Positions 1-64,000 of a stretch of DNA of 64,000 bases are shown piece by piece. This stretch comes from Rhizobium sp. PP-CC-3A-592 (GTDB taxonomy: Bacteria > Pseudomonadota > Alphaproteobacteria > Rhizobiales > Rhizobiaceae). The stretch lies in NCBI RefSeq assembly GCF_003217095.1, contig NZ_QJSR01000002.1, positions 248,001 to 312,000 of the forward strand, given 5' to 3'. How positions within the stretch are numbered: position 1 is the first letter of the stretch; every line of letters starts with the position of its first letter. The notes beneath the pieces are model-generated. The model was not told the origin of the DNA, did no database searches, and saw only the letters and a program-made list of their open reading frames with translations. Made by a program: the position numbers and the translations under genes.

Positions 1-546
1 GATGTTCGGCGTCAGCTTGGTGATGACCGGCATGCGCGTATATTGCTTGCACCAGCGCACCACCATCTCGATATAGGCGGGCACCTGGCCGACGGCGGCC
101 CCCATGCCGCGCTCGGACATGCCGTGGGGACAGCCGAAATTGAGCTCGATGCCGTCGGCGCCGGTTTCCTCGACCAGCGGCAGGATCGCCTTCCAGCTTT
201 CCTCCTCGCAGGGCACCATGATGGAGGCGATCAGGGCGCGGTCGGGCCAGTTCATCTTGACCTGCTTCATCTCCCGCAGGTTGGTGTAGAGGTCGCGATC
301 GGTGATCAGCTCGATGTTGTTGAGGCCGAGGAGCCTCCGGTCGGCGCCCCAGATCGCGCCGTAGCGCGGACCGTTGACGTTGACGACCGGCGGACCGTCC
401 TCGCCGAGCGTCTTCCAGACGACGCCGCCCCAGCCGGCCTTGAAGGCCCGCTCGACATTGTAGGCCTTGTCGGTCGGCGGTGCCGAGGCGAGCCAGAAGG
501 GGTTGGGGGATTTGATGCCGACGAAAGTGTTGCGCAGATCAGCCAT
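1..546 (-). CDS. preA: NAD-dependent dihydropyrimidine dehydrogenase subunit PreA (N-terminal part, runs off the window)
   Basis: Cytoplasmic flavoprotein subunit that, with PreT, reduces uracil and thymine to the 5,6-dihydro bases with NADH, the first step of reductive pyrimidine degradation. The visible 182 residues begin MADLRNTFVGIKSPNPFWLA and match the FMN-binding TIM-barrel start of the dihydroorotate/dihydropyrimidine dehydrogenase family, including SAPPTDK near residue 21, a GGVVWKTLG segment and the ELNFGCPHG motif near residue 144. The C-terminal part, where the family carries 4Fe-4S motifs, is beyond base 1. The start lies 12 bases after the preT stop, so the two form one operon. 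The name rests on family resemblance plus the preT partner. Confidence 0.93.
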   Translation of the reverse strand, partial: MADLRNTFVGIKSPNPFWLASAPPTDKAYNVERAFKAGWGGVVWKTLGEDGPPVVNVNGPRYGAIWGADRRLLGLNNIELITDRDLYTNLREMKQVKMNWPDRALIASIMVPCEEESWKAILPLVEETGADGIELNFGCPHGMSERGMGAAVGQVPAYIEMVVRWCKQYTRMPVITKLTPNI

Positions 547-558
547 GGTTCATCTCCC

Positions 559-1923
559 TCAAGCAACGGCGACAGCCGGATGGTTTTCGGCCATCAGCGT
601 GCGGTGGATCGATTCAGCTGCGTCGCGCCCTTGGGCGACAGCCGACACGGTGAGGTCCTCGCCGCCGAGGCGACAGTCGCCGCCGGCCCAGACGCGATCG
701 AGCGAGGTGCGACCTTCCGTATCCACGACGATGCGGCCGGACTGAAGGGCGACGATGCCGAGTGGATCGGCCTCCAGGGTTTGGCCGATGGCCTTGAGGA
801 TGTGATCGGCCGCGAGCATGCCGGTCTCGCCGGTTGCGACCAGACGTCCGTCCACATCCGTGGTGTAGTCGAGTTCGATGCCGGCGACCTTGCCGTCTTC
901 GCGGACGAGGATGCGCCGCGGTTGCAGTCCGTGGCGGATGGTGACGCCGCGCGACGTGGCGAGATCCTGCTCGTAAGGCGACGCATTCATGTGCTCGCGT
1001 CCGCGGCGGTAGCAGATGGTGACTTCCTCGGCACCCAGCAGTTTTGCCTGCACGGCCGCATCGATCGCGGTCATGCCACCGCCGATGACGACGACGCGGC
1101 GGCCGACAGGGATGTCGGTCTTTCCCTGCGATTGCCGCAGGGCCGCGATGAAGTCGATCGCATCCCCGACGCCTTCGGCCGCTTCGCCTTCCGTGCGCAG
1201 CGCGTTGACGCCGGTGAGGCCTATGCCGAGAAAGACGGCGTCGTGGCGGGCGAGGAGATCGGCGAGCGTGATATCGCGACCGAGCATTTGCCGGTTGCGG
1301 ATCTCGATGCCGCCGATGGCGAGCACGTAATCCACCTCCTTCTGCGCGAAGTCGTCCGTCGCCTTGTAGGTGGCGATGCCGTATTCGTTCAGACCGCCGG
1401 CCTTCTCGCGGGCGTCGTAGACCACGACATCATGGCCGTTGACGGCGAGGCGGTGGGCGCAGGCAAGGCCCGCTGGCCCCGCGCCGACAACGGCCACGGT
1501 CTTGCCGGTCGAAGGGGCGCGCTCATAGAACTGGCGGCCTTCGGCCATGGCGATGTCGGTGGCGAAGCGCTGGAGCCGGCCGATCGCGACCGGGCGGCCC
1601 TCCGCCTCCATGCGGACGCAGGCCTCCTCGCACAGCGTTTCGGTGGGACAGACCCGGGCGCACATGCCACCGAGGATGTTCTGGTCGAAGATCGTCTTGG
1701 CCGACCCGATCGGATTGCCGGTCGCGATCTGCCGGATGAAGAGGGGAATGTCGATGGAGGTGGGACAGGCCGTCATGCATGGTGCGTCGTAGCAGAAGTA
1801 GCAGCGGTCGGATGCGACGAGCGCCTCATGCTCGTCCAGGCGCGGATGCAGATCCGCAAAGTTCACCTCGTATTGGCCGGGCGTCAGTCGCCCGCCGATC
1901 ATTCCGGAGTCCGTCGTTCCCAT
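559..1923 (-). CDS. preT: NAD-dependent dihydropyrimidine dehydrogenase subunit PreT
   Basis: Electron-input subunit of the dihydropyrimidine dehydrogenase: takes electrons from NADH through FAD and iron-sulfur clusters to PreA. The 454-residue protein has an N-terminal cluster-binding region (cysteines in CYFCYDAPCMTACP and in GGMCARVCPTETLCEEAC), a dinucleotide fold VAVVGAGPAGLACAHRLA for FAD and a second fold VVVIGGGMTAIDAA for NAD, the order seen in glutamate-synthase small subunit-like oxidoreductases. The length is normal for PreT. It is the first gene of a preT-preA pair on the minus strand. The sorbitol regulator is divergent, with about 180 bases between them; I saw no convincing promoter there. 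Confidence 0.93.
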   Translation of the reverse strand: MGTTDSGMIGGRLTPGQYEVNFADLHPRLDEHEALVASDRCYFCYDAPCMTACPTSIDIPLFIRQIATGNPIGSAKTIFDQNILGGMCARVCPTETLCEEACVRMEAEGRPVAIGRLQRFATDIAMAEGRQFYERAPSTGKTVAVVGAGPAGLACAHRLAVNGHDVVVYDAREKAGGLNEYGIATYKATDDFAQKEVDYVLAIGGIEIRNRQMLGRDITLADLLARHDAVFLGIGLTGVNALRTEGEAAEGVGDAIDFIAALRQSQGKTDIPVGRRVVVIGGGMTAIDAAVQAKLLGAEEVTICYRRGREHMNASPYEQDLATSRGVTIRHGLQPRRILVREDGKVAGIELDYTTDVDGRLVATGETGMLAADHILKAIGQTLEADPLGIVALQSGRIVVDTEGRTSLDRVWAGGDCRLGGEDLTVSAVAQGRDAAESIHRTLMAENHPAVAVA

Positions 1924-2100
1924 GTTTTCCTCCCAATGGCAACCGCACGATCAGCGAAGGCTAACATGGAAAATTTCTTGATCAAAAGGTAAAATTACGA
2001 GCCGCTCTTCGGCATTCCGTAAGGGGCTGGGTCGATTGACAGGTCCCGGCAAAAGGTGTCAGCACTTCGGGTTCCCGCTGGACCTTGGGAGGGGCATGAC

Positions 2101-3054
2101 ATGGCACGCAGACCGGAAGCGAATGCACGGCTCGACGATGCGGCACGCGCCGGCTGGCTCTATTATGTCGCCGGACGGACGCAGGACGAGATCGCCGGGC
2201 AGATGGGTATTTCGCGCCAGTCGGCCCAGCGCCTCGTGTCGCTTGCCATGGCCGAGCGCTTGATCAAGGTCCGGCTCGACCACCCGATCGCCGCCTGCAT
2301 GGAGCTTGGCCTGCGGTTGAAGGAACGCTACGGCCTGCGGCAGGCGGAGGTGGTGCCGAGCGATCCGACCTCGTCGTCCACCACCGTCGGTATCGCCGAG
2401 GCGGGGGCGGCCGAGATCGAGCGCTGGCTGAAATCGAGCGATCCGATCATCATGGCGATCGGGACCGGGCGGACGCTGAAGGCGGCGATCGACCAGCTGC
2501 CGGCGATGGATTGTCCGCAGCACCGCATCGTCTCGCTCACCGGCAATATCGGCGTCGATGGGTCGGCCGCCTATTACAACGTCATCTTTTCCATGGCCGA
2601 CGCGGTAAAGGCGCGGCATTTCCCGATGCCTTTGCCGGTCATCGTGTCCTCGGCCGAAGAGCGCGAGGTGCTGCACAAGCAGATCCTCGTGCAATCGGCG
2701 CTCAGCCTCGGCACGCAGGCGGATATCGCCTTTGTCGGCATCGGCGAAGTCGGTACCGATGCGCCCCTCTGCCAGGACGGGTTCCTGGCCCATGATGAGA
2801 TGGCGCAACTGGTGGAGCAGGGGGCGGCGGGCGAGATCTGCGGCTGGATGTTCGATGGCGACGGGCAGCTCATATCCGGCGACATCAACAAGCGGGTGGC
2901 CAGCGTGCCTTTGCCATCGCGCGAAACGGCGACGCTGATCGGCATGGCCAAGGGCCGTCGCAAATACCTTGCGTTGCGCGCGGCCTTGCGTGGCGGACTC
3001 ATCAACGGCGTCATCACCGATGAGGAAACGGCTGAATATCTGCTCGCTCCCTGA
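2101..3054 (+). CDS. smoC: SorC-family transcriptional regulator of the polyol operon
   Basis: Sugar-responsive DNA-binding regulator, probably controlling the smo genes that follow. Residues ~10-55 hold a helix-turn-helix (GRTQDEIAGQMGISRQSAQR) and the remainder is the sugar-phosphate-binding SorC/DeoR-type domain, with IGTGRTLKAAI, SLTGNIGVDG and IAFVGIGEVG. I start at the ATG at 2101, which has GGGAGGGG six bases upstream; an upstream in-frame start at 2056 would add 15 unconserved-looking residues. The protein is 317 residues, usual for the family. The inverted repeat at 3147-3183 in front of smoE is its likely operator. The symbol follows the S. meliloti smo locus by gene order; the effector (sorbitol, mannitol or a phosphate) is not shown by sequence. 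Confidence 0.88.
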   Translation: MARRPEANARLDDAARAGWLYYVAGRTQDEIAGQMGISRQSAQRLVSLAMAERLIKVRLDHPIAACMELGLRLKERYGLRQAEVVPSDPTSSSTTVGIAEAGAAEIERWLKSSDPIIMAIGTGRTLKAAIDQLPAMDCPQHRIVSLTGNIGVDGSAAYYNVIFSMADAVKARHFPMPLPVIVSSAEEREVLHKQILVQSALSLGTQADIAFVGIGEVGTDAPLCQDGFLAHDEMAQLVEQGAAGEICGWMFDGDGQLISGDINKRVASVPLPSRETATLIGMAKGRRKYLALRAALRGGLINGVITDEETAEYLLAP

Positions 3055-3127
3055 GCAAATATGTCAAAAAATTGTCAGTCCTTCCGATGACTTAACGGTG
3101 TGTTCGGCGCTGCAGCATCGAATGCGA

Positions 3128-3156
3128 TTGACAAGTCCACCCTGAAAATGAGTAAT
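3128..3156 (+). promoter_or_regulatory. Sigma-70-type promoter of the smo operon
   Basis: A perfect -35 hexamer TTGACA at 3128-3133 is followed by a 17-base spacer and AGTAAT (four of six matches to TATAAT) at 3151-3156. It lies 48 bases before the smoE start, and its -10 box sits inside the left arm of the operator described next. Confidence 0.65.
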
Positions 3157-3183
3157 TGCCCGTGAGCGAGGCAAATGCTCATT
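3147..3183 (+). promoter_or_regulatory. Inverted-repeat operator overlapping the smo promoter
   Basis: AATGAGTAATTGCC (3147-3160) and GGCAAATGCTCATT (3170-3183) are inverted copies matching at 12 of 14 positions around a 9-base spacer. The left arm covers the -10 box of the TTGACA promoter. Long inverted repeats of this sort are typical of SorC-family binding sites, and the regulator gene lies immediately upstream, so repression of smoE onward by the SorC protein is the natural reading. Binding itself is inferred. Confidence 0.65.
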
Positions 3184-3203
3184 ACTCTTCTGGGAGGAAG
3201 ATC

Positions 3204-4526
<1,323 letters not shown>

Positions 4527-4574
4527 GCTTGTAGCTTGACGGATGGGGTTGCCCCTCACGCGTGATGCGTGGGT

Positions 4575-4693
4575 TGCCCCCTCACCCTAGCCCTCTCCCC
4601 GCTTGCGGGGAGAGGGGACGTGCCACACCGTAACTCCGAGTGCCCTTCGCCCTTGCCAAGCGGGGAGAAGGTGCCGGCAGGCGGATGAGGGGC
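4575..4693. repeat. RIME-type intergenic mosaic repeat
   Basis: The smoE-smoF gap carries a palindrome-rich element: CCCTCTCCCCGC (4591-4602) and GCGGGGAGAGGG (4605-4616) pair perfectly over 12 bases with only TT between, then a second imperfect palindrome CCCTTCGCCCTTGCC...GGGGAGAAGG, and outer CCCCTCA / TGAGGGG arms. Composition and architecture match the RIME (Rhizobium-specific intergenic mosaic element) repeats. It could stabilise the smoE 3' end or attenuate transcription into smoF. I saw no second copy in the window. Confidence 0.75.
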
Positions 4694-4792
4694 TAGCCCC
4701 GCGCACCGCACCACACAACCCACACAACAAAAAGCCGCCCCTTCCACCTTCGCGGAAGTCAGAGCCGGCGACACCAGAGGGAGGGTCTATCC

Positions 4793-5665
4793 ATGGCAAC
4801 GCAGAATACCCGAGGCCTTGCCCGGATCATGATGGCGCCCTCCGTCGGGCTGCTGCTGATCTGGATGATCGTGCCGCTGGCAATGACGCTCTGGTTTTCG
4901 TTCCAGAATTACAATTTGCTCAATCCGGGCAATGTCAGCTTCGCCGGCCTGTTCAACTATCAGTATTTCTACAGCGATCCCGCCTTCTTCCAGTCGATCT
5001 GGAATACGCTGGTGATCGTCGTCGGCGTTCTCGCCATCACCGTCATCGGCGGCATCGCGATCGCGCTGATGCTCGACCAGCCGGTCTGGGGACAGGGGAT
5101 CGTGCGTATCCTCGTCATTTCCCCGTTCTTCGTCATGCCGCCGGTGGCCGCACTTGTCTGGAAGAACATGATCATGCACCCGCAATACGGGGTGTTTGCC
5201 GATATCAGCCGGTTCTTCGGTGTTCAGCCTGTCGACTGGTTCGGGCAGTATCCGCTGCTCTCCATCGTCATCATCGTCGCCTGGCAGTGGCTGCCGTTCG
5301 CGACGCTTATCCTGCTCACCGCCCTGCAGTCGCTCGATGGCGAGCAGAAGGAAGCGGCCGAGATGGACGGGGCGAACTTCTTCAACCGGTTCATCTACCT
5401 GACCGTGCCGCATCTCGCCCGCTCGATCACCGTCGTCATTCTCATTCAGACGATCTTCCTGCTCGGCGTCTACGCGGAAATCCTCGTCACCACCAATGGC
5501 GGCCCGGGCTATGCCTCGACCAACCTGCCGTTCCTGATCTATCGCACGGCCCTTCTCGGCTACGACGTCGGCGGTGCTTCCGCCGGGGGCATCATCGCCG
5601 TCATCCTCGCCAACATCGTCGCCTTCTTCCTGATGCGCGCCGTTGGCAAGAACCTCGACAAGTAG
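4793..5665 (+). CDS. smoF: Polyol ABC transporter permease 1
   Basis: Inner-membrane permease of the MalF type (binding-protein-dependent transport inner membrane component). The 290 residues contain about six hydrophobic segments, the first at ~15-37 (VGLLLIWMIVPLAMTLWF), and the EAA coupling loop EKEAAEMDGANFFNRF-like region at ~183-200 that docks on the ATPase. The start at 4793 follows a GAGGGAGGG ribosome site after the RIME repeat. It pairs with SmoG. The annotation as sorbitol/mannitol permease comes from operon context. Confidence 0.9.
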   Translation: MATQNTRGLARIMMAPSVGLLLIWMIVPLAMTLWFSFQNYNLLNPGNVSFAGLFNYQYFYSDPAFFQSIWNTLVIVVGVLAITVIGGIAIALMLDQPVWGQGIVRILVISPFFVMPPVAALVWKNMIMHPQYGVFADISRFFGVQPVDWFGQYPLLSIVIIVAWQWLPFATLILLTALQSLDGEQKEAAEMDGANFFNRFIYLTVPHLARSITVVILIQTIFLLGVYAEILVTTNGGPGYASTNLPFLIYRTALLGYDVGGASAGGIIAVILANIVAFFLMRAVGKNLDK

Positions 5666-5678
5666 GGAGATCAAGACC

Positions 5679-6503
5679 ATGGCACGCGCCGTTTCAACCC
5701 GCAGGACCGTCTTCTTCACCGTGCTCGCCTGGATCGTGGCTCTGGTGATCTTCTTCCCGATCCTCTACACGATCATCACCTCGTTCAAATCCGAGACCGA
5801 GGCGATCCAGGGCTTCAACCTGATCCCATCCGGCACCGTCGAGAGCTATGCGGCCGTGCAGGCGCAGAGCAACTACTTCAAGTTCTTCCTGAACTCGGTG
5901 ATCATCTCGGTGGGCTCGACGTTTCTGGCGCTGCTGATCTCGGTGCCTGCCGCTTGGGCGATGGCGTTTTCGCCGACGCCGCGGACCAAGGACGTCCTGA
6001 TGTGGATGCTCTCCACCAAGATGATGCCGGCGGCTGCCGTCATGGTGCCGATCTACCTTTTGTTCCGCGACTTCGGCCTGCTCGACAGCCGGTTCGGTCT
6101 CACCATCATGCTGACCATGATCAACCTGCCGATCGTCGTCTGGATGCTCTACACCTACTTCCGGGAAATTCCGGGCGAAATCCTCGAGGCCGCCCGCATG
6201 GACGGGGCGTCGCTCTGGGGCGAGATCGTCTACGTCCTGACCCCGATGGCCGTACCGGGCATCGCCTCCACCATGCTGCTCAACATCATCCTCGCCTGGA
6301 ACGAAGCCTTCTGGACCATCCGCCTGACGACCACGAACGCAGCACCGCTGACGGCCTTCATCGCCTCGTTCTCGTCGCCGCAGGGCCTGTTCTGGGCAAA
6401 GCTTTCGGCAGCCTCGACGCTTGCCATCGCGCCGATCCTGATCATGGGCTGGTTCAGCCAGAAGCAGCTTGTGCGCGGCCTGACCTTCGGCGCCGTGAAG
6501 TAG
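5679..6503 (+). CDS. smoG: Polyol ABC transporter permease 2
   Basis: MalG-type inner-membrane permease, 274 residues with six predicted membrane segments and an EAA loop [16 protein letters not shown] near residues 169-184. I start at the ATG at 5679, 13 bases after the smoF stop, with AGGGAGA upstream; a start at 5643 would overlap smoF. Together with SmoF it forms the membrane channel. Substrate is inferred from the neighbouring dehydrogenases. Confidence 0.9.
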
Positions 6504-6549
6504 CAGTTCAACAAAAGATATAACGACAAGACGAGCGGGAGCGCGCACC

Positions 6550-7547
<998 letters not shown>

Positions 7548-7551
<4 letters not shown>

Positions 7552-8321
7552 AACGTCTTGAAGGAAAAAGCGCGCTGATCACGGGTTCGGCCCGGGGCAT
7601 CGGCCGCGCATTCGCGGAAGCCTACATCGCCGAGGGTGCAACGGTCGCGATTGCAGACATCAATCTCGCGCGCGCCACCGAGACGGCAGCCGAGCTGGGG
7701 CCGCAGGCCTATCCTGTGGAAATGGACGTGACGCAGCAGGCCTCCATCGATGCGGCGATTGCGACCGTCGTCGAGAAGGCGGGCGGCCTCGATATTCTCG
7801 TCAACAATGCGGCTTTGTTCGACCTTGCGCCGATCGCCGAGATTACCCGCGAGAGCTACGACCGGCTGTTTGCGATCAACGTTTCCGGCACGCTCTTCAC
7901 GCTGCAGGCCGCGGCCAAGCAGATGATCGCGCAGGGGCGGGGCGGCAAGATCGTCAACATGGCGAGCCAGGCCGGACGGCGCGGCGAAGCGCTGGTTGCG
8001 GTCTATTGCGCCACCAAGGCGGCGGTCATCAGCCTGACCCAGTCGGCGGGCCTCAACCTCATCCCGCACGGCATCAACGTCAACGCGATCGCCCCCGGCG
8101 TCGTGGACGGCGAGCACTGGGATGGCGTGGACGCGATGTTCGCGAAATACGAGAACCGGCCGCTCGGCGAGAAGAAAAAGCTCGTCGGCGCGGAAGTGCC
8201 CTTCGGGCGCATGGGAACCGCGCACGACCTGACCGGTATGGCCGTGTTCCTCGCGTCAAAGGACAGCGACTACATCGTCTCCCAGACCTACAATGTCGAC
8301 GGCGGAAACTGGATGAGCTGA
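7548..8321 (+). CDS. smoS: Sorbitol (L-iditol/galactitol) 2-dehydrogenase, SDR family
   Basis: Short-chain dehydrogenase that oxidises sorbitol to fructose with NAD. It has the cofactor motif TGSARGIG at residues 12-19, NNAA near 87-90, the catalytic serine region VNMASQAG and the YxxxK pair (YCATK) near residue 153. Length 257 is standard. The gene overlaps smoK by four bases and precedes mannitol dehydrogenase, the same order as the S. meliloti smoS-mtlK pair. Family is certain; substrate is from context and close resemblance to SmoS. Confidence 0.9.
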
Positions 8322-8370
8322 GGCCGAGGCCCGCTCAACATCCAAGCCGCTTTCCGAAAAGGGTAACACC

Positions 8371-9855
8371 ATGACCAACAAGCTTTCGCTTGCAAACCTC
8401 GACGCCATCAAGGCCACGGCGACCGTTCCGGCCTTCGAGCGCTCCGCGCTGAGCGCCGGGATCGTCCATTTCGGCGTCGGCAATTTCCACCGCGCCCACC
8501 AGGCCGTCTATCTCGACGATCTGTTCAACACGGGCCGCGATCTCGACTGGGCGATCGTCGGAGCCGGCGTCCTGCCGTCGGATGCCGCCATGCGCGACAA
8601 GCTGGCCGGTCAGGATTATCTGACCACCGTGGTCGAACAGGACAACAACCGGTCCGCTGCCCGCGTCACCGGTCCGATGATCGACTACCTCGCGCCGGGC
8701 AACCCGACCGACACCATCGCACGTCTTGCCGATCCGGCGATCCGCATCGTCTCGTTGACCATCACCGAAGGCGGTTACTTCATCGATCCGGCATCCGGCC
8801 ACTTCAACCCGCAGCATCCGGCCATTGTTGCCGATGCGGAAAACCCGGATGCGCCGAAGACGGTGTTCGGCCTTGTTATCGCCGGGCTTAAGGCACGGCG
8901 GGAGAAGGGCATCCAGCCCTTCACGGTCATGTCCTGCGACAACATTCCCGGCAATGGCGAAGTCACGCATGCCGCCGTCTCCGGTCTTGCCCGCCTGTCG
9001 AATGCTGCCCTTGCCGACTGGATCGACGCCAATGTCGCCTTCCCGAACGGCATGGTCGACCGGATCACGCCGGCAACCGGCCCGCGCGAAATCGGGATCG
9101 CCGCCGACGACTATGGCATCGACGATGCCTGGCCGGTGTTCTGCGAGGAGTTCAAGCAGTGGGTGCTGGAGGATCATTTCCCCGCCGGCCGGCCGGCGCT
9201 CGAAACGGTCGGCGTCCAGTTCGTGGCCGACGTCGCGCCCTACGAGCTTATGAAGATCCGCATTCTCAATGGCGGTCATGCGGCGATCGCCTATCCCGCG
9301 GCGCTTCTCGACATCCATTTCGTGCATGACGCCATGGAGGAGCCGATCATCCAGGCCTTCCTCGAAAAGCTCGAGCATGACGAGATCATCCCGATCGTGC
9401 CGCCCGTGCCGGAGACCGATCTCAAGGCCTATTACAAGCAGGTCGAGACGCGTCTGTTCAACCCGAAGATCGGCGATACGATTCCCCGTCTCGCGCAGGA
9501 TGGGTCGAACCGCCAGCCGAAGTTCATCCTGCCCTCGACCGGCGACCGCCTGCGCCAGGGCCTTGACGTCGTGGGGCTGGCGCTGGTCTCCGCCCTCTGG
9601 TGCCGCTACTTCGCCGGCACGACCGACAGCGGCGCGGCCATCACGTTCAACGACGCCAGCGCCGACCGGCTGCATGAAGCGGCGGTCAAGGCGAAGGACG
9701 ATCCGATGGCGTTTCTGGCGCTTTCAGACATCTTCGGCGAGGTCGCGCAGTCGGAACTTTTCGCCAAGCGTTTTACTCATGCCTTAAAGACGCTATGGGA
9801 GCAGGGCACGCGCCAGACGCTGCAGCTGTATCTCGACGGAAAACTGACGGAGTAA
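8371..9855 (+). CDS. mtlK: Mannitol 2-dehydrogenase (long-chain polyol dehydrogenase)
   Basis: Oxidises D-mannitol (and often D-arabitol or sorbitol) to the ketose with NAD. The 494-residue protein shows the N-terminal Rossmann start IVHFGVGNFHRAHQA near residue 30 and the catalytic KIRILNGGH motif near 292-300 (Lys, Asn and His of the polyol-specific long-chain dehydrogenase family). It sits 49 bases after smoS and seven bases before the HAD gene, so it belongs to the operon. Length and motifs agree with characterised mannitol 2-dehydrogenases. Confidence 0.93.
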   Translation: MTNKLSLANLDAIKATATVPAFERSALSAGIVHFGVGNFHRAHQAVYLDDLFNTGRDLDWAIVGAGVLPSDAAMRDKLAGQDYLTTVVEQDNNRSAARVTGPMIDYLAPGNPTDTIARLADPAIRIVSLTITEGGYFIDPASGHFNPQHPAIVADAENPDAPKTVFGLVIAGLKARREKGIQPFTVMSCDNIPGNGEVTHAAVSGLARLSNAALADWIDANVAFPNGMVDRITPATGPREIGIAADDYGIDDAWPVFCEEFKQWVLEDHFPAGRPALETVGVQFVADVAPYELMKIRILNGGHAAIAYPAALLDIHFVHDAMEEPIIQAFLEKLEHDEIIPIVPPVPETDLKAYYKQVETRLFNPKIGDTIPRLAQDGSNRQPKFILPSTGDRLRQGLDVVGLALVSALWCRYFAGTTDSGAAITFNDASADRLHEAAVKAKDDPMAFLALSDIFGEVAQSELFAKRFTHALKTLWEQGTRQTLQLYLDGKLTE

Positions 9856-9862
9856 GAACATC

Positions 9863-10552
9863 ATGGCCGCACCCGAACTTGTCATCTTCGATTGCGATGG
9901 CGTGCTGGTCGACAGCGAGCCGTTGTCGATCGATGTGCTGGTGCGGGTGCTGCGCACAGCCGGCGTCGAGATGGACGCCGACGAGGCCACCGAGCGGTTT
10001 CTCGGCAAGAGCCTGATGACGATGACGAAGATCCTGCACGACGACTTCGGGCTGCAGGTGGACGAGCCGTTTCTCGAAGACATGCGACGCGACCTTTATC
10101 AGCGGTTCGAAACGGAGCTGCAGCCGATCGCCGGGATCGCCGGTGTTCTCGACCATCTGGAGGTGCCGCGTTGCGTCGCGTCGTCGAGCCAGATGGAGCG
10201 CATCCGCCTGTCGCTGACCATTACCGGGCTCATCGACCGGCTGGACCCGCATATCTTCAGCGCGACCATGGTCACCAACGGCAAGCCGGCGCCCGACCTC
10301 TTCCTGCATGCAGCGGGCGTAATGGGCGTGGCGACGGACAAGTGCATCGTCATCGAGGACAGCCCGGCCGGCATCGTCGCGGCAAAAGCTGCCGGCATGC
10401 GCGTCTTCGCCTTCACGGGCGCCTCGCATGCCCGCACCGAGCGGCATCTCGGCACCATTCGTGCGCTTCAGCCCGATGCGGTGTTTGACGATATGCGCGA
10501 ACTCATCCATCTTGTGGCCAAAGAACAAAAGCGGGATGGACACCCAGGCTGA
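9863..10552 (+). CDS. HAD-superfamily sugar phosphatase, CbbY/beta-phosphoglucomutase-like
   Basis: Probable small-molecule phosphatase acting on a sugar or polyol phosphate produced in this pathway. Motif I is VIFDCDGVLVDSEP with nucleophile Asp10 and acid Asp12; motif II is the serine in VASSS; motif III is the lysine in NGKPAPD; motif IV is VIEDSPAGI. The 229-residue length and alpha-helical cap between motif I and II fit class-I caps. It begins 7 bases after mtlK. The actual substrate cannot be read from sequence. Confidence 0.82.
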   Translation: MAAPELVIFDCDGVLVDSEPLSIDVLVRVLRTAGVEMDADEATERFLGKSLMTMTKILHDDFGLQVDEPFLEDMRRDLYQRFETELQPIAGIAGVLDHLEVPRCVASSSQMERIRLSLTITGLIDRLDPHIFSATMVTNGKPAPDLFLHAAGVMGVATDKCIVIEDSPAGIVAAKAAGMRVFAFTGASHARTERHLGTIRALQPDAVFDDMRELIHLVAKEQKRDGHPG

Positions 10553-10667
10553 CGCACCGCATCGCTTCCAGCATCGACCTTGCGACACCGGCGAGCCCTC
10601 GGACAGCGCCGCGCGCCTGTTCGTTGTCCGGAGCCTGGCCGACCATGCGTGACATGACGGGTGCGAC

Positions 10668-12245
10668 ATGGGCGATCTGATCGTCGCAGTGGATATCGGC
10701 ACGGGCAGCGCGCGGGCCGGGATCTTCGATGCCGCCGGTAGCCTTCTGGCGCGGGCGGATTATCCGATCCTCATGAACCGGCCGGAAGAAAACCACGCCG
10801 AGCATGATTCCGAGAATATCTGGTCGGCCGTCTGCATTGCGGTGAAGACGGCGCGTGCCAAGGCGGGCGTTCCAGCCGAGGCCATCTCCGCCATCGGCTT
10901 CGATGCGACATGCTCGCTCGTCGTGCGCGATCATGACGGCGCGCCGTTGTCGGTCAACCGCAAGGGCGATCCGCGCTGGGACACGATCGTCTGGCTCGAC
11001 CACCGTGCGCTGGCGCAGGCGGATGCCTGCACCGCGACGGAACATCCGGTGCTCGAACACTCCGGCAGCGTCATGTCGCCGGAAATGCAGATGCCGAAGC
11101 TGCTCTGGCTGAAGCAGACCCTGCCGGAGCAGTGGGAGCGGATCGGCTATCTCTTCGACCTCGCGGATTTCATGTCGTGGCGGGCGACGGGCAGCGCCAT
11201 GCGGTCGCGCTGTACGCTGACGGCGAAGTGGAATTATCTAAGCCACGCCGGCGGCTGGCAGCCGGACTTTCTCGATGCGATCGGCCTCGACGATCTTCTG
11301 GAGCGCGGCAGCCTTCAGGCCGAGGCTTCGCCGGTCGGGTCTCCGATCGGCGTGCTCACGGCGGAGGCGGCGGCCGATCTCGGGCTTCACGAGGCCTGCC
11401 GGGTCGCGACCGGTCTCATCGATGCCTATGCCGGTGCGATCGGCGTGCTCGGCCAGTTCGCGAACCGGCCCGATGTGCTGGAGCGGCAACTGGCGCTTAT
11501 CGCGGGTACGTCGAGCTGTGTTGTCGCGTTCTCGCACGAGATGCGCCCCGGCTTCGGCATGTGGGGTCCCTATTACGAGGCCGGTTTCCCCGGGCAATGG
11601 CTGATCGAAGGCGGGCAGTCGGCGACCGGAGCTCTGCTCGATCATGTGGTGCGCAGCCACAGTGCCGGCGGCGAGCCGGACGCGGAAATCCATGCGCGGA
11701 TCGTGCTGCGCATTCAGGAGTTGCGTGCGGCCTACGGCACGGATTTCGCCGCGCGGCTGCACGTGCTGCCGGATTTTCACGGCAACCGCTCGCCGCTTGC
11801 CGACCCGCATGCGCGCGGCGTCATCTCCGGTCTCACCCTCGACAGTTCTTTCCACGCCCTCTGCCGGCTCTACTGGCGGACCTGCGTCGCCATCGCGCTC
11901 GGCGTGCGCCATATCCTCGCGATGATGAAGGATGCCGGCTATCACGTGGATACGCTGCATGTGACAGGCGGCCATGTGCGCAACCCCCTGCTCATGGACC
12001 TCTACAGCGATGCGACGGGTTGCCGTGTGGTGGTGCCGGAAACCACGGATGCGGTGCTTCTGGGAACGGCAATGGTCGCCTCCGTTGCCGGCGGCGTTCA
12101 CGCCGATCTGGCGGCCGCCGGCGCGGCGATGAGCCCGGGCGGTTTCGCGCGCCAGCCCGACCCCGCGATGAAGGCTGTCTACGACCGCGACTACGAAAAA
12201 TTTCTCAGCCTGTACCGTCACCGGGCGGAGCTCGAGGCGGACTGA
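10668..12245 (+). CDS. FGGY-family carbohydrate (pentulose) kinase
   Basis: ATP-dependent kinase of a ketose or polyol, probably phosphorylating the product of the dehydrogenases. The ASKHA fold is shown by IVAVDIGTGSARAGIFD at residues 4-20, the C-terminal half GGQSATGALLDH near 312 and VTGGHVRNPLLMDLY near 434, and HGNRSPLADPHARG, typical of ribulokinase-like FGGY proteins. Length is 525 residues. It closes the polyol operon after a 115-base gap in which I see no gene. Fructose, ribulose or xylulose are possible substrates. Confidence 0.85.
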   Translation: MGDLIVAVDIGTGSARAGIFDAAGSLLARADYPILMNRPEENHAEHDSENIWSAVCIAVKTARAKAGVPAEAISAIGFDATCSLVVRDHDGAPLSVNRKGDPRWDTIVWLDHRALAQADACTATEHPVLEHSGSVMSPEMQMPKLLWLKQTLPEQWERIGYLFDLADFMSWRATGSAMRSRCTLTAKWNYLSHAGGWQPDFLDAIGLDDLLERGSLQAEASPVGSPIGVLTAEAAADLGLHEACRVATGLIDAYAGAIGVLGQFANRPDVLERQLALIAGTSSCVVAFSHEMRPGFGMWGPYYEAGFPGQWLIEGGQSATGALLDHVVRSHSAGGEPDAEIHARIVLRIQELRAAYGTDFAARLHVLPDFHGNRSPLADPHARGVISGLTLDSSFHALCRLYWRTCVAIALGVRHILAMMKDAGYHVDTLHVTGGHVRNPLLMDLYSDATGCRVVVPETTDAVLLGTAMVASVAGGVHADLAAAGAAMSPGGFARQPDPAMKAVYDRDYEKFLSLYRHRAELEAD

Positions 12246-12307
12246 ACGTCTCTACAGCGCCTATTCTTCAGCGTTGTAGAAAATCGTGAAAAAAGATATG
12301 GGGCCGG

Positions 12308-12332
12308 GGAACCAATGTCTGGCCGGCGTGTT
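12308..12332 (+). promoter_or_regulatory. Candidate EcfG-dependent promoter of the small RNA
   Basis: GGAAC at 12308-12312, a 16-base spacer, and TGTT at 12329-12332 match eight of nine bases of the EcfG consensus GGAAC-N16-CGTT (equivalently GGAAC-N18-TT for RpoE2). The predicted start would be near 12340, about ten bases before the first RNA hairpin. Confidence 0.55.
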
Positions 12333-12339
12333 TAGTGGA

Positions 12340-12469
12340 TGTCCGGACCATGGTTCTCATCGCCCCCAATGAGAACCACCCAAGAATATCCGGCTTCCAA
12401 CTCACATGCCCCCTCGGTGAGTTGTCGAATACAGCCAGTGCCTCCCCCCGGCACTGGCTGTTTCTTTTT
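12340..12469 (+). ncRNA. Candidate stress-induced small RNA with three C-rich stem-loops (GsrN-like)
   Basis: No credible gene lies between 12246 and 12549, but the plus strand encodes three consecutive hairpins. Hairpin A: stem 12351-12360 with 12369-12378 (10 bp, perfect), loop CGCCCCCA. Hairpin B: stem 12398-12405 with 12417-12424 (8 bp, perfect), loop containing GCCCCC. Hairpin C: stem 12431-12442 with 12450-12461 (12 bp, perfect), loop TCCCCCC, then a T-rich tail. C-rich loops are the mRNA-binding elements of several bacterial small RNAs, including GsrN, the EcfG (SigT)-dependent RNA of Caulobacter. The upstream EcfG-like promoter and position beside the GSR genes support the same role. 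The exact 5' end is inferred. The alternative is a structured 3' UTR of the polyol operon. Confidence 0.65.
12431..12469 (+). terminator. Rho-independent terminator (third hairpin of the small RNA)
   Basis: A perfect 12-bp stem, ACAGCCAGTGCC with GGCACTGGCTGT, encloses TCCCCCC and is followed by TTCTTTTT. It ends the candidate small RNA and would also stop readthrough from the polyol operon. Confidence 0.85.
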
Positions 12470-12549
12470 CAGCGTCAGAAAAATCATATCATGTCGCCGC
12501 GACGTCAACGAAGCACAATCAGGATATTCAGATCGTCGGAAGGCCACGT

Positions 12550-13602
12550 CTAATCCTCGACGGGGGTGAGGATCTCGTATTCATGCGCGGGGATCGTCAG
12601 GTGATATTCGATCCGGTCGGCAGAGGTGATGTAGAGGGCCTTTCCGGCGACGGCAATGGGCACGACGCGTTCGAGCACAGTCCGGGCGAAGCTCGGCTCG
12701 TCGTGGTCGCGCGTGTGGTCCGCGTCCGGAAGATGTTCGATCCAGGCGAGCTCAAGGGCGGGCTTGTCGTTGAAGACGGTCTCGAAGCAGTCGAGCGTCA
12801 GCGAATTCACGCCGGCCGCGATGGCGCCGTGGGAGGCGGAATTAACGATGAGCTCGTGCAGCGCGAGGCCTATGTGGAGCGCGGCATTGGGCGAAAGATG
12901 CGCATTGATGCCGGTGGCGACGATCGGCATGCGGGGTTCCGACCAATAAGCGGCGAACTGCTTTTCGGCCAGCGCGAACAGGAACGCGCCCCGCCAGCTG
13001 GAGTCGGTCACGAGATCCTGCGAATAGGCGAGCGACTGGATGCGGCCGCGGAACTTGACCATGAAACTCTCAAGCGACAGGGCCTGACGCGCCGTCTGGG
13101 TCGCGATACCCTGGATGATGGCGAGCAGGTTCTTGGAGCGGTGGCTGAGTTCCCGAAGGAGGGTCTTCAGGACACGCTCCCGGTGACGGGTCTCCGAAAT
13201 ATCGGTGATGACCGAGAGAATGCCATTCGTGCCGTGCGTGGTGATCCGTTCCAGATCGATCCGGAACGTCATGAGACCTGCGGGGGAGGGAAGTTCGACC
13301 TCCATACAGTCGGCTTCGGCTGTGTCGAAGACGGCTTTCTTCAGGGCCAGCAGGCGGTTGCCGTCCTCATCGCCGAGAACGCCGATGTCGCCGTTTTCGG
13401 AAAGAAGGCCGCTCATGCGGTCGGGCAGGTTTCCGGAGAGGAGAACGTCGAGAGCTTCGGACTGGAAGATGTAACCTGCGCCGGTTTTCTTCACGACGCG
13501 GTCGAGCAGTCCGATACTCTCTCCAGCTTCGGCGGCTTTGATCGTGCCGGCTGGAGATGTTGAACTGCTTGCGCTGGTCACGCGGGATGCCTCTTCATTC
13601 AC
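12550..13602 (-). CDS. HWE/HisKA_2-type sensor histidine kinase of the general stress response, ATP-binding domain degenerate
   Basis: Likely a cytoplasmic sensor feeding or draining phosphate to PhyR. Residues ~30-140 look like a PAS domain; the dimerisation/phosphorylation motif LLRELSHRSKNLLAIIQ places the phospho-acceptor at His154; an N box LALHELIVNSASHGA follows with Asn254. The later ATP-binding motifs seen in the kinase at 15.6 kb (WTEVGGP and RRGFGSILIERSL) are replaced by WIEHLPD and PSFARTVLERVV, losing the glycines. No membrane segment is evident. The start is a GTG at 13602 with a weak ribosome site. A perfect EcfG promoter stands upstream, so it is probably part of the stress regulon and feeds back on it. 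Confidence 0.85.
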   Translation of the reverse strand: MNEEASRVTSASSSTSPAGTIKAAEAGESIGLLDRVVKKTGAGYIFQSEALDVLLSGNLPDRMSGLLSENGDIGVLGDEDGNRLLALKKAVFDTAEADCMEVELPSPAGLMTFRIDLERITTHGTNGILSVITDISETRHRERVLKTLLRELSHRSKNLLAIIQGIATQTARQALSLESFMVKFRGRIQSLAYSQDLVTDSSWRGAFLFALAEKQFAAYWSEPRMPIVATGINAHLSPNAALHIGLALHELIVNSASHGAIAAGVNSLTLDCFETVFNDKPALELAWIEHLPDADHTRDHDEPSFARTVLERVVPIAVAGKALYITSADRIEYHLTIPAHEYEILTPVED

Positions 13603-13627
13603 TACAATACGGGGCGGCTGACGCGTT

Positions 13628-13652
13628 AACGAGGCAAAGCCGGGTCCGTTCC
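13628..13652 (-). promoter_or_regulatory. EcfG promoter of the HWE kinase gene
   Basis: On the minus strand GGAAC (13652-13648), exactly 16 bases, then CGTT (13631-13628): a perfect match to the EcfG consensus, 26 bases before the kinase GTG start. Confidence 0.85.
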
Positions 13653-13697
13653 ATCATTGTTATGATGTTGCGACGATGCCGGCCTGAGCCACCGATG

Positions 13698-13726
13698 AGA
13701 AAAGCCGCGCCCGGAAAGGCGCGGCT
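13698..13726 (-). terminator. Terminator of phyR
   Basis: Minus-strand stem AGCCGCGCC / GGCGCGGCT (13726-13718 with 13711-13703) followed by TTTTCTC, located 34 bases beyond the phyR stop. Confidence 0.8.
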
Positions 13727-13759
13727 CGACAAGACTGTGCAAGCATATGCCACGAACCC

Positions 13760-14554
13760 TCAGGCAGCGGCCTGTGTCGATTCATTGAAGAACAGGGCTT
13801 GGCTGATCAGCGCCTTGACCATGTCGGGATTGAACGGCTTCGTCACGAGGAAGGTCGGTTCCGGACGCTCGCCTGTCAGCAGACGTTCCGGGAAAGCGGT
13901 GATGAAGATAACGGGAATGGCTGCGCTGCGCAGGATCTCGTTCACCGCATCGATGCCCGAGCTGCCATCGGCCAGCTGGATGTCGGCCAGCACCATGCTC
14001 GGCTGCGTCGCGTTGAAGAGAGCGACCGCCTCGTCGCGCGTGCGGGCGATGCCCGTGACGCGGTGGCCGAGGCTTTCGACCATCTGCTCGATATCGATCG
14101 CGATCAGCGGTTCGTCCTCGATGATCATGATGTCTGTCGCGACCTGACGGGAGATTTCCTCGGATGCCCGCTCGATCAGCTGCGCCATGCCGCTTTCCGA
14201 CGTTCCGAGAACCTCAGCGGCTTCGCTGGTGCGGAAGCCTTCGACGGACACCAGCAGGAAAGCCTGCCGGGCGAGCGGAGACACGGATGCCAGATTGATG
14301 GAAGCGCGCTTTTCCCATGCGAAGGGCGAAACGGGTTCCGGAATGAGGACCGAGGAGGACCCGAACAGCTTGGTGTAAAGCTGGAACAGCGCGACGCGGT
14401 CGCTGCTTGCTTCCGGGAAAATCGACATATCCGAGATCAGCGCCTCCAGGACAGCGGCGACATAGGCATCGCCCGAGGTCTGGGACCCCGTCAGGGCGCG
14501 GGAATACCGGCGCAGATAGGGCAGGAACGGAGCGATCCGGGTAGACAATGACAT
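13760..14554 (-). CDS. phyR: PhyR, general stress response regulator (sigma-like domain plus receiver)
   Basis: Anti-anti-sigma factor: when phosphorylated, its EcfG-like N-terminal domain binds NepR and frees the sigma factor. Residues 1-~135 are the sigma-like output domain, with the region-4-like SPLARQAFLLVSVEGFRTSEAAEVL; residues ~141-260 are a receiver with acidic pocket IIEDEP, phospho-acceptor Asp191 (MVLADIQLADG), FITAFP and the conserved lysine in VTKPF. Length 264 is typical. It is divergent from nepR-ecfG, the classic arrangement, and has its own perfect EcfG promoter, giving positive feedback. In S. meliloti the equivalent is called RsiB1. Confidence 0.96.
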   Translation of the reverse strand: MSLSTRIAPFLPYLRRYSRALTGSQTSGDAYVAAVLEALISDMSIFPEASSDRVALFQLYTKLFGSSSVLIPEPVSPFAWEKRASINLASVSPLARQAFLLVSVEGFRTSEAAEVLGTSESGMAQLIERASEEISRQVATDIMIIEDEPLIAIDIEQMVESLGHRVTGIARTRDEAVALFNATQPSMVLADIQLADGSSGIDAVNEILRSAAIPVIFITAFPERLLTGERPEPTFLVTKPFNPDMVKALISQALFFNESTQAAA

Positions 14555-14603
14555 TCAAAAACTCCCTCAATCCGGCCGAAATCTTGGCCATGACAGTTAT
14601 GGG

Positions 14604-14628
14604 AACGTTGATCCAAAAAAAAGGTTCC
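14604..14628 (-). promoter_or_regulatory. EcfG promoter of phyR
   Basis: Minus-strand GGAAC (14628-14624), 16-base spacer dominated by a run of T, CGTT (14607-14604): an exact consensus match, 50 bases before the phyR ATG. Confidence 0.88.
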
Positions 14629-14634
14629 GTTACG

Positions 14635-14659
14635 GGAACAAATTTTTCCGTCATGCATT
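14635..14659 (+). promoter_or_regulatory. EcfG promoter of nepR-ecfG
   Basis: GGAAC at 14635-14639, 16 bases, CATT at 14656-14659 (eight of nine consensus bases; fits GGAAC-N18-TT). It is 36 bases before the nepR start and implies autoregulation of the sigma factor. Confidence 0.75.
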
Positions 14660-14694
14660 TAGGGTCCGATCACCACGCGAGGTATTTCGTATTC

Positions 14695-14889
14695 ATGACC
14701 GATAAAACTGGGGCAAGTTCCGGAGCCGGCGAGCCGGTCCGGTCCGACAATCCACATGCGCAGATCGCGACGAAGTTACGCGCGCTATATGTTTCCGTGC
14801 AGGAAGAAGCCATTCCCGATCGTTTTCTGGATCTCCTCGAGCAGCTCGACGCTGTCGAGCGTCGTCACGTTCCGGACGGTGCGAAATGA
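14695..14889 (+). CDS. nepR: NepR family anti-sigma factor
   Basis: Small helical anti-sigma factor that holds EcfG inactive until PhyR-P takes it over. The 64-residue product starts MTDKTGASSG and contains the family core IATKLRALYVSVQEEAIP followed by DRFLDLLEQLD, which form the two sigma-binding helices. I use the ATG at 14695, downstream of the EcfG promoter; a longer in-frame start at 14548 would overlap phyR and run through the promoter. Its stop overlaps the ecfG start (ATGA), so anti-sigma and sigma are translationally coupled. S. meliloti calls it RsiA1. Confidence 0.93.
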   Translation: MTDKTGASSGAGEPVRSDNPHAQIATKLRALYVSVQEEAIPDRFLDLLEQLDAVERRHVPDGAK

Positions 14890-15452
14890 GTACCAAGATG
14901 TCGGCTGAAGAACCCAGTTTCAAGCGCGAAATGCTGGCCGCTCTGCCGAGCCTGCGCGCGTTCGCCATGTCCCTGATCGGCCGCCACGATCGCGCCGACG
15001 ATCTGGTGCAGGACACAATCATGAAGGCCTGGGCAAAGCAGGATCACTTCGAGATGGGCACCAACATGAAGGCGTGGCTGTTCACGATCCTGCGCAACGA
15101 GCTTTACAGCCAGATGCGCAAGCGCGGCCGCGAGGTGCAGGACAGCGACGGTTTCTTCACGGAATCGCTCGCCCAGCATCCGTCGCAATACGGGTCGCTG
15201 GACCTGCAGGATTTTAAGCGCGCCCTGAATATGCTGCCGCCGGACCAGCGTGAAGCCATCATTCTCGTCGGCGCCTCGGGCTTTTCTTACGAGGAAGCCG
15301 CGGAGATCTGCGGTTGCGCTCTCGGGACCATCAAGAGCCGCGTGAACCGTGCCCGCCAGCGCCTGTCGGATATTCTGCAGGTGACGGGCGAAAACGAATA
15401 TGGGCCGGATGCGACATCCGCGCCGCTGACGTCCCGCGCCTTCGTGTCCTGA
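14886..15452 (+). CDS. ecfG: ECF sigma factor EcfG (RpoE2-type), master sigma factor of the general stress response
   Basis: Directs RNA polymerase to GGAAC-N16-CGTT promoters in stationary phase, heat, salt and desiccation. Region 2 is seen at residues ~20-75 (DRADDLVQDTIMKAWAKQ, with the FEMGTNMKAWLFTILRNE segment) and region 4 at ~115-170 (LPPDQREAIILVGASGFSYE, CALGTIKSRVNRARQRL). Length 188 is typical of ECF15. It overlaps nepR by four bases and is followed by a strong terminator. RpoE2 is the S. meliloti name. Confidence 0.96.
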   Translation: MSTKMSAEEPSFKREMLAALPSLRAFAMSLIGRHDRADDLVQDTIMKAWAKQDHFEMGTNMKAWLFTILRNELYSQMRKRGREVQDSDGFFTESLAQHPSQYGSLDLQDFKRALNMLPPDQREAIILVGASGFSYEEAAEICGCALGTIKSRVNRARQRLSDILQVTGENEYGPDATSAPLTSRAFVS

Positions 15453-15478
15453 GGCATTAACCGTCTACCCAGTCTCTG

Positions 15479-15508
15479 TCGGCGCGTTTTCGGACGCGCC
15501 GATTTTTT
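15479..15508 (+). terminator. Terminator of nepR-ecfG
   Basis: TCGGCGCG (15479-15486) pairs with CGCGCCGA (15495-15502) around TTTTCGGA and is followed by six T. Confidence 0.88.
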
Positions 15509-15622
15509 GACCTTGCGCCTTTCACCATTGCTGTCGCGCGCAGGATCATGCAGATTCCGGTCGAACCGATTCAACCCCGCCGACCATCCCTTCGGTCCTG
15601 GGGATGCCGCAGGCGAGTGTTG

Positions 15623-17119
15623 ATGACTGAGACAAAACCGGATTTGCTGCCAGATATCCCTGCGATCATTCTGGATCAACGCAGGCTTGCCGCCCTGCGG
15701 TCGCTTCAGCCGGGACGTCTTGGCATGTCGGCCGAATTCCAGGAGATCGTGGAGGTCGCCGCCGGCATCTTCGACGCACCCGTGGCGCTCCTGACCCTCA
15801 TTGACGACCGGCGCGAATGGGTGATCGCCCGTGTCGGGACCGACCTTTCCGAGATCGATGCGTTCACCTGTTTCGGCGCGCATGCGGTGGCGACCCATCC
15901 GCTTGCACCTTTTGTCGTGCGGGATGCTGCCAGCGATCCCCGGTTCGCCACCCAGCCTTGCGTGGCGGATGGCGTGCGCTTCTATGCCGGTGCGCCGCTG
16001 CTGGTGGAGGGGCATGCCGTGGGCATGGTCTGCGTCATCGACCGCGCGCCGCGTCTCGAGGTGCCGGAAGCTCTGACGGCGCAGTTGCAGCGTCTGGCGC
16101 GCATCGCATCGCGCCTGATGAGCTTCAAGGAGGATGCGCGCGCTCGCGCCGCGCGAGCCGAGGTGCTCTCTCGTGATGAGAAGCGGCATGCGCAAGCGCT
16201 CGAGGCTGCCAATGTCGGCAGCTGGCTCTGGGACGCGGAGACCGGACAGGTGACCTGCAATGCTGCGATGTCGCGGATGTTCGGTGTCACCGCGACGACG
16301 ATGAGCGCGCGCGACATCATCGGCTTCATTCACCCGGAAGATCGGGCCGGCATGCTGGACAATCTGCGCGCGGCGATGACCGAAGATGCGGAATATGCCA
16401 GCACGTTTCGCGTCGAGACGACGGGCCGCTGGGTGCTGGGGCGTGGGCGTGTGCACGAGCGCGATGCCTCCGGCAAGCCGAAGAGCTTTCTCGGCGTGAA
16501 TATCGACGTGACGGCCGAGCAGTCCACGACGCAGCGCACGCGCTTGCTTCTGCGGGAGCTCAATCACCGGGTCAAGAACACGCTGGCCATGCTGCAGTCG
16601 CTCGCCCGGCAGACCTTGCGGCAGACGAGCGATCCGCAGGAGTTCATGACGGCCTTCGCCGGACGCCTTCAGGCGATCTCCGAGGCGCATGGCCTGCTCT
16701 CCGATCACGAATGGGGCGAGATCCGGCTGGCGGCGCTGCTTAAGAAACAGCTTTCGCCGCATGTGCGGGATTATGAGGCGCAGATCGAGATCCATAAGGA
16801 CGAGATCCTTCTCGGCCCCGACCAGGCCGTGGGCCTCGGCCTCGTCCTCCACGAGCTGGCGACCAACGCCTATAAATATGGTGCTCTCTCGGTTCCCGAG
16901 GGGCGTATCGTCATTACGGCACGAGGCCATCAGGAAGAGACGGGGCGCATCCTCAACCTGACCTGGACGGAAGTCGGCGGTCCCAAGGTGCAGGCGCCGG
17001 GCCGGCGCGGCTTCGGCTCCATCCTGATCGAGCGGAGTCTCGACAAGGTCATGGGCAGTTCGGTGAAGGTGGAATATCTCGCTGCCGGTGTGACCGCCCT
17101 CGTACGACTTCCTCTGTAA
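15623..17119 (+). CDS. GAF-PAS-HWE sensor histidine kinase of the general stress response
   Basis: Cytoplasmic kinase expected to phosphorylate PhyR; its place after ecfG matches the S. meliloti kinase gene beside rpoE2 (named rsiC there, from memory). A GAF domain spans ~20-165, a PAS domain ~190-300 (VGSWLWDAETGQVTCNAAMS), then the HWE region LLLRELNHRVKNTLAMLQS with His315 and a complete ATP-binding domain (VLHELATNAYKYGALS, LTWTEVGGP, RRGFGSILIERSL). I choose the ATG at 15623; an ATG at 15548 with AGGA before it would add 25 residues that look non-coding. No EcfG site is evident in front of it. Confidence 0.9.
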   Translation: MTETKPDLLPDIPAIILDQRRLAALRSLQPGRLGMSAEFQEIVEVAAGIFDAPVALLTLIDDRREWVIARVGTDLSEIDAFTCFGAHAVATHPLAPFVVRDAASDPRFATQPCVADGVRFYAGAPLLVEGHAVGMVCVIDRAPRLEVPEALTAQLQRLARIASRLMSFKEDARARAARAEVLSRDEKRHAQALEAANVGSWLWDAETGQVTCNAAMSRMFGVTATTMSARDIIGFIHPEDRAGMLDNLRAAMTEDAEYASTFRVETTGRWVLGRGRVHERDASGKPKSFLGVNIDVTAEQSTTQRTRLLLRELNHRVKNTLAMLQSLARQTLRQTSDPQEFMTAFAGRLQAISEAHGLLSDHEWGEIRLAALLKKQLSPHVRDYEAQIEIHKDEILLGPDQAVGLGLVLHELATNAYKYGALSVPEGRIVITARGHQEETGRILNLTWTEVGGPKVQAPGRRGFGSILIERSLDKVMGSSVKVEYLAAGVTALVRLPL

Positions 17120-17143
17120 AGCCAAACTCCGGTCCAGACATGG

Positions 17144-17168
17144 AAAAAGGCCCCGGAGGGCCTTTTTT
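17144..17168 (+). terminator. Terminator of the GAF-PAS-HWE kinase gene
   Basis: AAAAAGGCCC (17144-17153) pairs with GGGCCTTTTT (17158-17167) around CGGA, ending in a T run. It can act for both strands, so it may also end the minus-strand membrane-protein genes. Confidence 0.85.
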
Positions 17169-17194
17169 GATGTTCGCATATGGACGCTGTAGCC

Positions 17195-17617
17195 TCAGTC
17201 GTCGTGGCGTCCGCGTGTGACGCCGAGGAGGGCACCGACGGCCATGGCGACGCCCGCTGCCACGAGCGGCTTGCGGCGGAAGACGGTCAGAGCCGTGGTG
17301 ATAGCGACGTTGGTCTTCAGCTGCGACTGGCGGCGGCGCTCGGCCGCGCGGCGCTTTTCGGCGGAGGCCATGGCTGACATGATGATGAACAGAACGACGG
17401 CGATGGCAATGAAGACGCCGCCCATGATCAGCGTTGCCGGGAGCATGCCATAGGCATCGGCAAGCGCAATCGTGCCTGCGACGAGCAGGAAAACGTAGGC
17501 TGTCAGAAAGAAGACGCCAGCGATCGCCATGAAGATGGCGTTGCGTTTCGTCCGTGCGACGACCGTTGAAATGTCAGTGAGTACGACGCCCGACAGTAGT
17601 GCCGCCAAAGACCCCAT
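17195..17617 (-). CDS. Phage-holin-like / actinobacterial holin X family membrane protein
   Basis: Small inner-membrane protein of unknown role. The 140 residues have two long hydrophobic segments (~28-52 and ~58-82), a basic helix EKRRAAERRRQSQLK, and a third hydrophobic stretch with Gly/Ala near 118-132 before RGRHDD. Such proteins (Phage_holin_3-like, YqjE-like) commonly sit next to DUF883/YqjD-like genes, as here, and are stress induced; the pair resembles the enterobacterial yqjD-yqjE arrangement. It starts 71 bases after the stop of the upstream gene and is probably cotranscribed from the same EcfG promoter, through a weak hairpin at 17644-17666. Confidence 0.75.
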   Translation of the reverse strand: MGSLAALLSGVVLTDISTVVARTKRNAIFMAIAGVFFLTAYVFLLVAGTIALADAYGMLPATLIMGGVFIAIAVVLFIIMSAMASAEKRRAAERRRQSQLKTNVAITTALTVFRRKPLVAAGVAMAVGALLGVTRGRHDD

Positions 17618-17688
17618 GCAGATTCTCCCTCAAACCTTGAAAAGCCGCCCCTCGGGGAGGGACGGCATCAAAAACCGATAACGGTGCC

Positions 17689-18048
17689 TTAGCGGCGCGA
17701 CAACGCGATGATGGCGATGCCGAGCGCTGCAATGGCGCCGACGGTGGCAAGGGGATGTTCGCGCACCGTGTGGCGAACCTGACGCTCCGTGGAGGCGTAA
17801 CGGTGACGAAGATCGGAGAGAAGCTGCTCTGCGCCTTCCATAACGTCAGAAAGACTGCTTTCAGCCTGACCGCGCACGTCGCTGGCCCGCGAGGACAAAG
17901 TATGGCTTGCCTTGCTGCCGCGCTTGGAAACGAGATTGGCGAGCGATGCAATGTCGCTGCGCAGATCGCTCAGCTGATCTTCGATAGCGCCACCCAAGAG
18001 GTGCTGACGCTTGCGGCTGGACGAGCTGGAAAACAGACCGAGAGACAT
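17689..18048 (-). CDS. DUF883 / ElaB-YqjD-like stress membrane protein
   Basis: 119-residue C-tail-anchored protein. After a Ser/Arg/Lys-rich start comes a long amphipathic helix (~20-95, e.g. IEDQLSDLRSDIASLANLV) with likely coiled coil, then RHTVREHPLATVGAIAALGIAIIALSRR, a single C-terminal membrane segment. E. coli ElaB/YqjD proteins have the same layout, are stationary-phase induced and bind ribosomes at the membrane. The perfect EcfG promoter 66 bases upstream makes it a regulon member. Function in rhizobia is unknown. Confidence 0.8.
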   Translation of the reverse strand: MSLGLFSSSSSRKRQHLLGGAIEDQLSDLRSDIASLANLVSKRGSKASHTLSSRASDVRGQAESSLSDVMEGAEQLLSDLRHRYASTERQVRHTVREHPLATVGAIAALGIAIIALSRR

Positions 18049-18113
18049 GATTTACTCCTTGTTGCCGCGGGTTCTACGACGCCGGTCGGAACAGCCCGAC
18101 CTTGTGCACCGCA

Positions 18114-18138
18114 AACGCGGAGAACGGCGTTTTGTTCC
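18114..18138 (-). promoter_or_regulatory. EcfG promoter of the DUF883/holin-like pair
   Basis: Minus-strand GGAAC (18138-18134), 16 bases, CGTT (18117-18114), an exact consensus match. Confidence 0.85.
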
Positions 18139-18193
18139 CGGCACGGTGCCTTGAGGGCGCACTTTGCCGGGATGAGGCAGCCAAGGAGGGCGT

Positions 18194-19015
18194 CTAGAGG
18201 ATGGCGGTTTGCGGGAGGACGAAGGGGACGCCGGCGGGTGGAAGGGCGCTGACGCGCATCGGGCAGCCGAAGACCGTTTCCATCATCTCGTCGGTCAGGA
18301 CGGCTGCCGGAGGACCTGCTTCGACCACGCGTCCGTCCTTCATCATGACGATGTGATCGGCGAACATGGCCGTTAGGTTGAGATCGTGCATGATGGCGAC
18401 CACGCCGCCGCCGCGCCGGCAATAGTCGGCAGCCAGCCGCATGATGGTCAGCTGGTGGCGGATGTCGAGGCTGGAGACCGGCTCGTCCAGAAGCAGGAAG
18501 GCTGGGCGCCCGTCGCGCACCGGTTCCCAGATCTGGCTGAGCGCGCGGGCGAGCTGCACGCGCTGCTGCTCGCCGCCGGAGAGTTCCTGATAGAACCGGC
18601 CGGCAAAACCGCCGAGATCGACGGCTTCGAGAGCATCCTGCGTAATGCGATCCACGAGACCTGGATCGGCCGGCGTGCCGTTCGCACGCGTCGTGGACGC
18701 GCCGATGGTGAGGCCCATGCGGACGATCTCGCGGACCGTGAAGGGAAAGGAGATGATGCTGGCCTGCGGGAGAACGGCGCGGCGGGTGGCCAGCTGCCAC
18801 GGCTTGAGGCTGCGGATGTCGTCGCCGCCAATCAGGACGCGGCCGTCGCAGGCGATCTCGCCGGCCAGCGCCTTCATCGTCGTCGTCTTGCCGGAGCCGT
18901 TGGGGCCGACGATTGCGGTCAGCTCGCCTGCCCGGGCGGTGAGGCAGACATCATGAAGGACGGCCTTGCTGCCAAGGCGAACATTTACGTCGAGCGCTTC
19001 GATCATTGACGTCAC
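18194..19015 (-). CDS. hmuV: Hemin ABC transporter ATP-binding protein
   Basis: Energises hemin import through HmuU. Walker A VGPNGSGKTTTMKAL near residue 38, signature ELSGGEQQRVQLARAL near 147, Walker B AFLLLDEPVSSLD and switch MHDLN are intact in 273 residues. It is the last gene of the hmuSTUV operon and its start overlaps the hmuU stop by four bases. Confidence 0.93.
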   Translation of the reverse strand: MTSMIEALDVNVRLGSKAVLHDVCLTARAGELTAIVGPNGSGKTTTMKALAGEIACDGRVLIGGDDIRSLKPWQLATRRAVLPQASIISFPFTVREIVRMGLTIGASTTRANGTPADPGLVDRITQDALEAVDLGGFAGRFYQELSGGEQQRVQLARALSQIWEPVRDGRPAFLLLDEPVSSLDIRHQLTIMRLAADYCRRGGGVVAIMHDLNLTAMFADHIVMMKDGRVVEAGPPAAVLTDEMMETVFGCPMRVSALPPAGVPFVLPQTAIL

Positions 19016-20184
19016 AAGCCCATCTGCGTGCGGCCGCGCAGCAGGATCCAGAGGAAGAACGGTGCGCCGGCAAAAGCTGTAATGATGCCGATCGGCAGTT
19101 CGGCCGGCGGCACGATGGTGCGCGCGACCATGTCGGCGACGATCAGCAGCGTGCCGCCGAGGAGGGCGGAGGCCGGCAGGAGATAGCGATTGTCGGGGCC
19201 GATCAGCAGGCGCAGCACATGCGGCACGACGATGCCGACAAAGCCGATGCCGCCGCTGACCGCGACGGCCGCACCCGTGGACGCGGCGACGGTGACCACG
19301 GCCACCGTCTTCAGGCGCTGGACCGGAACGCCCATGTGGAAGGCCGCGGCTTCCCCCAATGTCAGGGCGTTGAGGCCACGCGCAAGAAACGGCACGACGG
19401 CGAGCGAGAGCAGGATGATAGGGGCTGCACCGGCGATCTTCGCCCAGCTGGCGCCGGCGAGCGAGCCGAGGCCCCAGAAGGTGAGATCGCGCAACTGCTT
19501 GTCGTCGGCGACGAAGATGAGCACGCCCGTGACGGCGCCGGCAAGCGCTGCGAGCGCGACGCCGGCGAGCAGCATGGTGGCGACCGAGGTCTGCCCGCCC
19601 CGCGTCGCGATCCGGTAGAGGAGGAAGGTCGTCAGCAGGGCGCCGAGGAAGGCTGCGACCGGCAGCGCGTAGATCCCGACCAGCGCGAAGAGCGGGCCGA
19701 AGACGGACGCGCCGAGCACGATCGTGAGCACGGCCCCGAGACCCGCACCGGCGGAGACGCCGACAAGGCCGGGATCGGCCAGCGGATTGCGGAACAGGCC
19801 CTGCATGACGGCGCCGGAGACGGCAAGCGCCGCCCCCACCAGCAGGCCGAGGACGGCGCGGGGCAGGCGGATGTCGAGGATGATGATGCGGTCGCGCAGG
19901 CTGAGCGCGGCCTCGGCGGTTTCCGTGCCGGTGAGCCAGCGCAGGAGGTTGCTGATCGACGCGTCGGCAGCACCGGTCATGACCGACGCACCGAAGGCGA
20001 AGACAGTGATGCCGACGAGCGCCACGATCAGCAGCCGCGCAAGGCGCGAGCGATCGCCCGCCGCCCAGTCTGCCCGGATACCGGCAAGAGGAGAGGGGCG
20101 CGGTGCCGGAGCGGCTTGGCGGCGCTGGGACGGCTGCGGGTCAGGGGCCATGATATCGCCCGTGACGGCGTTACTGGGATGCAT
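19012..20184 (-). CDS. hmuU: Hemin ABC transporter permease
   Basis: FecCD/BtuC-type inner-membrane permease with about ten membrane segments, moving heme from HmuT into the cytoplasm. Typical stretches are PRAVLGLLVGAALAVSGAVM, NPLADPGLVGVSAGAGLGAV and GGIGFVGIVVPHVLRLLIGP. The 390-residue product starts at 20184 and overlaps the hmuT 3' end by 14 bases; a start at the internal methionine near 20151 would remove the overlap and leave 379 residues. Overlap with hmuV indicates a single operon. Confidence 0.93.
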   Translation of the reverse strand: MHPSNAVTGDIMAPDPQPSQRRQAAPAPRPSPLAGIRADWAAGDRSRLARLLIVALVGITVFAFGASVMTGAADASISNLLRWLTGTETAEAALSLRDRIIILDIRLPRAVLGLLVGAALAVSGAVMQGLFRNPLADPGLVGVSAGAGLGAVLTIVLGASVFGPLFALVGIYALPVAAFLGALLTTFLLYRIATRGGQTSVATMLLAGVALAALAGAVTGVLIFVADDKQLRDLTFWGLGSLAGASWAKIAGAAPIILLSLAVVPFLARGLNALTLGEAAAFHMGVPVQRLKTVAVVTVAASTGAAVAVSGGIGFVGIVVPHVLRLLIGPDNRYLLPASALLGGTLLIVADMVARTIVPPAELPIGIITAFAGAPFFLWILLRGRTQMGL

Positions 20185-21091
20185 TCGCTTTTCCGTAGAT
20201 CGCGCCGTTCAACTCCCGCACGGCGCTGGCGGTGCGGGGGCCGAAGCCGAGGAGGTGGAGGCCGTCCATGCGGATGACGCTCTTCTTCGCAGCGGCGGGC
20301 GTCAGGGCGAGCGCCGGCTGCTTGAACAGCTCCTCGTCGGAGGCGCTGTGCGATCCGCCGCGCGTCATCATCAGCACGAGATCCGGCTTTGCTTCGATGA
20401 TCGCTTCGTCGGTGACGGGCTTGTAGCCCTGAAACGTGTCCGTCGCGTTTATGGCGCCCGACAACTCGACGATGGCATCGGCCGCCGTGCCTTGGCCCGC
20501 AGCCATGATCTTGCCGCTCTGCATGCTGAGGATGAAGAGCACGCGCTTGCGCTCGGCGTGCGGCCGGGCATCGGCGGCGGCCACGGCTGCATCGAGGTCG
20601 GCCTTGACCGTTGCGGCCAGCGCGCTCGCCTTGTTCTCCACGCCGAGGACGGTGCCGACGCGCTCGATCTTGGCGACGATGCCGGCACCGTCATAGCGTT
20701 CCGGCACGGTTTCCATGGGGATGGCGGCGTTCTTCAGGACGGCGAGCGTTTCGGGCGGGCCGCTGCCTTCGACGGCCAGGATGGCGGTCGGGTTCTTCGC
20801 CATGATGCCTTCCGGCGAGAGTTGGCGCATGTAGCCGACATCGGGAACCTTCGTTGCCGCTTCGGGGTAGATGCTGGTGGAATCGCGCCCGACCAGCCGT
20901 TTCTCCTCGCCGAGCGCATAAATGATCTCCGTCACGTCGCCGCCGACGGAAACGAGGCGGGAGGTGTCGATGGGCTTGGCCTCCTGCGCCACGGCAGGTG
21001 TGACTGCAGCCAGAGGCGCTGCAAGGATGAGGAGAGCGAGACTGAGAGGCGCAAGATCGGCGCGCAGCCGGCGGTCGAAACGCAGGGTCAT
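20171..21091 (-). CDS. hmuT: Hemin ABC transporter periplasmic binding protein
   Basis: Periplasmic heme carrier of the TroA/FhuD-like helical-backbone family. Residues 1-~34 are a signal peptide (LAPLSLALLILAAPLAAVTPAVA ends near AQE), then RLVSVGGDVTEIIYALG, the typical start of the mature heme-binding fold, and VGRDSTSIYP carrying the expected axial tyrosine. The ATG at 21091 has AAGGA upstream. Length 306. It begins 11 bases after hmuS. Confidence 0.92.
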   Translation of the reverse strand: MTLRFDRRLRADLAPLSLALLILAAPLAAVTPAVAQEAKPIDTSRLVSVGGDVTEIIYALGEEKRLVGRDSTSIYPEAATKVPDVGYMRQLSPEGIMAKNPTAILAVEGSGPPETLAVLKNAAIPMETVPERYDGAGIVAKIERVGTVLGVENKASALAATVKADLDAAVAAADARPHAERKRVLFILSMQSGKIMAAGQGTAADAIVELSGAINATDTFQGYKPVTDEAIIEAKPDLVLMMTRGGSHSASDEELFKQPALALTPAAAKKSVIRMDGLHLLGFGPRTASAVRELNGAIYGKANASQ

Positions 21092-21102
21092 GAGAAGGTC
21101 CT

Positions 21103-22158
21103 TCAGGCAGCGACGGTGAGATCGAGGCGCGGCAGAGCCTCCATGATGGAACGCCATTCCTCGCGTTCGGCAACGCCTTCCTTGCGCTTGCCGAAGAACT
21201 GGATGACCATTTCGCCGCGGGCGTCGAGCGCCTCCAGCGAGGTCACATGGCCATCGGCCGTCGGCTTGCGCACCGCCCAGATCTCGGCGAGCTGGTCCGT
21301 GCGCAGATGCAGGTGGAAGGTGGGGTCCATGACGTTGAGCCAGGGGCCCATGGTCTTGATGTTCTCGACCGGGCCGGAATGGATCTGGATGATGCCCTGA
21401 TTGCCGACGAAGCACATCAGCGGCAGGGCCACTGCTGCCGAGCCACGCATCATCGCCTCGACGGCGCTGCCATCGAGCTGCCAGGCGTAGTCCTCGCCGA
21501 TCGCGTGCAGGGCGGCACGGCGCTCGATCTTCAGCTTGCGCAGCAGGCCGTGGAACTGGTGCGTGTCGGTCATCCGGCTCCAGCCGTCGCGCAGGCCTTC
21601 GAGATCGACGGCTTCCGTTTCGGTGACTTCGACGGGCGCGGGCGCTTCGGCGATGAAGGCCTGGGACTGATCCTCCAGCGTGAATTCCTTCACGAGGCGG
21701 TGATAGGCTTCGAGATTGGAGGTCGGGCGCAGGTGCACCTTGTGGACGGCGGTGCCGTGGCTGTCGAAATACTGCAGGCTGCGACGAACGTCCTCGCCAT
21801 CCGTCTTGGTCACGGCGAAGGCATGTGCCCAGGCGCCCGGGAACACACGAAGGTCGATGTTCTCGCCGAGCACGATGGACGCGCCCTTGCCGGTCTTCGG
21901 CGTTTCGAACAGGCCGATCTTCTCGTGAACAGCGCTTTCGTTGCGGGTCAGCGCCATGACTTCGCCAAGCTGCGGTGCGAACTCCAGCAGGCGGTTCGCG
22001 TCCGAATCGATCCGGATCGCCGTCAGCCCGCATTCGGCCGCAACGAGGGCCGCTTCCGAAATGCCGAGTTGTGCGGCGATCTCGCGCTCGCGCATTTTCG
22101 GGTGTTCAGCCCGGTAGGCGCGGATGTCTGCGGGAGAGGGGCGGTTCGGTTCGGTCAT
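21103..22158 (-). CDS. hmuS: Hemin-degrading/heme-trafficking factor
   Basis: Cytoplasmic HemS/ChuS-type protein of two similar halves that receives imported heme and passes it on or degrades it. The 351 residues show the paired pattern: half one ~1-170 (GEVMALTRNESAVHEKIG; NIDLRVFPGAWAHAFAV), half two ~190-345 (GNQGIIQIHSGPVENIKTMG; WLNVMDPTFHLHLR). It is the first gene of hmuSTUV. A TGA-N9-TCA iron box lies 75 bases upstream. Conserved heme-ligand histidines are plausible in HEKIG- and HSGP-type motifs but not proven. Confidence 0.92.
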   Translation of the reverse strand: MTEPNRPSPADIRAYRAEHPKMREREIAAQLGISEAALVAAECGLTAIRIDSDANRLLEFAPQLGEVMALTRNESAVHEKIGLFETPKTGKGASIVLGENIDLRVFPGAWAHAFAVTKTDGEDVRRSLQYFDSHGTAVHKVHLRPTSNLEAYHRLVKEFTLEDQSQAFIAEAPAPVEVTETEAVDLEGLRDGWSRMTDTHQFHGLLRKLKIERRAALHAIGEDYAWQLDGSAVEAMMRGSAAVALPLMCFVGNQGIIQIHSGPVENIKTMGPWLNVMDPTFHLHLRTDQLAEIWAVRKPTADGHVTSLEALDARGEMVIQFFGKRKEGVAEREEWRSIMEALPRLDLTVAA

Positions 22159-22233
22159 GATTCACTACCTGCTTTAACGGCATTTTTCGGTCGGAAGACG
22201 CTGCTTTTCCGGGCATTGGGACGCCTTCTATCT

Positions 22234-22248
22234 TGACTTCATAACTCA
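22234..22248. promoter_or_regulatory. Candidate iron-responsive (IRO) box between hmuS and the exported-protein gene
   Basis: TGA (22234-22236), nine bases, TCA (22246-22248) matches the TGA-N9-TCA IRO core bound by RirA in rhizobia. It lies in the divergent hmuS/22333 region and could serve either gene. The flanks are less symmetric than in the site at 23789, so this is the weaker of the two. Confidence 0.5.
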
Positions 22249-22332
22249 TCTTTTAATATGGACGCAATACGCCAGCAACGTTCCCTCGTGGACGACGTGC
22301 CGGCCCAGACCATCGTCCCGGAGTTCCGCACC

Positions 22333-22779
22333 ATGATCCGCCGCCCCTTGTCGTCCATCGTTGCCCTTTCCTCGCTCGCGCTGATGACATCGTTCGCGCC
22401 CGTCTCCGCACAGGGCACCGAAACGGCCGCTGCCGGGCTTTCGGTCGAGCTGAACGATGTCGCGACCTCCGAGCGCGGCTGCAAGCTGACCTTCGTTGCA
22501 GGCAACGATCTGGCGCAGCCGCTGTCCAAGGTCTCGTTCGAATTCGTGCTGTTCGACCAGAAGGGACGCGTCGAGCGGATGGCGGTGCTCGACTTCCGCG
22601 ACCTGCCGGCCGGCAAGACCAAGGTGCGGCAGTTCGATCTGGCGGGAACGAAGTGCGATGCGCTCGGCAGCCTGCTGATCAACGACGCCCCGGTCTGCAC
22701 CGGCGAGGGCATCGAGAAGAGTGCCTGCATGCAGGGCCTGCGAACCGGCTCGAAGTCGCCCGTGGGGCTGAAGGGCTGA
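22333..22779 (+). CDS. Exported protein of unknown function in the hemin/TonB cluster
   Basis: 148-residue secreted protein: signal peptide MIRRPLSSIVALSSLALMTS to about APVSA, then a single mature domain with four cysteines (ERGCKL, GTKCDA, APVCTG, KSACMQ) that could form two disulfides. The order of a beta-rich module (LSVELNDV, LTFVAGNDL, FEFVLFDQKG, AVLDFRDLPAGKTKVRQFDL) is clear but I do not recognise a named family. An in-frame start at 22258 lies upstream; the start chosen places the signal peptide at the N-terminus. It precedes tonB by 43 bases and is probably cotranscribed, which suggests a role in iron or heme uptake. Confidence 0.7.
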   Translation: MIRRPLSSIVALSSLALMTSFAPVSAQGTETAAAGLSVELNDVATSERGCKLTFVAGNDLAQPLSKVSFEFVLFDQKGRVERMAVLDFRDLPAGKTKVRQFDLAGTKCDALGSLLINDAPVCTGEGIEKSACMQGLRTGSKSPVGLKG

Positions 22780-22822
22780 GGCGGGAAGCCGGACGCCACG
22801 TCAGGAAGGATGGGAACGCGCG

Positions 22823-23752
22823 ATGAAGAAAGCGGCGAAATGGGCTCTGGCCCTGTCAGTCTCGGTAGCAGCCCATGGCGGTGCGGCGATCGCCTTCCTG
22901 CCGGATGCGCCGCCGCCGCCTTTTGCCGCGACGCAGGGCGGGGAAGAGATGGAGATCGCGCTTCTCGGAAACGCGTTCGAGGATACCGTCGAGTCGGGTG
23001 CGATCTCCGACACGATCACCCCGGTTGAAACGCCGCCCGATGACGTCGCCGCGCTCGAACCCGAGACGACAGAGACCGAGAGCGAGACGCTGACGCCGAC
23101 CGAGACGGTTTCCGAGGTGGTGCCGGAGACGGTTCCGTCCGAGGCCGACGTCATCCTTCCCGCAGATGCCCTGCCGCCTGTCGTCGCCGAGGAGCCCGAG
23201 GTGGTCGCTTCGCTGCCGCCGGTGGCGACGGTCATTCCGGAGACGCGTCCCGAAACGCCGCCGGACGTGGCGGAGAAGCCACCGGCACGCAAGCCTGCGC
23301 CTGTGAAGAAGGCCGAGGTCGAGAAGCCGAAGAAAAAGCCGGCGCCCGTCAAATCCGGCAAGGAAGGCCAGTCGGAAGCTGCCGCCAACAAGGGTCGGGA
23401 AGATGGCTCGAAACTGGCGGCCGCCACCTCCTCTGGCAAGGGGACGAGAGCCAGTTCGGCTGGCAATGCGTCATTCTCGAACTTTGAGGGCAAGGTTCAC
23501 ACTGCGCTGAGGCGGGCCGTTCGCTATCCTTCCCGCGCCGAGAGCAACGGCGTGAAGGGGGTGGTTCAGTTACAGTTCGTGCTTGCCGCCAATGGAAGCG
23601 TGAGCGGCTTGAAGGTGATAAGAAGCAGTGGATCGCCTGTGCTGGATTCGGCGGCACTCGATGCCGCACGCCGTATGCGGTCCCCGAAAATTCCGCCAGA
23701 ATCCGGAAAATCGACTTGGCTTTTCAACGCTCCGATCTCGTTCACGCGCTGA
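22823..23752 (+). CDS. tonB: TonB energy transducer
   Basis: Links inner-membrane proton motive force to outer-membrane heme and siderophore receptors. Residues ~8-30 form the N-terminal membrane anchor (WALALSVSVAAHGGAAIAFL, with the conserved Ser and His). A long Glu/Pro/Lys-rich spacer follows (~35-215; e.g. PPARKPAPVKKAEVEKPKKK), then the C-terminal TonB domain ~225-309 (LRRAVRYPSRAESNGVKGVV, LDSAALDAARRM). At 309 residues it is of normal size. No exbB or exbD is adjacent. Confidence 0.92.
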   Translation: MKKAAKWALALSVSVAAHGGAAIAFLPDAPPPPFAATQGGEEMEIALLGNAFEDTVESGAISDTITPVETPPDDVAALEPETTETESETLTPTETVSEVVPETVPSEADVILPADALPPVVAEEPEVVASLPPVATVIPETRPETPPDVAEKPPARKPAPVKKAEVEKPKKKPAPVKSGKEGQSEAAANKGREDGSKLAAATSSGKGTRASSAGNASFSNFEGKVHTALRRAVRYPSRAESNGVKGVVQLQFVLAANGSVSGLKVIRSSGSPVLDSAALDAARRMRSPKIPPESGKSTWLFNAPISFTR

Positions 23753-23788
23753 GGCTTTACGCAGTCGACGCCGTTTTAAGTAGCGGAC

Positions 23789-23821
23789 GTTAAAATATGA
23801 CAAAAACCATCATGTTTTAAC
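23789..23821. promoter_or_regulatory. Extended IRO box (RirA-type) upstream of the DUF2325 gene
   Basis: GTTAAAATATGA (23789-23800) and TCATGTTTTAAC (23810-23821) are inverted copies matching at 11 of 12 positions around a 9-base spacer, so the centre reads TGA-N9-TCA, the IRO-box core. Strong symmetry and position before an iron-cluster gene make it a good RirA (or Irr) operator candidate. Confidence 0.7.
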
Positions 23822-23905
23822 TTTACTCCTTTTATCAAGTTTACTAGGGTCGCTGCAGAAGAAGCGGCGCGAGACGTGCCTGCAGATGGAACTTGGAGAT
23901 CCACC

Positions 23906-24313
23906 ATGGGCGACAAGCGTCAGCAACAGCGGACAAAACAGAAGCGTTCGGCGACCACCACGGCACCTGCAGCGCCGGCCGTGCAGGAAGCGCTGAACGT
24001 TCGCAGCTTTCTCTATGTCGGCGGGCGGGATTGTCAGGTCGCGCATCTGCGCCAGATCGCCAGCAACTTCGGTGCGGAGCTGATCCACCACGATGGCGGC
24101 CTGCGCGAGGCCGTTTCGCGGATCGACAATGTTCTTCCCTCCGTCGATTGCGTCTTCTGCCCGATCGACTGTATCAGCCACGATGCCTGCCTGCGGGTGA
24201 AGACCGGCTGCAAGAAGTTCGGCAAGGCCTTCGTGCCGCTGCGCAACGGCAGCAAGTCCAGCCTCGAACGAGCGCTTCACGACATGCAGGCGGCGCGCAC
24301 GCGCGCGAACTGA
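23906..24313 (+). CDS. DUF2325 domain-containing protein
   Basis: 135-residue cytoplasmic protein. After a Gln/Lys-rich leader (GDKRQQQRTKQKRSA) comes the DUF2325 domain: RSFLYVGGRDCQVAHLRQIA, ELIHHDGGLREAVSRI, PSVDCVFCPIDCISHDACLR and a C-terminal helix. Conserved cysteines in CVFCPIDC and in GCKKF suggest metal or cluster binding, but the biochemical role is not known. The ATG at 23906 has TTGGAGA before it. It is the first of three genes behind the extended IRO box, so iron-starvation expression is likely. Confidence 0.82.
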   Translation: MGDKRQQQRTKQKRSATTTAPAAPAVQEALNVRSFLYVGGRDCQVAHLRQIASNFGAELIHHDGGLREAVSRIDNVLPSVDCVFCPIDCISHDACLRVKTGCKKFGKAFVPLRNGSKSSLERALHDMQAARTRAN

Positions 24314-24330
24314 CGCGGGATGGATTTTCC

Positions 24331-24561
24331 ATGCAGGACGATACTCTCTTCGCTTTTCTGGGGCTTCAACCGGCCGAAGCGCTTTCCGAACTCCGCGTCT
24401 TGAGCGAGGCGCCGATGGCGGGTGCCAACGTCGTTCCGTTCCTGCCGCGCCGGGCACGTTCCTGTCATCAGGGGGTTGCGTCCGGGCAGTGTGGCGTTAT
24501 CGTTCGCTTTCCACGGCGCGGCGAACCTCGCGCGCCGGAGACCGTGATGAAGGAAATGTGA
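24331..24561 (+). CDS. Small hypothetical protein between DUF2325 and heme oxygenase genes
   Basis: 76 codons from ATG 24331 (MQDDTLFAFLGLQP) to TGA 24561, starting 17 bases after the DUF2325 stop and ending four bases before the heme oxygenase ATG, a spacing that suggests a real operon member. It contains two cysteines (SCHQGVASGQC) and an Arg-rich stretch VIRFPRRGEPR. I do not recognise a family and the ribosome site (GGGATGG) is weak; it could also be spurious. Confidence 0.5.
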   Translation: MQDDTLFAFLGLQPAEALSELRVLSEAPMAGANVVPFLPRRARSCHQGVASGQCGVIVRFPRRGEPRAPETVMKEM

Positions 24562-24565
24562 AGCG

Positions 24566-24880
24566 ATGTATTTTGCCATGAACCGGTTCCGGATTGCGCT
24601 CGGCTAGGAAGAGGCCTTCGAGGCGATCTGGAAGAATCGTGATTCCAGCCTGGCGGAGAACCCGGGCTTCAAGGAATTCCGGCTGCTGCGGGGCGAGACG
24701 GTCGCGGACGAAGGCTACACCTTGTTCGTCTCGTCTTCGATCTGGAACAGCCACGACGATTTCGTCGCCTGGACCAAGTCGGAGAATTTTCGCGCGGCCC
24801 ACCGCAATGCCGGCGACAATCGCGCGCTCTATCTAGGTCCGCCGAAGTTCGAAGGCTTCACCGTCGTAGACGGTGCGTGA
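24566..24880 (+). pseudogene. IsdG/HmuQ-type heme-degrading monooxygenase, interrupted by an in-frame TAG
   Basis: Read through, the frame encodes a 104-codon antibiotic-biosynthesis-monooxygenase (ABM) domain of the IsdG/HmuQ class, which opens heme to release iron: MNRFRIALG, then TAG, EEAFEAIWKNRD, NPGFKEFRLLRG, SSSIWNSHDDFVAWTKSE, FRAAHRNAG, LYLGPPKFEGF. The stop at 24605-24607 falls where the family usually has glutamine in GQEEAFE, so one C-to-T change (CAG to TAG) explains it. Downstream of the stop the remaining frame is intact with no good restart. Context (IRO box, hmu operon) fits a heme oxygenase. Either a recent pseudogene, an amber allele, or a sequencing error. Confidence 0.85.
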
Positions 24881-24966
24881 AGAGCCTGCCGAACTGATTC
24901 CGGCGACCTTGCCAAGCCTATGACATCATTGGTCTTTGCCGTGTGACGGTGAAGGCCGATTTGCTT

Positions 24967-25353
24967 TCAGGCCTTTTTCGGCAGGATGGCGCCGACGGCA
25001 ATCAAAGCCCAGCCGAGCATCATGAGCATGCCGCCGAGCGGCGCCGACATCGGGAAAAGCCCGTGGCCCGCCCCATGCCGCAGCACGAGATCGCCCGCGA
25101 AAATGGCTGTCCCCAGCACCATGGCTGCGCCGGCGGCAGGGGCGAGGCGAAGGCGGGAACCGAGGCCTGCCAGTGCCAGAAGCGCCGGGGCGTGCGCGAG
25201 ACACATTGCGGAGGCGCCGCCGAGGAGGCGGGGATCCGCGCCGTGCGATGCCGCTGCGGCAAGCGCCACGCCGGAAAGACCGAAGAGGCCGGCGGCGACC
25301 GGGAACGCTTTCATGAACACGGCCAGGAACAAGGAATGCAGGCGCTCGGCCAT
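24967..25353 (-). CDS. DUF423 family membrane protein
   Basis: 128-residue inner-membrane protein with four hydrophobic segments (~12-34, ~45-65, ~72-90, ~100-124) and the DUF423 hallmark of a conserved ASHG motif after the first segment plus GTAIFAGDLVLRH near residue 80. The function of the family (E. coli YgdD) is unknown. It follows the truncated-hemoglobin gene with three bases between and is likely cotranscribed. Confidence 0.82.
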   Translation of the reverse strand: MAERLHSLFLAVFMKAFPVAAGLFGLSGVALAAAASHGADPRLLGGASAMCLAHAPALLALAGLGSRLRLAPAAGAAMVLGTAIFAGDLVLRHGAGHGLFPMSAPLGGMLMMLGWALIAVGAILPKKA

Positions 25354-25356
25354 TTC

Positions 25357-25794
25357 TCAACCCTCCCGGTTGTGCATGTGATGGGCGAGCCTCGTGACCG
25401 GCTCCAGAATGATCCTGCGGAGCTCGGGATGATCGACGCTTTCCTTGAGCGCCGTCTCGAAACAGAAGAGCCAGCCCTCGATTTCCTCCGGGCCGATGGA
25501 AGCTACGAAATGACGACGGCGCAGCATCGGATGGCCGTGCTTGTCGGTATAGAGCGGCGGCCCGCCGAGCCAACCCGTGAGGTAGTCGTAGAGCTTTGCC
25601 TCGCTGCCTGCGAGCGATGGCGGGTGGACCACGCGGCAGGCGGCAGCCTCCGGCGCCGTGTCCATGATCTCGTAGAAGCGGCGCGTCAGGGTCCGCACGG
25701 CGGCGTCGCCGCCGAGCGCTTCGTAGAGAGTCGTGGTGCGGGCGTCTTCCATGGCGGGCATTCCGGTCGCAGGCAGGGGGAGGGGCGTCTTCAC
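25357..25794 (-). CDS. Group II truncated hemoglobin
   Basis: Small heme globin for oxygen or nitric-oxide chemistry. TTLYEALGGDAAVRTLTRRFYEIMD begins the globin fold near residue 21; the glycine/tyrosine region KLYDYLTGWLGGPPLY and HGHPMLRRRHF (with the proximal histidine) are group-II signatures; the C-terminal helix WLFCFETALKE follows. Length 145 with about 15 extra N-terminal residues; a start at the later methionine (MEDARTTTLYEALGG) is possible. It heads a two-gene unit with DUF423. Confidence 0.85.
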   Translation of the reverse strand: MKTPLPLPATGMPAMEDARTTTLYEALGGDAAVRTLTRRFYEIMDTAPEAAACRVVHPPSLAGSEAKLYDYLTGWLGGPPLYTDKHGHPMLRRRHFVASIGPEEIEGWLFCFETALKESVDHPELRRIILEPVTRLAHHMHNREG

Positions 25795-26094
25795 ATCTGC
25801 GATGAGCGTCTTAAACCCGATTTGCAGAGAGGAGAAGATTCTCCAGCCGATTCAATTGGTCGCTGCTTCGCGCTCTCATGGTGAATCGGGTGGTCGAGAC
25901 ACCGGTCCCCTTGATCGGATATGGACGATCGACCGAGAAAATTCTGCGTTCAAACTTGCCGATCCTAAGCCGTTGAGACGTGCCAAGCATGTATTTTGAA
26001 CGAGCGGGAACGCGTTCCCAATGGAGAGGTCAAAGGCATCGACAGCTTGACTTCCGGATCGTCAATGATGGGTCTGCGGCCATGCTGCGGAGTG
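25795..26094. other. Intergenic stretch without a gene
   Basis: About 300 bases between the hemoglobin start and the broken parE gene. I see no convincing gene. It holds a perfect 14-base palindrome at 26006-26019 and a short GGAGAA-GA-TTCTCC dyad at about 25832-25845 in the hemoglobin upstream region, which could be an operator. Confidence 0.4.
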
Positions 26095-26388
26095 TCAGAG
26101 AATCTCTCCGATCCACTCCTCATACCCGTGGCGAATACGGATTACGAAGATACTCCCGTCGTCACGGACCCGATAGACGACGATATGAGCCTTGAAAGGA
26201 TGAATCCTGACAGGCGGAAAAATCTCATGGCGCTCACGCGCCATTCGAGGGTTCGAGGCTATGAGTTCGAGCACAGCAAAAAGCTCGTCGTGATATTGCC
26301 GGGCAACCAAGGAGCCGAAGACGCGGACAGCTTGTTCGGCGATTGCGACGATATCTTCTTACGCTTCGACAGAGAGCTTAAACGGCAT
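26095..26388 (-). pseudogene. ParE/RelE-type toxin gene with a nonsense codon at position 10
   Basis: The frame starts at ATG 26388-26386, overlapping the antitoxin stop (TGATG), and reads MPFKLSVEA, then TAA at 26361-26359, then EDIVAIAEQAVRVFG, ARQYHDELFAVLELIASNPR, VRIHPFKAHIVVYRV and FVIRIRHGYEEW to the stop at 26095. This is the full ParE toxin fold (97 codons), in which the broken position normally holds glutamate (AEEDI), so GAA to TAA is the likely single change. A TTG at 26310 could restart a 71-residue fragment lacking the first helices. ParE poisons DNA gyrase; this copy is probably inactive. Confidence 0.82.
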
Positions 26389-26642
26389 CAAGCACGTCTG
26401 CTGGCGTCGTTGGCGCGAGTAACGGCTGCAGCAAACAAGTCGTCTTTCGATCGGGTCCCAACACCGCTTTCGATTCCATTGTCGACAAAGCGTTGCATTT
26501 CGGCAATTTTGTCCGTGCGCGTTTGATCCCTGCGGATAAGGTCCCGAACGTAATCACTTGCATTCGCATGCCGACCGGTCTTGGCTTGCGCTTCGACCCA
26601 CTCTTTCATCGGGTCGGGTAGAGACACATTCATCGTTGCCAT
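26388..26642 (-). CDS. parD: ParD-type antitoxin (ribbon-helix-helix)
   Basis: 84-residue antitoxin and autorepressor: ribbon-helix-helix N-terminus MATMNVSLPDPMKEWVEAQ, then SDYVRDLIRRDQ, and an acidic/hydrophobic C-terminal arm that normally wraps ParE. I start at the ATG at 26642; an upstream in-frame start at 26681 adds 13 residues. It is intact although the toxin it should neutralise carries a stop codon. Confidence 0.87.
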   Translation of the reverse strand: MATMNVSLPDPMKEWVEAQAKTGRHANASDYVRDLIRRDQTRTDKIAEMQRFVDNGIESGVGTRSKDDLFAAAVTRANDASRRA

Positions 26643-26783
26643 TCGAGTCTCCTTCCGGTTCAGGATACGTCTCGATGGCAAACTTTGTTAAACTGACGGA
26701 TCGTGAAAACAGTGGCCTTGACCGGGCATTCGGCGGGACCCAAGATCGGCTTTCTCCGCGCGGAGGTCGCCTTGAGTCCCTTG

Positions 26784-27113
26784 ATGCTCTACGCTGTTCT
26801 GATCGTCGCCATCGTCTTCGAGGTGCTCGGCACCTCGGCCATGCAGGCAGCCCAGCACTTCACGCGGCTCGGGCCGACGCTGGTGATGGTCGGCTGCTAT
26901 GCGATTGCCTTCTTCTGCTTGTCCTACACGCTGCGCGCCATTCCCGTCGGCATCGCCTATGCGATCTGGAGCGGCCTCGGCATCGTGCTGATCTCGGTCG
27001 TGGGCGTCGTCGCCTTCGGGCAGCGGCTCGACCTTCCCGCCGTGCTCGGGCTCGGGCTGATCATCGCGGGCGTCATCGTCATCAACGTGTTTTCCAAATC
27101 CACATTCCACTGA
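26784..27113 (+). CDS. Small multidrug resistance (SMR) family transporter
   Basis: Four-helix inner-membrane proton antiporter for cationic drugs or guanidinium-like compounds. The 109 residues start [20 protein letters not shown] with the essential glutamate in the first helix, followed by [20 protein letters not shown] and [17 protein letters not shown], both SMR signatures. A TTG at 26772, five bases after GGAGG, is an equally good start and would add four residues. Substrate unknown. Confidence 0.85.
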
Positions 27114-27285
27114 AGGTCGGGTCTGCTTAGAGCCGTATGGGCGCATCTTGCACCCTGCCGATGTTCGTTCTATCGCTGAGCACTGCAAGCGCTTTGGAGG
27201 GGCGCCCGGATGCGTGTCCGGAACCTTTTCGGCCGTTGGGCCTTGCTTTTGCTGGGGCCTATTTCAGAGTTTTCAGGAGATGATA

Positions 27286-28071
27286 ATGACTATTCGTGCC
27301 GTTGTCTGGGGCGAGAACATTCACGAGCATACGAATGCGATCGTCGGAGGCGTCTACCCCAACGGGATGCATACGGCGATCGCCGCAGGCCTGAACGAGC
27401 ATCCGAATATCGAAGCGACGACAGCCACGTTGCAGGAGCCGGAACATGGTCTCTCCGAGGCGCGTCTCGCAAAAACCGACGTGCTTCTCTGGTGGGGCCA
27501 CAAGGCCCATGGCGATGTCGAGGACGAGATCGTCGAGCGCGTGGCGAAACGCGTGTGGGAAGGCATGGGCCTGATCGTGCTGCATTCCGGCCATTTCGCA
27601 AAGCCGTTCAAGCGCCTGATGGGCACGCCCTGCGCGCTGAAATGGCGCGAGGCGGGTGAACGGGAGCGGGTCTGGGTCGTCAATCCGCGCCACCCGATCG
27701 CCGAGGGTCTCGACGACAATTTCGTGCTTGAGAACGAGGAAATGTATGGCGAGCAGTTCTCCGTGCCGGAGCCGCTGGAAACGGTGTTCATCTCTTGGTT
27801 TGCCGGTGGCGAGGTGTTCCGCTCTGGCCTGACATGGCGGCGCGGTGCCGGCAACATCTTCTATTTTCGTCCGGGCCACGAGACCTACCCGACCTATTAC
27901 GATGCCAATGTGAAGACGGTGCTGAAGAATGCCGTTCGCTGGGCCTACAACCCGCAGGGCGCGCTGACATCGATCCACGATGCGCCGAACGTGCCTGTCG
28001 AGCGGGCGCTGGAGCCGATCGTGGAGCGCGGGCCGCGTCTGCACAAGGCCGGCGAAGAGGGCTACAAGTGA
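27286..28071 (+). CDS. thuA: ThuA domain protein, trehalose utilisation
   Basis: Cytoplasmic ThuA-family protein (glutamine-amidotransferase-like fold) involved with ThuB in conversion of trehalose, maltitol or sucrose-type disaccharides to 3-keto derivatives. [19 protein letters not shown] at the start, [13 protein letters not shown] near 65, [15 protein letters not shown] near 95 and [19 protein letters not shown] near 205 are family hallmarks. The ATG at 27286 has CAGGAGA upstream. 261 residues. It overlaps thuB by one base; the ABC transporter genes that accompany thuAB in S. meliloti are not here. Confidence 0.9.
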
Positions 28072-29123
28072 TGGCGCCGATCCGGATTCTCATTCTCGGC
28101 ACCGGCGGCATGGCGAACACGCATGCGATGAATTTCGAGACGATCTCGGACGCTGTGCTGGTCGCGGCCGTCGATGTGGACCACGCCCGGGTGCGCGCCT
28201 TCGCGCTGCGGCACGATATCCCCACGACGTTTACGGCGCTGGACGAGGCGATCGCCTGGGGCGAATTCGATGCCGTGGCGAACGTGACGCCGGACCGCGT
28301 GCACCATGCAACGACGCTGGCGCTGCTGGCGGCCGGCAAGCATGTGCTCTGCGAGAAGCCTTTGGCGGAGAACTTCGCCAAGGCTGACGAGATGGCGACG
28401 GCGGCGGACACGTCCGGCCTCGTGACGATGGTGAACCTGACCTATCGCAACGTCGCCGCCGTGCAGAAGGCGCGGCAGCTGGTGATCTCGGGCGAGATCG
28501 GACAGGTGCGCCACATCGAGGCGTCCTACCTTCAGAGCTGGCTCGTCTCCAAGGCCTGGGGCGATTGGGCGACGGAGTCACAGTGGCTGTGGCGGCTTTC
28601 GACCAAGCATGGCTCGAACGGTGTTCTCGGCGATGTCGGCATCCATATCCTCGACTTCGTCGGCTATGGCGCGGCCACCGAGATCGACCATGTCTTCGCG
28701 CGGTTGAAGACCTTCGACAAGGTGCCGGGCAACCGGATCGGGGAATACGACCTCGATGCGAACGACAGCTTCACCATGACGGCCGAGTTCACCAACGGCG
28801 CCATGGGCGTCATCCATGCCAGCCGCTGGGCCGTCGGCCACCTGAACGAGCTCCGCCTGCGGATGCATGGCGACAAGGGCGCGCTGGAGGTGGTGCACAC
28901 GCCCGACGGCGCGACGTTGCGCGCGTGCCTCGGCGACGATGTGGAGAAGGGCATCTGGAAGATCATCGATCCCGGCACCGTCTTCACCAACTACCAGCGC
29001 TTCATCGACGCCATCAAGGTCGGCAAGACCGCCGAACCCGGCTTCCGCCACGCCGCCGACCTCCAGAAGGTGCTGGACCTTGCACTGGAGACGGAGCGGG
29101 AACGGCGGGAGATGGCTGTTTGA
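28071..29123 (+). CDS. thuB: Gfo/Idh/MocA oxidoreductase, trehalose utilisation
   Basis: NAD(P)-dependent sugar oxidoreductase, 350 residues. Rossmann motif ILGTGGMANTHA at ~9-20, the catalytic EKPL motif near residue 96 (VLCEKPLAEN) and the GDVGIHILDFVGYG segment near 185 are typical of the family and match ThuB. The start (ATG 28071) overlaps the thuA stop. Expected to catalyse 3-keto-glycoside formation together with ThuA. Confidence 0.9.
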   Translation: MAPIRILILGTGGMANTHAMNFETISDAVLVAAVDVDHARVRAFALRHDIPTTFTALDEAIAWGEFDAVANVTPDRVHHATTLALLAAGKHVLCEKPLAENFAKADEMATAADTSGLVTMVNLTYRNVAAVQKARQLVISGEIGQVRHIEASYLQSWLVSKAWGDWATESQWLWRLSTKHGSNGVLGDVGIHILDFVGYGAATEIDHVFARLKTFDKVPGNRIGEYDLDANDSFTMTAEFTNGAMGVIHASRWAVGHLNELRLRMHGDKGALEVVHTPDGATLRACLGDDVEKGIWKIIDPGTVFTNYQRFIDAIKVGKTAEPGFRHAADLQKVLDLALETERERREMAV

Positions 29124-29131
29124 GGTATTGA

Positions 29132-29251
29132 CGGGACCGATCCTTCAGCGAAAACGGCAATCCCACGCTCAAGACGACGATTGCGGTGATGAAGGCGCTT
29201 GGGATCGAATTGACCGCAAAGCTGCCTGATCCCGAGCCGCGCGTCGCCTGA
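29132..29251 (+). pseudogene. Remnant of a HigA-like addiction-module antitoxin
   Basis: After an in-frame stop at 29129 the plus strand reads RDRSFSENGNPTLKTTIAVM then KALGIELTAKLPDPEPRVA to TGA at 29251. This is the C-terminal half of XRE-type HigA/addiction-module antidotes (pattern LSENGNPTL...VLKALG). The helix-turn-helix half and any toxin are missing. Confidence 0.55.
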
Positions 29252-29264
29252 TAACGAGCCCGCC

Positions 29265-30536
29265 TTACTGCCCCGTCGCCGTCTCCAGCGTGCCGCCGAC
29301 CGAGCGGCCGAGGCGATCCACCTGGCCGCGGTAGTTCTCGCGGGTCTTCGGATCAAAGATCAGGATCGGCGTGCTGACCGCGATGCTGGCGGCGCTGCCC
29401 ACCGTCTGCGCGGTGCCGAGCGCCACGGCGCCGACGCGTTCGCCGAGACCGATATCGCTGTCGGTGACGGTCTGGCCGGCGATCAGGCGGTTGCCGAGCA
29501 GTTTGACCATTTCCGGGCTTTCGGCGAACTTGCCGTGGTTGAGGCGGTCGCCGGTCTGAAGTGCCGTAAGATCGAGAACCGTGATGCCGGCCTTTTCCAG
29601 ATTGGTGCGGTAGGGCTCCTGCGTCGGGTCGATCTGGCCGAGGCGTTCGACATTGCCGGAGATGCGGCGCGAGATGGAGAGCGCCCTGTCGTCGCGTGAG
29701 ACGAACAGGGTGAATTTCGGCTTGTTCGGCCCCATCGCCTCCCATTGTTTTCCGAAGACGTCGACGTCGAGATCGGGGGAGGCGAGGATGACGTTGTTGA
29801 TCTTCGGCGCGACGCGGCCGTCGCGGATCGCCATCTGGCGCAGCGCCTCGACGGTGACCCAGGAGCCCATCGAATGCGCCATGATCGTCACGTCGGAGAT
29901 GCGCGGGTCGTTGGCGGTGCGGCGCAGCAGGTCTTCCAGTGCGTCGCGGGAGTAGTTGGTGCTTTCCTTGTCGTAATTATAGTCGAAGATGCTGGCGCGT
30001 GACGGCCATGTGAAGATGATCGGCGCCACGTCGGCGCGGCTGTCATGCACGATCTGCGCGAAGCGATAGACCGCATCCTCATAGCGATTGTTGAAGCCGT
30101 GGACGAAGATCAGCACGCGGCGGCTTTTCGGCAGCGAGTCGCGCGTCCATGTCTCCACCTCCGCGCGTTCGGCAAGCGGCGTCACCGAGACGGTCGAAAA
30201 TTCCTTCGAGGGATCGGCCGGCAGGCGCTTTGGCCACTGGACCTGGCCGACCTTGCGATTTTTATCCGGCGGGATAGAGACGACGATTTCGGCCGCCGAA
30301 AGCTCCGTGCCGCGCTCGCCGCCATAGAGAACGCCGGCCTGTTGCGAGGGCGCGCGCGTCGTCGCCACGAGCATGTCGACTTCGGTCGCGCCGGGGGCGG
30401 TGCCTGAGGGGATGAGCACGCCGACGGGCCGGCCGGCGCAGGCCGACAGGCTGAGCGCCAGACCGAGGAGACCCGCCATGCGCAGGCTTCTGGAGAGGGA
30501 CGGTGCCGGACGTCCTGTCCGCTGCTCTGTCATCAT
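29265..30536 (-). CDS. Lipoprotein alpha/beta hydrolase (DUF900 family)
   Basis: Probable membrane-anchored esterase/lipase-like enzyme. The N-terminus RSLRMAGLLGLALSLSACAG is a lipoprotein signal with lipobox LSAC (Cys near residue 33). The hydrolase core shows RVLIFVHGFNNRYEDAVYRF (oxyanion region), a nucleophile elbow TIMAHSMGSWVTVEAL, and a C-terminal portion after the catalytic region with ALGTAQTVGSAASIAVSTPI. Residue count from ATG 30536 is 423; a start at 30614 would put 26 residues before the signal. Substrate unknown. Confidence 0.85.
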   Translation of the reverse strand: MMTEQRTGRPAPSLSRSLRMAGLLGLALSLSACAGRPVGVLIPSGTAPGATEVDMLVATTRAPSQQAGVLYGGERGTELSAAEIVVSIPPDKNRKVGQVQWPKRLPADPSKEFSTVSVTPLAERAEVETWTRDSLPKSRRVLIFVHGFNNRYEDAVYRFAQIVHDSRADVAPIIFTWPSRASIFDYNYDKESTNYSRDALEDLLRRTANDPRISDVTIMAHSMGSWVTVEALRQMAIRDGRVAPKINNVILASPDLDVDVFGKQWEAMGPNKPKFTLFVSRDDRALSISRRISGNVERLGQIDPTQEPYRTNLEKAGITVLDLTALQTGDRLNHGKFAESPEMVKLLGNRLIAGQTVTDSDIGLGERVGAVALGTAQTVGSAASIAVSTPILIFDPKTRENYRGQVDRLGRSVGGTLETATGQ

Positions 30537-30787
30537 GACGGAACCCTTCATCTGTTCGTCCGAGACTTGCCAGATTTGAAGAGCCACGGAAAACCGTTTC
30601 TTGGTCAATCGCAAATTGCTGGGATACAGTCACCCGAATGCCACGCCAGCTCTCTCCTGTGCACTGCACATTTTGTTTGCAGTTCGCCGTTGCCAGCCCT
30701 TGCTGCATTGTCTAGCATTCATTTTGCCGACAGGCATCCAGCGCGTCATGTGATGAGTAATGTCCTGTTTTAGAAGGTTTTTTGATA

Positions 30788-31849
30788 ATGCAGGCAGTTT
30801 TCGACGGGCATAATGATGTGCTCTTGCGGCTCTGGAGCCACGCAAGGGGTGGGCAGGATCCCGTCGCGGAATTCCGGGATGGCACGCCCTCCGGGCATAT
30901 CGATGGCCCGCGTGCAGCCAAGGGTGGTCTCGCAGGTGGCCTCTGCGCCATCTACATTCCCTCGGGCGACCTGATCCTCAAACAGCCGGATGCGAACGGG
31001 CACTATGTGACGCCGATGTCGGCGCCGCTGGAGCGTGGCCCCTCGCTGGAGATCGCCCTGCAATTTGCCGCCATCGCGCTGCGCCTCGATCAGGCGAGGG
31101 CCTGGCGCCTCTGCCGCACGACAGCAGAGATCCGCAAGGCGATGGCGGACGGTATTTTCGCAGCCGTGCTGCATATGGAAGGCTGCGAGGCGATCGATGC
31201 CGATCTCGCGGCGCTCGAGACGTTCTACGCCGCCGGCCTGCGGTCGCTCGGTCCCGTCTGGAGCCGCCACAACATCTTCGGCCATGGCGTGCCGTTCGCT
31301 TATCCCATGGACCCGGACACCGGTCCGGGCCTGACGGATGCGGGGTTCGCGCTCGTTCGGGCCTGCGACCGGCTCGGCATCGCCATCGATCTCGCGCATA
31401 TCACCGAGAAGGGTTTCTGGGACGTGGCAAAGGCCAGCACGGCGCCGTTGATCGCCAGCCACTCCAACGCCCATGCGCTGACGCCCGTTGCCCGGAACCT
31501 GACCGACAAACAGATGGACGCGATCCGCGAGAGCGGCGGACTGGCCGGCCTCAACTATGCCACGACCATGCTGCGCCCGGACGGGCAGGAGAATGCGGCG
31601 ACGCCGCTTTCCGACATGGTGCGCCATGTGGACTACATGGTCGAGCGTATGGGAATCGACTGCGTCGCGCTCGGATCGGACTTCGACGGGGCAACGATTC
31701 CCGCCGAGATTTCGGATGCGGGTGGAAACCAGAACCTCATTGCCGCTCTGCGGAGCGCCGGTTATGGTGAGGACGATCTTACAAAACTCTGCCGGGAAAA
31801 CTGGCTGCGTGTTCTTTCCAAGGTCTGGCACGAGACCGACCAGGGCTGA
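30788..31849 (+). CDS. Membrane dipeptidase (M19, renal dipeptidase family)
   Basis: Zinc dipeptidase, 353 residues. AVFDGHNDVLLRLW at the N-terminus has the HxD zinc ligands, AVLHMEGCEAI carries the bridging glutamate, PLIASHSNAHAL and GLNYATTML follow, and CVALGSDFDGATIPAEI near 293 is the conserved C-terminal motif. No signal peptide, so cytoplasmic despite the family name. It is 44 bases upstream of a peptide-type ABC transporter, suggesting uptake and cleavage of dipeptides, D-amino-acid dipeptides or similar amides. Confidence 0.92.
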   Translation: MQAVFDGHNDVLLRLWSHARGGQDPVAEFRDGTPSGHIDGPRAAKGGLAGGLCAIYIPSGDLILKQPDANGHYVTPMSAPLERGPSLEIALQFAAIALRLDQARAWRLCRTTAEIRKAMADGIFAAVLHMEGCEAIDADLAALETFYAAGLRSLGPVWSRHNIFGHGVPFAYPMDPDTGPGLTDAGFALVRACDRLGIAIDLAHITEKGFWDVAKASTAPLIASHSNAHALTPVARNLTDKQMDAIRESGGLAGLNYATTMLRPDGQENAATPLSDMVRHVDYMVERMGIDCVALGSDFDGATIPAEISDAGGNQNLIAALRSAGYGEDDLTKLCRENWLRVLSKVWHETDQG

Positions 31850-31893
31850 CGATCAACGGCCGCAAAGGCCAGAATGACAAAGGGAACAGAGCG

Positions 31894-33534
31894 ATGATGC
31901 ATACTTTCGGCACGACGATGCGACGGTTGACGGCAGGGGCGGCAATCGCGCTCATCATGGCGGCGGCCGCACCCGCCTATGCCGCGACGCCCGCGGACAC
32001 ACTGGTTCAGGCCTGGGCGATCGACGACATCATCTCCATGGATCCGGGCGAGGCCTTCGAGATCTCGACGGCTGAAATCACCGCCAACACCTACAGCCTG
32101 CTCGTCCGGCTCGATCTTTCCGACACGTCCAAGGTGAAGGGCGACCTGGCCGAGAGCTGGACGGTGTCCGACGATGGTCTGACCTTTACGTTCAAGCTCA
32201 AGCCGGGCATGACGTTTGCCTCGGGCAACCCGATCACCGCCGAAGACGTGGCCTGGTCGATCGAACGCGTCATCAAGATGGACAAGAGCCCGGCGTTTAT
32301 TCTCACGCAGTTCGGCCTGAGCGGCGACAATGTGACCGAGAAGGCGAAGGCCGTGGATGCCACCACCTTCACACTGACGGTCGACAAGCCCTATGCCCCG
32401 AGCTTCGTGCTGAACTGCCTGACGGCCACCGTCGGCTCGATCGTCGATAAGAAGCTCGTGATGGAGCATGTCGCACCGGTCGAAAAGACTGCCGAGAACA
32501 AGTACGACAACGATTTCGGCAATGCCTGGCTGAAGACGAACTTCGCCGGCTCCGGCCCCTTCAAGCTACGCGAATGGCGCGCCAACGAAGTCGTCGTGCT
32601 GGAGCGCAACGACACGTATTTCGGCGAGAAGCCGAAGCTTGCCCGCGTTATCTATCGCCATCTCAAGGAAAGCTCGGGCCAGCGCCTGGCACTTGAGAAC
32701 GGCGATATCGACATCGCCCGCAACCTTGAGCCGAACGATCTGGAATCGACGGCCGGCAAGGACGGCATCGTGCAGACCAGCGCGCCGAAGGGCACGGTGT
32801 TCTATTTCAGCCTCAACCAGAAGAACCCGAACCTCGCCAAGCCAGAGGTCATCGAAGCCTTCAAGTATCTGGTCGATTATGACGCGATCGGCTCGACGTT
32901 GATCAAGGGTGTCGGCGAAGTGCACCAGACCTTCCTGCCAAAGGGCGTTCTCGGCGAACTGGACGAGAAGCCCTTCAAGTTCGACGTGGCCAAGGCCAAG
33001 GAACTGCTGGCCAAGGCCGGCCTGCCGGACGGCTTTACCGTGACCATGGATGTGCGCAGCAACCAGCCGACCACGGGTATTGCGGAATCGATCCAGCAGA
33101 CGGCGGCGCAGGCCGGCATCAAGATCGACATTATTCCCGGTGACGGCAAGCAGACGATCACCAAGTTCCGTGCCCGCACGCACGACATCTATATCGGCGT
33201 CTGGGGCCAGGATTACTTCGATCCGAACTCGAACGCCGAGACCTTCACGATCAACTACGACAATTCGGACGAGGGCAAGAACAAGACGCTCGCCTGGCGC
33301 AATGCCTGGGACGTTCCGGACCTGACGGAACAGACCAAGGCCGCCCTTCTTGAGAAGGATCCGACCAAGCGTGCCGACATCTACAAAGGCCTGCAGAAGG
33401 CGGTTCTCGATCGGGGTCCGTTCGTCGTGATCTACCAGCAGACCGAAGTGGCGGGCGTGCGCAAGGACGTGCAGAACTTTAAGCTGGGCCCGAGCTTCGA
33501 CACGACCTTCCTCGGTGGCGTCACCAAGGAATAG
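31894..33534 (+). CDS. Peptide/dipeptide ABC transporter substrate-binding protein
   Basis: Periplasmic family-5 binding protein, 546 residues: signal peptide to about APAYAAT (residue ~30), then DTLVQAWAIDDIISMDPGE, DLAESWTVSDDGLTFTFKLK, RLALENGDIDIARNLEPNDL and the C-terminal VIYQQTEVAGVRKDV typical of DppA/OppA. First gene of a five-gene transport unit after the dipeptidase. Ligand unknown; peptides or opine-like amides fit. Confidence 0.9.
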   Translation: MMHTFGTTMRRLTAGAAIALIMAAAAPAYAATPADTLVQAWAIDDIISMDPGEAFEISTAEITANTYSLLVRLDLSDTSKVKGDLAESWTVSDDGLTFTFKLKPGMTFASGNPITAEDVAWSIERVIKMDKSPAFILTQFGLSGDNVTEKAKAVDATTFTLTVDKPYAPSFVLNCLTATVGSIVDKKLVMEHVAPVEKTAENKYDNDFGNAWLKTNFAGSGPFKLREWRANEVVVLERNDTYFGEKPKLARVIYRHLKESSGQRLALENGDIDIARNLEPNDLESTAGKDGIVQTSAPKGTVFYFSLNQKNPNLAKPEVIEAFKYLVDYDAIGSTLIKGVGEVHQTFLPKGVLGELDEKPFKFDVAKAKELLAKAGLPDGFTVTMDVRSNQPTTGIAESIQQTAAQAGIKIDIIPGDGKQTITKFRARTHDIYIGVWGQDYFDPNSNAETFTINYDNSDEGKNKTLAWRNAWDVPDLTEQTKAALLEKDPTKRADIYKGLQKAVLDRGPFVVIYQQTEVAGVRKDVQNFKLGPSFDTTFLGGVTKE

Positions 33535-33543
33535 GCCGACCGC

Positions 33544-34617
33544 ATGACCCTTCCCGAAACGTCGCAGATGGTGGCCGGGCGCTCGAAAGGCGCCCGGGCG
33601 CGGGGGCGGGCGGCGGTTGTCGCACGCTTCCTCGTGGTCATCGTCACCACCTATCTCGGCCTTCTCGCCGTGACCTTCTTCATCGGCCGGGTGATCCCGA
33701 TCGATCCCGTGCTTGCCGTTCTCGGCGACCGGGCGCCCGCCCATGTTGTGGAGCGGGTGCGCGAGGAGATGGGGCTGAACCTGCCGCTCTACCAGCAGTT
33801 CTTTCGCTATCTCGGCGATGCGCTGCAGGGGAATTTCGGGACGTCGGTGCTCACCACCAATCCTGTGATGACCGACATCCGCCGCGTCCTGCCGGCGACC
33901 GTCGAGCTTGCGACGCTGGGAACGCTGATCGGCAGCCTCATCGGCGTGCCGCTCGGCGTTCTCGCCGCCGTCAAGCGTGGCAGCCTGATCGACCAGGCCG
34001 TGCGCATTATCGGGCTGATCGGCTATTCCGTGCCGATCTTCTGGCTGGCGCTCCTGTCGCTGCTCTTGTTCTACGCACAGCTTCGCTGGGTTGCCTTTCC
34101 CGGCCGCATCGATGTCGTCTATGAATATACCTTCACGCCGAAGACAGGGCTTTTCCTGCTGGATTCGCTCTGGCAACGGCAGTGGGACGTGTTTCGCGAC
34201 GTCTTCCGCCACATCATCCTGCCGGCGAGCCTGCTCGGCTATGTCTCTCTCGCCTATATCAGCCGGATGACGCGCAATTTCATGCTGAATGAATTGTCGC
34301 AGGAATACATCGTCGCGGCCCGGGCAAAGGGGCTTTCGGAGACGCGGATCATCTGGTTCCATGCGCTGCGCAATGCCGCCGTGCCGCTCGTCACCGTCAT
34401 CGCGCTGTCCTATGCGAGCCTTCTGGAAGGCTCGGTGCTCACCGAGACGGTGTTCGCCTGGCCAGGCATCGGGCTTTACATCACCAATTCGCTGCAGAAT
34501 GCCGACATGAACGCCGTGCTCGGCGGCACGATCGTGATCGGCTCCATCTTCATCGCCATCAACATCCTGTCCGATATTCTCTACCGGACGCTCGACCCGA
34601 GGACGCGCGCGCGATGA
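33544..34617 (+). CDS. Dipeptide-type ABC transporter permease (DppB-like)
   Basis: 357-residue inner-membrane permease with six membrane segments, the DppB family start VTFFIGRVIPIDPVLAVLGD near residue 45, PQY-type PLYQQFFRYLGDALQGNFG near 85 and an EAA loop EYIVAARAKGLSETRIIWFH near 255. Its stop overlaps the next gene by four bases. Confidence 0.9.
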   Translation: MTLPETSQMVAGRSKGARARGRAAVVARFLVVIVTTYLGLLAVTFFIGRVIPIDPVLAVLGDRAPAHVVERVREEMGLNLPLYQQFFRYLGDALQGNFGTSVLTTNPVMTDIRRVLPATVELATLGTLIGSLIGVPLGVLAAVKRGSLIDQAVRIIGLIGYSVPIFWLALLSLLLFYAQLRWVAFPGRIDVVYEYTFTPKTGLFLLDSLWQRQWDVFRDVFRHIILPASLLGYVSLAYISRMTRNFMLNELSQEYIVAARAKGLSETRIIWFHALRNAAVPLVTVIALSYASLLEGSVLTETVFAWPGIGLYITNSLQNADMNAVLGGTIVIGSIFIAINILSDILYRTLDPRTRAR

Positions 34618-35543
34618 CGGCTGTACCATCCGTTCCCATGAGCCGGCGCGACTGGCTTCTTTCCGACCGGCCGCAATCGCGGACGCAGGCGCGGCTCGGC
34701 CGGGCCTACATGACCTGGCGCCGGTTTTCGGCCAACCGGCTGGCACTGGTCGGCCTCGGCATCCTCATGTTGCTGATCCTCATGGCGATCTTTGCCGGCG
34801 TGCTGTCGCCACATTCGCCCGTCAGCGGCAATCTCGCCGGGGCGCGTCTGCTGCCGCCGGGCTCTCCCGGTTATCTTCTCGGCACCGACGAGCAGGGGCG
34901 CGATATCCTGTCGCGGCTCCTGCACGGGTCCCGGCTGACGCTGTTCGTCATCATCCTCGTCGCCGTCATCGCCGCGCCGACCGGACTCATCGTCGGTGCT
35001 GTCGCCGGCTATGCCGGTGGCTGGGTCGATGCCGTGCTGATGCGGATCACGGATATCTTTCTCGCCTTCCCGAAGCTCGTCCTGGCGCTCGCGCTCGTCG
35101 CGGCCCTCGGGCCGGGAATCGAGAACGCGGTGCTTGCCATCGCCGTCACCTCCTGGCCGCCCTATGCGCGCATCGCACGTGCCGAAACCATGACCGTGCG
35201 CAATGCCGACTACATCGCCGCGGTGCGGTTGATGGGGGCGTCTCCCCTCCGCATCGTGTTGCTGCATGTCATGCCTATGTGTCTGTCGTCGCTGATCGTG
35301 CGCATCACGCTCGACATGGCGGGTGTCATTCTCACGGCCGCGGGCCTCGGCTTCCTCGGGCTCGGCGCTCAGCCGCCGCTGCCGGAATGGGGCGCGATGA
35401 TCGCGTCCGGCCGTCGTTTCATTCTCGACCAGTGGTGGGTGGCGACCATGCCGGGCATTGCGATCCTGCTCGTCAGCCTTGCCTTCAACCTTCTGGGCGA
35501 TGGTCTTCGCGATGCCCTCGACCCGCGCGAGGCCGGACAATGA
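34614..35543 (+). CDS. Dipeptide-type ABC transporter permease (DppC-like)
   Basis: 309-residue partner permease: first segment LALVGLGILMLLILMAIFAG, LLGTDEQGRDILSRLLHGSR (a DppC/OppC hallmark), and EAA loop DYIAAVRLMGASPLRIVLLH. Overlaps both neighbours (ATGA), so the whole unit is translationally linked. Confidence 0.9.
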   Translation: MTAVPSVPMSRRDWLLSDRPQSRTQARLGRAYMTWRRFSANRLALVGLGILMLLILMAIFAGVLSPHSPVSGNLAGARLLPPGSPGYLLGTDEQGRDILSRLLHGSRLTLFVIILVAVIAAPTGLIVGAVAGYAGGWVDAVLMRITDIFLAFPKLVLALALVAALGPGIENAVLAIAVTSWPPYARIARAETMTVRNADYIAAVRLMGASPLRIVLLHVMPMCLSSLIVRITLDMAGVILTAAGLGFLGLGAQPPLPEWGAMIASGRRFILDQWWVATMPGIAILLVSLAFNLLGDGLRDALDPREAGQ

Positions 35544-36373
35544 GCCCGCTCTTGACCGTCGAGGACCTGCGCGTCAGCTTCCCCACGCGCACCGGGCTGG
35601 TGGAGGCCGTGCGCGGGGTGACATTTTCGCTCGGTCGCGAGCGCCTCGGTATCGTCGGGGAGAGCGGCTCGGGCAAATCTCAGACCGGACGTGCCATCAT
35701 GGGCCTGACGCCACCGCATGCGCGGATCACGGCGAAGACGCTGAATTTCGATGGCATCGATCTGCTCAAAGCGTCGCCACGCCAGAGGCGCGACCTGCGC
35801 GGCAACCGTGTCGCCATGATCCTGCAGGATCCGAAATATTCGCTCAACCCCGTCATGACCATCGGTCGCCAGATCGTGGAAACGCTTCGCACGCATCGCA
35901 AGATCGGGTCTTCCGAGGCCAAGGAGCGCGCGATTGCCATGCTGGAGGCCGTGCAGATCCGCGACGCCGCACGCGTCTTCGATCTGCATCCGCACGAGGT
36001 TTCCGGTGGTATGGGGCAGCGCGCGATGATCGCGATGATGCTGATCGCCGAGCCCGAACTTTTGATCGCCGACGAACCGACGTCGGCCCTCGACGTGACG
36101 GTGCAACTCGACGTGCTCGCCATTCTCGACAAGCTTGTGTCCGAGCGCGGCATGGGCCTGATCTTCGTCAGCCATGATCTGCGGCTGGTGTCGTCCTTCT
36201 GCGACCGGGTGATCGTCATGTATGCCGGGCGTATCGTCGAGGAGATCGCAGCCGCCGATCTGCGCAATGCGCGCCATCCCTATACGCAAGGGCTGTTGTC
36301 CTGCATGCCGGACATCGGCAACGACCGGCATCCGCTGCCCGTCCTCGACCGCAAGCCGGAGTGGGCCCTATGA
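35540..36373 (+). CDS. Dipeptide-type ABC transporter ATP-binding protein (DppD-like)
   Basis: 277-residue ATPase: Walker A GESGSGKSQTG near 37-47 (the usual Ser/Thr after Lys is retained), QDPKYSLNPVMTIG (Q loop), signature EVSGGMGQRAMIAMML, Walker B LLIADEPTSALDV and the HPYTQGLL tail typical of peptide ATPases. The start at 35540 overlaps the permease stop. The signature has MGQR in place of the usual MRQR/QRQR, a mild variation. Confidence 0.9.
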   Translation: MSPLLTVEDLRVSFPTRTGLVEAVRGVTFSLGRERLGIVGESGSGKSQTGRAIMGLTPPHARITAKTLNFDGIDLLKASPRQRRDLRGNRVAMILQDPKYSLNPVMTIGRQIVETLRTHRKIGSSEAKERAIAMLEAVQIRDAARVFDLHPHEVSGGMGQRAMIAMMLIAEPELLIADEPTSALDVTVQLDVLAILDKLVSERGMGLIFVSHDLRLVSSFCDRVIVMYAGRIVEEIAAADLRNARHPYTQGLLSCMPDIGNDRHPLPVLDRKPEWAL

Positions 36374-37125
36374 GCATTGCTGTTTCCGCACGCGACGTGA
36401 CGGTCATCTACGAGGATTTCAAGGCGCTCGACAGCGTCAGCATCGCGGTCGAGAAGGGGCAGTCCTATGGTCTCGTCGGCGAGTCCGGCTCCGGCAAGTC
36501 GACGCTGCTGCGGGCGATTGCGGGCCTTGCGCCGGTCTCCTCCGGCACGCTGGAGGTCAACGGCCGGACGCTCGAGCCGCGCCGGCGCGACAAAGCCTTC
36601 TATCGCGACGTCCAGATGGTCTTTCAGGACCCCTACGGCTCGCTGCACCCGCGCCAGACCATCGACCGGCTGCTCCAGGAGCCGCTGGCGATCCACGGCA
36701 TTTCCGACGCCGAGGCTCGCATCGCGCGGGCGCTGGACGAGGTGGGATTGGGGACAGGCTTCCGGTTCCGCTATTCGCACCAGCTTTCCGGCGGGCAGCG
36801 GCAGCGCGTGGCGATCGCCCGGGCGCTGATCGTCGAGCCCTCGATCCTGCTTCTGGACGAGCCGACATCGGCGCTCGATGCGTCGGTACAGGCGGAGGTG
36901 CTCAATCTGCTCGAGCAGATCCGGCGCGACCGGGGGCTGACCTTCCTGATGGTCAGCCATGACCTCGGCGTCGTTACGCATATGTGCGACCAGCTCGCCG
37001 TCATGCGCAGCGGCAGGGTCGTGGAGCATCTGAGTGCGTCCGATCTCGTCGAGGGCCGCATCACCGCGGACTATACGCGCAACCTGATGGTCGCGAGCAA
37101 GGGCTTCGTCCGGACAGAGGCCTGA
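36370..37125 (+). CDS. Dipeptide-type ABC transporter ATP-binding protein (DppF-like)
   Basis: 251-residue second ATPase: Walker A GESGSGKSTLLRAI near 39, VFQDPYGSLHPRQTI, signature [16 protein letters not shown], Walker B ILLLDEPTSALDA, switch VSHDLGVV. It is shorter than many DppF proteins because the C-terminal peptide-ATPase tail is reduced. Last gene of the operon; terminator-like hairpin at 37187. Confidence 0.9.
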   Translation: MSIAVSARDVTVIYEDFKALDSVSIAVEKGQSYGLVGESGSGKSTLLRAIAGLAPVSSGTLEVNGRTLEPRRRDKAFYRDVQMVFQDPYGSLHPRQTIDRLLQEPLAIHGISDAEARIARALDEVGLGTGFRFRYSHQLSGGQRQRVAIARALIVEPSILLLDEPTSALDASVQAEVLNLLEQIRRDRGLTFLMVSHDLGVVTHMCDQLAVMRSGRVVEHLSASDLVEGRITADYTRNLMVASKGFVRTEA

Positions 37126-37186
37126 CGGGGACCGCGCCCTCCATCAAGACATTTGAGGTGTGTGGGATCGGTTGCCTTCTTCGGCC

Positions 37187-37207
37187 AGCCGGCGTCTGCC
37201 GGCTTTT
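37187..37207 (+). terminator. Terminator of the peptide transporter operon
   Basis: AGCCGGC (37187-37193), loop GTCT, GCCGGCT (37198-37204) and a short T run, 60 bases after the last ATPase gene. Confidence 0.6.
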
Positions 37208-37220
37208 CGTTCAAACGGAT

Positions 37221-37250
37221 GTCCCGCGTGTCTCTTCAGACACGCGGGAC
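37221..37250 (-). terminator. Very stable 13-bp hairpin at the 3' end of the glycosyltransferase gene
   Basis: GTCCCGCGTGTCT (37221-37233) and AGACACGCGGGAC (37238-37250) pair perfectly over 13 bases with loop CTTC. It lies eight bases beyond the minus-strand stop codon. No long T run follows, so it may be a terminator of the weak-tail kind or an RNA-stabilising structure; it could act for both converging operons. Confidence 0.5.
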
Positions 37251-37257
37251 ACCGATC

Positions 37258-39963
37258 TCAGAGAGACGCACTCTTCCGAGCGGGTTCCGCCGAAATTGCC
37301 GCCGTCGTGGCGGGCTGCGATCGGCTTTCCGCCAGCGCCAGAAGGGCGTCCGACAGGGCGGTCGGGCTGTTGATCAGCTTCGGGTCGAGGATATGGCCGG
37401 TGCCGGCCTCGCGGATACGGTCGGCCTGTGCGCCGAGGTCGAAGACAACCGTGGGTACACCGGTCTTCAGCGCGATTGACAGCGTATAGCAGAAGGTTTC
37501 CGGCCAGATGCTGGGGATGAAGAGCAGGTCGGGCTGGATGCGCTCGAGCTCGATGAAGGCTTCCTCGTTCGTCGTATAGGCTCCGGTGATCTCCACATCG
37601 GCCTTGGCGAGGGCTTCATCGTTATTGGTGTAGCCGACCACGCTGTAGTCGATGCCGAGATAGCGGTCGCGCGAGTCGTTGGCCAATGCCAGCAGGATAT
37701 CACTGCCCTTGTGAGAGCCGATGGCGCCGATGAGGCTGATGCGGATCTGCCCGTCCGGGCGACGCGGCAGGACATCGGGCAGGACGTCCCATGTTTCCTC
37801 GTGCGGGACGACGCGGATATCGGCCTTCGGGAAGAAGGTGCGGAAGATCTCGGCCGACGCCTTGCTGGGCGATTCGACCTTGGCATCCACCAGAAACGCA
37901 TTGTAGGCGGCGTGGCGGATGTCGGGATCGCAGGGGTCGGTCGCCTGCGGGTTCTTCATCAGCGCCCACTGGCGCAGATCCGCCATGGTCGGCAGGCCGG
38001 CGTAGATCTGGTCGGGTCGGATCAGCTGGTAGTGGTGGGTGATGGCCGAGTAATCATGCAGCACCAGCGTCTTTTCCGCGCTCAGGCCGGACAGCGATGC
38101 GAGCAGGGCGCTGTGGAATTCCCAGGTGAGGCCGGCGAACGAGTTCACCATGATGCGGCTCGGGGAAAGGTCGGCGAGCAATTGCAACACGAAGGCCATC
38201 TCCGTGCGCATGTCGATATCCACGAGGTTCGGCACGTAGATGTCGTCCTGCGAGAAGGAGACCATGTGGTTGTCATGGACCTTCATCATCAGCGACTTCG
38301 TGCCGAGCAGGGCGAATTCGGCGGCCTTGTCCTTCAGGTAGGTGTCGATGCCGCCGCCCCAGTTGTGGGTGACCATCAGGGCTGCGCCCTTGGCCATGTC
38401 GATCAGCCGCGCACGATCCAGCGTGCGGCGGGCCGTCAGTGCGGGGTCGGCTTCGAAGTGATGGCGCACGAGCGACGGGTAGTTCGGATGCTTGCGCAGC
38501 AGCGCCTTTTGCCCGGCATCGAAATTCTCCGCCTTGGAGGAGGAGAAGGAGACGGAGCCGACGTGGAAGGTGAAGACGTCGCAGGCAAGCAGGTTCTTGT
38601 ATCCTGCATTCAGGCTGCGCATGCAGAAGTCGTTTTCTTCGCCATAGCCGACCTTGAAGGCGACGGGATCGAGCGCGCCGATTTCCTCGATGACCGAGCG
38701 GCGCATATAGAAGCAGAAGCCGACGCCGGTCGGCGCCTCCACCGCGACGCCGGCATTGGCGCGTCCGGCGATGTCGTTCATCTCGGCCGGCGTGCACTCG
38801 AGCGAGAGAAGGTTGTTCTTGTCGCGCAGCGGGTAGCTGCAGAGCGTTGCGTTGTTGGAGAGCGGGGTGATGGTGGCAACGCTCGGGTCCTTGTCGGCAT
38901 GGGCGATCATCCGCTCGAACCAGCCGGGGAAAACGAAGGCATCGGAGTTCAGGAGCACCACGTCGAGCCCGCCCGAGAGATCTGCGATTGCGTGGTTGCA
39001 GGTCTGGACGAAGCCGCGGTTCTTCTCGCTGAGGTGATAGTCGAACAGGCCCTTTTCGCCGAGGCGTGCCAGTTCCGCGTTGAGCTTCTTGTCAGGGCCG
39101 CAGTCGTTGATGACGAGGAGGCTGTAGGCCGCTTCGCCGCGTGCTGCGAGGGCGTGATAGACCGAGGCGAGCGTTTCGTCGTAGCCCTTGTAGACCGGGA
39201 GGATGACGACGGCGCGCGTCTTGTCGCCGAGGATGGCCGGTGAGAGGGCGTCCCACGCGTCGCTTTCCGGCGCCTTTGCCGTAAACCAGCGCTTTTCGCT
39301 GAGCGCATTGCCGCGAAAGCCCTTGCTGCGGTTCTTGACGTAGTGGAGCAGCGGCATGGTGCCGGGCTTCACGTACTTGCGGTACTGGCGCTCGTAATAC
39401 CACGGGTCGAAGATATGGGAGGGAGACCGCTTTTCCTTCCAGCCGAACAGGAGGTAGTGGAGGCGCGGATCGACGCCAGCCGACGCGATATCGCCGTTCA
39501 GCTCCAGATAGTCTTCCGTGGTGAAGACCTCGTCGATCATCCGGATCGTTTCCGGATAGGAATATTCCGAACCGAGCATCAGGCCCAGTTCCTTCTCGGC
39601 TTCCGGGTTGCCGTCGGCCTCGAAGGCTTTGAGGAAGTTCTCGTATCCACCCCACATGTCGCCGCGGAAGCGGAGCATATGCGCGAGGTGGAAATAGGCT
39701 TCAGACTGATCGGGTGCCAGTTCGCTCGCGGTCACATAGGCGCTGCGGGCACTGCCGATGTCGCCCATTTCCTTGCGGCAATGACCGAGCTGAATCCAGA
39801 TCGCAACTTTCGTCGGATCGGCCTTGAGGACCTGTTCATAGAGACGCGCGGCCTCTGCCCAATTGTGGGCGGCGTTAGCCGCATCCGCCTTTTGCAAAAG
39901 GGACGCTGTCGCGCTTTTGCTTGATGTTCCTTTCAGGAGGTCCAACCAGTTTCCGGCAGCCAT
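37258..39963 (-). CDS. Large TPR-glycosyltransferase with GT2 and GT4-like domains
   Basis: 901-residue cytoplasmic protein, probably making a surface polysaccharide or glycosylating a surface protein. Residues ~15-130 are tetratricopeptide repeats (AEAARLYEQVLKADPTKVAIW, AYFHLAHMLRFRG). Next is a segment with the HYLLFGWKEKRSPSHIFDPW pattern found in polysaccharide transferases, then a GT2 domain ~255-520 (VVILPVYKGYDETLASVYHAL, DVVLLNSDAFVFPGWFERM) and a C-terminal GT4-like domain ~545-885 (ISLIGAIGSHKGSDILLALA; PDLLFIPSIWPETFCYTLSI). The start at 39963 gives MAAGNWLDLLKG; an upstream start at 40068 adds 35 unlikely residues. It is a single-gene unit; acceptor and sugars are unknown. Confidence 0.85.
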   Translation of the reverse strand: MAAGNWLDLLKGTSSKSATASLLQKADAANAAHNWAEAARLYEQVLKADPTKVAIWIQLGHCRKEMGDIGSARSAYVTASELAPDQSEAYFHLAHMLRFRGDMWGGYENFLKAFEADGNPEAEKELGLMLGSEYSYPETIRMIDEVFTTEDYLELNGDIASAGVDPRLHYLLFGWKEKRSPSHIFDPWYYERQYRKYVKPGTMPLLHYVKNRSKGFRGNALSEKRWFTAKAPESDAWDALSPAILGDKTRAVVILPVYKGYDETLASVYHALAARGEAAYSLLVINDCGPDKKLNAELARLGEKGLFDYHLSEKNRGFVQTCNHAIADLSGGLDVVLLNSDAFVFPGWFERMIAHADKDPSVATITPLSNNATLCSYPLRDKNNLLSLECTPAEMNDIAGRANAGVAVEAPTGVGFCFYMRRSVIEEIGALDPVAFKVGYGEENDFCMRSLNAGYKNLLACDVFTFHVGSVSFSSSKAENFDAGQKALLRKHPNYPSLVRHHFEADPALTARRTLDRARLIDMAKGAALMVTHNWGGGIDTYLKDKAAEFALLGTKSLMMKVHDNHMVSFSQDDIYVPNLVDIDMRTEMAFVLQLLADLSPSRIMVNSFAGLTWEFHSALLASLSGLSAEKTLVLHDYSAITHHYQLIRPDQIYAGLPTMADLRQWALMKNPQATDPCDPDIRHAAYNAFLVDAKVESPSKASAEIFRTFFPKADIRVVPHEETWDVLPDVLPRRPDGQIRISLIGAIGSHKGSDILLALANDSRDRYLGIDYSVVGYTNNDEALAKADVEITGAYTTNEEAFIELERIQPDLLFIPSIWPETFCYTLSIALKTGVPTVVFDLGAQADRIREAGTGHILDPKLINSPTALSDALLALAESRSQPATTAAISAEPARKSASL

Positions 39964-40307
39964 GAATATCCTCGAAATGAAAATCTGAAAGATGAAATAT
40001 GCGCCGTGGGCGCCCGTTCGATCCGGTGTTCTTAGAGTGCACTTGCACTGACTGTCAAAGGATATCAAGGCTTTCCGATGGCAGGGCAGGCCTGCGTCAG
40101 CCCCGAACTATGGTCCGTCACGGCTAACGCATTGAACAAAGAAAGCGATTTTCCTTGCAGTGCGGCAAACATTGTGCGTTGCGGCGATTTCCGCCTTGCG
40201 GTGCTCGGCGTACCGTGGTCTGTATCAGGAGGTCCTGAAACGAATGGCGAGATCCGGGTTACGCGCAGCGGCGGTCGTCGTCCGGATGCATGAAGCGGAG
40301 ACGACGC
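39964..40307. other. Divergent intergenic region between glycosyltransferase and eutB
   Basis: About 340 bases with no convincing gene. A strong ribosome-site-like AGGAGGT at about 40227-40233 precedes an ATG at 40243, but that frame runs out of phase into eutB and does not look coding. I saw no cobalamin riboswitch although the downstream enzyme is B12-dependent. Confidence 0.4.
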
Positions 40308-41690
40308 ATGACCTATCGCATCATTGCCGGGGGAACCCTGTGGGCCTTTGCCGACCTGAAGCAGCTGATGGCCAAGGCCACGCCGTTGCGCTCCGGCGAT
40401 GTGCTGGCCGGGGTCGCGGCATCGAGCGCGGAAGAGAGCGTTGCCGCCCGCATGTGCCTTGCCGACGTGCCGCTGAAGCAGTTCCTCACCGAGGCGCTCA
40501 TTCCGTACGAGGCCGATGATGTCACCCGTCTGATCATGGACAGCCATGACGCGACCGCGTTCCGGCCGGTTGCGCACATGACGGTCGGGCAGTTCCGGGA
40601 CTGGTTGCTGACGCCTGTCGCGAGCCCGGCCGTTCTCTCCGCTCTGTCTCGTGGGCTGACGCCCGAGATGGTCGCGGCGGTGTCGAAGCTGATGCGCAAC
40701 CAGGATCTCATTCTCGTCGCCCGGAAATGTCGCGTCGTCACGCGCTTCCGCAACACGATCGGCTTGGCCGGCACGATGGCGGTGCGACTGCAGCCAAACC
40801 ATCCCTATGACGACAAGCGCGGCATTGCGGCCAGTATCGTCGATGGGCTGCTTTACGGCTGCGGCGATGCGGTGATCGGCATCAATCCCGCTTCCGACAA
40901 CATTGCCGTGCTGAGCGACCTCAACCACATGCTGGACGAGATCGTGCACCGCTACGACATTCCCACGCAGACTTGCATCCTCACGCATGTGACCTCGTCG
41001 ATCGGCATGATCGAGCAGGGCGTGCCGGTCGATCTGGTATTCCAGTCGGTGGCCGGCACGCAGAAGACAAACCAGTCGTTCGGCGTGACGCTGGACGTGC
41101 TGCGGGAAGGGCGCGACGCAGCCCTTTCGCTCAAGCGCGGGACCGTCGGCGACAATGTCATGTATTTCGAGACGGGGCAGGGGTCCGCGCTCTCGGCCGG
41201 TGGCCATCACGGTGTCGACCAGCAGACCTGCGAGGCCCGCGCCTATGCCGTCTGCCGCGCGTTCGATCCCCTGATCGTCAATACGGTCGTCGGTTTCATC
41301 GGCCCGGAATATCTGGCGGACGGCAAGCAGATCGTGCGGGCGGGGCTGGAGGATCATTTCTGCGGCAAGCTGCTCGGCGTACCGATGGGCTGCGACATCT
41401 GCTACACCAACCACGCCGAAGCGGACCAGGACGATATGGACGTGCTGCTGACGCTGTTGGGGGCGGCCGGCGTCAACTTCGTCATCGGTGTTCCCGGCGC
41501 TGATGATATCATGCTGAACTACCAGTCGACCTCGTTCCACGACCAGCTCTACATCCGCGAGGTTCTTGGCCTCAAGCGGGCGCCGGAGTTCGAGGCGTGG
41601 CTGCAGCGCATGGGACTGACGGACACTGCCGGTCAACTGACCCATCATGGGCTCGACCATCCCTTGCTCACCATTCTGGAGGCCTCCTGA
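40308..41690 (+). CDS. eutB: Ethanolamine ammonia-lyase large subunit
   Basis: Catalytic subunit of adenosylcobalamin-dependent ethanolamine ammonia-lyase (ethanolamine to acetaldehyde and ammonia). The 460-residue sequence has the family blocks FRNTIGLAGTMAVRLQPNHP, GDAVIGINPASDN, EIVHRYDIPTQTCILTHVT, YFETGQGSALSAGGHHGVDQ and GVPMGCDICYTNHAEADQDD. I start at ATG 40308. The eutC stop-start spacing shows one operon. No eutA reactivase, carboxysome shell or acetaldehyde dehydrogenase genes are adjacent, the minimal non-compartment arrangement. Confidence 0.95.
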   Translation: MTYRIIAGGTLWAFADLKQLMAKATPLRSGDVLAGVAASSAEESVAARMCLADVPLKQFLTEALIPYEADDVTRLIMDSHDATAFRPVAHMTVGQFRDWLLTPVASPAVLSALSRGLTPEMVAAVSKLMRNQDLILVARKCRVVTRFRNTIGLAGTMAVRLQPNHPYDDKRGIAASIVDGLLYGCGDAVIGINPASDNIAVLSDLNHMLDEIVHRYDIPTQTCILTHVTSSIGMIEQGVPVDLVFQSVAGTQKTNQSFGVTLDVLREGRDAALSLKRGTVGDNVMYFETGQGSALSAGGHHGVDQQTCEARAYAVCRAFDPLIVNTVVGFIGPEYLADGKQIVRAGLEDHFCGKLLGVPMGCDICYTNHAEADQDDMDVLLTLLGAAGVNFVIGVPGADDIMLNYQSTSFHDQLYIREVLGLKRAPEFEAWLQRMGLTDTAGQLTHHGLDHPLLTILEAS

Positions 41691-41691
41691 T

Positions 41692-42489
41692 ATGGCGAAC
41701 GATCTTCAAACAGCCACAGCCCATTCGGCCCGTCTGCCGGAGAACAGGAATATGGCGCTGACCGCGCTGACGGACGCCCGAGTGGGCCTCGGCCGCGTCG
41801 GTGCGTCTATGCCGACGGAGGAGGTGCTGAAGTTCGCCTATGCGCATGCCCGCGCCCGCGATGCGGTGCATGCGGACTTCGACTTGGATACTCTGGCGGA
41901 CGCATTGGAGGCCATCGGCCTTCGGAGCGTCTCGGTCCGCAGTGCTGCACCGGATCGGATGACCTATCTTCGGCGGCCCGACCTCGGACGCCGGCTTGCC
42001 GATGACGATCGTGAGCGTCTGGGCGCCTTGCAGACCGAGGGCGTGGATATTGGGATCGTCGTTGCCGACGGTCTTTCGGCAACGGCGGTGCATGTGAATG
42101 CCGTGCCGTTTCTCGCCGCGCTTCTGCCGCTGCTGCACAGCGCTGGGCTTACGGTCGGTCCGGTCACCTTTGTCCAGAACGCGCGCGTGGCCGTCGGCGA
42201 CGAAATCGGCGCGCTTTTGCGGGCGCGGCTCGTGCTGGTGCTGATCGGGGAGCGGCCGGGTTTGTCGTCGGCCGATAGTCTCGGCGTCTACCTGACGCAT
42301 GGGCCGGTGCCCGGACGCTCGGATGCGGAGCGAAATTGCATCTCCAACATTCGCGAGGGTGGCCTTGTTCCGCCGCTTGCCGCCCGGAAGGCCATGTGGC
42401 TCGTGAACGAGTCCCTGCGCCGGCAGTTGAGCGGCGTTGCATTGAAGGAAGAAGAGGCAACGTTGATCGGCACGGCTGCCGAAGGCTGA
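41692..42489 (+). CDS. eutC: Ethanolamine ammonia-lyase small subunit
   Basis: 265-residue small subunit that forms part of the cobalamin pocket. Family features are LTDARVGLGRVGASMPT, HARARDAVHADFDLD, IVVADGLSATAVHVNAVPFL, LVLVLIGERPGLSSADSLGVY and the C-terminal RNCISNIREGGL followed by SLRRQLSGVALKEE. The ATG at 41692, right after the eutB stop, has GGAGG upstream. Confidence 0.95.
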   Translation: MANDLQTATAHSARLPENRNMALTALTDARVGLGRVGASMPTEEVLKFAYAHARARDAVHADFDLDTLADALEAIGLRSVSVRSAAPDRMTYLRRPDLGRRLADDDRERLGALQTEGVDIGIVVADGLSATAVHVNAVPFLAALLPLLHSAGLTVGPVTFVQNARVAVGDEIGALLRARLVLVLIGERPGLSSADSLGVYLTHGPVPGRSDAERNCISNIREGGLVPPLAARKAMWLVNESLRRQLSGVALKEEEATLIGTAAEG

Positions 42490-42698
42490 TGTTTCCCGGG
42501 CGAGCGAAAGCAGCCTTTCAAGCGTCGACGTCGATGACCACAGGTCCCCGAATGCGGCCTGCGACACCGTGCGCACTCACGCCTTTCGTCGCGTTCTCAA
42601 ATTTCTCGACGCTGACAGCCTCTAGATTTCTTTGATTTCGTTTGTCTTTCGGGATGACCGGTTTCCCCTTATCCCTGACAAACTCAAGGATCCCAAGC

Positions 42699-42875
42699 TC
42701 AGGGAATGAGCCAGACGATGACGGCGATGATGAGGGCCCAGGCGGCCAGCGACAGGAAGACGGCGAAAGCCAGCGCCAGGATGCGCAGAGTCGGGGCGAA
42801 CCGTGACACCTCGTCCGGCCGGCGTGCGGCCCATCCGAGAAGAGAGAATTCGCAGGAGAAGATCCAGGCTGGCAT
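42699..42875 (-). CDS. Small hypothetical membrane protein
   Basis: 58 residues from ATG 42875 (MPAWIFSCEFSLLGWAARRP) ending in one or two membrane helices (ILALAFAVFLSLAAWALIIAVIVWLIP). The stretch APTLRILALAFAVFLSLAAW resembles RPTLRLMALLAAVLISLALW in the protein at 43181-43510, so the two may be paralogs. No family recognised and the ribosome site is poor; longer in-frame starts reach 43076. Confidence 0.5.
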   Translation of the reverse strand: MPAWIFSCEFSLLGWAARRPDEVSRFAPTLRILALAFAVFLSLAAWALIIAVIVWLIP

Positions 42876-43180
42876 CGGTGTTCCCGGTAAGTTCGTCAAC
42901 GCTGACTTAAATAATAGAAGGCTGGGCAAGGACGCAAGCATAAAGCGCACGATGTCGTTGCCGAGCGGATTTATCGCAACGTGAAGGTGCTGTCTTCGGC
43001 ATGTGCCGGGTTGTATGCGCAGGCTCAGTGACGTCCCAAGCCTTGCCGGCGTTTCTCCGGTTAAGGTAAACGTCAACTAACTTAGACACGGCTTGCGTCT
43101 GTCGCCGACCCTGTGCACTATGATAGCCGTGACTTATATTTCGCCGGCGGCTTCATCCGCGTGGCCGGAGGTTTGCAGGC
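42876..43180. other. Intergenic region between two small membrane protein genes
   Basis: About 300 bases with no clear gene. Frames here either extend the minus-strand small protein to 43076 or are short and unsupported. No hairpin or known operator was recognised. Confidence 0.35.
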
Positions 43181-43510
43181 ATGCGACATCGTCGTTACGG
43201 GTTTCGACCCACGTTGCGCCTGATGGCGCTTCTTGCCGCCGTTCTGATATCGCTGGCTCTCTGGGGGCTCCTCTACGTTTCCTATGTCATGATGGCGTGG
43301 ATGTGGTTTGGCTGTCTCGTCGTTCTGGCCCTCGTTGCGATGGCCTTCTACGAAAGCGGAGACTTTCGCAATGCAAGCTGGCCGCTGACCATTCTTGCCT
43401 ACGCATTCTGGCCGCTGACCCTGGTCGGCGCTCTGATCTATCTTGCCACTGTCGGTGCTGCGGGTGCCGGCAAGCAGGCGGAAACGGCCACCCGCCTATC
43501 GGACCGTTGA
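43181..43510 (+). CDS. Hypothetical membrane protein
   Basis: 109-residue protein with a basic N-terminus and three to four hydrophobic segments (LRLMALLAAVLISLALWGLLYVSYVMMAWMWFGCLVVLALVAMAF compressed at ~14-58, then LTILAYAFWPLTLVGALIYL near 70-90). GGAGG stands about 12 bases before the ATG. No named family recognised; the first helix resembles that of the small protein at 42699. Confidence 0.65.
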   Translation: MRHRRYGFRPTLRLMALLAAVLISLALWGLLYVSYVMMAWMWFGCLVVLALVAMAFYESGDFRNASWPLTILAYAFWPLTLVGALIYLATVGAAGAGKQAETATRLSDR

Positions 43511-43746
43511 GTGTAAGTATTCAGTATCGTTCTACGGCTTCTTGCGCATTCCGGCGGTCAGGCTTTGCCTGCTTCTGAGGACACTGCAGCCAAACATATA
43601 GTTCTAATATTAGGGAATTCTGAGTTACCTAAACTTAAGGGTTGAACAGTATACTGCCGCCAAACGCCGCGATGTAGGTCGGTGCCGTTGCGCTTCCCCG
43701 GTCATGACGGCCGGGCGGATGTGCGTCCGTCCATTATAGGTGTTTC

Positions 43747-45564
43747 GTGACCAGGCCATCCATCCGTACATCGCTTATCGGCATCTTCGCCGCCATCGCC
43801 GTCCTCACGGCGATTTTCTCCGTCGTGACGCTGCAATCGCTGTCAAAAACGCGAGCGATTTCGGACAATGTCGTCACGGACGTGTTTCCGGCTGTCTCGG
43901 CCGTCAAGGATATCCGCATCGAGCTCGTGTCCATGCGGCTGGGCTATTTCCAATATCTCGCCGCCCTGACGCCGGAAGCGACGAAAAAGGCTGAAGCGCT
44001 TCTGAGCGACGCCCGCCTCCGTATCCAGCATGCTGTGGAGGTTTACACGCCTTACATCGGTTCCGATTCCGAGCGTGCGCTTCTGCAGCGCGTGACGGAC
44101 AGCCTCGCCGCCTACGGCAAGGCCGGCGATAACATGATCGCGCTCGCCAAGGTGGGCAATTTCCAGCAGGCCAACGGCATGCTCGAATCCATGGGCGGCC
44201 TCATCACGCCCGCAGAGACGGGTCTCGACGAACTGATCGTCGAAAATACCTCGCAGGTGACCGAGTCCACCAACCTCATGCATGCGACCTCGGCCGACGC
44301 GACCGTGCTGACCTTCATCCTGATCGGCATCGTCGCGACCCTTCTCATCGCCTCGACGCTCTACATCCTGCGCGGGATCGCCAGCCCGATCCACTCGATC
44401 ACGACCGCGATGACGGGCCTTGCCAAGGGCGACACCGACAGCGCCATCCCCTACGCCCAGCGCTCCGACGAAATCGGACAGATGGCCAGCGCGGTCGAAG
44501 TCTTCCGGGCTGCAGCCGTGACCAACAAGGAGCTTCAGAACCAGGCGGAATCCCTGCGGCGCACCGCTGAGGTTGACCGCGAGCGTCATTCGGCCGAGGC
44601 CGAACGTGCCGCGCAGGCACGTCTCGATCAGGCGACATCGAGCCTTGCGGAGGGCCTGCGCCGTCTGGCGGCCGGCGATCTCTCCTTCCGTCTCGATGTG
44701 CCCTTCGCCCCCGATTTCGAAGCTCTCCGCCACGACCTGAATGCGGCCGTCTCCCAGCTCAACGAGACGCTCGCCGCCGTTGCCCTGGCTGCCGACCAGA
44801 TCGACAACGGAGCCCGCGAAGTCAGCGAAAGCGCCAACGACCTCTCGCGCCGCACCGAGCAGCAGGCAGCCTCGCTCGAGGAGACAGCCGCCGCACTCGA
44901 CCAGATCACCGCGAATGTCGGTCAGTCCTCCATGCGCACCAACGAGGCCCGAGAAGTGGCGTCGCACGCCAACAAGAGTGCGTCCCGATCGGGCGAAGTC
45001 GTTGCCGAGGCTGTGACCGCCATGGGCCGTATCGAACATTCGTCGAGCCAGATCTCCTCGATCATCGGCGTGATCGACGAAATCGCCTTCCAGACGAACC
45101 TGCTGGCGCTGAACGCCGGCGTCGAGGCGGCGCGGGCCGGCGAAGCCGGCCGCGGCTTTGCCGTCGTCGCGCAGGAAGTCCGCGAACTCGCCCAACGGTC
45201 GGCCAAAGCCGCCAAGGAAATCAAGGACCTCATTCGCAATTCCACGGCCGAAGTCGAAAGCGGCGTCAAGCTGGTGCGCGACACCGGCGACGTCCTGAAG
45301 ACGATCGAGGCGCACGTGATCGAGATCAACGGCCACATGGAGGCCATCGCCACCTCGGCCCGCGAGCAGTCCACCGGCCTTGCCGAGGTCAACATCGCCG
45401 TCAACCAGATGGATCAGGTAACGCAGCAGAACGCCGCCATGGTCGAGGAAACCAGCGCGGCGGGAAGCACGCTCGCCAGCGAAAGCGCCCGCCTGCGCGA
45501 ACTGATCTCCCACTTCACCCTGGGTGGCCGCTCCTCCAACACCCACCAGCGCTACGCCGCCTGA
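43747..45564 (+). CDS. Methyl-accepting chemotaxis protein
   Basis: Inner-membrane chemoreceptor, 605 residues, starting at a GTG (43747). First membrane helix ~8-30 ([20 protein letters not shown]), a four-helix-bundle periplasmic sensor domain ~35-185 ([20 protein letters not shown]), second helix ~188-210 ([20 protein letters not shown]), HAMP regions at about 210-265 and 300-345, and a signalling domain with the hairpin tip [20 protein letters not shown] at about 440. Ligand unknown. A strong terminator follows, so it is monocistronic. Confidence 0.93.
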
Positions 45565-45585
45565 GGCTTATAGACCTTCAACCCG

Positions 45586-45619
45586 AAAACCGGCCGCGTT
45601 CGCTCGGCCGGTTTTTTTT
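45586..45619 (+). terminator. Terminator of the chemoreceptor gene
   Basis: AAAACCGGCCG and CGGCCGGTTTT pair around an 8-base loop, followed by further T (eight in total). Confidence 0.92.
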
Positions 45620-45770
45620 GTCCGGAACCACGGATGGCTCAATGCTCATTCTTGAGGTCGAGACCGGCGCTCTTGTGGGAGAAGCGGGTATCGAGGGCGT
45701 TGGTTGGGTCGTTGTCGGGTTTGATCGGTTGCTCTCGCCACGGGGTGCTGATGCCGGGCATGGGAGGAAA

Positions 45771-45847
45771 TGGCGCACCCGACAGGATTCGAACCTGTGA
45801 CCTTTGGAATCGGAATCCAACACTCTATCCAGCTGAGCTACGGGTGC
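45771..45847 (-). tRNA. tRNA-Arg (anticodon CCG)
   Basis: On the minus strand the acceptor stem GCACCCG/CGGGTGC, D arm GCTC...GAGT, anticodon stem TTGGA/TCCAA with loop TTCCGAT (anticodon CCG, reading CGG) and T arm ACAGG-TTCGAAT-CCTGT are all present. Discriminator G and CCA are encoded (77 bases in total). No integrated element was seen next to it. Confidence 0.96.
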
Positions 45848-45877
45848 AGCAACCGGCTTTGCCGGGTGGATGAGGGG

Positions 45878-45906
45878 TTCATAGCTTAGGTTTGGGTCGG
45901 CATCAA
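45878..45906 (-). promoter_or_regulatory. Likely promoter of tRNA-Arg
   Basis: Minus strand TTGATG (45906-45901), 17-base spacer, TATGAA (45883-45878), about 30 bases before the mature tRNA 5' end. Confidence 0.5.
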
Positions 45907-46058
45907 TGGGGAAGAGGGGGATTGGTGGAAAATCAGGTGGGTGGGTTTGGTGAGGTGGCGGTGGAGATCCGGTGGGGGGCGTGGGGCGTAGACGGTGTTG
46001 GATTTGGATGACGGGCCCGCTGGTGGGCCAACGGCACAGCTGTGGCCGGGAGGATGGG

Positions 46059-46757
46059 ATGCAGGGGTTTCGGCACGGGTATCGAGCGGTGGTTCTGGGG
46101 GCCAGCGGCGGGATCGGGGCTGCGGTTCTGGCGGCGCTTGAGGGTGATCCGAGATGTGGTGAGGCGGTCGGGCTGTCACGGCGGGATGATGGGATGGATG
46201 TGACGGAGGAGGGGTCTGTGCGGGCTGCCGCACTTGGCGTTGCGGAGCGGCTGGGATCGGTGGATCTGGTGTTCGACGCGACCGGAGCGCTGGAGATCGA
46301 CGGGCACGGGCCGGAGAAGACGATCCGGGCGATCGACCCCGCCGTCATGGCGCGGCAGTTTGCGGTGAACGCGATCGGGCCGGCGCTGCTGATCAAGCAT
46401 TTTGCGCCTCTGCTGCAACGGGATCGGCGCTGCGTGTTCGCGACGCTTTCGGCGCGGGTGGGGTCCATCGGCGACAACAGGCTCGGCGGGTGGATATCCT
46501 ATCGCTCGGCGAAAGCCGCGCTCAACCAGATCGTTCGGACGGCGGCGATCGAGATCGCCCGCACGTGCCCTGAGAGCGTCGTCGTGTCCTTGCATCCCGG
46601 CACGGTGGAAACCGGCCTGACGGCCCTGCATGGGCGGCACGCCCACAAGGTTTCGCCAGCGCAGGCGGCCTCTGCGCTTCTCTCTGTCATCGATGGGCTT
46701 TCGCCCGCGCATACAGGGCAGTTCTTCGCCTATGACGGGACGGAGATCGCATGGTAG
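46059..46757 (+). CDS. Short-chain dehydrogenase/reductase paired with a photolyase
   Basis: 232-residue SDR: cofactor motif VVLGASGGIG at ~11-20, DATGALE (in place of NNAG), catalytic serine in FATLSARVGSIG, and YRSAKAALN holding the Tyr/Lys pair near residue 149. The ATG at 46059 has GGGAGG five bases upstream. It ends 43 bases before the photolyase gene. Rhizobial photolyases of this class often have an SDR neighbour, which suggests a role in cofactor or pigment metabolism, but the substrate is unknown. Confidence 0.8.
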   Translation: MQGFRHGYRAVVLGASGGIGAAVLAALEGDPRCGEAVGLSRRDDGMDVTEEGSVRAAALGVAERLGSVDLVFDATGALEIDGHGPEKTIRAIDPAVMARQFAVNAIGPALLIKHFAPLLQRDRRCVFATLSARVGSIGDNRLGGWISYRSAKAALNQIVRTAAIEIARTCPESVVVSLHPGTVETGLTALHGRHAHKVSPAQAASALLSVIDGLSPAHTGQFFAYDGTEIAW

Positions 46758-46800
46758 CGGCGGCATCAAACGCGCGGCAGATGGCGGGAGGGGATGTGCG

Positions 46801-48354
46801 ATGAGCGGTGGCGACATTCGCAACCTGATCCTCATCCTCGGCGACCAGCTGTCGCCGGAGATGTCGAGCCTCGCCCAGGCATCGGCGGATGATGTGGTGC
46901 TGATGTGCGAGGTCATGGAGGAGGCACAATATGTGCGGCATCATCCGAAGAAGATCGCCTTTCTCTTCTCCGCCATGCGCCATTTTGCCGAGGATCTCAG
47001 GGCGCGCGGGCTGACGGTGCGGTATCTGCGCCTGGAGGACGAGGGGAATAGCGGCTCGTTCGGAGGTGAGGTCGGTCGTGCCGTCTCAGAGCTGCGGCCG
47101 GACCGCGTCATCGTTACAGAGCCGGGCGAGTTCCGCGTGCTCGAGATGATGGACGGCTGGCAGCGGGCGTTCAACGTTCCGGTCGAGATCCGCGACGACA
47201 CGCGGTTCCTCTGTTCTCGGTCCGAATTCGCAGCCTTTGCCGGCGGGCGGCGGCAGTTGCGGATGGAGACGTTCTATCGGGACATGCGGGTGAAGACCGG
47301 GCTGCTGATGGAGGGCGACACGCCGGCCGGCGGGCGCTGGAACTTCGACGCAGACAACCGCAAACCTGCGACGCTCGATCTGTTCTCGCAGCCGCGCAAG
47401 GGGTTCAAACCGGATGCGATCACCAAGGACGTGCTGGAGCTTGTCGGGCGGCGGTTCGGGGCGCATTTCGGGCGGCTCGAAGGCTTCGACTTCGCCGTCA
47501 GCCAAGCGCAGGCGGAGACGCTGCGGGACAGGTTCATGGTCGATCACCTGGCGCGGTTCGGGGAGCGGCAGGATGCCATGCTCTCGGGCGATCCCGTGCT
47601 CAGCCACTCGCTGCTCTCGTTCTATCTCAATGCCGGGCTGCTCGATCCGCTGGATCTCTGTCGGCGGGCGGAGGCCGTCTATCTCGCCGGCGACGCCCCG
47701 TTGAATGCGGTGGAAGGCTTCATCCGCCAGATCATCGGCTGGCGTGAGTACATCCGCGGCGTCTACTGGCTGAAGATGCCGGACTACCGGGAGATGAATT
47801 TTCTGGAGGCCGATCGTGCGCTGCCGGATTTCTACTGGACGGCCGAGACGCGCATGGCCTGTCTGCGGCAGGTGATCACGGAGACGCGCGACAATGCCTA
47901 TGCCCACCATATCCAGCGGCTGATGATCACCGGGAATTTCGCCATGCTGGCCGGCGTCCGGCCGCTCGAGATCCACCAGTGGTATCTTGAGGTCTATGCG
48001 GACGCCTATGAATGGGTGGAGCTGCCGAACGTCATCGGCATGAGCCAGTTTGCCGATGGGGGCTTTCTCGGGTCGAAGCCCTATGCCGCGGGCGGCAACT
48101 ACATCAACCGCATGTCGGACTATTGCGAAGGCTGTGCCTACGACGTGCGCAAGAAGACGGGAAAGGATGCCTGTCCGTTCAACGCGCTCTACTGGGATTT
48201 CCTCGACCGCAATGCGGACAAGCTGAAGGGCAATCACCGACTGGGGCCGGTCTATGCCGCATGGGCGCGGATGAGCCCGGAGAAGAAGCAGGAGACGCGG
48301 CAGAGCGCCCAGACATTCCTTGCGGAACTGGACGCCCTGCCGAAAACCTATTGA
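46801..48354 (+). CDS. phrB: FeS-BCP-type (6-4) photolyase / CryB-like
   Basis: Light-driven DNA repair flavoprotein of the bacterial iron-sulfur cryptochrome/photolyase group (Agrobacterium PhrB, Rhodobacter CryB). The N-terminal Rossmann part begins NLILILGDQLSPEMSSL; the FAD-binding helical part contains FIRQIIGWREYIRGVYWLKM and HHIQRLMITGNFAMLAGV; four candidate cluster cysteines occur as one in RMACLRQV and three in YCEGCAYDVRKKTGKDACPF. Length 517 is typical of the group. It is translated from ATG 46801 with GGGAGGGG upstream. Confidence 0.9.
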   Translation: MSGGDIRNLILILGDQLSPEMSSLAQASADDVVLMCEVMEEAQYVRHHPKKIAFLFSAMRHFAEDLRARGLTVRYLRLEDEGNSGSFGGEVGRAVSELRPDRVIVTEPGEFRVLEMMDGWQRAFNVPVEIRDDTRFLCSRSEFAAFAGGRRQLRMETFYRDMRVKTGLLMEGDTPAGGRWNFDADNRKPATLDLFSQPRKGFKPDAITKDVLELVGRRFGAHFGRLEGFDFAVSQAQAETLRDRFMVDHLARFGERQDAMLSGDPVLSHSLLSFYLNAGLLDPLDLCRRAEAVYLAGDAPLNAVEGFIRQIIGWREYIRGVYWLKMPDYREMNFLEADRALPDFYWTAETRMACLRQVITETRDNAYAHHIQRLMITGNFAMLAGVRPLEIHQWYLEVYADAYEWVELPNVIGMSQFADGGFLGSKPYAAGGNYINRMSDYCEGCAYDVRKKTGKDACPFNALYWDFLDRNADKLKGNHRLGPVYAAWARMSPEKKQETRQSAQTFLAELDALPKTY

Positions 48355-48385
48355 CGGCTTCCCTCAGGGTGAGGGCCGCTTGAGC

Positions 48386-49381
48386 TCAGATCTCGACGGC
48401 GATCTGGCGCTTTTCCTTGACGGAACGCAGCGCGGCTTCCGCAAGTGCGAGTGCGGCAAGGCCGTCCGCGCCGGAGGGTGTGATCGGCGTGCCGGTCTCG
48501 ATGGCGGAGATGAAGCTCGCGATCTCGTTGGCATAGGCCTGGGTATAGCGGGTCATGAAGAAATCGTGCAGGGGCGGGCGTGTGTAGCCGTCGCCATTGG
48601 CAATCTCGATCGAGACGGCGCGCTGGTTTTCCGCCGAGACGACGCCCTTGGAGCCGTGCACCTCGATGCGCTGGTCGTAGCCGTAGGTCGCGCGACGCGA
48701 GTTCGAGATGATTGCCTGCTTCCCCGTGGCCGTTTCGAGGATCACGGATACGCTGTCGTAATCGCCAGCGGTGCCGATATCGGGATCGACCAGCACGGCG
48801 GCATGGGCCGTGACGATGGTCGGTTCTTCGCCGAGGAGGAAGCGCGCCATGTCGAAGTCGTGGATGGTCATGTCGCGGAAGATGCCGCCGGAGCGCTTGA
48901 TGTAGTCGACCGGTGGGGCGCCGGGATCGCGCGAGATGATCGTCACCATTTCCACATCGCCGATGCGGCCGTCATCGATGGCCTGGCGCACGGCCATGAA
49001 ATGCGGGTCGAAGCGGCGGTTGAAGCCCACCATCAGCTTGCCGTTCGTCTCGGCGACCGTTTTCAGGCAATCGCGCACGCGCCCAACGTCCAAATCGATC
49101 GGCTTTTCGCAGAAGATCGCCTTGCCGGCGCGGGCGAAGCGTTCGATCAGGTCGGCATGGGTATCGGTGGGCGTGCAGATGACGACGGCGTCGATATCGT
49201 CGGCCGCCTCGATCGCCTCGATGGTCCGGACCTCGCAGCCGTAGCTGTCGGCGATTGCCTGTGCGGCCGCGGGAAATGCATCGGCAACGGCCACGAGACG
49301 CGCATGAGCATCGCCGCTGACGGCCTTGGCGTGAACCTTGCCGATACGGCCGGCGCCGAGGAGACCAAATCTCACAGTCAT
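48386..49381 (-). CDS. iolG: Inositol 2-dehydrogenase-like Gfo/Idh/MocA oxidoreductase
   Basis: NAD-dependent oxidoreductase, 331 residues. GLLGAGRIGKVHAKAV at ~6-21 (Rossmann), AIFCEKPIDLDV near 92 (catalytic EKP), GFNRRFDPHFMAVRQAI near 120 and SGGIFRDMTIHDFDMARFLL near 165 are the pattern of myo-inositol 2-dehydrogenases (IolG/IdhA). No other iol genes are adjacent, so it may act on another cyclitol or sugar; the symbol is by resemblance. Confidence 0.75.
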   Translation of the reverse strand: MTVRFGLLGAGRIGKVHAKAVSGDAHARLVAVADAFPAAAQAIADSYGCEVRTIEAIEAADDIDAVVICTPTDTHADLIERFARAGKAIFCEKPIDLDVGRVRDCLKTVAETNGKLMVGFNRRFDPHFMAVRQAIDDGRIGDVEMVTIISRDPGAPPVDYIKRSGGIFRDMTIHDFDMARFLLGEEPTIVTAHAAVLVDPDIGTAGDYDSVSVILETATGKQAIISNSRRATYGYDQRIEVHGSKGVVSAENQRAVSIEIANGDGYTRPPLHDFFMTRYTQAYANEIASFISAIETGTPITPSGADGLAALALAEAALRSVKEKRQIAVEI

Positions 49382-49730
49382 GTTACCACTTTCGATAGCT
49401 CGGCCCGAGAGCCAAGAGGACGCGGAATGATGCGCTCACTCCGCTGGAAGCGCTTGGCGATCCGCTGACGGCGGATCAGGCATGTCGAGGAGGGGAAGTG
49501 CCGGCAACGTCGTCTCCTCCCGAGGCGTCGCGTCGTCCTGATCAATGTCGAGTCCTCCGGAACGAAACATTGATCTGGATTGATTTTTGGAATTTTTATT
49601 CCGTCTTCTTCCTGCCCGTCAAGCCGGTACCCTTGCGCTTGCGATGTTTTTTGCGCATGTCATCTGCGCAGAGCGACGCGATCCCGTGATATGGCGCGCT
49701 CGGCAGACGTTTGGTCATCCAAGAGGACGC
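49382..49730. other. Divergent intergenic region upstream of the inositol dehydrogenase gene
   Basis: About 350 bases without a convincing gene. It carries a short LacI-operator-like centre, TGGAAGCGCTTGG near 49445-49457, about 65 bases before the dehydrogenase start. A GGAAC at 49559 lacks the CGTT partner and is not an EcfG site. Confidence 0.35.
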
Positions 49731-50018
49731 ATGCAGAAGTTCATCGACCCCGATCATCCTTTTTACCGTCCTCTCTGGAGGCGGCTGTTGATCGTCGGGA
49801 GCTGCGCGCTCTGGACGGCGGTCGAATTCTGGAACGGCGCCTCGACCTGGGGCATGATCTTCCTGGCTGTCACCGCCTACACCTCGGCCACCCTGATCGT
49901 GTTCTTCAAGCCGACGACGACATCGACCGACGTCGTGCCGCAGACGACTAAGACGGCGGTCGCCCCGCAGCCGCTCGCAGATCCCGACGCGCCGGCAAAG
50001 GACGAGCCGAAGGTCTGA
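49731..50018 (+). CDS. Small membrane protein (DUF3329-like)
   Basis: 95 residues starting MQKFIDPDHPFYRPLWRRLL, with two hydrophobic stretches (~18-34 and ~38-58) and a Thr/Pro/Asp-rich cytoplasmic tail. The FxDPDHPFYRPLWRR start is a pattern seen in rhizobial DUF3329-type proteins. GAGGA lies four bases before the ATG at 49731; earlier in-frame starts look non-coding. Function unknown. Confidence 0.65.
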   Translation: MQKFIDPDHPFYRPLWRRLLIVGSCALWTAVEFWNGASTWGMIFLAVTAYTSATLIVFFKPTTTSTDVVPQTTKTAVAPQPLADPDAPAKDEPKV

Positions 50019-50041
50019 CGCCAGAGCTCGAGGCGTACGCG

Positions 50042-50554
50042 CTATCGGGGGCGCTGTGGTGTAATGCCGATCGGCAGGCCGCGCTTCAGCCGGCGCAATG
50101 CCTCGTCCACCAGCATGTTGGCGATCGTCATCCGCGTCGTCGCCGCCTCTCTATCCTCCGGCGCGTGGCGATCCGGATGGTTGCGGTTGGCAAAAGCCCG
50201 GCGCTTTTCCGCGAGCGTTACCGGCGTATCGGCATTCGAGAGCTCAAGGTCTTCGGCGACCTGCGCGGGTGTCAGCCGGTCGAGATGGGCGGGCCGTTGC
50301 CGGGGCAGGGGCTTTGCCGCTCGGAGGACCGGAGCGGGTCGCGGAAGCGGCGGTTCCGGCGCAGCGCTTCCGGCTTCATCCATAGCGGCATAGGCTTGCC
50401 GCACGGCATCGCCGCCGGCAGCGGGTTCCGTATCGAAGGCGAGGCCCGCATTGAAGCCCGCGATGCCTGCACGCGGCGTTGCCTCGGCATCTTCCCGTGG
50501 GTCTTCCGCCTCTATGCGCTCGAGCACGGACTGGAAGAGCGATTTGCCGAACAT
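50042..50554 (-). CDS. J-domain-like small protein
   Basis: 170 residues: a low-complexity Pro/Ala-rich middle part and a C-terminal helical segment (~110-165) with LAEKRRAFANRNHPDRHAPE, where HPD resembles the J-domain tripeptide that stimulates Hsp70. The third helix TTRMTIANMLVDEALRRL follows as in DnaJ domains. The start at 50554 has AAGGGA upstream; an extension to 50620 is possible. It may be a degenerate DnaJ-like cochaperone; the function is unproven. Confidence 0.65.
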   Translation of the reverse strand: MFGKSLFQSVLERIEAEDPREDAEATPRAGIAGFNAGLAFDTEPAAGGDAVRQAYAAMDEAGSAAPEPPLPRPAPVLRAAKPLPRQRPAHLDRLTPAQVAEDLELSNADTPVTLAEKRRAFANRNHPDRHAPEDREAATTRMTIANMLVDEALRRLKRGLPIGITPQRPR

Positions 50555-50667
50555 ACCCGTCCCTTCCGGCTGGGGCTGCACGCCGATGTGGCGCAGCGAA
50601 TTGTCTTCGTCGCAAGCCAAACACGACAGGATTGCGTAAGCCTGTCCATGCCGAGACCGGACGCCTG

Positions 50668-51645
50668 TCAGCCTTTGCTTTCCTGAAGGATCAGGTCGTA
50701 GAGCAGCTTGGCGCTCGGCGGCAGTTCGCGACCACGGGGGGTGATGAGGCTGTAGGGGCGGATGGTGATGACGAAATCGATCGGGAGGACGCGGATCTCG
50801 CCGATGGACGTTCCGTTGCTGGCGACCAGTTCCGCAACGTCCTTGGCCACGGGCGCAATCGCATTGGTGTTGCGCACGATGGAGAGGGTCAGGATGATCG
50901 AGGACGTGTTGATCGTCGTGGTCGGCAGGGGCACGCCGCTCGTGAGAAAACTATCCTCCACGGACCGCCGCAGCAGCGTGCCCGCCGGCTGGAAGACCCA
51001 GTCGTAGCTCGGCAGGTCCTCATGCACGATGACCTGCCTTTCGAGCAAAGGATGGCCCTCGCGGACGATGAGACAGACGTCTTCCGAGCCGATCTCCACA
51101 AGGTCGAACTGGCGAGGATCGATATCGTCGGGAATACGGCCGATGACGAAATCGTGACGCGCTGCCATCAGTTCACGGATCAGCACGTTGCTGTTTTCCA
51201 CCTGGATGCTGATCTCGATGCCGGGATAGGCCGTCGTCACCTGGTGCATTGCAGGCACGGCGAGATGCAGGGCAGGGCCGGTGACCGAACCGAGCGAGAC
51301 CGAACCGCCGCGGCCCGTCTTCAGCTCGCCGATCTCGCGGGCGGTTTCACGAAGTTCGAGGAAGATGGTGCGCGCGCGTCGGGCAAGCGCCTTGCCGTAG
51401 GGTGTGAGTTCGACGCCTCGTGCCACGCGCTCGCAAAGGGGTGCCCGCAGGATCGATTCGATTTCTCCGAGCATGCGTGAAGCTGCCGGTTGTGAGATGC
51501 CCAAGGCCTCGGCAGCGGCACTGATCTGGCCCCGGTCCTCAATCGCGAGGATCAGATGCAGGTGGACAAGCTTCAAACCCGACTTGAAAACATTGCGCGC
51601 TGATGGACCAAAAGGTACAAGCCCTTGATTTTCCGTATCTTCCAC
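50668..51645 (-). CDS. gbpR: LysR-family regulator of the chvE-ggu sugar operon
   Basis: 325-residue LysR regulator divergent from chvE, the position of gbpR in Agrobacterium, where it activates chvE in response to arabinose, galactose or fucose. Helix-turn-helix QISAAAEALGISQPAASRML at ~39-58, then an inducer-binding region (SVSLGSVTGPALHLAVPAM; RHDFVIGRIPDDIDP). A TATAAT-like -10 (minus strand, 51705-51700) lies 55 bases before the start. Assignment is mainly from gene order. Confidence 0.87.
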   Translation of the reverse strand: MEDTENQGLVPFGPSARNVFKSGLKLVHLHLILAIEDRGQISAAAEALGISQPAASRMLGEIESILRAPLCERVARGVELTPYGKALARRARTIFLELRETAREIGELKTGRGGSVSLGSVTGPALHLAVPAMHQVTTAYPGIEISIQVENSNVLIRELMAARHDFVIGRIPDDIDPRQFDLVEIGSEDVCLIVREGHPLLERQVIVHEDLPSYDWVFQPAGTLLRRSVEDSFLTSGVPLPTTTINTSSIILTLSIVRNTNAIAPVAKDVAELVASNGTSIGEIRVLPIDFVITIRPYSLITPRGRELPPSAKLLYDLILQESKG

Positions 51646-51923
51646 GTGGCGTCACCCTCCCAGGTCCTCAACGTGCTAAAAATCACATTCTTTTCGTTTA
51701 TTATACCAAAAAAAATATGCGCCTACACGGATATTGTATTTGACAGTTATGGAGTTTGATTCCAGTTTGCCGCCGTGTGCGCCGGCGCTTGCGGAGGTTA
51801 AAGCCGGGGGGATTTCTTCATCCATTTTCCCTCCACCCTGGAACGATGTTCCGGGTGCGTCCAGCGCCGCACATATCGCGACGGCTCCAGGCCGGCGCGG
51901 TCAACACTCCAGGGAGAGACCTT

Positions 51924-52991
51924 ATGAAATTGGTTACATCACTTCTGGCCGCTGCCGCCATCGGCGTCGCGTCCTTCGCCTTCCCGGCTTTCGCGCAGGA
52001 CAAGGGCACCGTTGGCATTTCCATGCCGACCAAGACCTCGACACGCTGGATCTCGGACGGCGAGACCATGGAAAAGCTGTTCAAGGAAGCCGGCTACACG
52101 GCAGACCTGCAGTTTGCTGACGACGATATCCCGAACCAGCTCGCCCAGATCGAAAACATGGTCACCAAGGGTGCCAAGGTTCTCGTCATCGGCGCCATCG
52201 ACGGCACGACGCTCTCCGACATTCTCGCCAAGGCTCACGAAGCCGGCGTCAAGGTCATCGCTTACGACCGCCTGATCCGCGACAGCGGCAACGTCGACTA
52301 CTACGCGACGTTCGACAACTTCCAGGTCGGCGTTCTCCAGGCAACGACGCTCGTCAACGGCCTGAAGCTGGACGGCGCGACCGAGCCGAAGAACGTCGAA
52401 CTGTTCGGCGGTTCGCCGGACGACAACAACGCCTTCTTCTTCTACGATGGCGCAATGTCCGTTCTCCAGCCGCTGATCGACGCCAAGAAGATCGTCGTCA
52501 AGTCCGGCCAGATGGGCATGGAACAGGTCGGTACGCTGCGTTGGGACGGTGCCGTTGCACAGGCCCGCATGGAAAACCTGCTCTCCTCGACCTACACGGA
52601 CGCAAAGGTCGACGGCGTTCTCTCCCCCTATGACGGTCTCTCGATCGGCATCATCTCGGCCCTGAAGGGCGTTGGCTACGGCTCGGGCGACATGCCGATG
52701 CCGATCGTCACCGGCCAGGACGCCGAGCTGCCTTCGGTCAAGTCGATCATGGCTGGCGAACAGTACTCCACGATCTTCAAGGACACGCGTGAACTGGCCA
52801 AGGTTACCGTTGGCATGGTCGATGCCGTGATCAGCGGCAAGGAGCCCCAGATCAACGACACCAAGACCTACGACAACGGCGTTAAGGTCGTCCCGGCCTA
52901 CCTGCTGAAGCCGGTTGCCGTCGACAAGACCAATGCCAAGGACGTTCTGGTCGGCGCCGGCTACTACACCGCCGAGCAGATCGACAACTAA
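51924..52991 (+). CDS. chvE: Multiple monosaccharide-binding protein ChvE
   Basis: Periplasmic glucose/galactose/arabinose-type binding protein. In Agrobacterium it feeds GguAB and also signals sugars to the VirA sensor. Signal peptide [20 protein letters not shown] to PAFA, then [60 protein letters not shown] and [17 protein letters not shown], all close to ChvE. Total 355 residues. AGGGAGAG precedes the ATG at 51924. A stem-loop with T tail separates it from gguA. Confidence 0.93.
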
Positions 52992-53008
52992 GCGATCACG
53001 CTATCATG

Positions 53009-53038
53009 GGGTCCGCGATACCCGTCGCGGACCCTTTT
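53009..53038 (+). terminator. Attenuator/partial terminator between chvE and gguA
   Basis: GGGTCCGCGA (53009-53018) and TCGCGGACCC (53025-53034) pair perfectly over 10 bases, followed by TTTT. It probably keeps chvE mRNA more abundant than the transporter genes. Confidence 0.78.
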
Positions 53039-53109
53039 GGCATATGGGGAGCCTGACCCTCGGCCGGTCCCACCTCATCACACGACGGACGGCCACTGGA
53101 ACGCCTGAC

Positions 53110-54645
53110 ATGGACAAATACATTCTCGAAATGCGGGGCATCACCAAGACGTTTCCCGGCGTGAAAGCGCTCGACAACGTCAATCTCAAGGTTCGCGAGG
53201 GCGAGATCCACGCGCTCGTGGGCGAGAACGGTGCCGGCAAATCGACCCTGATGAAGGTGCTCAGCGGCGTCTATCCCGCCGGCAGCTATGACGGGGACAT
53301 CGTTTATGACGGCTCGGTTCGGCAGTTCAAGGACATCTCCGACAGCGAGCATCTCGGTATCATCATCATTCACCAGGAACTGGCGCTCGTTCCGCTGCTC
53401 TCGATCGGGGAAAACATCTTCCTCGGCAACGAGGTGGCGACCAAGGGCGTCATCGACTGGAAGGAAACATTCGCCCGCACGCGCGAGCTTCTCGCCAAAG
53501 TCGGCCTGAAGGAATCGCCTGCAACGCTGATCACCGATATCGGCGTCGGCAAGCAACAGCTGGTGGAAATCGCCAAGGCGCTGTCGAAGAAGGTGCGCCT
53601 GCTGATCCTCGACGAGCCGACCGCGTCGCTCAACGAGACGGATTCGGCAGCCCTGCTTCACCTGCTGATGGAATTCCGCAATCAGGGCATGACCTCGATC
53701 ATCATTTCGCACAAGCTGAACGAGATCAAGACGGTCGCCGACAAGATCACCATCCTGCGCGATGGCGGCACGGTGGAAACGCTCGACTGCCACAACGAGG
53801 ATATCGGCGAAGACCGGATCATCAAGGGCATGGTCGGGCGCGACATGGACGACCGCTACCCGCCACGCGAGCCGAAGATCGGCGAAACGCTGCTGGAGGT
53901 GAAGAACTGGAACGTCTACCACCAGAACAACCGCGACCGGCAGTTTTTGCATGACGTGCAGTTCAAGGTGCGCGCCGGCGAAGTCGTCGGCATCGCCGGG
54001 CTGATGGGCGCAGGACGCACCGAGACGGCGATGAGCATCTTCGGCCGCTCCTGGGGCCACAAGATCACCGGCGACGTGCTGATGCACGGCAAGCCGGTCG
54101 ATGTGAGCACCATTCAGAAGGCGATCGAGGCGGGTCTTGCCTACGTCACCGAGGACCGCAAGCATCTGGGCCTCGTGCTGAACAACAACATCATGCACAA
54201 CACGACACTCGCCAACCTGCCGGCCGTGGCCAATGGCGGGGTGATCGACGGGCACCGCGAGCGCGAGGTCGCCACCGACTATCGCAAGCGCCTGCGCATC
54301 CGCTCGCATTCGATCTACCAGGAAACGGTGAACCTCTCGGGCGGCAACCAGCAGAAGGTCGTGCTGTCCAAGTGGCTGTTCACCAATCCCGAAATCCTCA
54401 TCCTCGACGAGCCGACACGCGGCATCGACGTCGGTGCGAAATACGAAATCTATTCCATCATCAACCAGCTGGCCGCCGAGGGCAAAGGCATTCTCATGAT
54501 CTCATCCGAGATGCCGGAGCTTCTGGGAACCTGCGATCGCATCTACGTCATGAACGAAGGTCGCATCGTCGCGGAACTCCCCAAGGGTGAAGCCAGCCAA
54601 GAATCCATCATGCGAGCCATCATGCGCTCCGGGGAGAAGCACTAA
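53110..54645 (+). CDS. gguA: Monosaccharide ABC transporter ATP-binding protein GguA
   Basis: Double-domain ATPase, 511 residues, of the MglA/XylG type. Domain 1 has Walker [15 protein letters not shown] near 39 and signature [13 protein letters not shown]; domain 2 has a changed Walker [15 protein letters not shown], as usual in this family, and signature [15 protein letters not shown] with [13 protein letters not shown]. The ATG at 53110 gives [20 protein letters not shown]. Its stop overlaps the gguB start. Confidence 0.94.
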
Positions 54646-55853
54646 TGGTCCTTGAAACCAGCGCACCAACAGCCAAGCCGTCCGTCGGCGCCTATCTGAA
54701 AGCCAATATCCGCGAATACGGCCTTCTGGTCGCGCTCGTCGTCATCATGTTGTTCTTCCAGTTCGTCACCGGCGGCGTGCTGTTCCGCCCCGTCAACATC
54801 ACCAACCTGATCCTGCAGAACTCGTTCATCGTCATCATGGCGCTGGGCATGCTGCTGATCATCGTCGCCGGACACATCGACCTCTCGGTCGGGTCCATCG
54901 TCGCCTTCACCGGCGGCCTGTCGGCCGTGATGATGGTGAAATGGGGCATTCATTATTCGCTCGTGGTGCCGCTCTGCCTCGTGCTTGGCGGTCTCGTCGG
55001 TGCGGCGCAGGGATATTGGGTCGCCTATCAGAAGATCCCGTCCTTCATCGTGACGCTGGCGGGCATGCTCGTGTTCCGCGGCCTGACCTACCTGATCCTC
55101 CAGAACCGTCCGATCGGCCCGTTCCCGAAGGAATTCCAGGTTCTGTCGACCGGCTTCGTTCCCGACCTGCTCTGGTTTGCGAACCCCAACCCGGCCATCG
55201 TCACCAACCTCTTCGCGCTGGTCGCGGTCATCGTCCTCGTCGGTCTCGCCGTCTATTTCGGCCTGAAGGACCGCAGCAACAACGACAAGCACGGCACGGA
55301 GAACGAACCCTTCATTTTCTTCGCGATCCAGATGGCCATCATCGGCGTCGTCGCGATCTTCCTCGGCTTCCAGCTGTCGACCTATCGCGGTTTCCCGAAC
55401 GTTCTGATCGTCATGGCGCTGCTGATCGCGCTCTACACTTTCATCACCACCCGTTCGACCATCGGCCGGCGCATCTACGCCATGGGCGGTAACGAGAAGG
55501 CCGCGAAGCTCTCGGGCATCAACACCGAGCGCCTGACCTTCCTGACCTTCGTCAACATGGGTGTGCTCGCAGCTCTTGCCGGCATGATCATCGCTGCCCG
55601 CTTGAACTCGGCGACCCCGAAGGCCGGCGTCGGCTTCGAGCTCGACGTCATCGCGGCCTGCTTCATCGGCGGCGCCTCGGCCTCCGGCGGCGTCGGCAAG
55701 ATCACCGGTGCGGTCATCGGCGCGTTCATCATGGGCGTCATGAACAACGGCATGTCGATCATGGGCCTCGGCATCGACTACCAGCAGCTCGTCAAGGGTC
55801 TGGTACTGCTCGCCGCCGTGTTCTTCGACGTCTACAACAAGAACAAGGGCTGA
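54645..55853 (+). CDS. gguB: Monosaccharide ABC transporter permease GguB
   Basis: 402-residue inner-membrane permease with about ten hydrophobic segments and the family stretches IVAGHIDLSVGSIVAFTGG, AYQKIPSFIVTLAGMLVFRG, GRRIYAMGGNEKAAKLSGIN and ACFIGGASASGGVGKITGAV. It starts one base into the gguA stop (TAATG). A central cytoplasmic insert with RSNNDKHGTENEP is a feature of the GguB/XylH group. Confidence 0.94.
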   Translation: MVLETSAPTAKPSVGAYLKANIREYGLLVALVVIMLFFQFVTGGVLFRPVNITNLILQNSFIVIMALGMLLIIVAGHIDLSVGSIVAFTGGLSAVMMVKWGIHYSLVVPLCLVLGGLVGAAQGYWVAYQKIPSFIVTLAGMLVFRGLTYLILQNRPIGPFPKEFQVLSTGFVPDLLWFANPNPAIVTNLFALVAVIVLVGLAVYFGLKDRSNNDKHGTENEPFIFFAIQMAIIGVVAIFLGFQLSTYRGFPNVLIVMALLIALYTFITTRSTIGRRIYAMGGNEKAAKLSGINTERLTFLTFVNMGVLAALAGMIIAARLNSATPKAGVGFELDVIAACFIGGASASGGVGKITGAVIGAFIMGVMNNGMSIMGLGIDYQQLVKGLVLLAAVFFDVYNKNKG

Positions 55854-55889
55854 TCGTCGCCCGAAAGGGTACCCGGTCGTTCGAGATCA

Positions 55890-55920
55890 CGCCGCCGTCT
55901 GACACGATCAGATGGCGGCG
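55890..55920 (+). terminator. Stem-loop between gguB and gguC
   Basis: CGCCGCCGTCTGA (55890-55902) and TCAGATGGCGGCG (55908-55920) pair over 13 positions with one G-T pair and loop CACGA; TTTG follows. Weak T tail, so possibly an attenuator. Confidence 0.5.
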
Positions 55921-55947
55921 TTTGCATTTGAAACGGGAGAGAACACC

Positions 55948-56940
55948 ATGCTGATGTCGCAGATCCGCAATGAGGACGGCTCGATCACGGTTGCGGTAAG
56001 GGACGAGCGCGAGCCGGCCCGTGCCGTTCGCGGCGCGTTGAGCGTCTATGAAATGGCGCTTGAAGCCGCCAACTCCGGCCGAACGCTCGCCGATGTCGTG
56101 ACGACAAGGGGCGTGGCGGGTGTCGTCGATCTGCAGGCGGCATATGCGGAAGGCCGGTTCCTGCCGCCGATCACCCATCCCGATCCGGCGCATCTCCACC
56201 TGACCGGCACGGGCCTCACCCATCTCGGCTCTGCCGCCACGCGCGATGCGATGCATGCCTCCGCCACGGCCGACGACGCCACAATGACGGACTCCATGAA
56301 GATGTTTCGCATGGGTCTCGACGGCGGCAAACCGAAGCCGGGAGAGACGGGCGTGCAGCCGGAATGGTTCTACAAGGGCAACGGTCTGCAACTCGCGTCA
56401 CCGGGCGGCGATCTCGTCTCGCCCGCCTTCGCCGCCGATGGCGGAGAGGAGCCCGAGATGGCGGGGATCTACATCATCGCCGACAATGGCCAGCCGTTCC
56501 GCCTCGGCTTTGCCGTCGCCAACGAATTTTCCGACCATGTCACCGAGCGGGTCAACTACCTCTTCCTCGCCCATTCCAAGCTCCGTCCCGCGAGCTTCGG
56601 CCCGGAAATCCGCATCGGTGCTGCCCCGCAGGACATCCGCGGCACCTCCCGCATCCTGCGCAACGGCGCCGTCTTGTGGGAAAAGCCGTTCCTCTCCGGC
56701 GAAGCCAACATGTCCCACAGTTTTGCCAACCTCGAATATCACCACTTCAAATACGGCCTCTTCCGTGCGCCGGGCGACGTGCACGTGCATATGTTCGGCA
56801 CGGCGACGCTGTCGTTCGGGGATGGTGTGCGGACGGAGGCGGGGGATGTGTTCGAGATGGAGGTTGCTGGGTTCGGGCTGCCGCTGAGGAACCGGCTGGT
56901 AGTCGGGGCTGAGGAGGTGGTGTCGGTGGGGGTGCTTTGA
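55948..56940 (+). CDS. gguC: GguC family protein (AraD1-like, FAH fold)
   Basis: 330-residue protein of the fumarylacetoacetate-hydrolase-like fold, related to dehydratases of arabinose/galactose pathways (L-2-keto-3-deoxyarabonate dehydratase, AraD1 type). TGTGLTHLGSAATRDAMHA near 88, PEWFYKGNGLQLASPG near 137, GGEEPEMAGIYIIADNG near 165 (metal-binding acids) and FGTATLSFGDGV near 285 are the family blocks. The start at 55948 follows ACGGGAGAG. Being in the ggu operon it likely processes sugars brought in by GguAB. Confidence 0.88.
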   Translation: MLMSQIRNEDGSITVAVRDEREPARAVRGALSVYEMALEAANSGRTLADVVTTRGVAGVVDLQAAYAEGRFLPPITHPDPAHLHLTGTGLTHLGSAATRDAMHASATADDATMTDSMKMFRMGLDGGKPKPGETGVQPEWFYKGNGLQLASPGGDLVSPAFAADGGEEPEMAGIYIIADNGQPFRLGFAVANEFSDHVTERVNYLFLAHSKLRPASFGPEIRIGAAPQDIRGTSRILRNGAVLWEKPFLSGEANMSHSFANLEYHHFKYGLFRAPGDVHVHMFGTATLSFGDGVRTEAGDVFEMEVAGFGLPLRNRLVVGAEEVVSVGVL

Positions 56941-56983
56941 GGCAGGGGGCGGCACTATTAAGGCTCGGCGGTCGTTCCTGCCG

Positions 56984-57391
56984 TTATTCGACGGTGATAC
57001 CCATTGCTTTTGCCGCCCGCGACAGTGCCTTGTCGCGTGTGGCAAGCGGCAGACCGCGTCGCGCTGCGATTTCCAGGTAGGTTGCATCGTAAATCGTTAG
57101 CCCATGCTCGCGGGCCAGCGGTAGAATCTCCCTGATATGCCTTGCGATCACGATTGTGTCCGTCTCAAGGGGAAGCCGCGATATCAGGTCCAGCCTCTGG
57201 ATGAGGCTCGCCGCAGAAAGGCGTCCGCGGCGCTCGGCAAGCGTCAGAACATTGGCAATTTCCAGATAAAAGAGTGCAGGAACGACACCGCCGCTTTCGG
57301 TGACCCGTTCCGCGATCGCATCGGTTTGCGGGCTCGCTTCATCCTCGAAACACCAAGATAGGGCTATGGATGCATCTATAACGATGCTCAT
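56984..57391 (-). CDS. vapC: VapC-type PIN-domain ribonuclease toxin
   Basis: 135-residue PIN domain. Acidic site residues: Asp6 in IVIDASIALSW, glutamate in FYLEIANVL near 44, aspartate in LTIYDATYLEIA near 101 and Asp in ATRDKALSRAA near 119. VapC proteins cleave RNA, often initiator tRNA. Its start overlaps the antitoxin stop by four bases. All key residues appear intact. Confidence 0.9.
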   Translation of the reverse strand: MSIVIDASIALSWCFEDEASPQTDAIAERVTESGGVVPALFYLEIANVLTLAERRGRLSAASLIQRLDLISRLPLETDTIVIARHIREILPLAREHGLTIYDATYLEIAARRGLPLATRDKALSRAAKAMGITVE

Positions 57392-57624
57392 CTACGGCCT
57401 TCGTCGCGCAGGTCCTTCCAGGAAAGACCACCCAGTGTTTCCGACTGCCGCAAGGCTTTAAGTGCGGCAAATATCTCTCGCACGCCCCGTTTCGGATCGT
57501 CATCGACAGCCACGAGCTTTGCAATGGATTTTCCGTGCCTGGTGATTGTCACGTCTTCACCATGAGCTGCTTTTTCCAACAAAGCGGAAAATTGCGCTTC
57601 TGCTTCGAATGCACCGATTTTCAT
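57388..57624 (-). CDS. vapB: Phd/YefM-type antitoxin of the VapBC pair
   Basis: 78-residue antitoxin and autorepressor: MKIGAFEAEAQFSALLEKAA, then GEDVTITRHGKSIAKLVAV, the Phd/YefM fold, and a C-terminal arm (LGGLSWKDLRDEGRR) for binding VapC. An in-frame start at 57639 would add five residues. Coupled to vapC by overlap. Confidence 0.9.
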   Translation of the reverse strand: MKIGAFEAEAQFSALLEKAAHGEDVTITRHGKSIAKLVAVDDDPKRGVREIFAALKALRQSETLGGLSWKDLRDEGRR

Positions 57625-57733
57625 CGCAGCCCCTTCCATTTCAGGCCAAAAATTTAATCCTGAATCAATCCCGGCGCAAGGGTCGCATCAAGAGGCTATG
57701 ATCAAACCCGTCGTGGTTCTACCGTCCTCCGTT

Positions 57734-58552
57734 TCAACTCTGACTCTGGCTCTGCCCCTGCTGCTCCACCGTCAGCGCCACCGTCAGTGTCTCGTTCGCA
57801 GCCCCGTGGACCAATCCGGAGATGGGGGCGGCGTCGCGGTAGTCGAGGCCGGTGGCGATGCGGACGTAACGTTCGTCGGGGCAAACGTCGTTGGCCGCGT
57901 CGAAGCCGACCCAGCCGAGGCCGGGGAGGTGGGCTTCAGCCCAGGCATGGGTGGCTGACTGCTCGATGCGGTCGTCCATCATCAGGTAGCCGGAGACGTA
58001 GCGGGCGGGGAGGCCGACCGAGCGGGCGCAGGCGATGAAGATATGGGCATGATCCTGGCAGACGCCGATGCCGCGGGTCAGCGCCTCGTCGGCGGTGGTT
58101 TCCGTGCCCGTCGATCCCGGCTCGAAGACAACGGCCTGGTGGATGGCGCCCATGAGGTTGTGCATCTGCGCGAGGATGCCGTCGCCGGACTGGGACTTGG
58201 CGAGATCGCGGATCTGCTTCGTCCGCTTGGTCAGCGGCGTGTCGCGCTGGAAGAGCCACAGCGGTATATAGGACTGGTGGGGACCGAACACCCCGGCGCG
58301 ATCCTCCGTCTCGACCTCACCGCTGGCGACGATGCGCATGCGGATCTGGTCGCCCATGACGCTGACGAGGGTGACGCGGTTGGCGAAATGATCCTCGTAG
58401 CCAACCTCCACCTTTGCGCCCTCCACCGATGTCTCCCAGTTCAGAACCGTCTGTCCCGGCTGGGTGAAGGGCGTGAGGCGGAGCCGCTGCAGCGAGTAGC
58501 TGACCGGCTCCGCATAGCTGTATTCGGTCGTATGGGTGATTTTCAGTCGCAT
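57734..58552 (-). CDS. Transglutaminase-like cysteine protease family protein
   Basis: 272 residues. N-terminal beta domain MRLKITHTTEYSYAEPVSYS, then the transglutaminase core with catalytic Cys in GIGVCQDHAHIFIACARSVG near 170, His in QSATHAWAEAHLPG near 207 and Asp in VGFDAANDVCPDERYV near 224. It is the third gene of a three-gene operon with alpha-E and ATP-grasp proteins, proposed (Iyer and colleagues) to make and cleave peptide-like amide linkages. Confidence 0.87.
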   Translation of the reverse strand: MRLKITHTTEYSYAEPVSYSLQRLRLTPFTQPGQTVLNWETSVEGAKVEVGYEDHFANRVTLVSVMGDQIRMRIVASGEVETEDRAGVFGPHQSYIPLWLFQRDTPLTKRTKQIRDLAKSQSGDGILAQMHNLMGAIHQAVVFEPGSTGTETTADEALTRGIGVCQDHAHIFIACARSVGLPARYVSGYLMMDDRIEQSATHAWAEAHLPGLGWVGFDAANDVCPDERYVRIATGLDYRDAAPISGLVHGAANETLTVALTVEQQGQSQSQS

Positions 58553-58571
58553 GCGCCTGATATGTCCTTGT

Positions 58572-59510
58572 TCAATAGAACCGGTAGCCGTCGGAGATTT
58601 CCTGGCTCAGACGATTGTTCTGGGTGATGAACGTCTCGATATACTCGTGCAGGCCCTGGTCCATCACGTCCTTGATCGAGCAGTTCCGCAGCGATTTCAG
58701 CGTGTTTCCGGACGTGTCGTGGGCATTGTGCCGTTCGCCGTATTCCCGTTCGAGATAGCCGAGATTGCTGTTGATCTTGTCGTAGCAATAGGCGAGCGAC
58801 CGCGGCATGCGGCCGTTGAGGATGAGGAAGTCGGCAATGTTCGCCGCCTTGTATTCCGCCTCGTAGACCCAGCCATAGCTGCGATGGGCCGAGACCGAGC
58901 GCAGGATCGATTCCCACTGCACGTTGTCGATGGCGGTACCCACCTGTGACACGGCTGGCAGCAGGACGTAGTATTTCACGTCGAGAATGCGGGCGGTGTT
59001 GTCGGCGCGCTCGATGAAGGTGCCGATGCGCGAGAAGTTGAACAGGTCGTTGCGCAGCATCGTGCCGTGGAATGCGCCACGGATGAGGCCCGTCTTGCGC
59101 TTGATCGCGTCGATGACCTCCGGCAGGTCGGCGGCCTTTACCCGGCGGGCGAGCATGGACTTGAGATCGAGATAGCACTCATTGACCGCCTCCCATGTCT
59201 CGCGCGTCAGCGCCGTGCGCACCATGCGGGCATTGCTGCGGGCGGCTTCGATGCAGGACAGCACGCTCGACGGATTGGTCGTCTCGCGCAGCAGGAAATC
59301 GACGGCGTCGGCGCTGGTCGCGCTTTCGTAGCGCTGCTCGTAGATGTCGATGACACCCGAGCTCTGGAGCACGCTTTCCCAGTTGTCTTCGCCGAGATGC
59401 GAGCGAGTGAGGGACATGCGCAGTCCGGCATCCACGAGGCGGGCGCTGTTTTCGGCCCGCTCGATATAGCGGAACATCCAGTAAAGGCCGTTTGCGGTTC
59501 TTCCGAGCAT
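58572..59510 (-). CDS. Alpha-E domain protein (DUF403)
   Basis: 312 residues beginning MLGRTANGLYWMFRYIERAE, the alpha-E hallmark, with SVLSCIEAARSNARMVRTAL and LFNFSRIGTFIERADNTARI repeating the helical ER-x-N pattern. Mostly helical, no signal. The start at 59510 lies five bases after the ATP-grasp stop; a longer frame to 59903 is a shadow of that gene. Biochemical role unknown; always linked with the ATP-grasp partner. Confidence 0.88.
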   Translation of the reverse strand: MLGRTANGLYWMFRYIERAENSARLVDAGLRMSLTRSHLGEDNWESVLQSSGVIDIYEQRYESATSADAVDFLLRETTNPSSVLSCIEAARSNARMVRTALTRETWEAVNECYLDLKSMLARRVKAADLPEVIDAIKRKTGLIRGAFHGTMLRNDLFNFSRIGTFIERADNTARILDVKYYVLLPAVSQVGTAIDNVQWESILRSVSAHRSYGWVYEAEYKAANIADFLILNGRMPRSLAYCYDKINSNLGYLEREYGERHNAHDTSGNTLKSLRNCSIKDVMDQGLHEYIETFITQNNRLSQEISDGYRFY

Positions 59511-59515
59511 GCCGA

Positions 59516-60925
59516 TCAGTCCTCCAGTACCCAAGTGTCCTTCGTGCCGCCACCCTGGCTGGAATTCACCACCAGAGAGCCGGCCTTCAGGGCCACGCGG
59601 GTCAAGCCGCCGGGAATGATCTGCACCTTGTCGGACACCAGCACGTAAGGCCGGAGGTCGACATGGCGCGGCGCGATGCCCTTGTTGACCATGATCGGTA
59701 CGGTCGAAAGGGAGAGGGTCGGCTGGGCGATGTAGTTGCTCGGACGCGCCTTCAGCTTGTCGGCAAACAGCGCGCGTTCTTTCTTGGAGGCCGTCGGGCC
59801 GACCAGCATGCCGTAGCCGCCGGAGCCGTGGACCTCCTTCACGACGAGGTCGGCAAGGTTGTCGAGCACATATTGCAGGCTCGAAGGTTCCGAACAGCGC
59901 CATGTCGGCACGTTCTCAAGCAGCGCCTTCTGGCCTGTGTAGAACTCCACGATCTCGGGCATGTAGGAGTAGATCGCCTTGTCGTCGCAAATCCCCGTGC
60001 CGGGTGCGTTGGCAATGGTGATGTTGCCGGCGCGGTAAACGTCCATGATGCCGGGAATGCCGAGCGCGGATTCCGGCTTGAAGGTCAGAGGATCGAGGTA
60101 GTCGTCATCCACGCGGCGGTAGAGCACGTCGATCGCCTCGTAGCCGCGGGTGGTGCGCATGCGCACCTTGCCGTCGATGACGCGAAGGTCCGAGCCTTCG
60201 ACCAGCTCGACGCCCATCATATCCGCGAGGAAGGCGTGTTCGTAATAGGCGGAGTTGTAGATGCCCGGGGTGAGCACGGCGACGCGCGGCTTGCCCTCAC
60301 AGCCGGGAGGGGCGACGGCGGCGAGCGAATGACGCAGCAGATAGGGGTAGTTTTCCACCGGCTGCACGCGGTTCTGGTAGAACAGCTCCGGGAACATCTG
60401 CATCATCGTTTCGCGGTTTTCGAGCATGTAGCTGACGCCGGAGGGCGTGCGGGCGTTATCCTCGAGAACATAGAACTGGTCTTCGCCGGTGCGCACGATG
60501 TCGGTGCCGACGACGTGGGTGTAGACGCCGCCCGGCGGGCGCATCCCGACCATCTGCGGCAGAAAGGCGTCGTTCTTCTCGATCAGCTCCCGCGGAATGC
60601 GGCCGGCCTTGATGATCTCCTGCTTGTGATAGATGTCGTCCAGGAAGGCATTGAGCGCGAGCACGCGCTGCTCGATGCCCTGCGCGAGGCGCCGCCATTC
60701 GCGCGCGGAGATGATGCGCGGGATGAGGTCGAAGGGGATGAGCTTTTCGGCGCTGTCGGCGTGGCCATACACCGCAAAGGTGATGCCGGTCTTGCGGAAG
60801 ATGTTCTCGGCCTCTTTGGACTTGGCGATCAGGCGGGCTCTGTCCTGGTTGGCATACCATTCGTTGTATGTTGCGTAAGGCGGTCGCGGAGTGTTGTCCG
60901 CATTCATCATTTCATCGAATGCCAA
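59516..60925 (-). CDS. Circularly permuted ATP-grasp type 2 protein (DUF404/DUF407)
   Basis: 469-residue predicted ligase. N-terminal block MAFDEMMNADNTPRPPYATY, LIPFDLIPRIISAREWRRLA and FLDDIYHKQEIIKAGRIPRE; ATP-grasp part with FYVLEDNARTPSGVSYMLEN, YRRVDDDYLDPLTFKPESAL, NAPGTGICDDKAIYSYMPEI and EVHGSGGYGMLVGPTAS. These are all family signatures. First gene of the ATP-grasp/alpha-E/transglutaminase unit. Expected to form an amide or peptide bond, substrate unknown. Confidence 0.9.
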   Translation of the reverse strand: MAFDEMMNADNTPRPPYATYNEWYANQDRARLIAKSKEAENIFRKTGITFAVYGHADSAEKLIPFDLIPRIISAREWRRLAQGIEQRVLALNAFLDDIYHKQEIIKAGRIPRELIEKNDAFLPQMVGMRPPGGVYTHVVGTDIVRTGEDQFYVLEDNARTPSGVSYMLENRETMMQMFPELFYQNRVQPVENYPYLLRHSLAAVAPPGCEGKPRVAVLTPGIYNSAYYEHAFLADMMGVELVEGSDLRVIDGKVRMRTTRGYEAIDVLYRRVDDDYLDPLTFKPESALGIPGIMDVYRAGNITIANAPGTGICDDKAIYSYMPEIVEFYTGQKALLENVPTWRCSEPSSLQYVLDNLADLVVKEVHGSGGYGMLVGPTASKKERALFADKLKARPSNYIAQPTLSLSTVPIMVNKGIAPRHVDLRPYVLVSDKVQIIPGGLTRVALKAGSLVVNSSQGGGTKDTWVLED

Positions 60926-61167
60926 CGGCTTGGTCCCCTTTTTAAGCCATTTGATTACAAGCGCTTTGGCAATGCAAGAAGCATGCTCGTTTCAGACAGA
61001 AAGAAATTTTCACCCGTTCTGGCTGTCCCCTCAAGGGGTGACATGGTTTTCAGGTGCAAAATGGCAAGGCGAGTTTGCCACAAACGCGTCCCTTTTCCGC
61101 ACATTATCTTTGCAATTGCTTATCGAATGAGCGTGTGCCGTCCGGCGCGATTATTGCCGAGCAAATG

Positions 61168-61197
61168 AAAACGGCGGAACTTTCGCTCCGCCGTTTT
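61168..61197 (-). terminator. Bidirectional terminator of the helicase gene
   Basis: AAAACGGCGGA (61168-61178) pairs with TCCGCCGTTTT (61187-61197) around an 8-base loop; on the minus strand the T tract follows the stem 25 bases after the helicase stop. Confidence 0.82.
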
Positions 61198-61221
61198 CTG
61201 ATCTCTAAAGTGCAGCGTGAT

Positions 61222-62781
61222 TTACGCTTCTTCGCGGCGCGAGCCTTCGCGGCGCTGAGCGGCCTGTGCGCCCGGGCTGCCGGCTGCCGGGCGAGGGCCG
61301 CGGCTGGAGGTGCGGGGTGCGCCGCCCGGACGGCCGTTGCGGTTGCCGTTGCGCTTGGCAAGGGCTGCCTGGTGTGCGGCCTGAGCGGCCGGGCCCTGGC
61401 CCTTGCGGTGCTCGCGGCGCTGCGCGCTTTCGTCGCCGGCCAGCAGATCGTCGCCTGCAAACGGGCTCGGAGCCTGTGCCACGCGGGCCGGGCGGTTGTT
61501 CTCGCCGCCACGACCTTCGCTGCGACCCTCATTGCGACCTTGGCCACCGCGGTTCTCGCCACGGCCCTGGCCGTTGCGGCCTTCGTTGTTGCTGCCGCGG
61601 CCGCCATTGCCGCGCGCATTGCGGGCTGCCGGTGCGCGGGAGATGTTGGCCGGTGCTTCGCCGCTGGCGACCGTGATGGTCATGCCCATCAGCTTTTCGA
61701 TGTCGCGCAGCAGACGCGCTTCGTCCGGTGCGCAGAAGGCGATGGCGATGCCGTCGCGGCCGGCACGGGCCGTACGGCCGATGCGGTGGATGTAGGCTTC
61801 GGCGACTTCCGGCAGGTCGTAGTTGTAGACATGGGTGATGCCGGGGATGTCGATGCCGCGGGCGGCGACGTCGGTGGCGACCAGAACCTTGATCTCGCCG
61901 TCACGGAAGGCCTTGAGGGCGCGCTCGCGCTGGCCCTGGCTCTTGTTGCCGTGAATGGAGGCTGCGGAATAGCCGACAGATTCCAGATGCTTCATCAGCT
62001 TTTCGGCGCCATGCTTGGTGCGCGAGAAGACGATGGCGCGGCCATCGGGGTTTGCCGTGAGCGACTGCTTCAGCAGCGTGACCTTGCCGTCCTTGCCGCT
62101 TACGAAATGCACGAACTGTTCGATCTTGTCGGCAGCCTTGCCGGCGGTCGCGACTTCGACGCGCTTCGGGTCAGTCAGGTAGTCACCGGCGAGGTCTGCG
62201 ATCGCCTTCGGCATCGTGGCCGAGAACAGCAGGGTCTGACGGTTCTTCGGAACGAGCTTGGAAATCTTGCGCAGGTCGTGGATGAAGCCGAGGTCCAGCA
62301 TCTGGTCGGCTTCGTCGAGCACGAGGTAGCGCGCGGTCGTCAGCGTCACGGCCTTGCGGTTCAGAAGGTCGAGAAGGCGGCCGGGCGTGGCGACGAGGAT
62401 TTCGACACCGCGTTCCAGCTGCTGGGTCTGCTTGTTGATGGAGGCGCCGCCGACGACGAGGCCGATACGCAGCGGGCTCTTCTTGACGAAGACCTTCAGG
62501 TTGGCGGCGATCTGGTTCACCAGTTCGCGGGTCGGGGCGAGGATCAGGGCGCGGACGTTGCGCGGGTCGGCGCGCTTGCCATCGGCCAGCATGCGCTCGA
62601 TCATCGGCAGGCCGAATGCGGCGGTTTTGCCGGTGCCGGTCTGTGCGAGGCCGATGAGGTCATGGCCTGCGAGGACGAGCGGAATGGCTTCGGCCTGAAT
62701 TGGCGTCGGCACGGTGAAACCTTCGAGGGTAAGGTTCGCAACCATCTGCTCGGAGAGGCCAAGGGAAGAAAAATTGGTCAA
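61222..62781 (-). CDS. DEAD-box ATP-dependent RNA helicase (RhlE-like)
   Basis: 519-residue RNA helicase for ribosome assembly or cold adaptation. Q motif FTVPTPIQAEAIPL, motif I AQTGTGKTAAF, Ia PTRELVNQI, II VLDEADQMLD, III SATMPK, IV-VI region IHGNKSQGQRERALKAFRDG and HRIGRTARAGRDG. The C-terminal ~150 residues are Gly/Arg/Asn-rich (RGENRGGQGRNEGRSEGRGG), an RNA-binding tail. The best start is a TTG at 62781 (MTNFSSLGLSEQM); an upstream start at 62847 adds 22 unlikely residues. About 300 bases of leader or promoter region precede it. Confidence 0.9.
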   Translation of the reverse strand: MTNFSSLGLSEQMVANLTLEGFTVPTPIQAEAIPLVLAGHDLIGLAQTGTGKTAAFGLPMIERMLADGKRADPRNVRALILAPTRELVNQIAANLKVFVKKSPLRIGLVVGGASINKQTQQLERGVEILVATPGRLLDLLNRKAVTLTTARYLVLDEADQMLDLGFIHDLRKISKLVPKNRQTLLFSATMPKAIADLAGDYLTDPKRVEVATAGKAADKIEQFVHFVSGKDGKVTLLKQSLTANPDGRAIVFSRTKHGAEKLMKHLESVGYSAASIHGNKSQGQRERALKAFRDGEIKVLVATDVAARGIDIPGITHVYNYDLPEVAEAYIHRIGRTARAGRDGIAIAFCAPDEARLLRDIEKLMGMTITVASGEAPANISRAPAARNARGNGGRGSNNEGRNGQGRGENRGGQGRNEGRSEGRGGENNRPARVAQAPSPFAGDDLLAGDESAQRREHRKGQGPAAQAAHQAALAKRNGNRNGRPGGAPRTSSRGPRPAAGSPGAQAAQRREGSRREEA

Positions 62782-63079
62782 AGGTATGCCTTTCGGGGCG
62801 CCAAACGACAGGGACCGGAACAACGCTTTCCTGCGGTTCCGGGTCATCTGGTTTCAAGAACCCCGCGTGAAATGGGATCTTGGTGGGTTGAAAAAGCTGT
62901 CTGCGCTGCGGGTGCCGAATTTGGCACGGTCTCATGGGTGCGCTTGGCCTTCGCTACGGAATGACAAAATCCGCTGGGCACGCTCACGCGGCGGCCGGAA
63001 GGTGACGCTGGCCCTCATGTCGTTGTTTCCCGGCCGAAAGTCAAGCTGTCTTTTCGCACGTGCGAACAGGCCATCAGCC

Positions 63080-63847
63080 TTAGAGGCTGCGCGGAAGTTC
63101 CGCTGGCTTGGTGCCGCACAACATTTCCCGCTTGCCGGCAAAGCCCTTGCGGCGCTCCACCACGAAGCCCGCGGCCTGGAGATTGCGGCGCACGAAGCCG
63201 GCGGCGGCGTAGGTGGCAAAGGTGCCGGCTGGTGCCGTGCGGTCGTGCACCGCTGCCATGAGGTCCTGCGACCACATGCCGGGATTGCGCGCGGGTGCGA
63301 AGCCGTCGAGATACCAGGCGTCGAACGTTTCGGCATAGGCTGCAACGCCGTCGACGGCCGGGCCGCAGACGATGGTGAGCGTGACGTCGCTCGCGAGGTC
63401 AAGACGGACGCTGCCGGAAAGCGTTTGCAACCATGCGGCGACCAGCGCGTCGCGCTCATCCGCGATCTCGGGCCAGGCGGAGAGGGCGCGCGCGATGTCT
63501 GCCGCCTGCATCGGGAAGCGCTCGAACGAGGTGAAGGCGAGGCGGGCGCCGGCCGGTTTATCCGCCATCTTCCACTGGCGCCATGTCTCGCAGAAATTGA
63601 GACCGGTGCCGAAACCGAGTTCGCCGATGGAGAAGTCCTGCCTATTACGCCAGCGCTCCGGCAGATCGTTACCGTTCAGGAAGACATGACCGCATTCCAG
63701 CCGTCCATCCGTACGGCAATAAAAATGATCGTCAAATTCAACGGAATACGGCATATCCCCCGGGTGCCAGTCGAGTGTCTGGCGGTCCGGCGCCTGATGG
63801 TCCGGCGTCTGGGCTTCAACGGCTGTGGTCGGGTGGCTTTCGGTCAT
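63080..63847 (-). CDS. mnmD: tRNA 5-methylaminomethyl-2-thiouridine methyltransferase (MnmD)
   Basis: SAM-dependent methyltransferase completing mnm5s2U34 of Lys, Glu and Gln tRNAs. SAM motif IGELGFGTGLNFCETW near 66, ARLAFTSFERFPM, DAWYLDGFAPARNPGMWSQD near 180 and GTFATYAAAGFVRRNLQAAG match the MnmC N-terminal half. Here it is a stand-alone 255-residue protein. A divergent FAD oxidoreductase gene begins 38 bases away. The start at 63847 is an ATG; a TTG six bases earlier is possible. Confidence 0.88.
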   Translation of the reverse strand: MTESHPTTAVEAQTPDHQAPDRQTLDWHPGDMPYSVEFDDHFYCRTDGRLECGHVFLNGNDLPERWRNRQDFSIGELGFGTGLNFCETWRQWKMADKPAGARLAFTSFERFPMQAADIARALSAWPEIADERDALVAAWLQTLSGSVRLDLASDVTLTIVCGPAVDGVAAYAETFDAWYLDGFAPARNPGMWSQDLMAAVHDRTAPAGTFATYAAAGFVRRNLQAAGFVVERRKGFAGKREMLCGTKPAELPRSL

Positions 63848-63885
63848 GGACAAGCGATAATGAGCCCTTCGGGCAAGGTCAATCG

Positions 63886-64000
63886 ATGGCGGATGTGAAG
63901 ACGGATCTGGTCGTCATCGGTGGGGGCATCATGGGCCTCTGGGCGGCGCTGCACGCGGCGCGCGCGGGGCTTGAGGTGCTGCTCGTGGAGCGGGCGACGA
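63886..64000 (+). CDS. FAD-dependent oxidoreductase (N-terminal fragment at window edge)
   Basis: Only the first 38 codons are visible: MADVKTDLVVIGGGIMGLWA, then ALHAARAGLEVLLVERAT. GGGIMGLWAALHAARAG is the FAD-binding dinucleotide fold of the DAO family. It is divergent from mnmD. The rest lies outside the window, so specificity (MnmC-like, DadA-like, sarcosine-oxidase-like) cannot be decided. Confidence 0.75.
   Translation, partial: MADVKTDLVVIGGGIMGLWAALHAARAGLEVLLVERAT

Follow-up and report, generated by a model that had tools for sequence, protein, structure and literature searches.

Much is known about the general stress sigma factor of alphaproteobacteria, and the question is which RNAs make up its post-transcriptional arm outside Caulobacter. 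In Rhizobium sp. PP-CC-3A-592, this question is raised by a gap of 304 bases between a pentulose kinase gene (10668-12245, + strand) and an HWE histidine kinase gene (12550-13602, - strand), within a stretch of 64,000 nucleotides that was analyzed as a whole and is called the window here. An initial annotation proposed that the gap encodes a small RNA with three C-rich loops, transcribed under the stress sigma factor EcfG. That idea is essentially right and largely in print already, both as a proposal of GsrN-like RNAs and as data on the ReC64 RNA of Rhizobium etli. The reading favored here, with a probability of roughly 0.8, is that the gap holds a stand-alone gene for a trans-acting small RNA that is the ortholog of ReC64, represents the GsrN-like stress RNAs in Rhizobiaceae, and would act through its loops on G-rich sites. 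New here are the covarying multi-loop architecture, the span of the family to Sinorhizobium and Shinella, four diverged equivalents, and a likely explanation of the two bands of ReC64. No description of a three-loop family was found in the open-access main texts that were searched.

The general stress response locus

The upstream neighbor of the RNA is the last gene of a polyol cluster and encodes a pentulose kinase of the FGGY family (Pfam FGGY_N and FGGY_C; NCBIfam TIGR01315 above its cut-off). The downstream histidine kinase gene (Pfam HWE_HK) is convergent with the RNA gene. Beyond it lie the anti-anti-sigma response regulator PhyR (13760-14554, - strand; Pfam PhyR_sigma2 and PhyR_sigma-like; NCBIfam NF006623 above its cut-off), the anti-sigma factor NepR (14656-14883, + strand; Pfam NepR; a frame given as scanned, without an assigned start), and a sigma factor (14886-15452, + strand; Pfam Sigma70_r2 and r4; NCBIfam NF009169 above its cut-off), which is identified as EcfG because it adjoins phyR and nepR.

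Two further places near these genes carry EcfG-type promoter matches. Between phyR and nepR-ecfG, at 14602-14628, two such matches overlap in divergent orientation (GGAAC...GTTCC, nearly palindromic), an arrangement that would fit autoregulation in both directions. Another match (18114-18138, - strand) lies directly upstream of a small open reading frame (17689-18048, - strand) with a DUF883_C match below the cut-off, a possible additional member of the stress regulon.

Architecture of the RNA

The initial annotation described three hairpins in a row with C-rich loops, the last of them a terminator, and all three are present on the + strand where it placed them. Hairpin 1 (12351-12378, 10 bp) pairs TGGTTCTCAT (12351-12360) with ATGAGAACCA (12369-12378) around the loop CGCCCCCA. 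Hairpin 2 (12398-12424, 8 bp) pairs CAACTCAC (12398-12405) with GTGAGTTG (12417-12424); its loop, ATGCCCCCTCG, contains CCCCCUC and resembles an anti-Shine-Dalgarno sequence, since this motif is complementary to GAGGGGG. Folded alone, hairpin 2 is the least stable of the three (z -1.98). Hairpin 3 (12431-12469, 12 bp; 12431-12442 with 12450-12461; loop TCCCCCC) is an intrinsic terminator, trailed by the T-rich tail TTTCTTTTT in the terminator scan. What the annotation missed is an outer stem, P1a (12343-12393, + strand), in which CCGGA (12343-12347) pairs with TCCGG (12389-12393) and encloses hairpin 1; it shows double-sided changes in all four modeled pairs among 51 distinct homologs. The EcfG (ECF15)-type promoter, assigned from sequence and conservation, is the GGAAC-N16-TGTT that the annotation had pointed to; it occupies 12308-12332 (+ strand) and ends 18 nt before hairpin 1. 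The RNA would start near 12338-12340 and end near 12466-12469.

The three-C-loop architecture is not a product of chance. The predicted folding energy of the 127 nt at 12340-12466 is -53.6 kcal/mol (z -7.13), and among 1000 dinucleotide shuffles none reached equal stability and none had three hairpin loops with CCCCC (820 had no such loop, 175 had one, and 5 had two). When both strands of the window were scanned for hairpins with a stem of at least 6 bp and a run of at least four Cs in the loop, 34 were found, and nowhere else do three of them share a strand inside a span of about 110 nt; two other pairs are equally close together. Three open reading frames over the RNA region (12332-12547, - strand; 12335-12553 and 12339-12569, + strand) were regarded as mechanical; gaps one or two columns wide are frequent in the alignments of the homologs. 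A search of the 64-kb window at Rfam gathering scores returned tRNA only.

Homologs and their distribution

A BLASTN search of 297 Rhizobiaceae genomes at E 0.01 gave matches in 36 genomes. Retained were 24 loci (L001, L009-L031), including two 3'-end matches that sit at the locus (L030 and L031). Left out were 12 genomes in which matches of only 19-42 bases fell at the 3' end with E above 0.001; six of them are represented by loci (L032-L037) that lack any stress-locus gene, and the other six have no locus. One left-out match (G273, near C1:2526671) proved to be the RNA in a later search with a covariance model, R1, which was built from the alignment of the 24 loci (A1). R1 matches the window RNA at 12335-12470 (+ strand) with 147.2 bits, a score for one of its own training sequences.

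With strict filters, R1 scores at least 48 bits in 38 of the 297 sampled Rhizobiaceae genomes and 13 of 109 genera (range 48.8-149.1, the next score being 35.5). The annotation had suggested a covariance search in this family. At E 0.01, matches extend to 68 of 297 genomes, many of the weaker ones spanning 90-106 nt. Under the same strict filters, a sample of 397 genomes at the level of the order has scores above 48 bits in seven, all Rhizobiaceae (best other score 35.4), and among 385 genomes at the level of the class a score of 48 bits is reached in the window's own genome alone. Two weak matches were rejected: a candidate paralog in the window's genome (L199, 26.4 bits), which lies inside long open frames and whose fold has no C-rich loop, and a class-level match (L198, 27.1 bits), whose fold has none either.

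An exact-pattern search of a collection of named genomes returned 36 records, including S. meliloti, S. medicae, S. fredii, S. americanum, and Ensifer adhaerens as well as Xaviernesmea oryzae, Rhizobium giardinii, R. herbae, and Ferranicluibacter rubi. All 36 adjoin the polyol cluster, the stress locus, or both: 34 have a phyR, ecfG, or HWE-kinase gene within the 8-kb locus, and the other two (L045 and L053) end right beside the RNA and have the polyol genes. The RNA is also present in S. meliloti Ak57 (L161), with an R1 match of 129.6 bits between an FGGY kinase gene and rsiB1, where there is no annotated feature, and in a Shinella (L162), with a match of 67.2 bits.

Four genomes (G011, G054, G075, and G263) carry two PhyR genes, of which the copy adjoining the small RNA is 54-56% identical to that of the window and the other 66-70%. 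For EcfG, identity is still 82-83% at the comparable loci of G219 and of Shinella (L162).

Covariation and promoter conservation

Covariation was measured in two alignments. A2 comprises 52 loci given to R1, all of which matched, in 51 distinct rows, with repeats from the same genome omitted as far as seen; because it was fitted to the model, it leans towards R1. In A2, 91.0% of cells hold standard pairs, changes on both sides occur in 20 of 31 pairs (8.5 when shuffled, 6-11 in slid controls), and double changes occupy 76 cells (24.8 when shuffled, 10-36 in slid controls); none of the five covariation measures was reached by any of 500 shuffles. Hairpin 3 is paired in 99.8% of cells, and seven of its 11 pairs are invariant. 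The unfitted A1 (23 distinct rows) has 10 double-change pairs, compared with 5.3 when shuffled and up to 10 when slid (at the +1 slide), and 21 double-change cells, compared with 9.7 when shuffled and a higher 29 at the +1 slide. Its pair-type measure did not exceed shuffles, 459 of 500 of which reached the observed value, and RNAalifold predicted no more than 19 pairs in A1, missing hairpin 2. In folds of single sequences, the layout is present in most of the 24 loci.

The loops are not equally constant. A run of at least four Cs occurs in loop 2 of all 52 homologs, in loop 1 of 47, and in loop 3 of 21, so that constancy is highest for loop 2 and lowest for loop 3. At least CCC is found in all three loops of 46 of the 52. 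Of five Rhizobium RNAs, four have no more than CCC in loop 1, their run of five Cs being placed in the internal loop.

In a single genome the promoter motif is weak evidence, because a slightly looser pattern has six matches in the window against 2.13 expected. Its conservation among the homologs makes the evidence strong. GGAAC lies upstream in 51 of 51 homologs with upstream sequence (the 52nd, L064, is cut), and in 48 of these it is followed by N16-[CT][AG]TT; the remaining three have AATT, AGTT, or, in L094, CGTT after N17. Together, the covariation, these 51 promoters, and the shuffle test bear out the annotation's placement of an RNA gene with an EcfG-type promoter beside phyR and ecfG. 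The gene is almost certainly real, and its transcription by EcfG is very probable.

The promoter starts on the strand of the kinase gene, 63 nt past its stop codon, a terminator closes the stretch, and the pentulose kinase gene lies upstream in 23 of the 24 loci first aligned, so the locus could be taken as nothing more than an untranslated 3' region of the polyol cluster with its terminator, functionless on its own. An EcfG-type promoter of its own in every homolog with upstream sequence argues against this, as do the covarying upstream hairpins, which a mere terminator would not need. Furthermore, four Rhizobium stretches (L151 and L156-L158) and one from genus g106 keep the RNA with phyR and have no polyol match above 33% identity; in the four Rhizobium stretches the stress locus is kept beside the RNA, and no polyol gene was seen in the sequence fetched. 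The R. etli counterpart also has its own start site (PMC3892343). A functionless untranslated region is extremely improbable in light of these points, and an independent RNA gene is preferred.

ReC64 of Rhizobium etli

In R. etli, ReC64 sits downstream of phyR-tcrY and is the sole down-regulated noncoding RNA with an EcfG1 motif, which in this species is GGAAC-N16-CGTT (PMC3892343). The same article places its start, determined by RACE, at the EcfG1 motif, and reports that expression of a fusion is abolished in ecfG1 mutants and switched on in E. coli by EcfG1 and EcfG2 (PMC3892343). ReC64 is raised by salt shock (PMC4167512). Its length is given as 88 nt, and a Northern blot shows an extra, larger band of unexplained origin (PMC2881028).

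The locus resembles that of ReC64 in its position downstream of the kinase gene adjoining phyR (compared for position, not strand, in the window and in loci of genus g30) and in an EcfG consensus promoter at the start, GGAAC-N16-TGTT in the window. Stress expression enters the comparison as a feature of ReC64, having been measured in R. etli. The multi-hairpin architecture and the wide family set the present RNA apart, being absent from the passages of the published descriptions that deal with ReC64. Genus g30 is treated as Rhizobium on the grounds that 12 kb of a G250 contig match Rhizobium plasmids at up to 93.5% and the R. etli CFN 42 record NC_007766.1, which we take to be p42f, at 89.9%. 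Five genomes of this genus have an R1 match of 65-81 bits at the position of ReC64. Since locus, promoter, and Rhizobium relatives agree, the window RNA is in all likelihood orthologous to ReC64, a conclusion drawn from these sources and not from the CFN42 sequence of ReC64 itself.

This relationship suggests a reading of the two bands. In L095, a Rhizobium locus, a start assumed 6 nt after the -10 box puts the end of hairpin 2 at nt 85 and that of the terminator stem at nt 118. Because of these positions, and because GsrN is cleaved to a stable 5' form, the 88-nt ReC64 may be a 5' form with two hairpins, and the larger band may be the uncleaved RNA, as judged from relatives and not from CFN42. 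The reported lengths are compatible with cleavage of the GsrN type.

GsrN and other C-loop RNAs

GsrN of Caulobacter crescentus pairs through a loop with katG and is cleaved to a stable 5' form, while the full-length RNA is stabilized by Hfq (PMC5869019). Homologs of GsrN have been predicted in R. etli and S. meliloti, and GsrN-like RNAs have been proposed at the phyR/ecfG locus (PMC5869019). For S. meliloti, the GsrN article cites Valverde 2008, in whose main text (PMC2573895) the name ‘SMc0150’ was not found. The GsrN article (PMC5869019) recognizes GsrN-like RNAs by several features, evidence of intergenic transcription among them; an EcfG site close to the consensus and a place near phyR/ecfG, two more of these features, are found here. 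The two RNAs are also alike in being driven by SigT/EcfG (predicted in the present case), in a length of about 100 nt, in a C-rich loop, and in an intrinsic terminator, and some of the listed partners of GsrN carry GGGGGCG, which is complementary also to loop 1 of the window RNA. They differ in that one 5' C-rich loop is stressed in the account of GsrN, compared with three loops here. They differ also in the target: no katG homolog was found in the window's genome, where a search for PF00141 gave no match (a positive control was found in Caulobacter vibrioides), and katG was therefore rejected as a target of the GsrN type.

The annotation's suggestion of a rhizobial equivalent of GsrN had accordingly been made in print before (PMC5869019), and as a statement about position and promoter it stands; common descent does not follow from it, as no R1 match of at least 48 bits lies outside Rhizobiaceae in the 397 order-level and 385 class-level genomes. 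Such an absence is weak evidence, because a diverged locus in the same position (L144) scores only 27.9 bits.

Two other RNAs share the architecture. The Xanthomonas RNA sX13 has three stable hairpins with loops of four or five Cs, and its Hfq-independent repression requires G-rich motifs (PMC3771888). The likeness is one of architecture, with no homology claimed; sX13 belongs to an unrelated locus (polA) and organism. In Sinorhizobium, NfeR1 consists of three CCUCCUCCC hairpins whose unpaired, C-rich anti-Shine-Dalgarno motifs are redundant (PMC10746234).

The resemblance to NfeR1 raises the possibility that the RNA is a diverged copy of its family, ar14 (RF02344 in Rfam). The ar14 model does align to the locus over its full length (1-123 of 123) with 26.8 bits (E 0.0025 in a search of 304 bases), and the three CCUCCUCCC hairpins of NfeR1 recall the layout seen here. 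This score, however, is far under the gathering score of 58.8, and six homolog loci together (42.5 kb) have no Rfam match at E 1 or below. The window's genome carries five ar14 copies of the NfeR1 type elsewhere (G000, contigs C1, C2, and C3; 86-103 bits), and the locus is absent among the seven matches listed. The promoter described for NfeR1 is also of another type (PMC10746234). Membership in ar14 is thus highly unlikely, and a separate family to which ReC64 belongs is preferred.

Possible targets and proposed mode of action

In the mechanism proposed here, PhyR would free EcfG from NepR, and the freed EcfG would transcribe the RNA from 12308-12332, a step measured for ReC64 in R. etli and predicted in the window. 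The RNA would then fold into hairpin 1 with its outer stem, hairpin 2, and the terminator hairpin, each exposing an unpaired run of Cs; this fold is predicted, and covariation supports it. The loops, loop 2 in particular (AU[G/C]CCCCUC), may pair with G-rich sites of the Shine-Dalgarno type and so alter the translation of several mRNAs, probably mostly by repression, to judge from sX13, NfeR1, and GsrN. Cleavage downstream of hairpin 2 but ahead of the terminator may leave a 5' form with two loops, about 88 nt long, beside the full length of about 125 nt. By analogy with these RNAs, base-pairing with G-rich mRNA sites is likely.

The annotation's proposal that the loops pair with G-rich ribosome sites found no support in comparisons with reversed loops. 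Duplexes between loops and start sites averaged -8.86 with the true and -8.90 with the reversed loops over 58 crudely called genes of the window, and the complement of a 10-mer from loop 1 occurs seven times in the window's genome (one of them being the opposite strand of the RNA gene itself) and six times for the reversed control, which is no excess. These tests are weak, with short seeds, crude starts, and one genome or one gene. Sites expected to pair with the loops would be GAGGGG(G)CAU- or GGGGGCGA-like.

Among possible targets the annotation had named the GGGAGGGG site at 2101, as an illustration and expressly not as evidence. The gene at 2101 encodes a regulator and heads the polyol cluster (its closest NCBIfam models are DeoR and LsrR, neither of which reaches its cut-off), and its ribosome site GGGAGGGGCAT is complementary to loop 2 at -20.6 kcal/mol, the best of the 58 genes. 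As a target it was rejected: followed through 23 genomes, the G-rich site differs even within the genus, in the four other members, and the RNAs' own loops do no better than reversed loops (-10.2 and -10.4 for this one gene).

The pairing results, none of them above controls, would also fit an RNA that acts on a protein, or as a sponge that titrates another RNA by means of its C-rich loops or pairs with read-through transcripts of the kinase gene, and not on the ribosome sites of mRNAs. That gene converges on the RNA, and the terminator scan listed no minus-strand terminator between the two (12425-12549); kinase read-through would therefore yield a perfect antisense of the small RNA. The C-loop RNAs sX13, NfeR1, and GsrN, on the other hand, act on mRNAs (PMC3771888, PMC10746234, PMC5869019), the weak target tests leave room for mRNA targets, and the diverged positional equivalents described below keep C-rich loops and not sequence. 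A protein-binding or sponge function is therefore considered unlikely, and action of the loops on G-rich mRNA sites is favored.

Diverged equivalents and a possible deeper family

In addition, 20 phyR loci from other genomes were inspected by regular expression and by eye, which is not a systematic survey; R1 was run on 17 of them (all except L134-L136). Four loci without a strong R1 match carry C-rich hairpins followed by a terminator in the same place and on the same strand: L137 and L138 (genus g48), L143 (g63), and L144 (g84), the last with GGAAC-N16-GATT upstream. The folds of L137, L143, and L144 have a large, C-rich first loop and UCCCC in the loop of the second hairpin. In L138 the second hairpin is missing from the minimum fold, though the sequence can form it. 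A further locus, L149 (g106), is an R1 match of 56.8 bits. Inspected in the same way, the other 15 of the 20 showed no such C-rich hairpins with a terminator.

Six of the 20 loci (L131-L134, L136, and L140; genera g74 and g68) have a hairpin of 10-11 bp with the loop CACCCCTCAAA or CACCCCTCAAT at about 3107-3293, counted phyR-forward. The hairpin lies between phyR and the kinase gene, after a short reading frame that is itself preceded by an EcfG-type promoter match, and is possibly a C-loop RNA derived from a 3' end.

The diverged equivalents invite a more tentative extension, against which the odds lean. A deep family of stress RNAs might keep the layout only (an EcfG promoter, a C-loop hairpin 1, a hairpin 2 with AU[G/C]CCCCUC, and a terminator) while the stems, and loop 1 too, are exchanged. 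The ancestral anti-Shine-Dalgarno seed would then be loop 2, and the three-loop and cleaved two-loop forms could have different target sets.

With the R1 model, the set of homologs (S. meliloti among them), and the loop predictions, the question of which RNAs serve the post-transcriptional arm of the general stress response becomes directly testable in standard symbionts. If such a deep family exists, the rhizobial general stress response would be a translational as well as a transcriptional switch.
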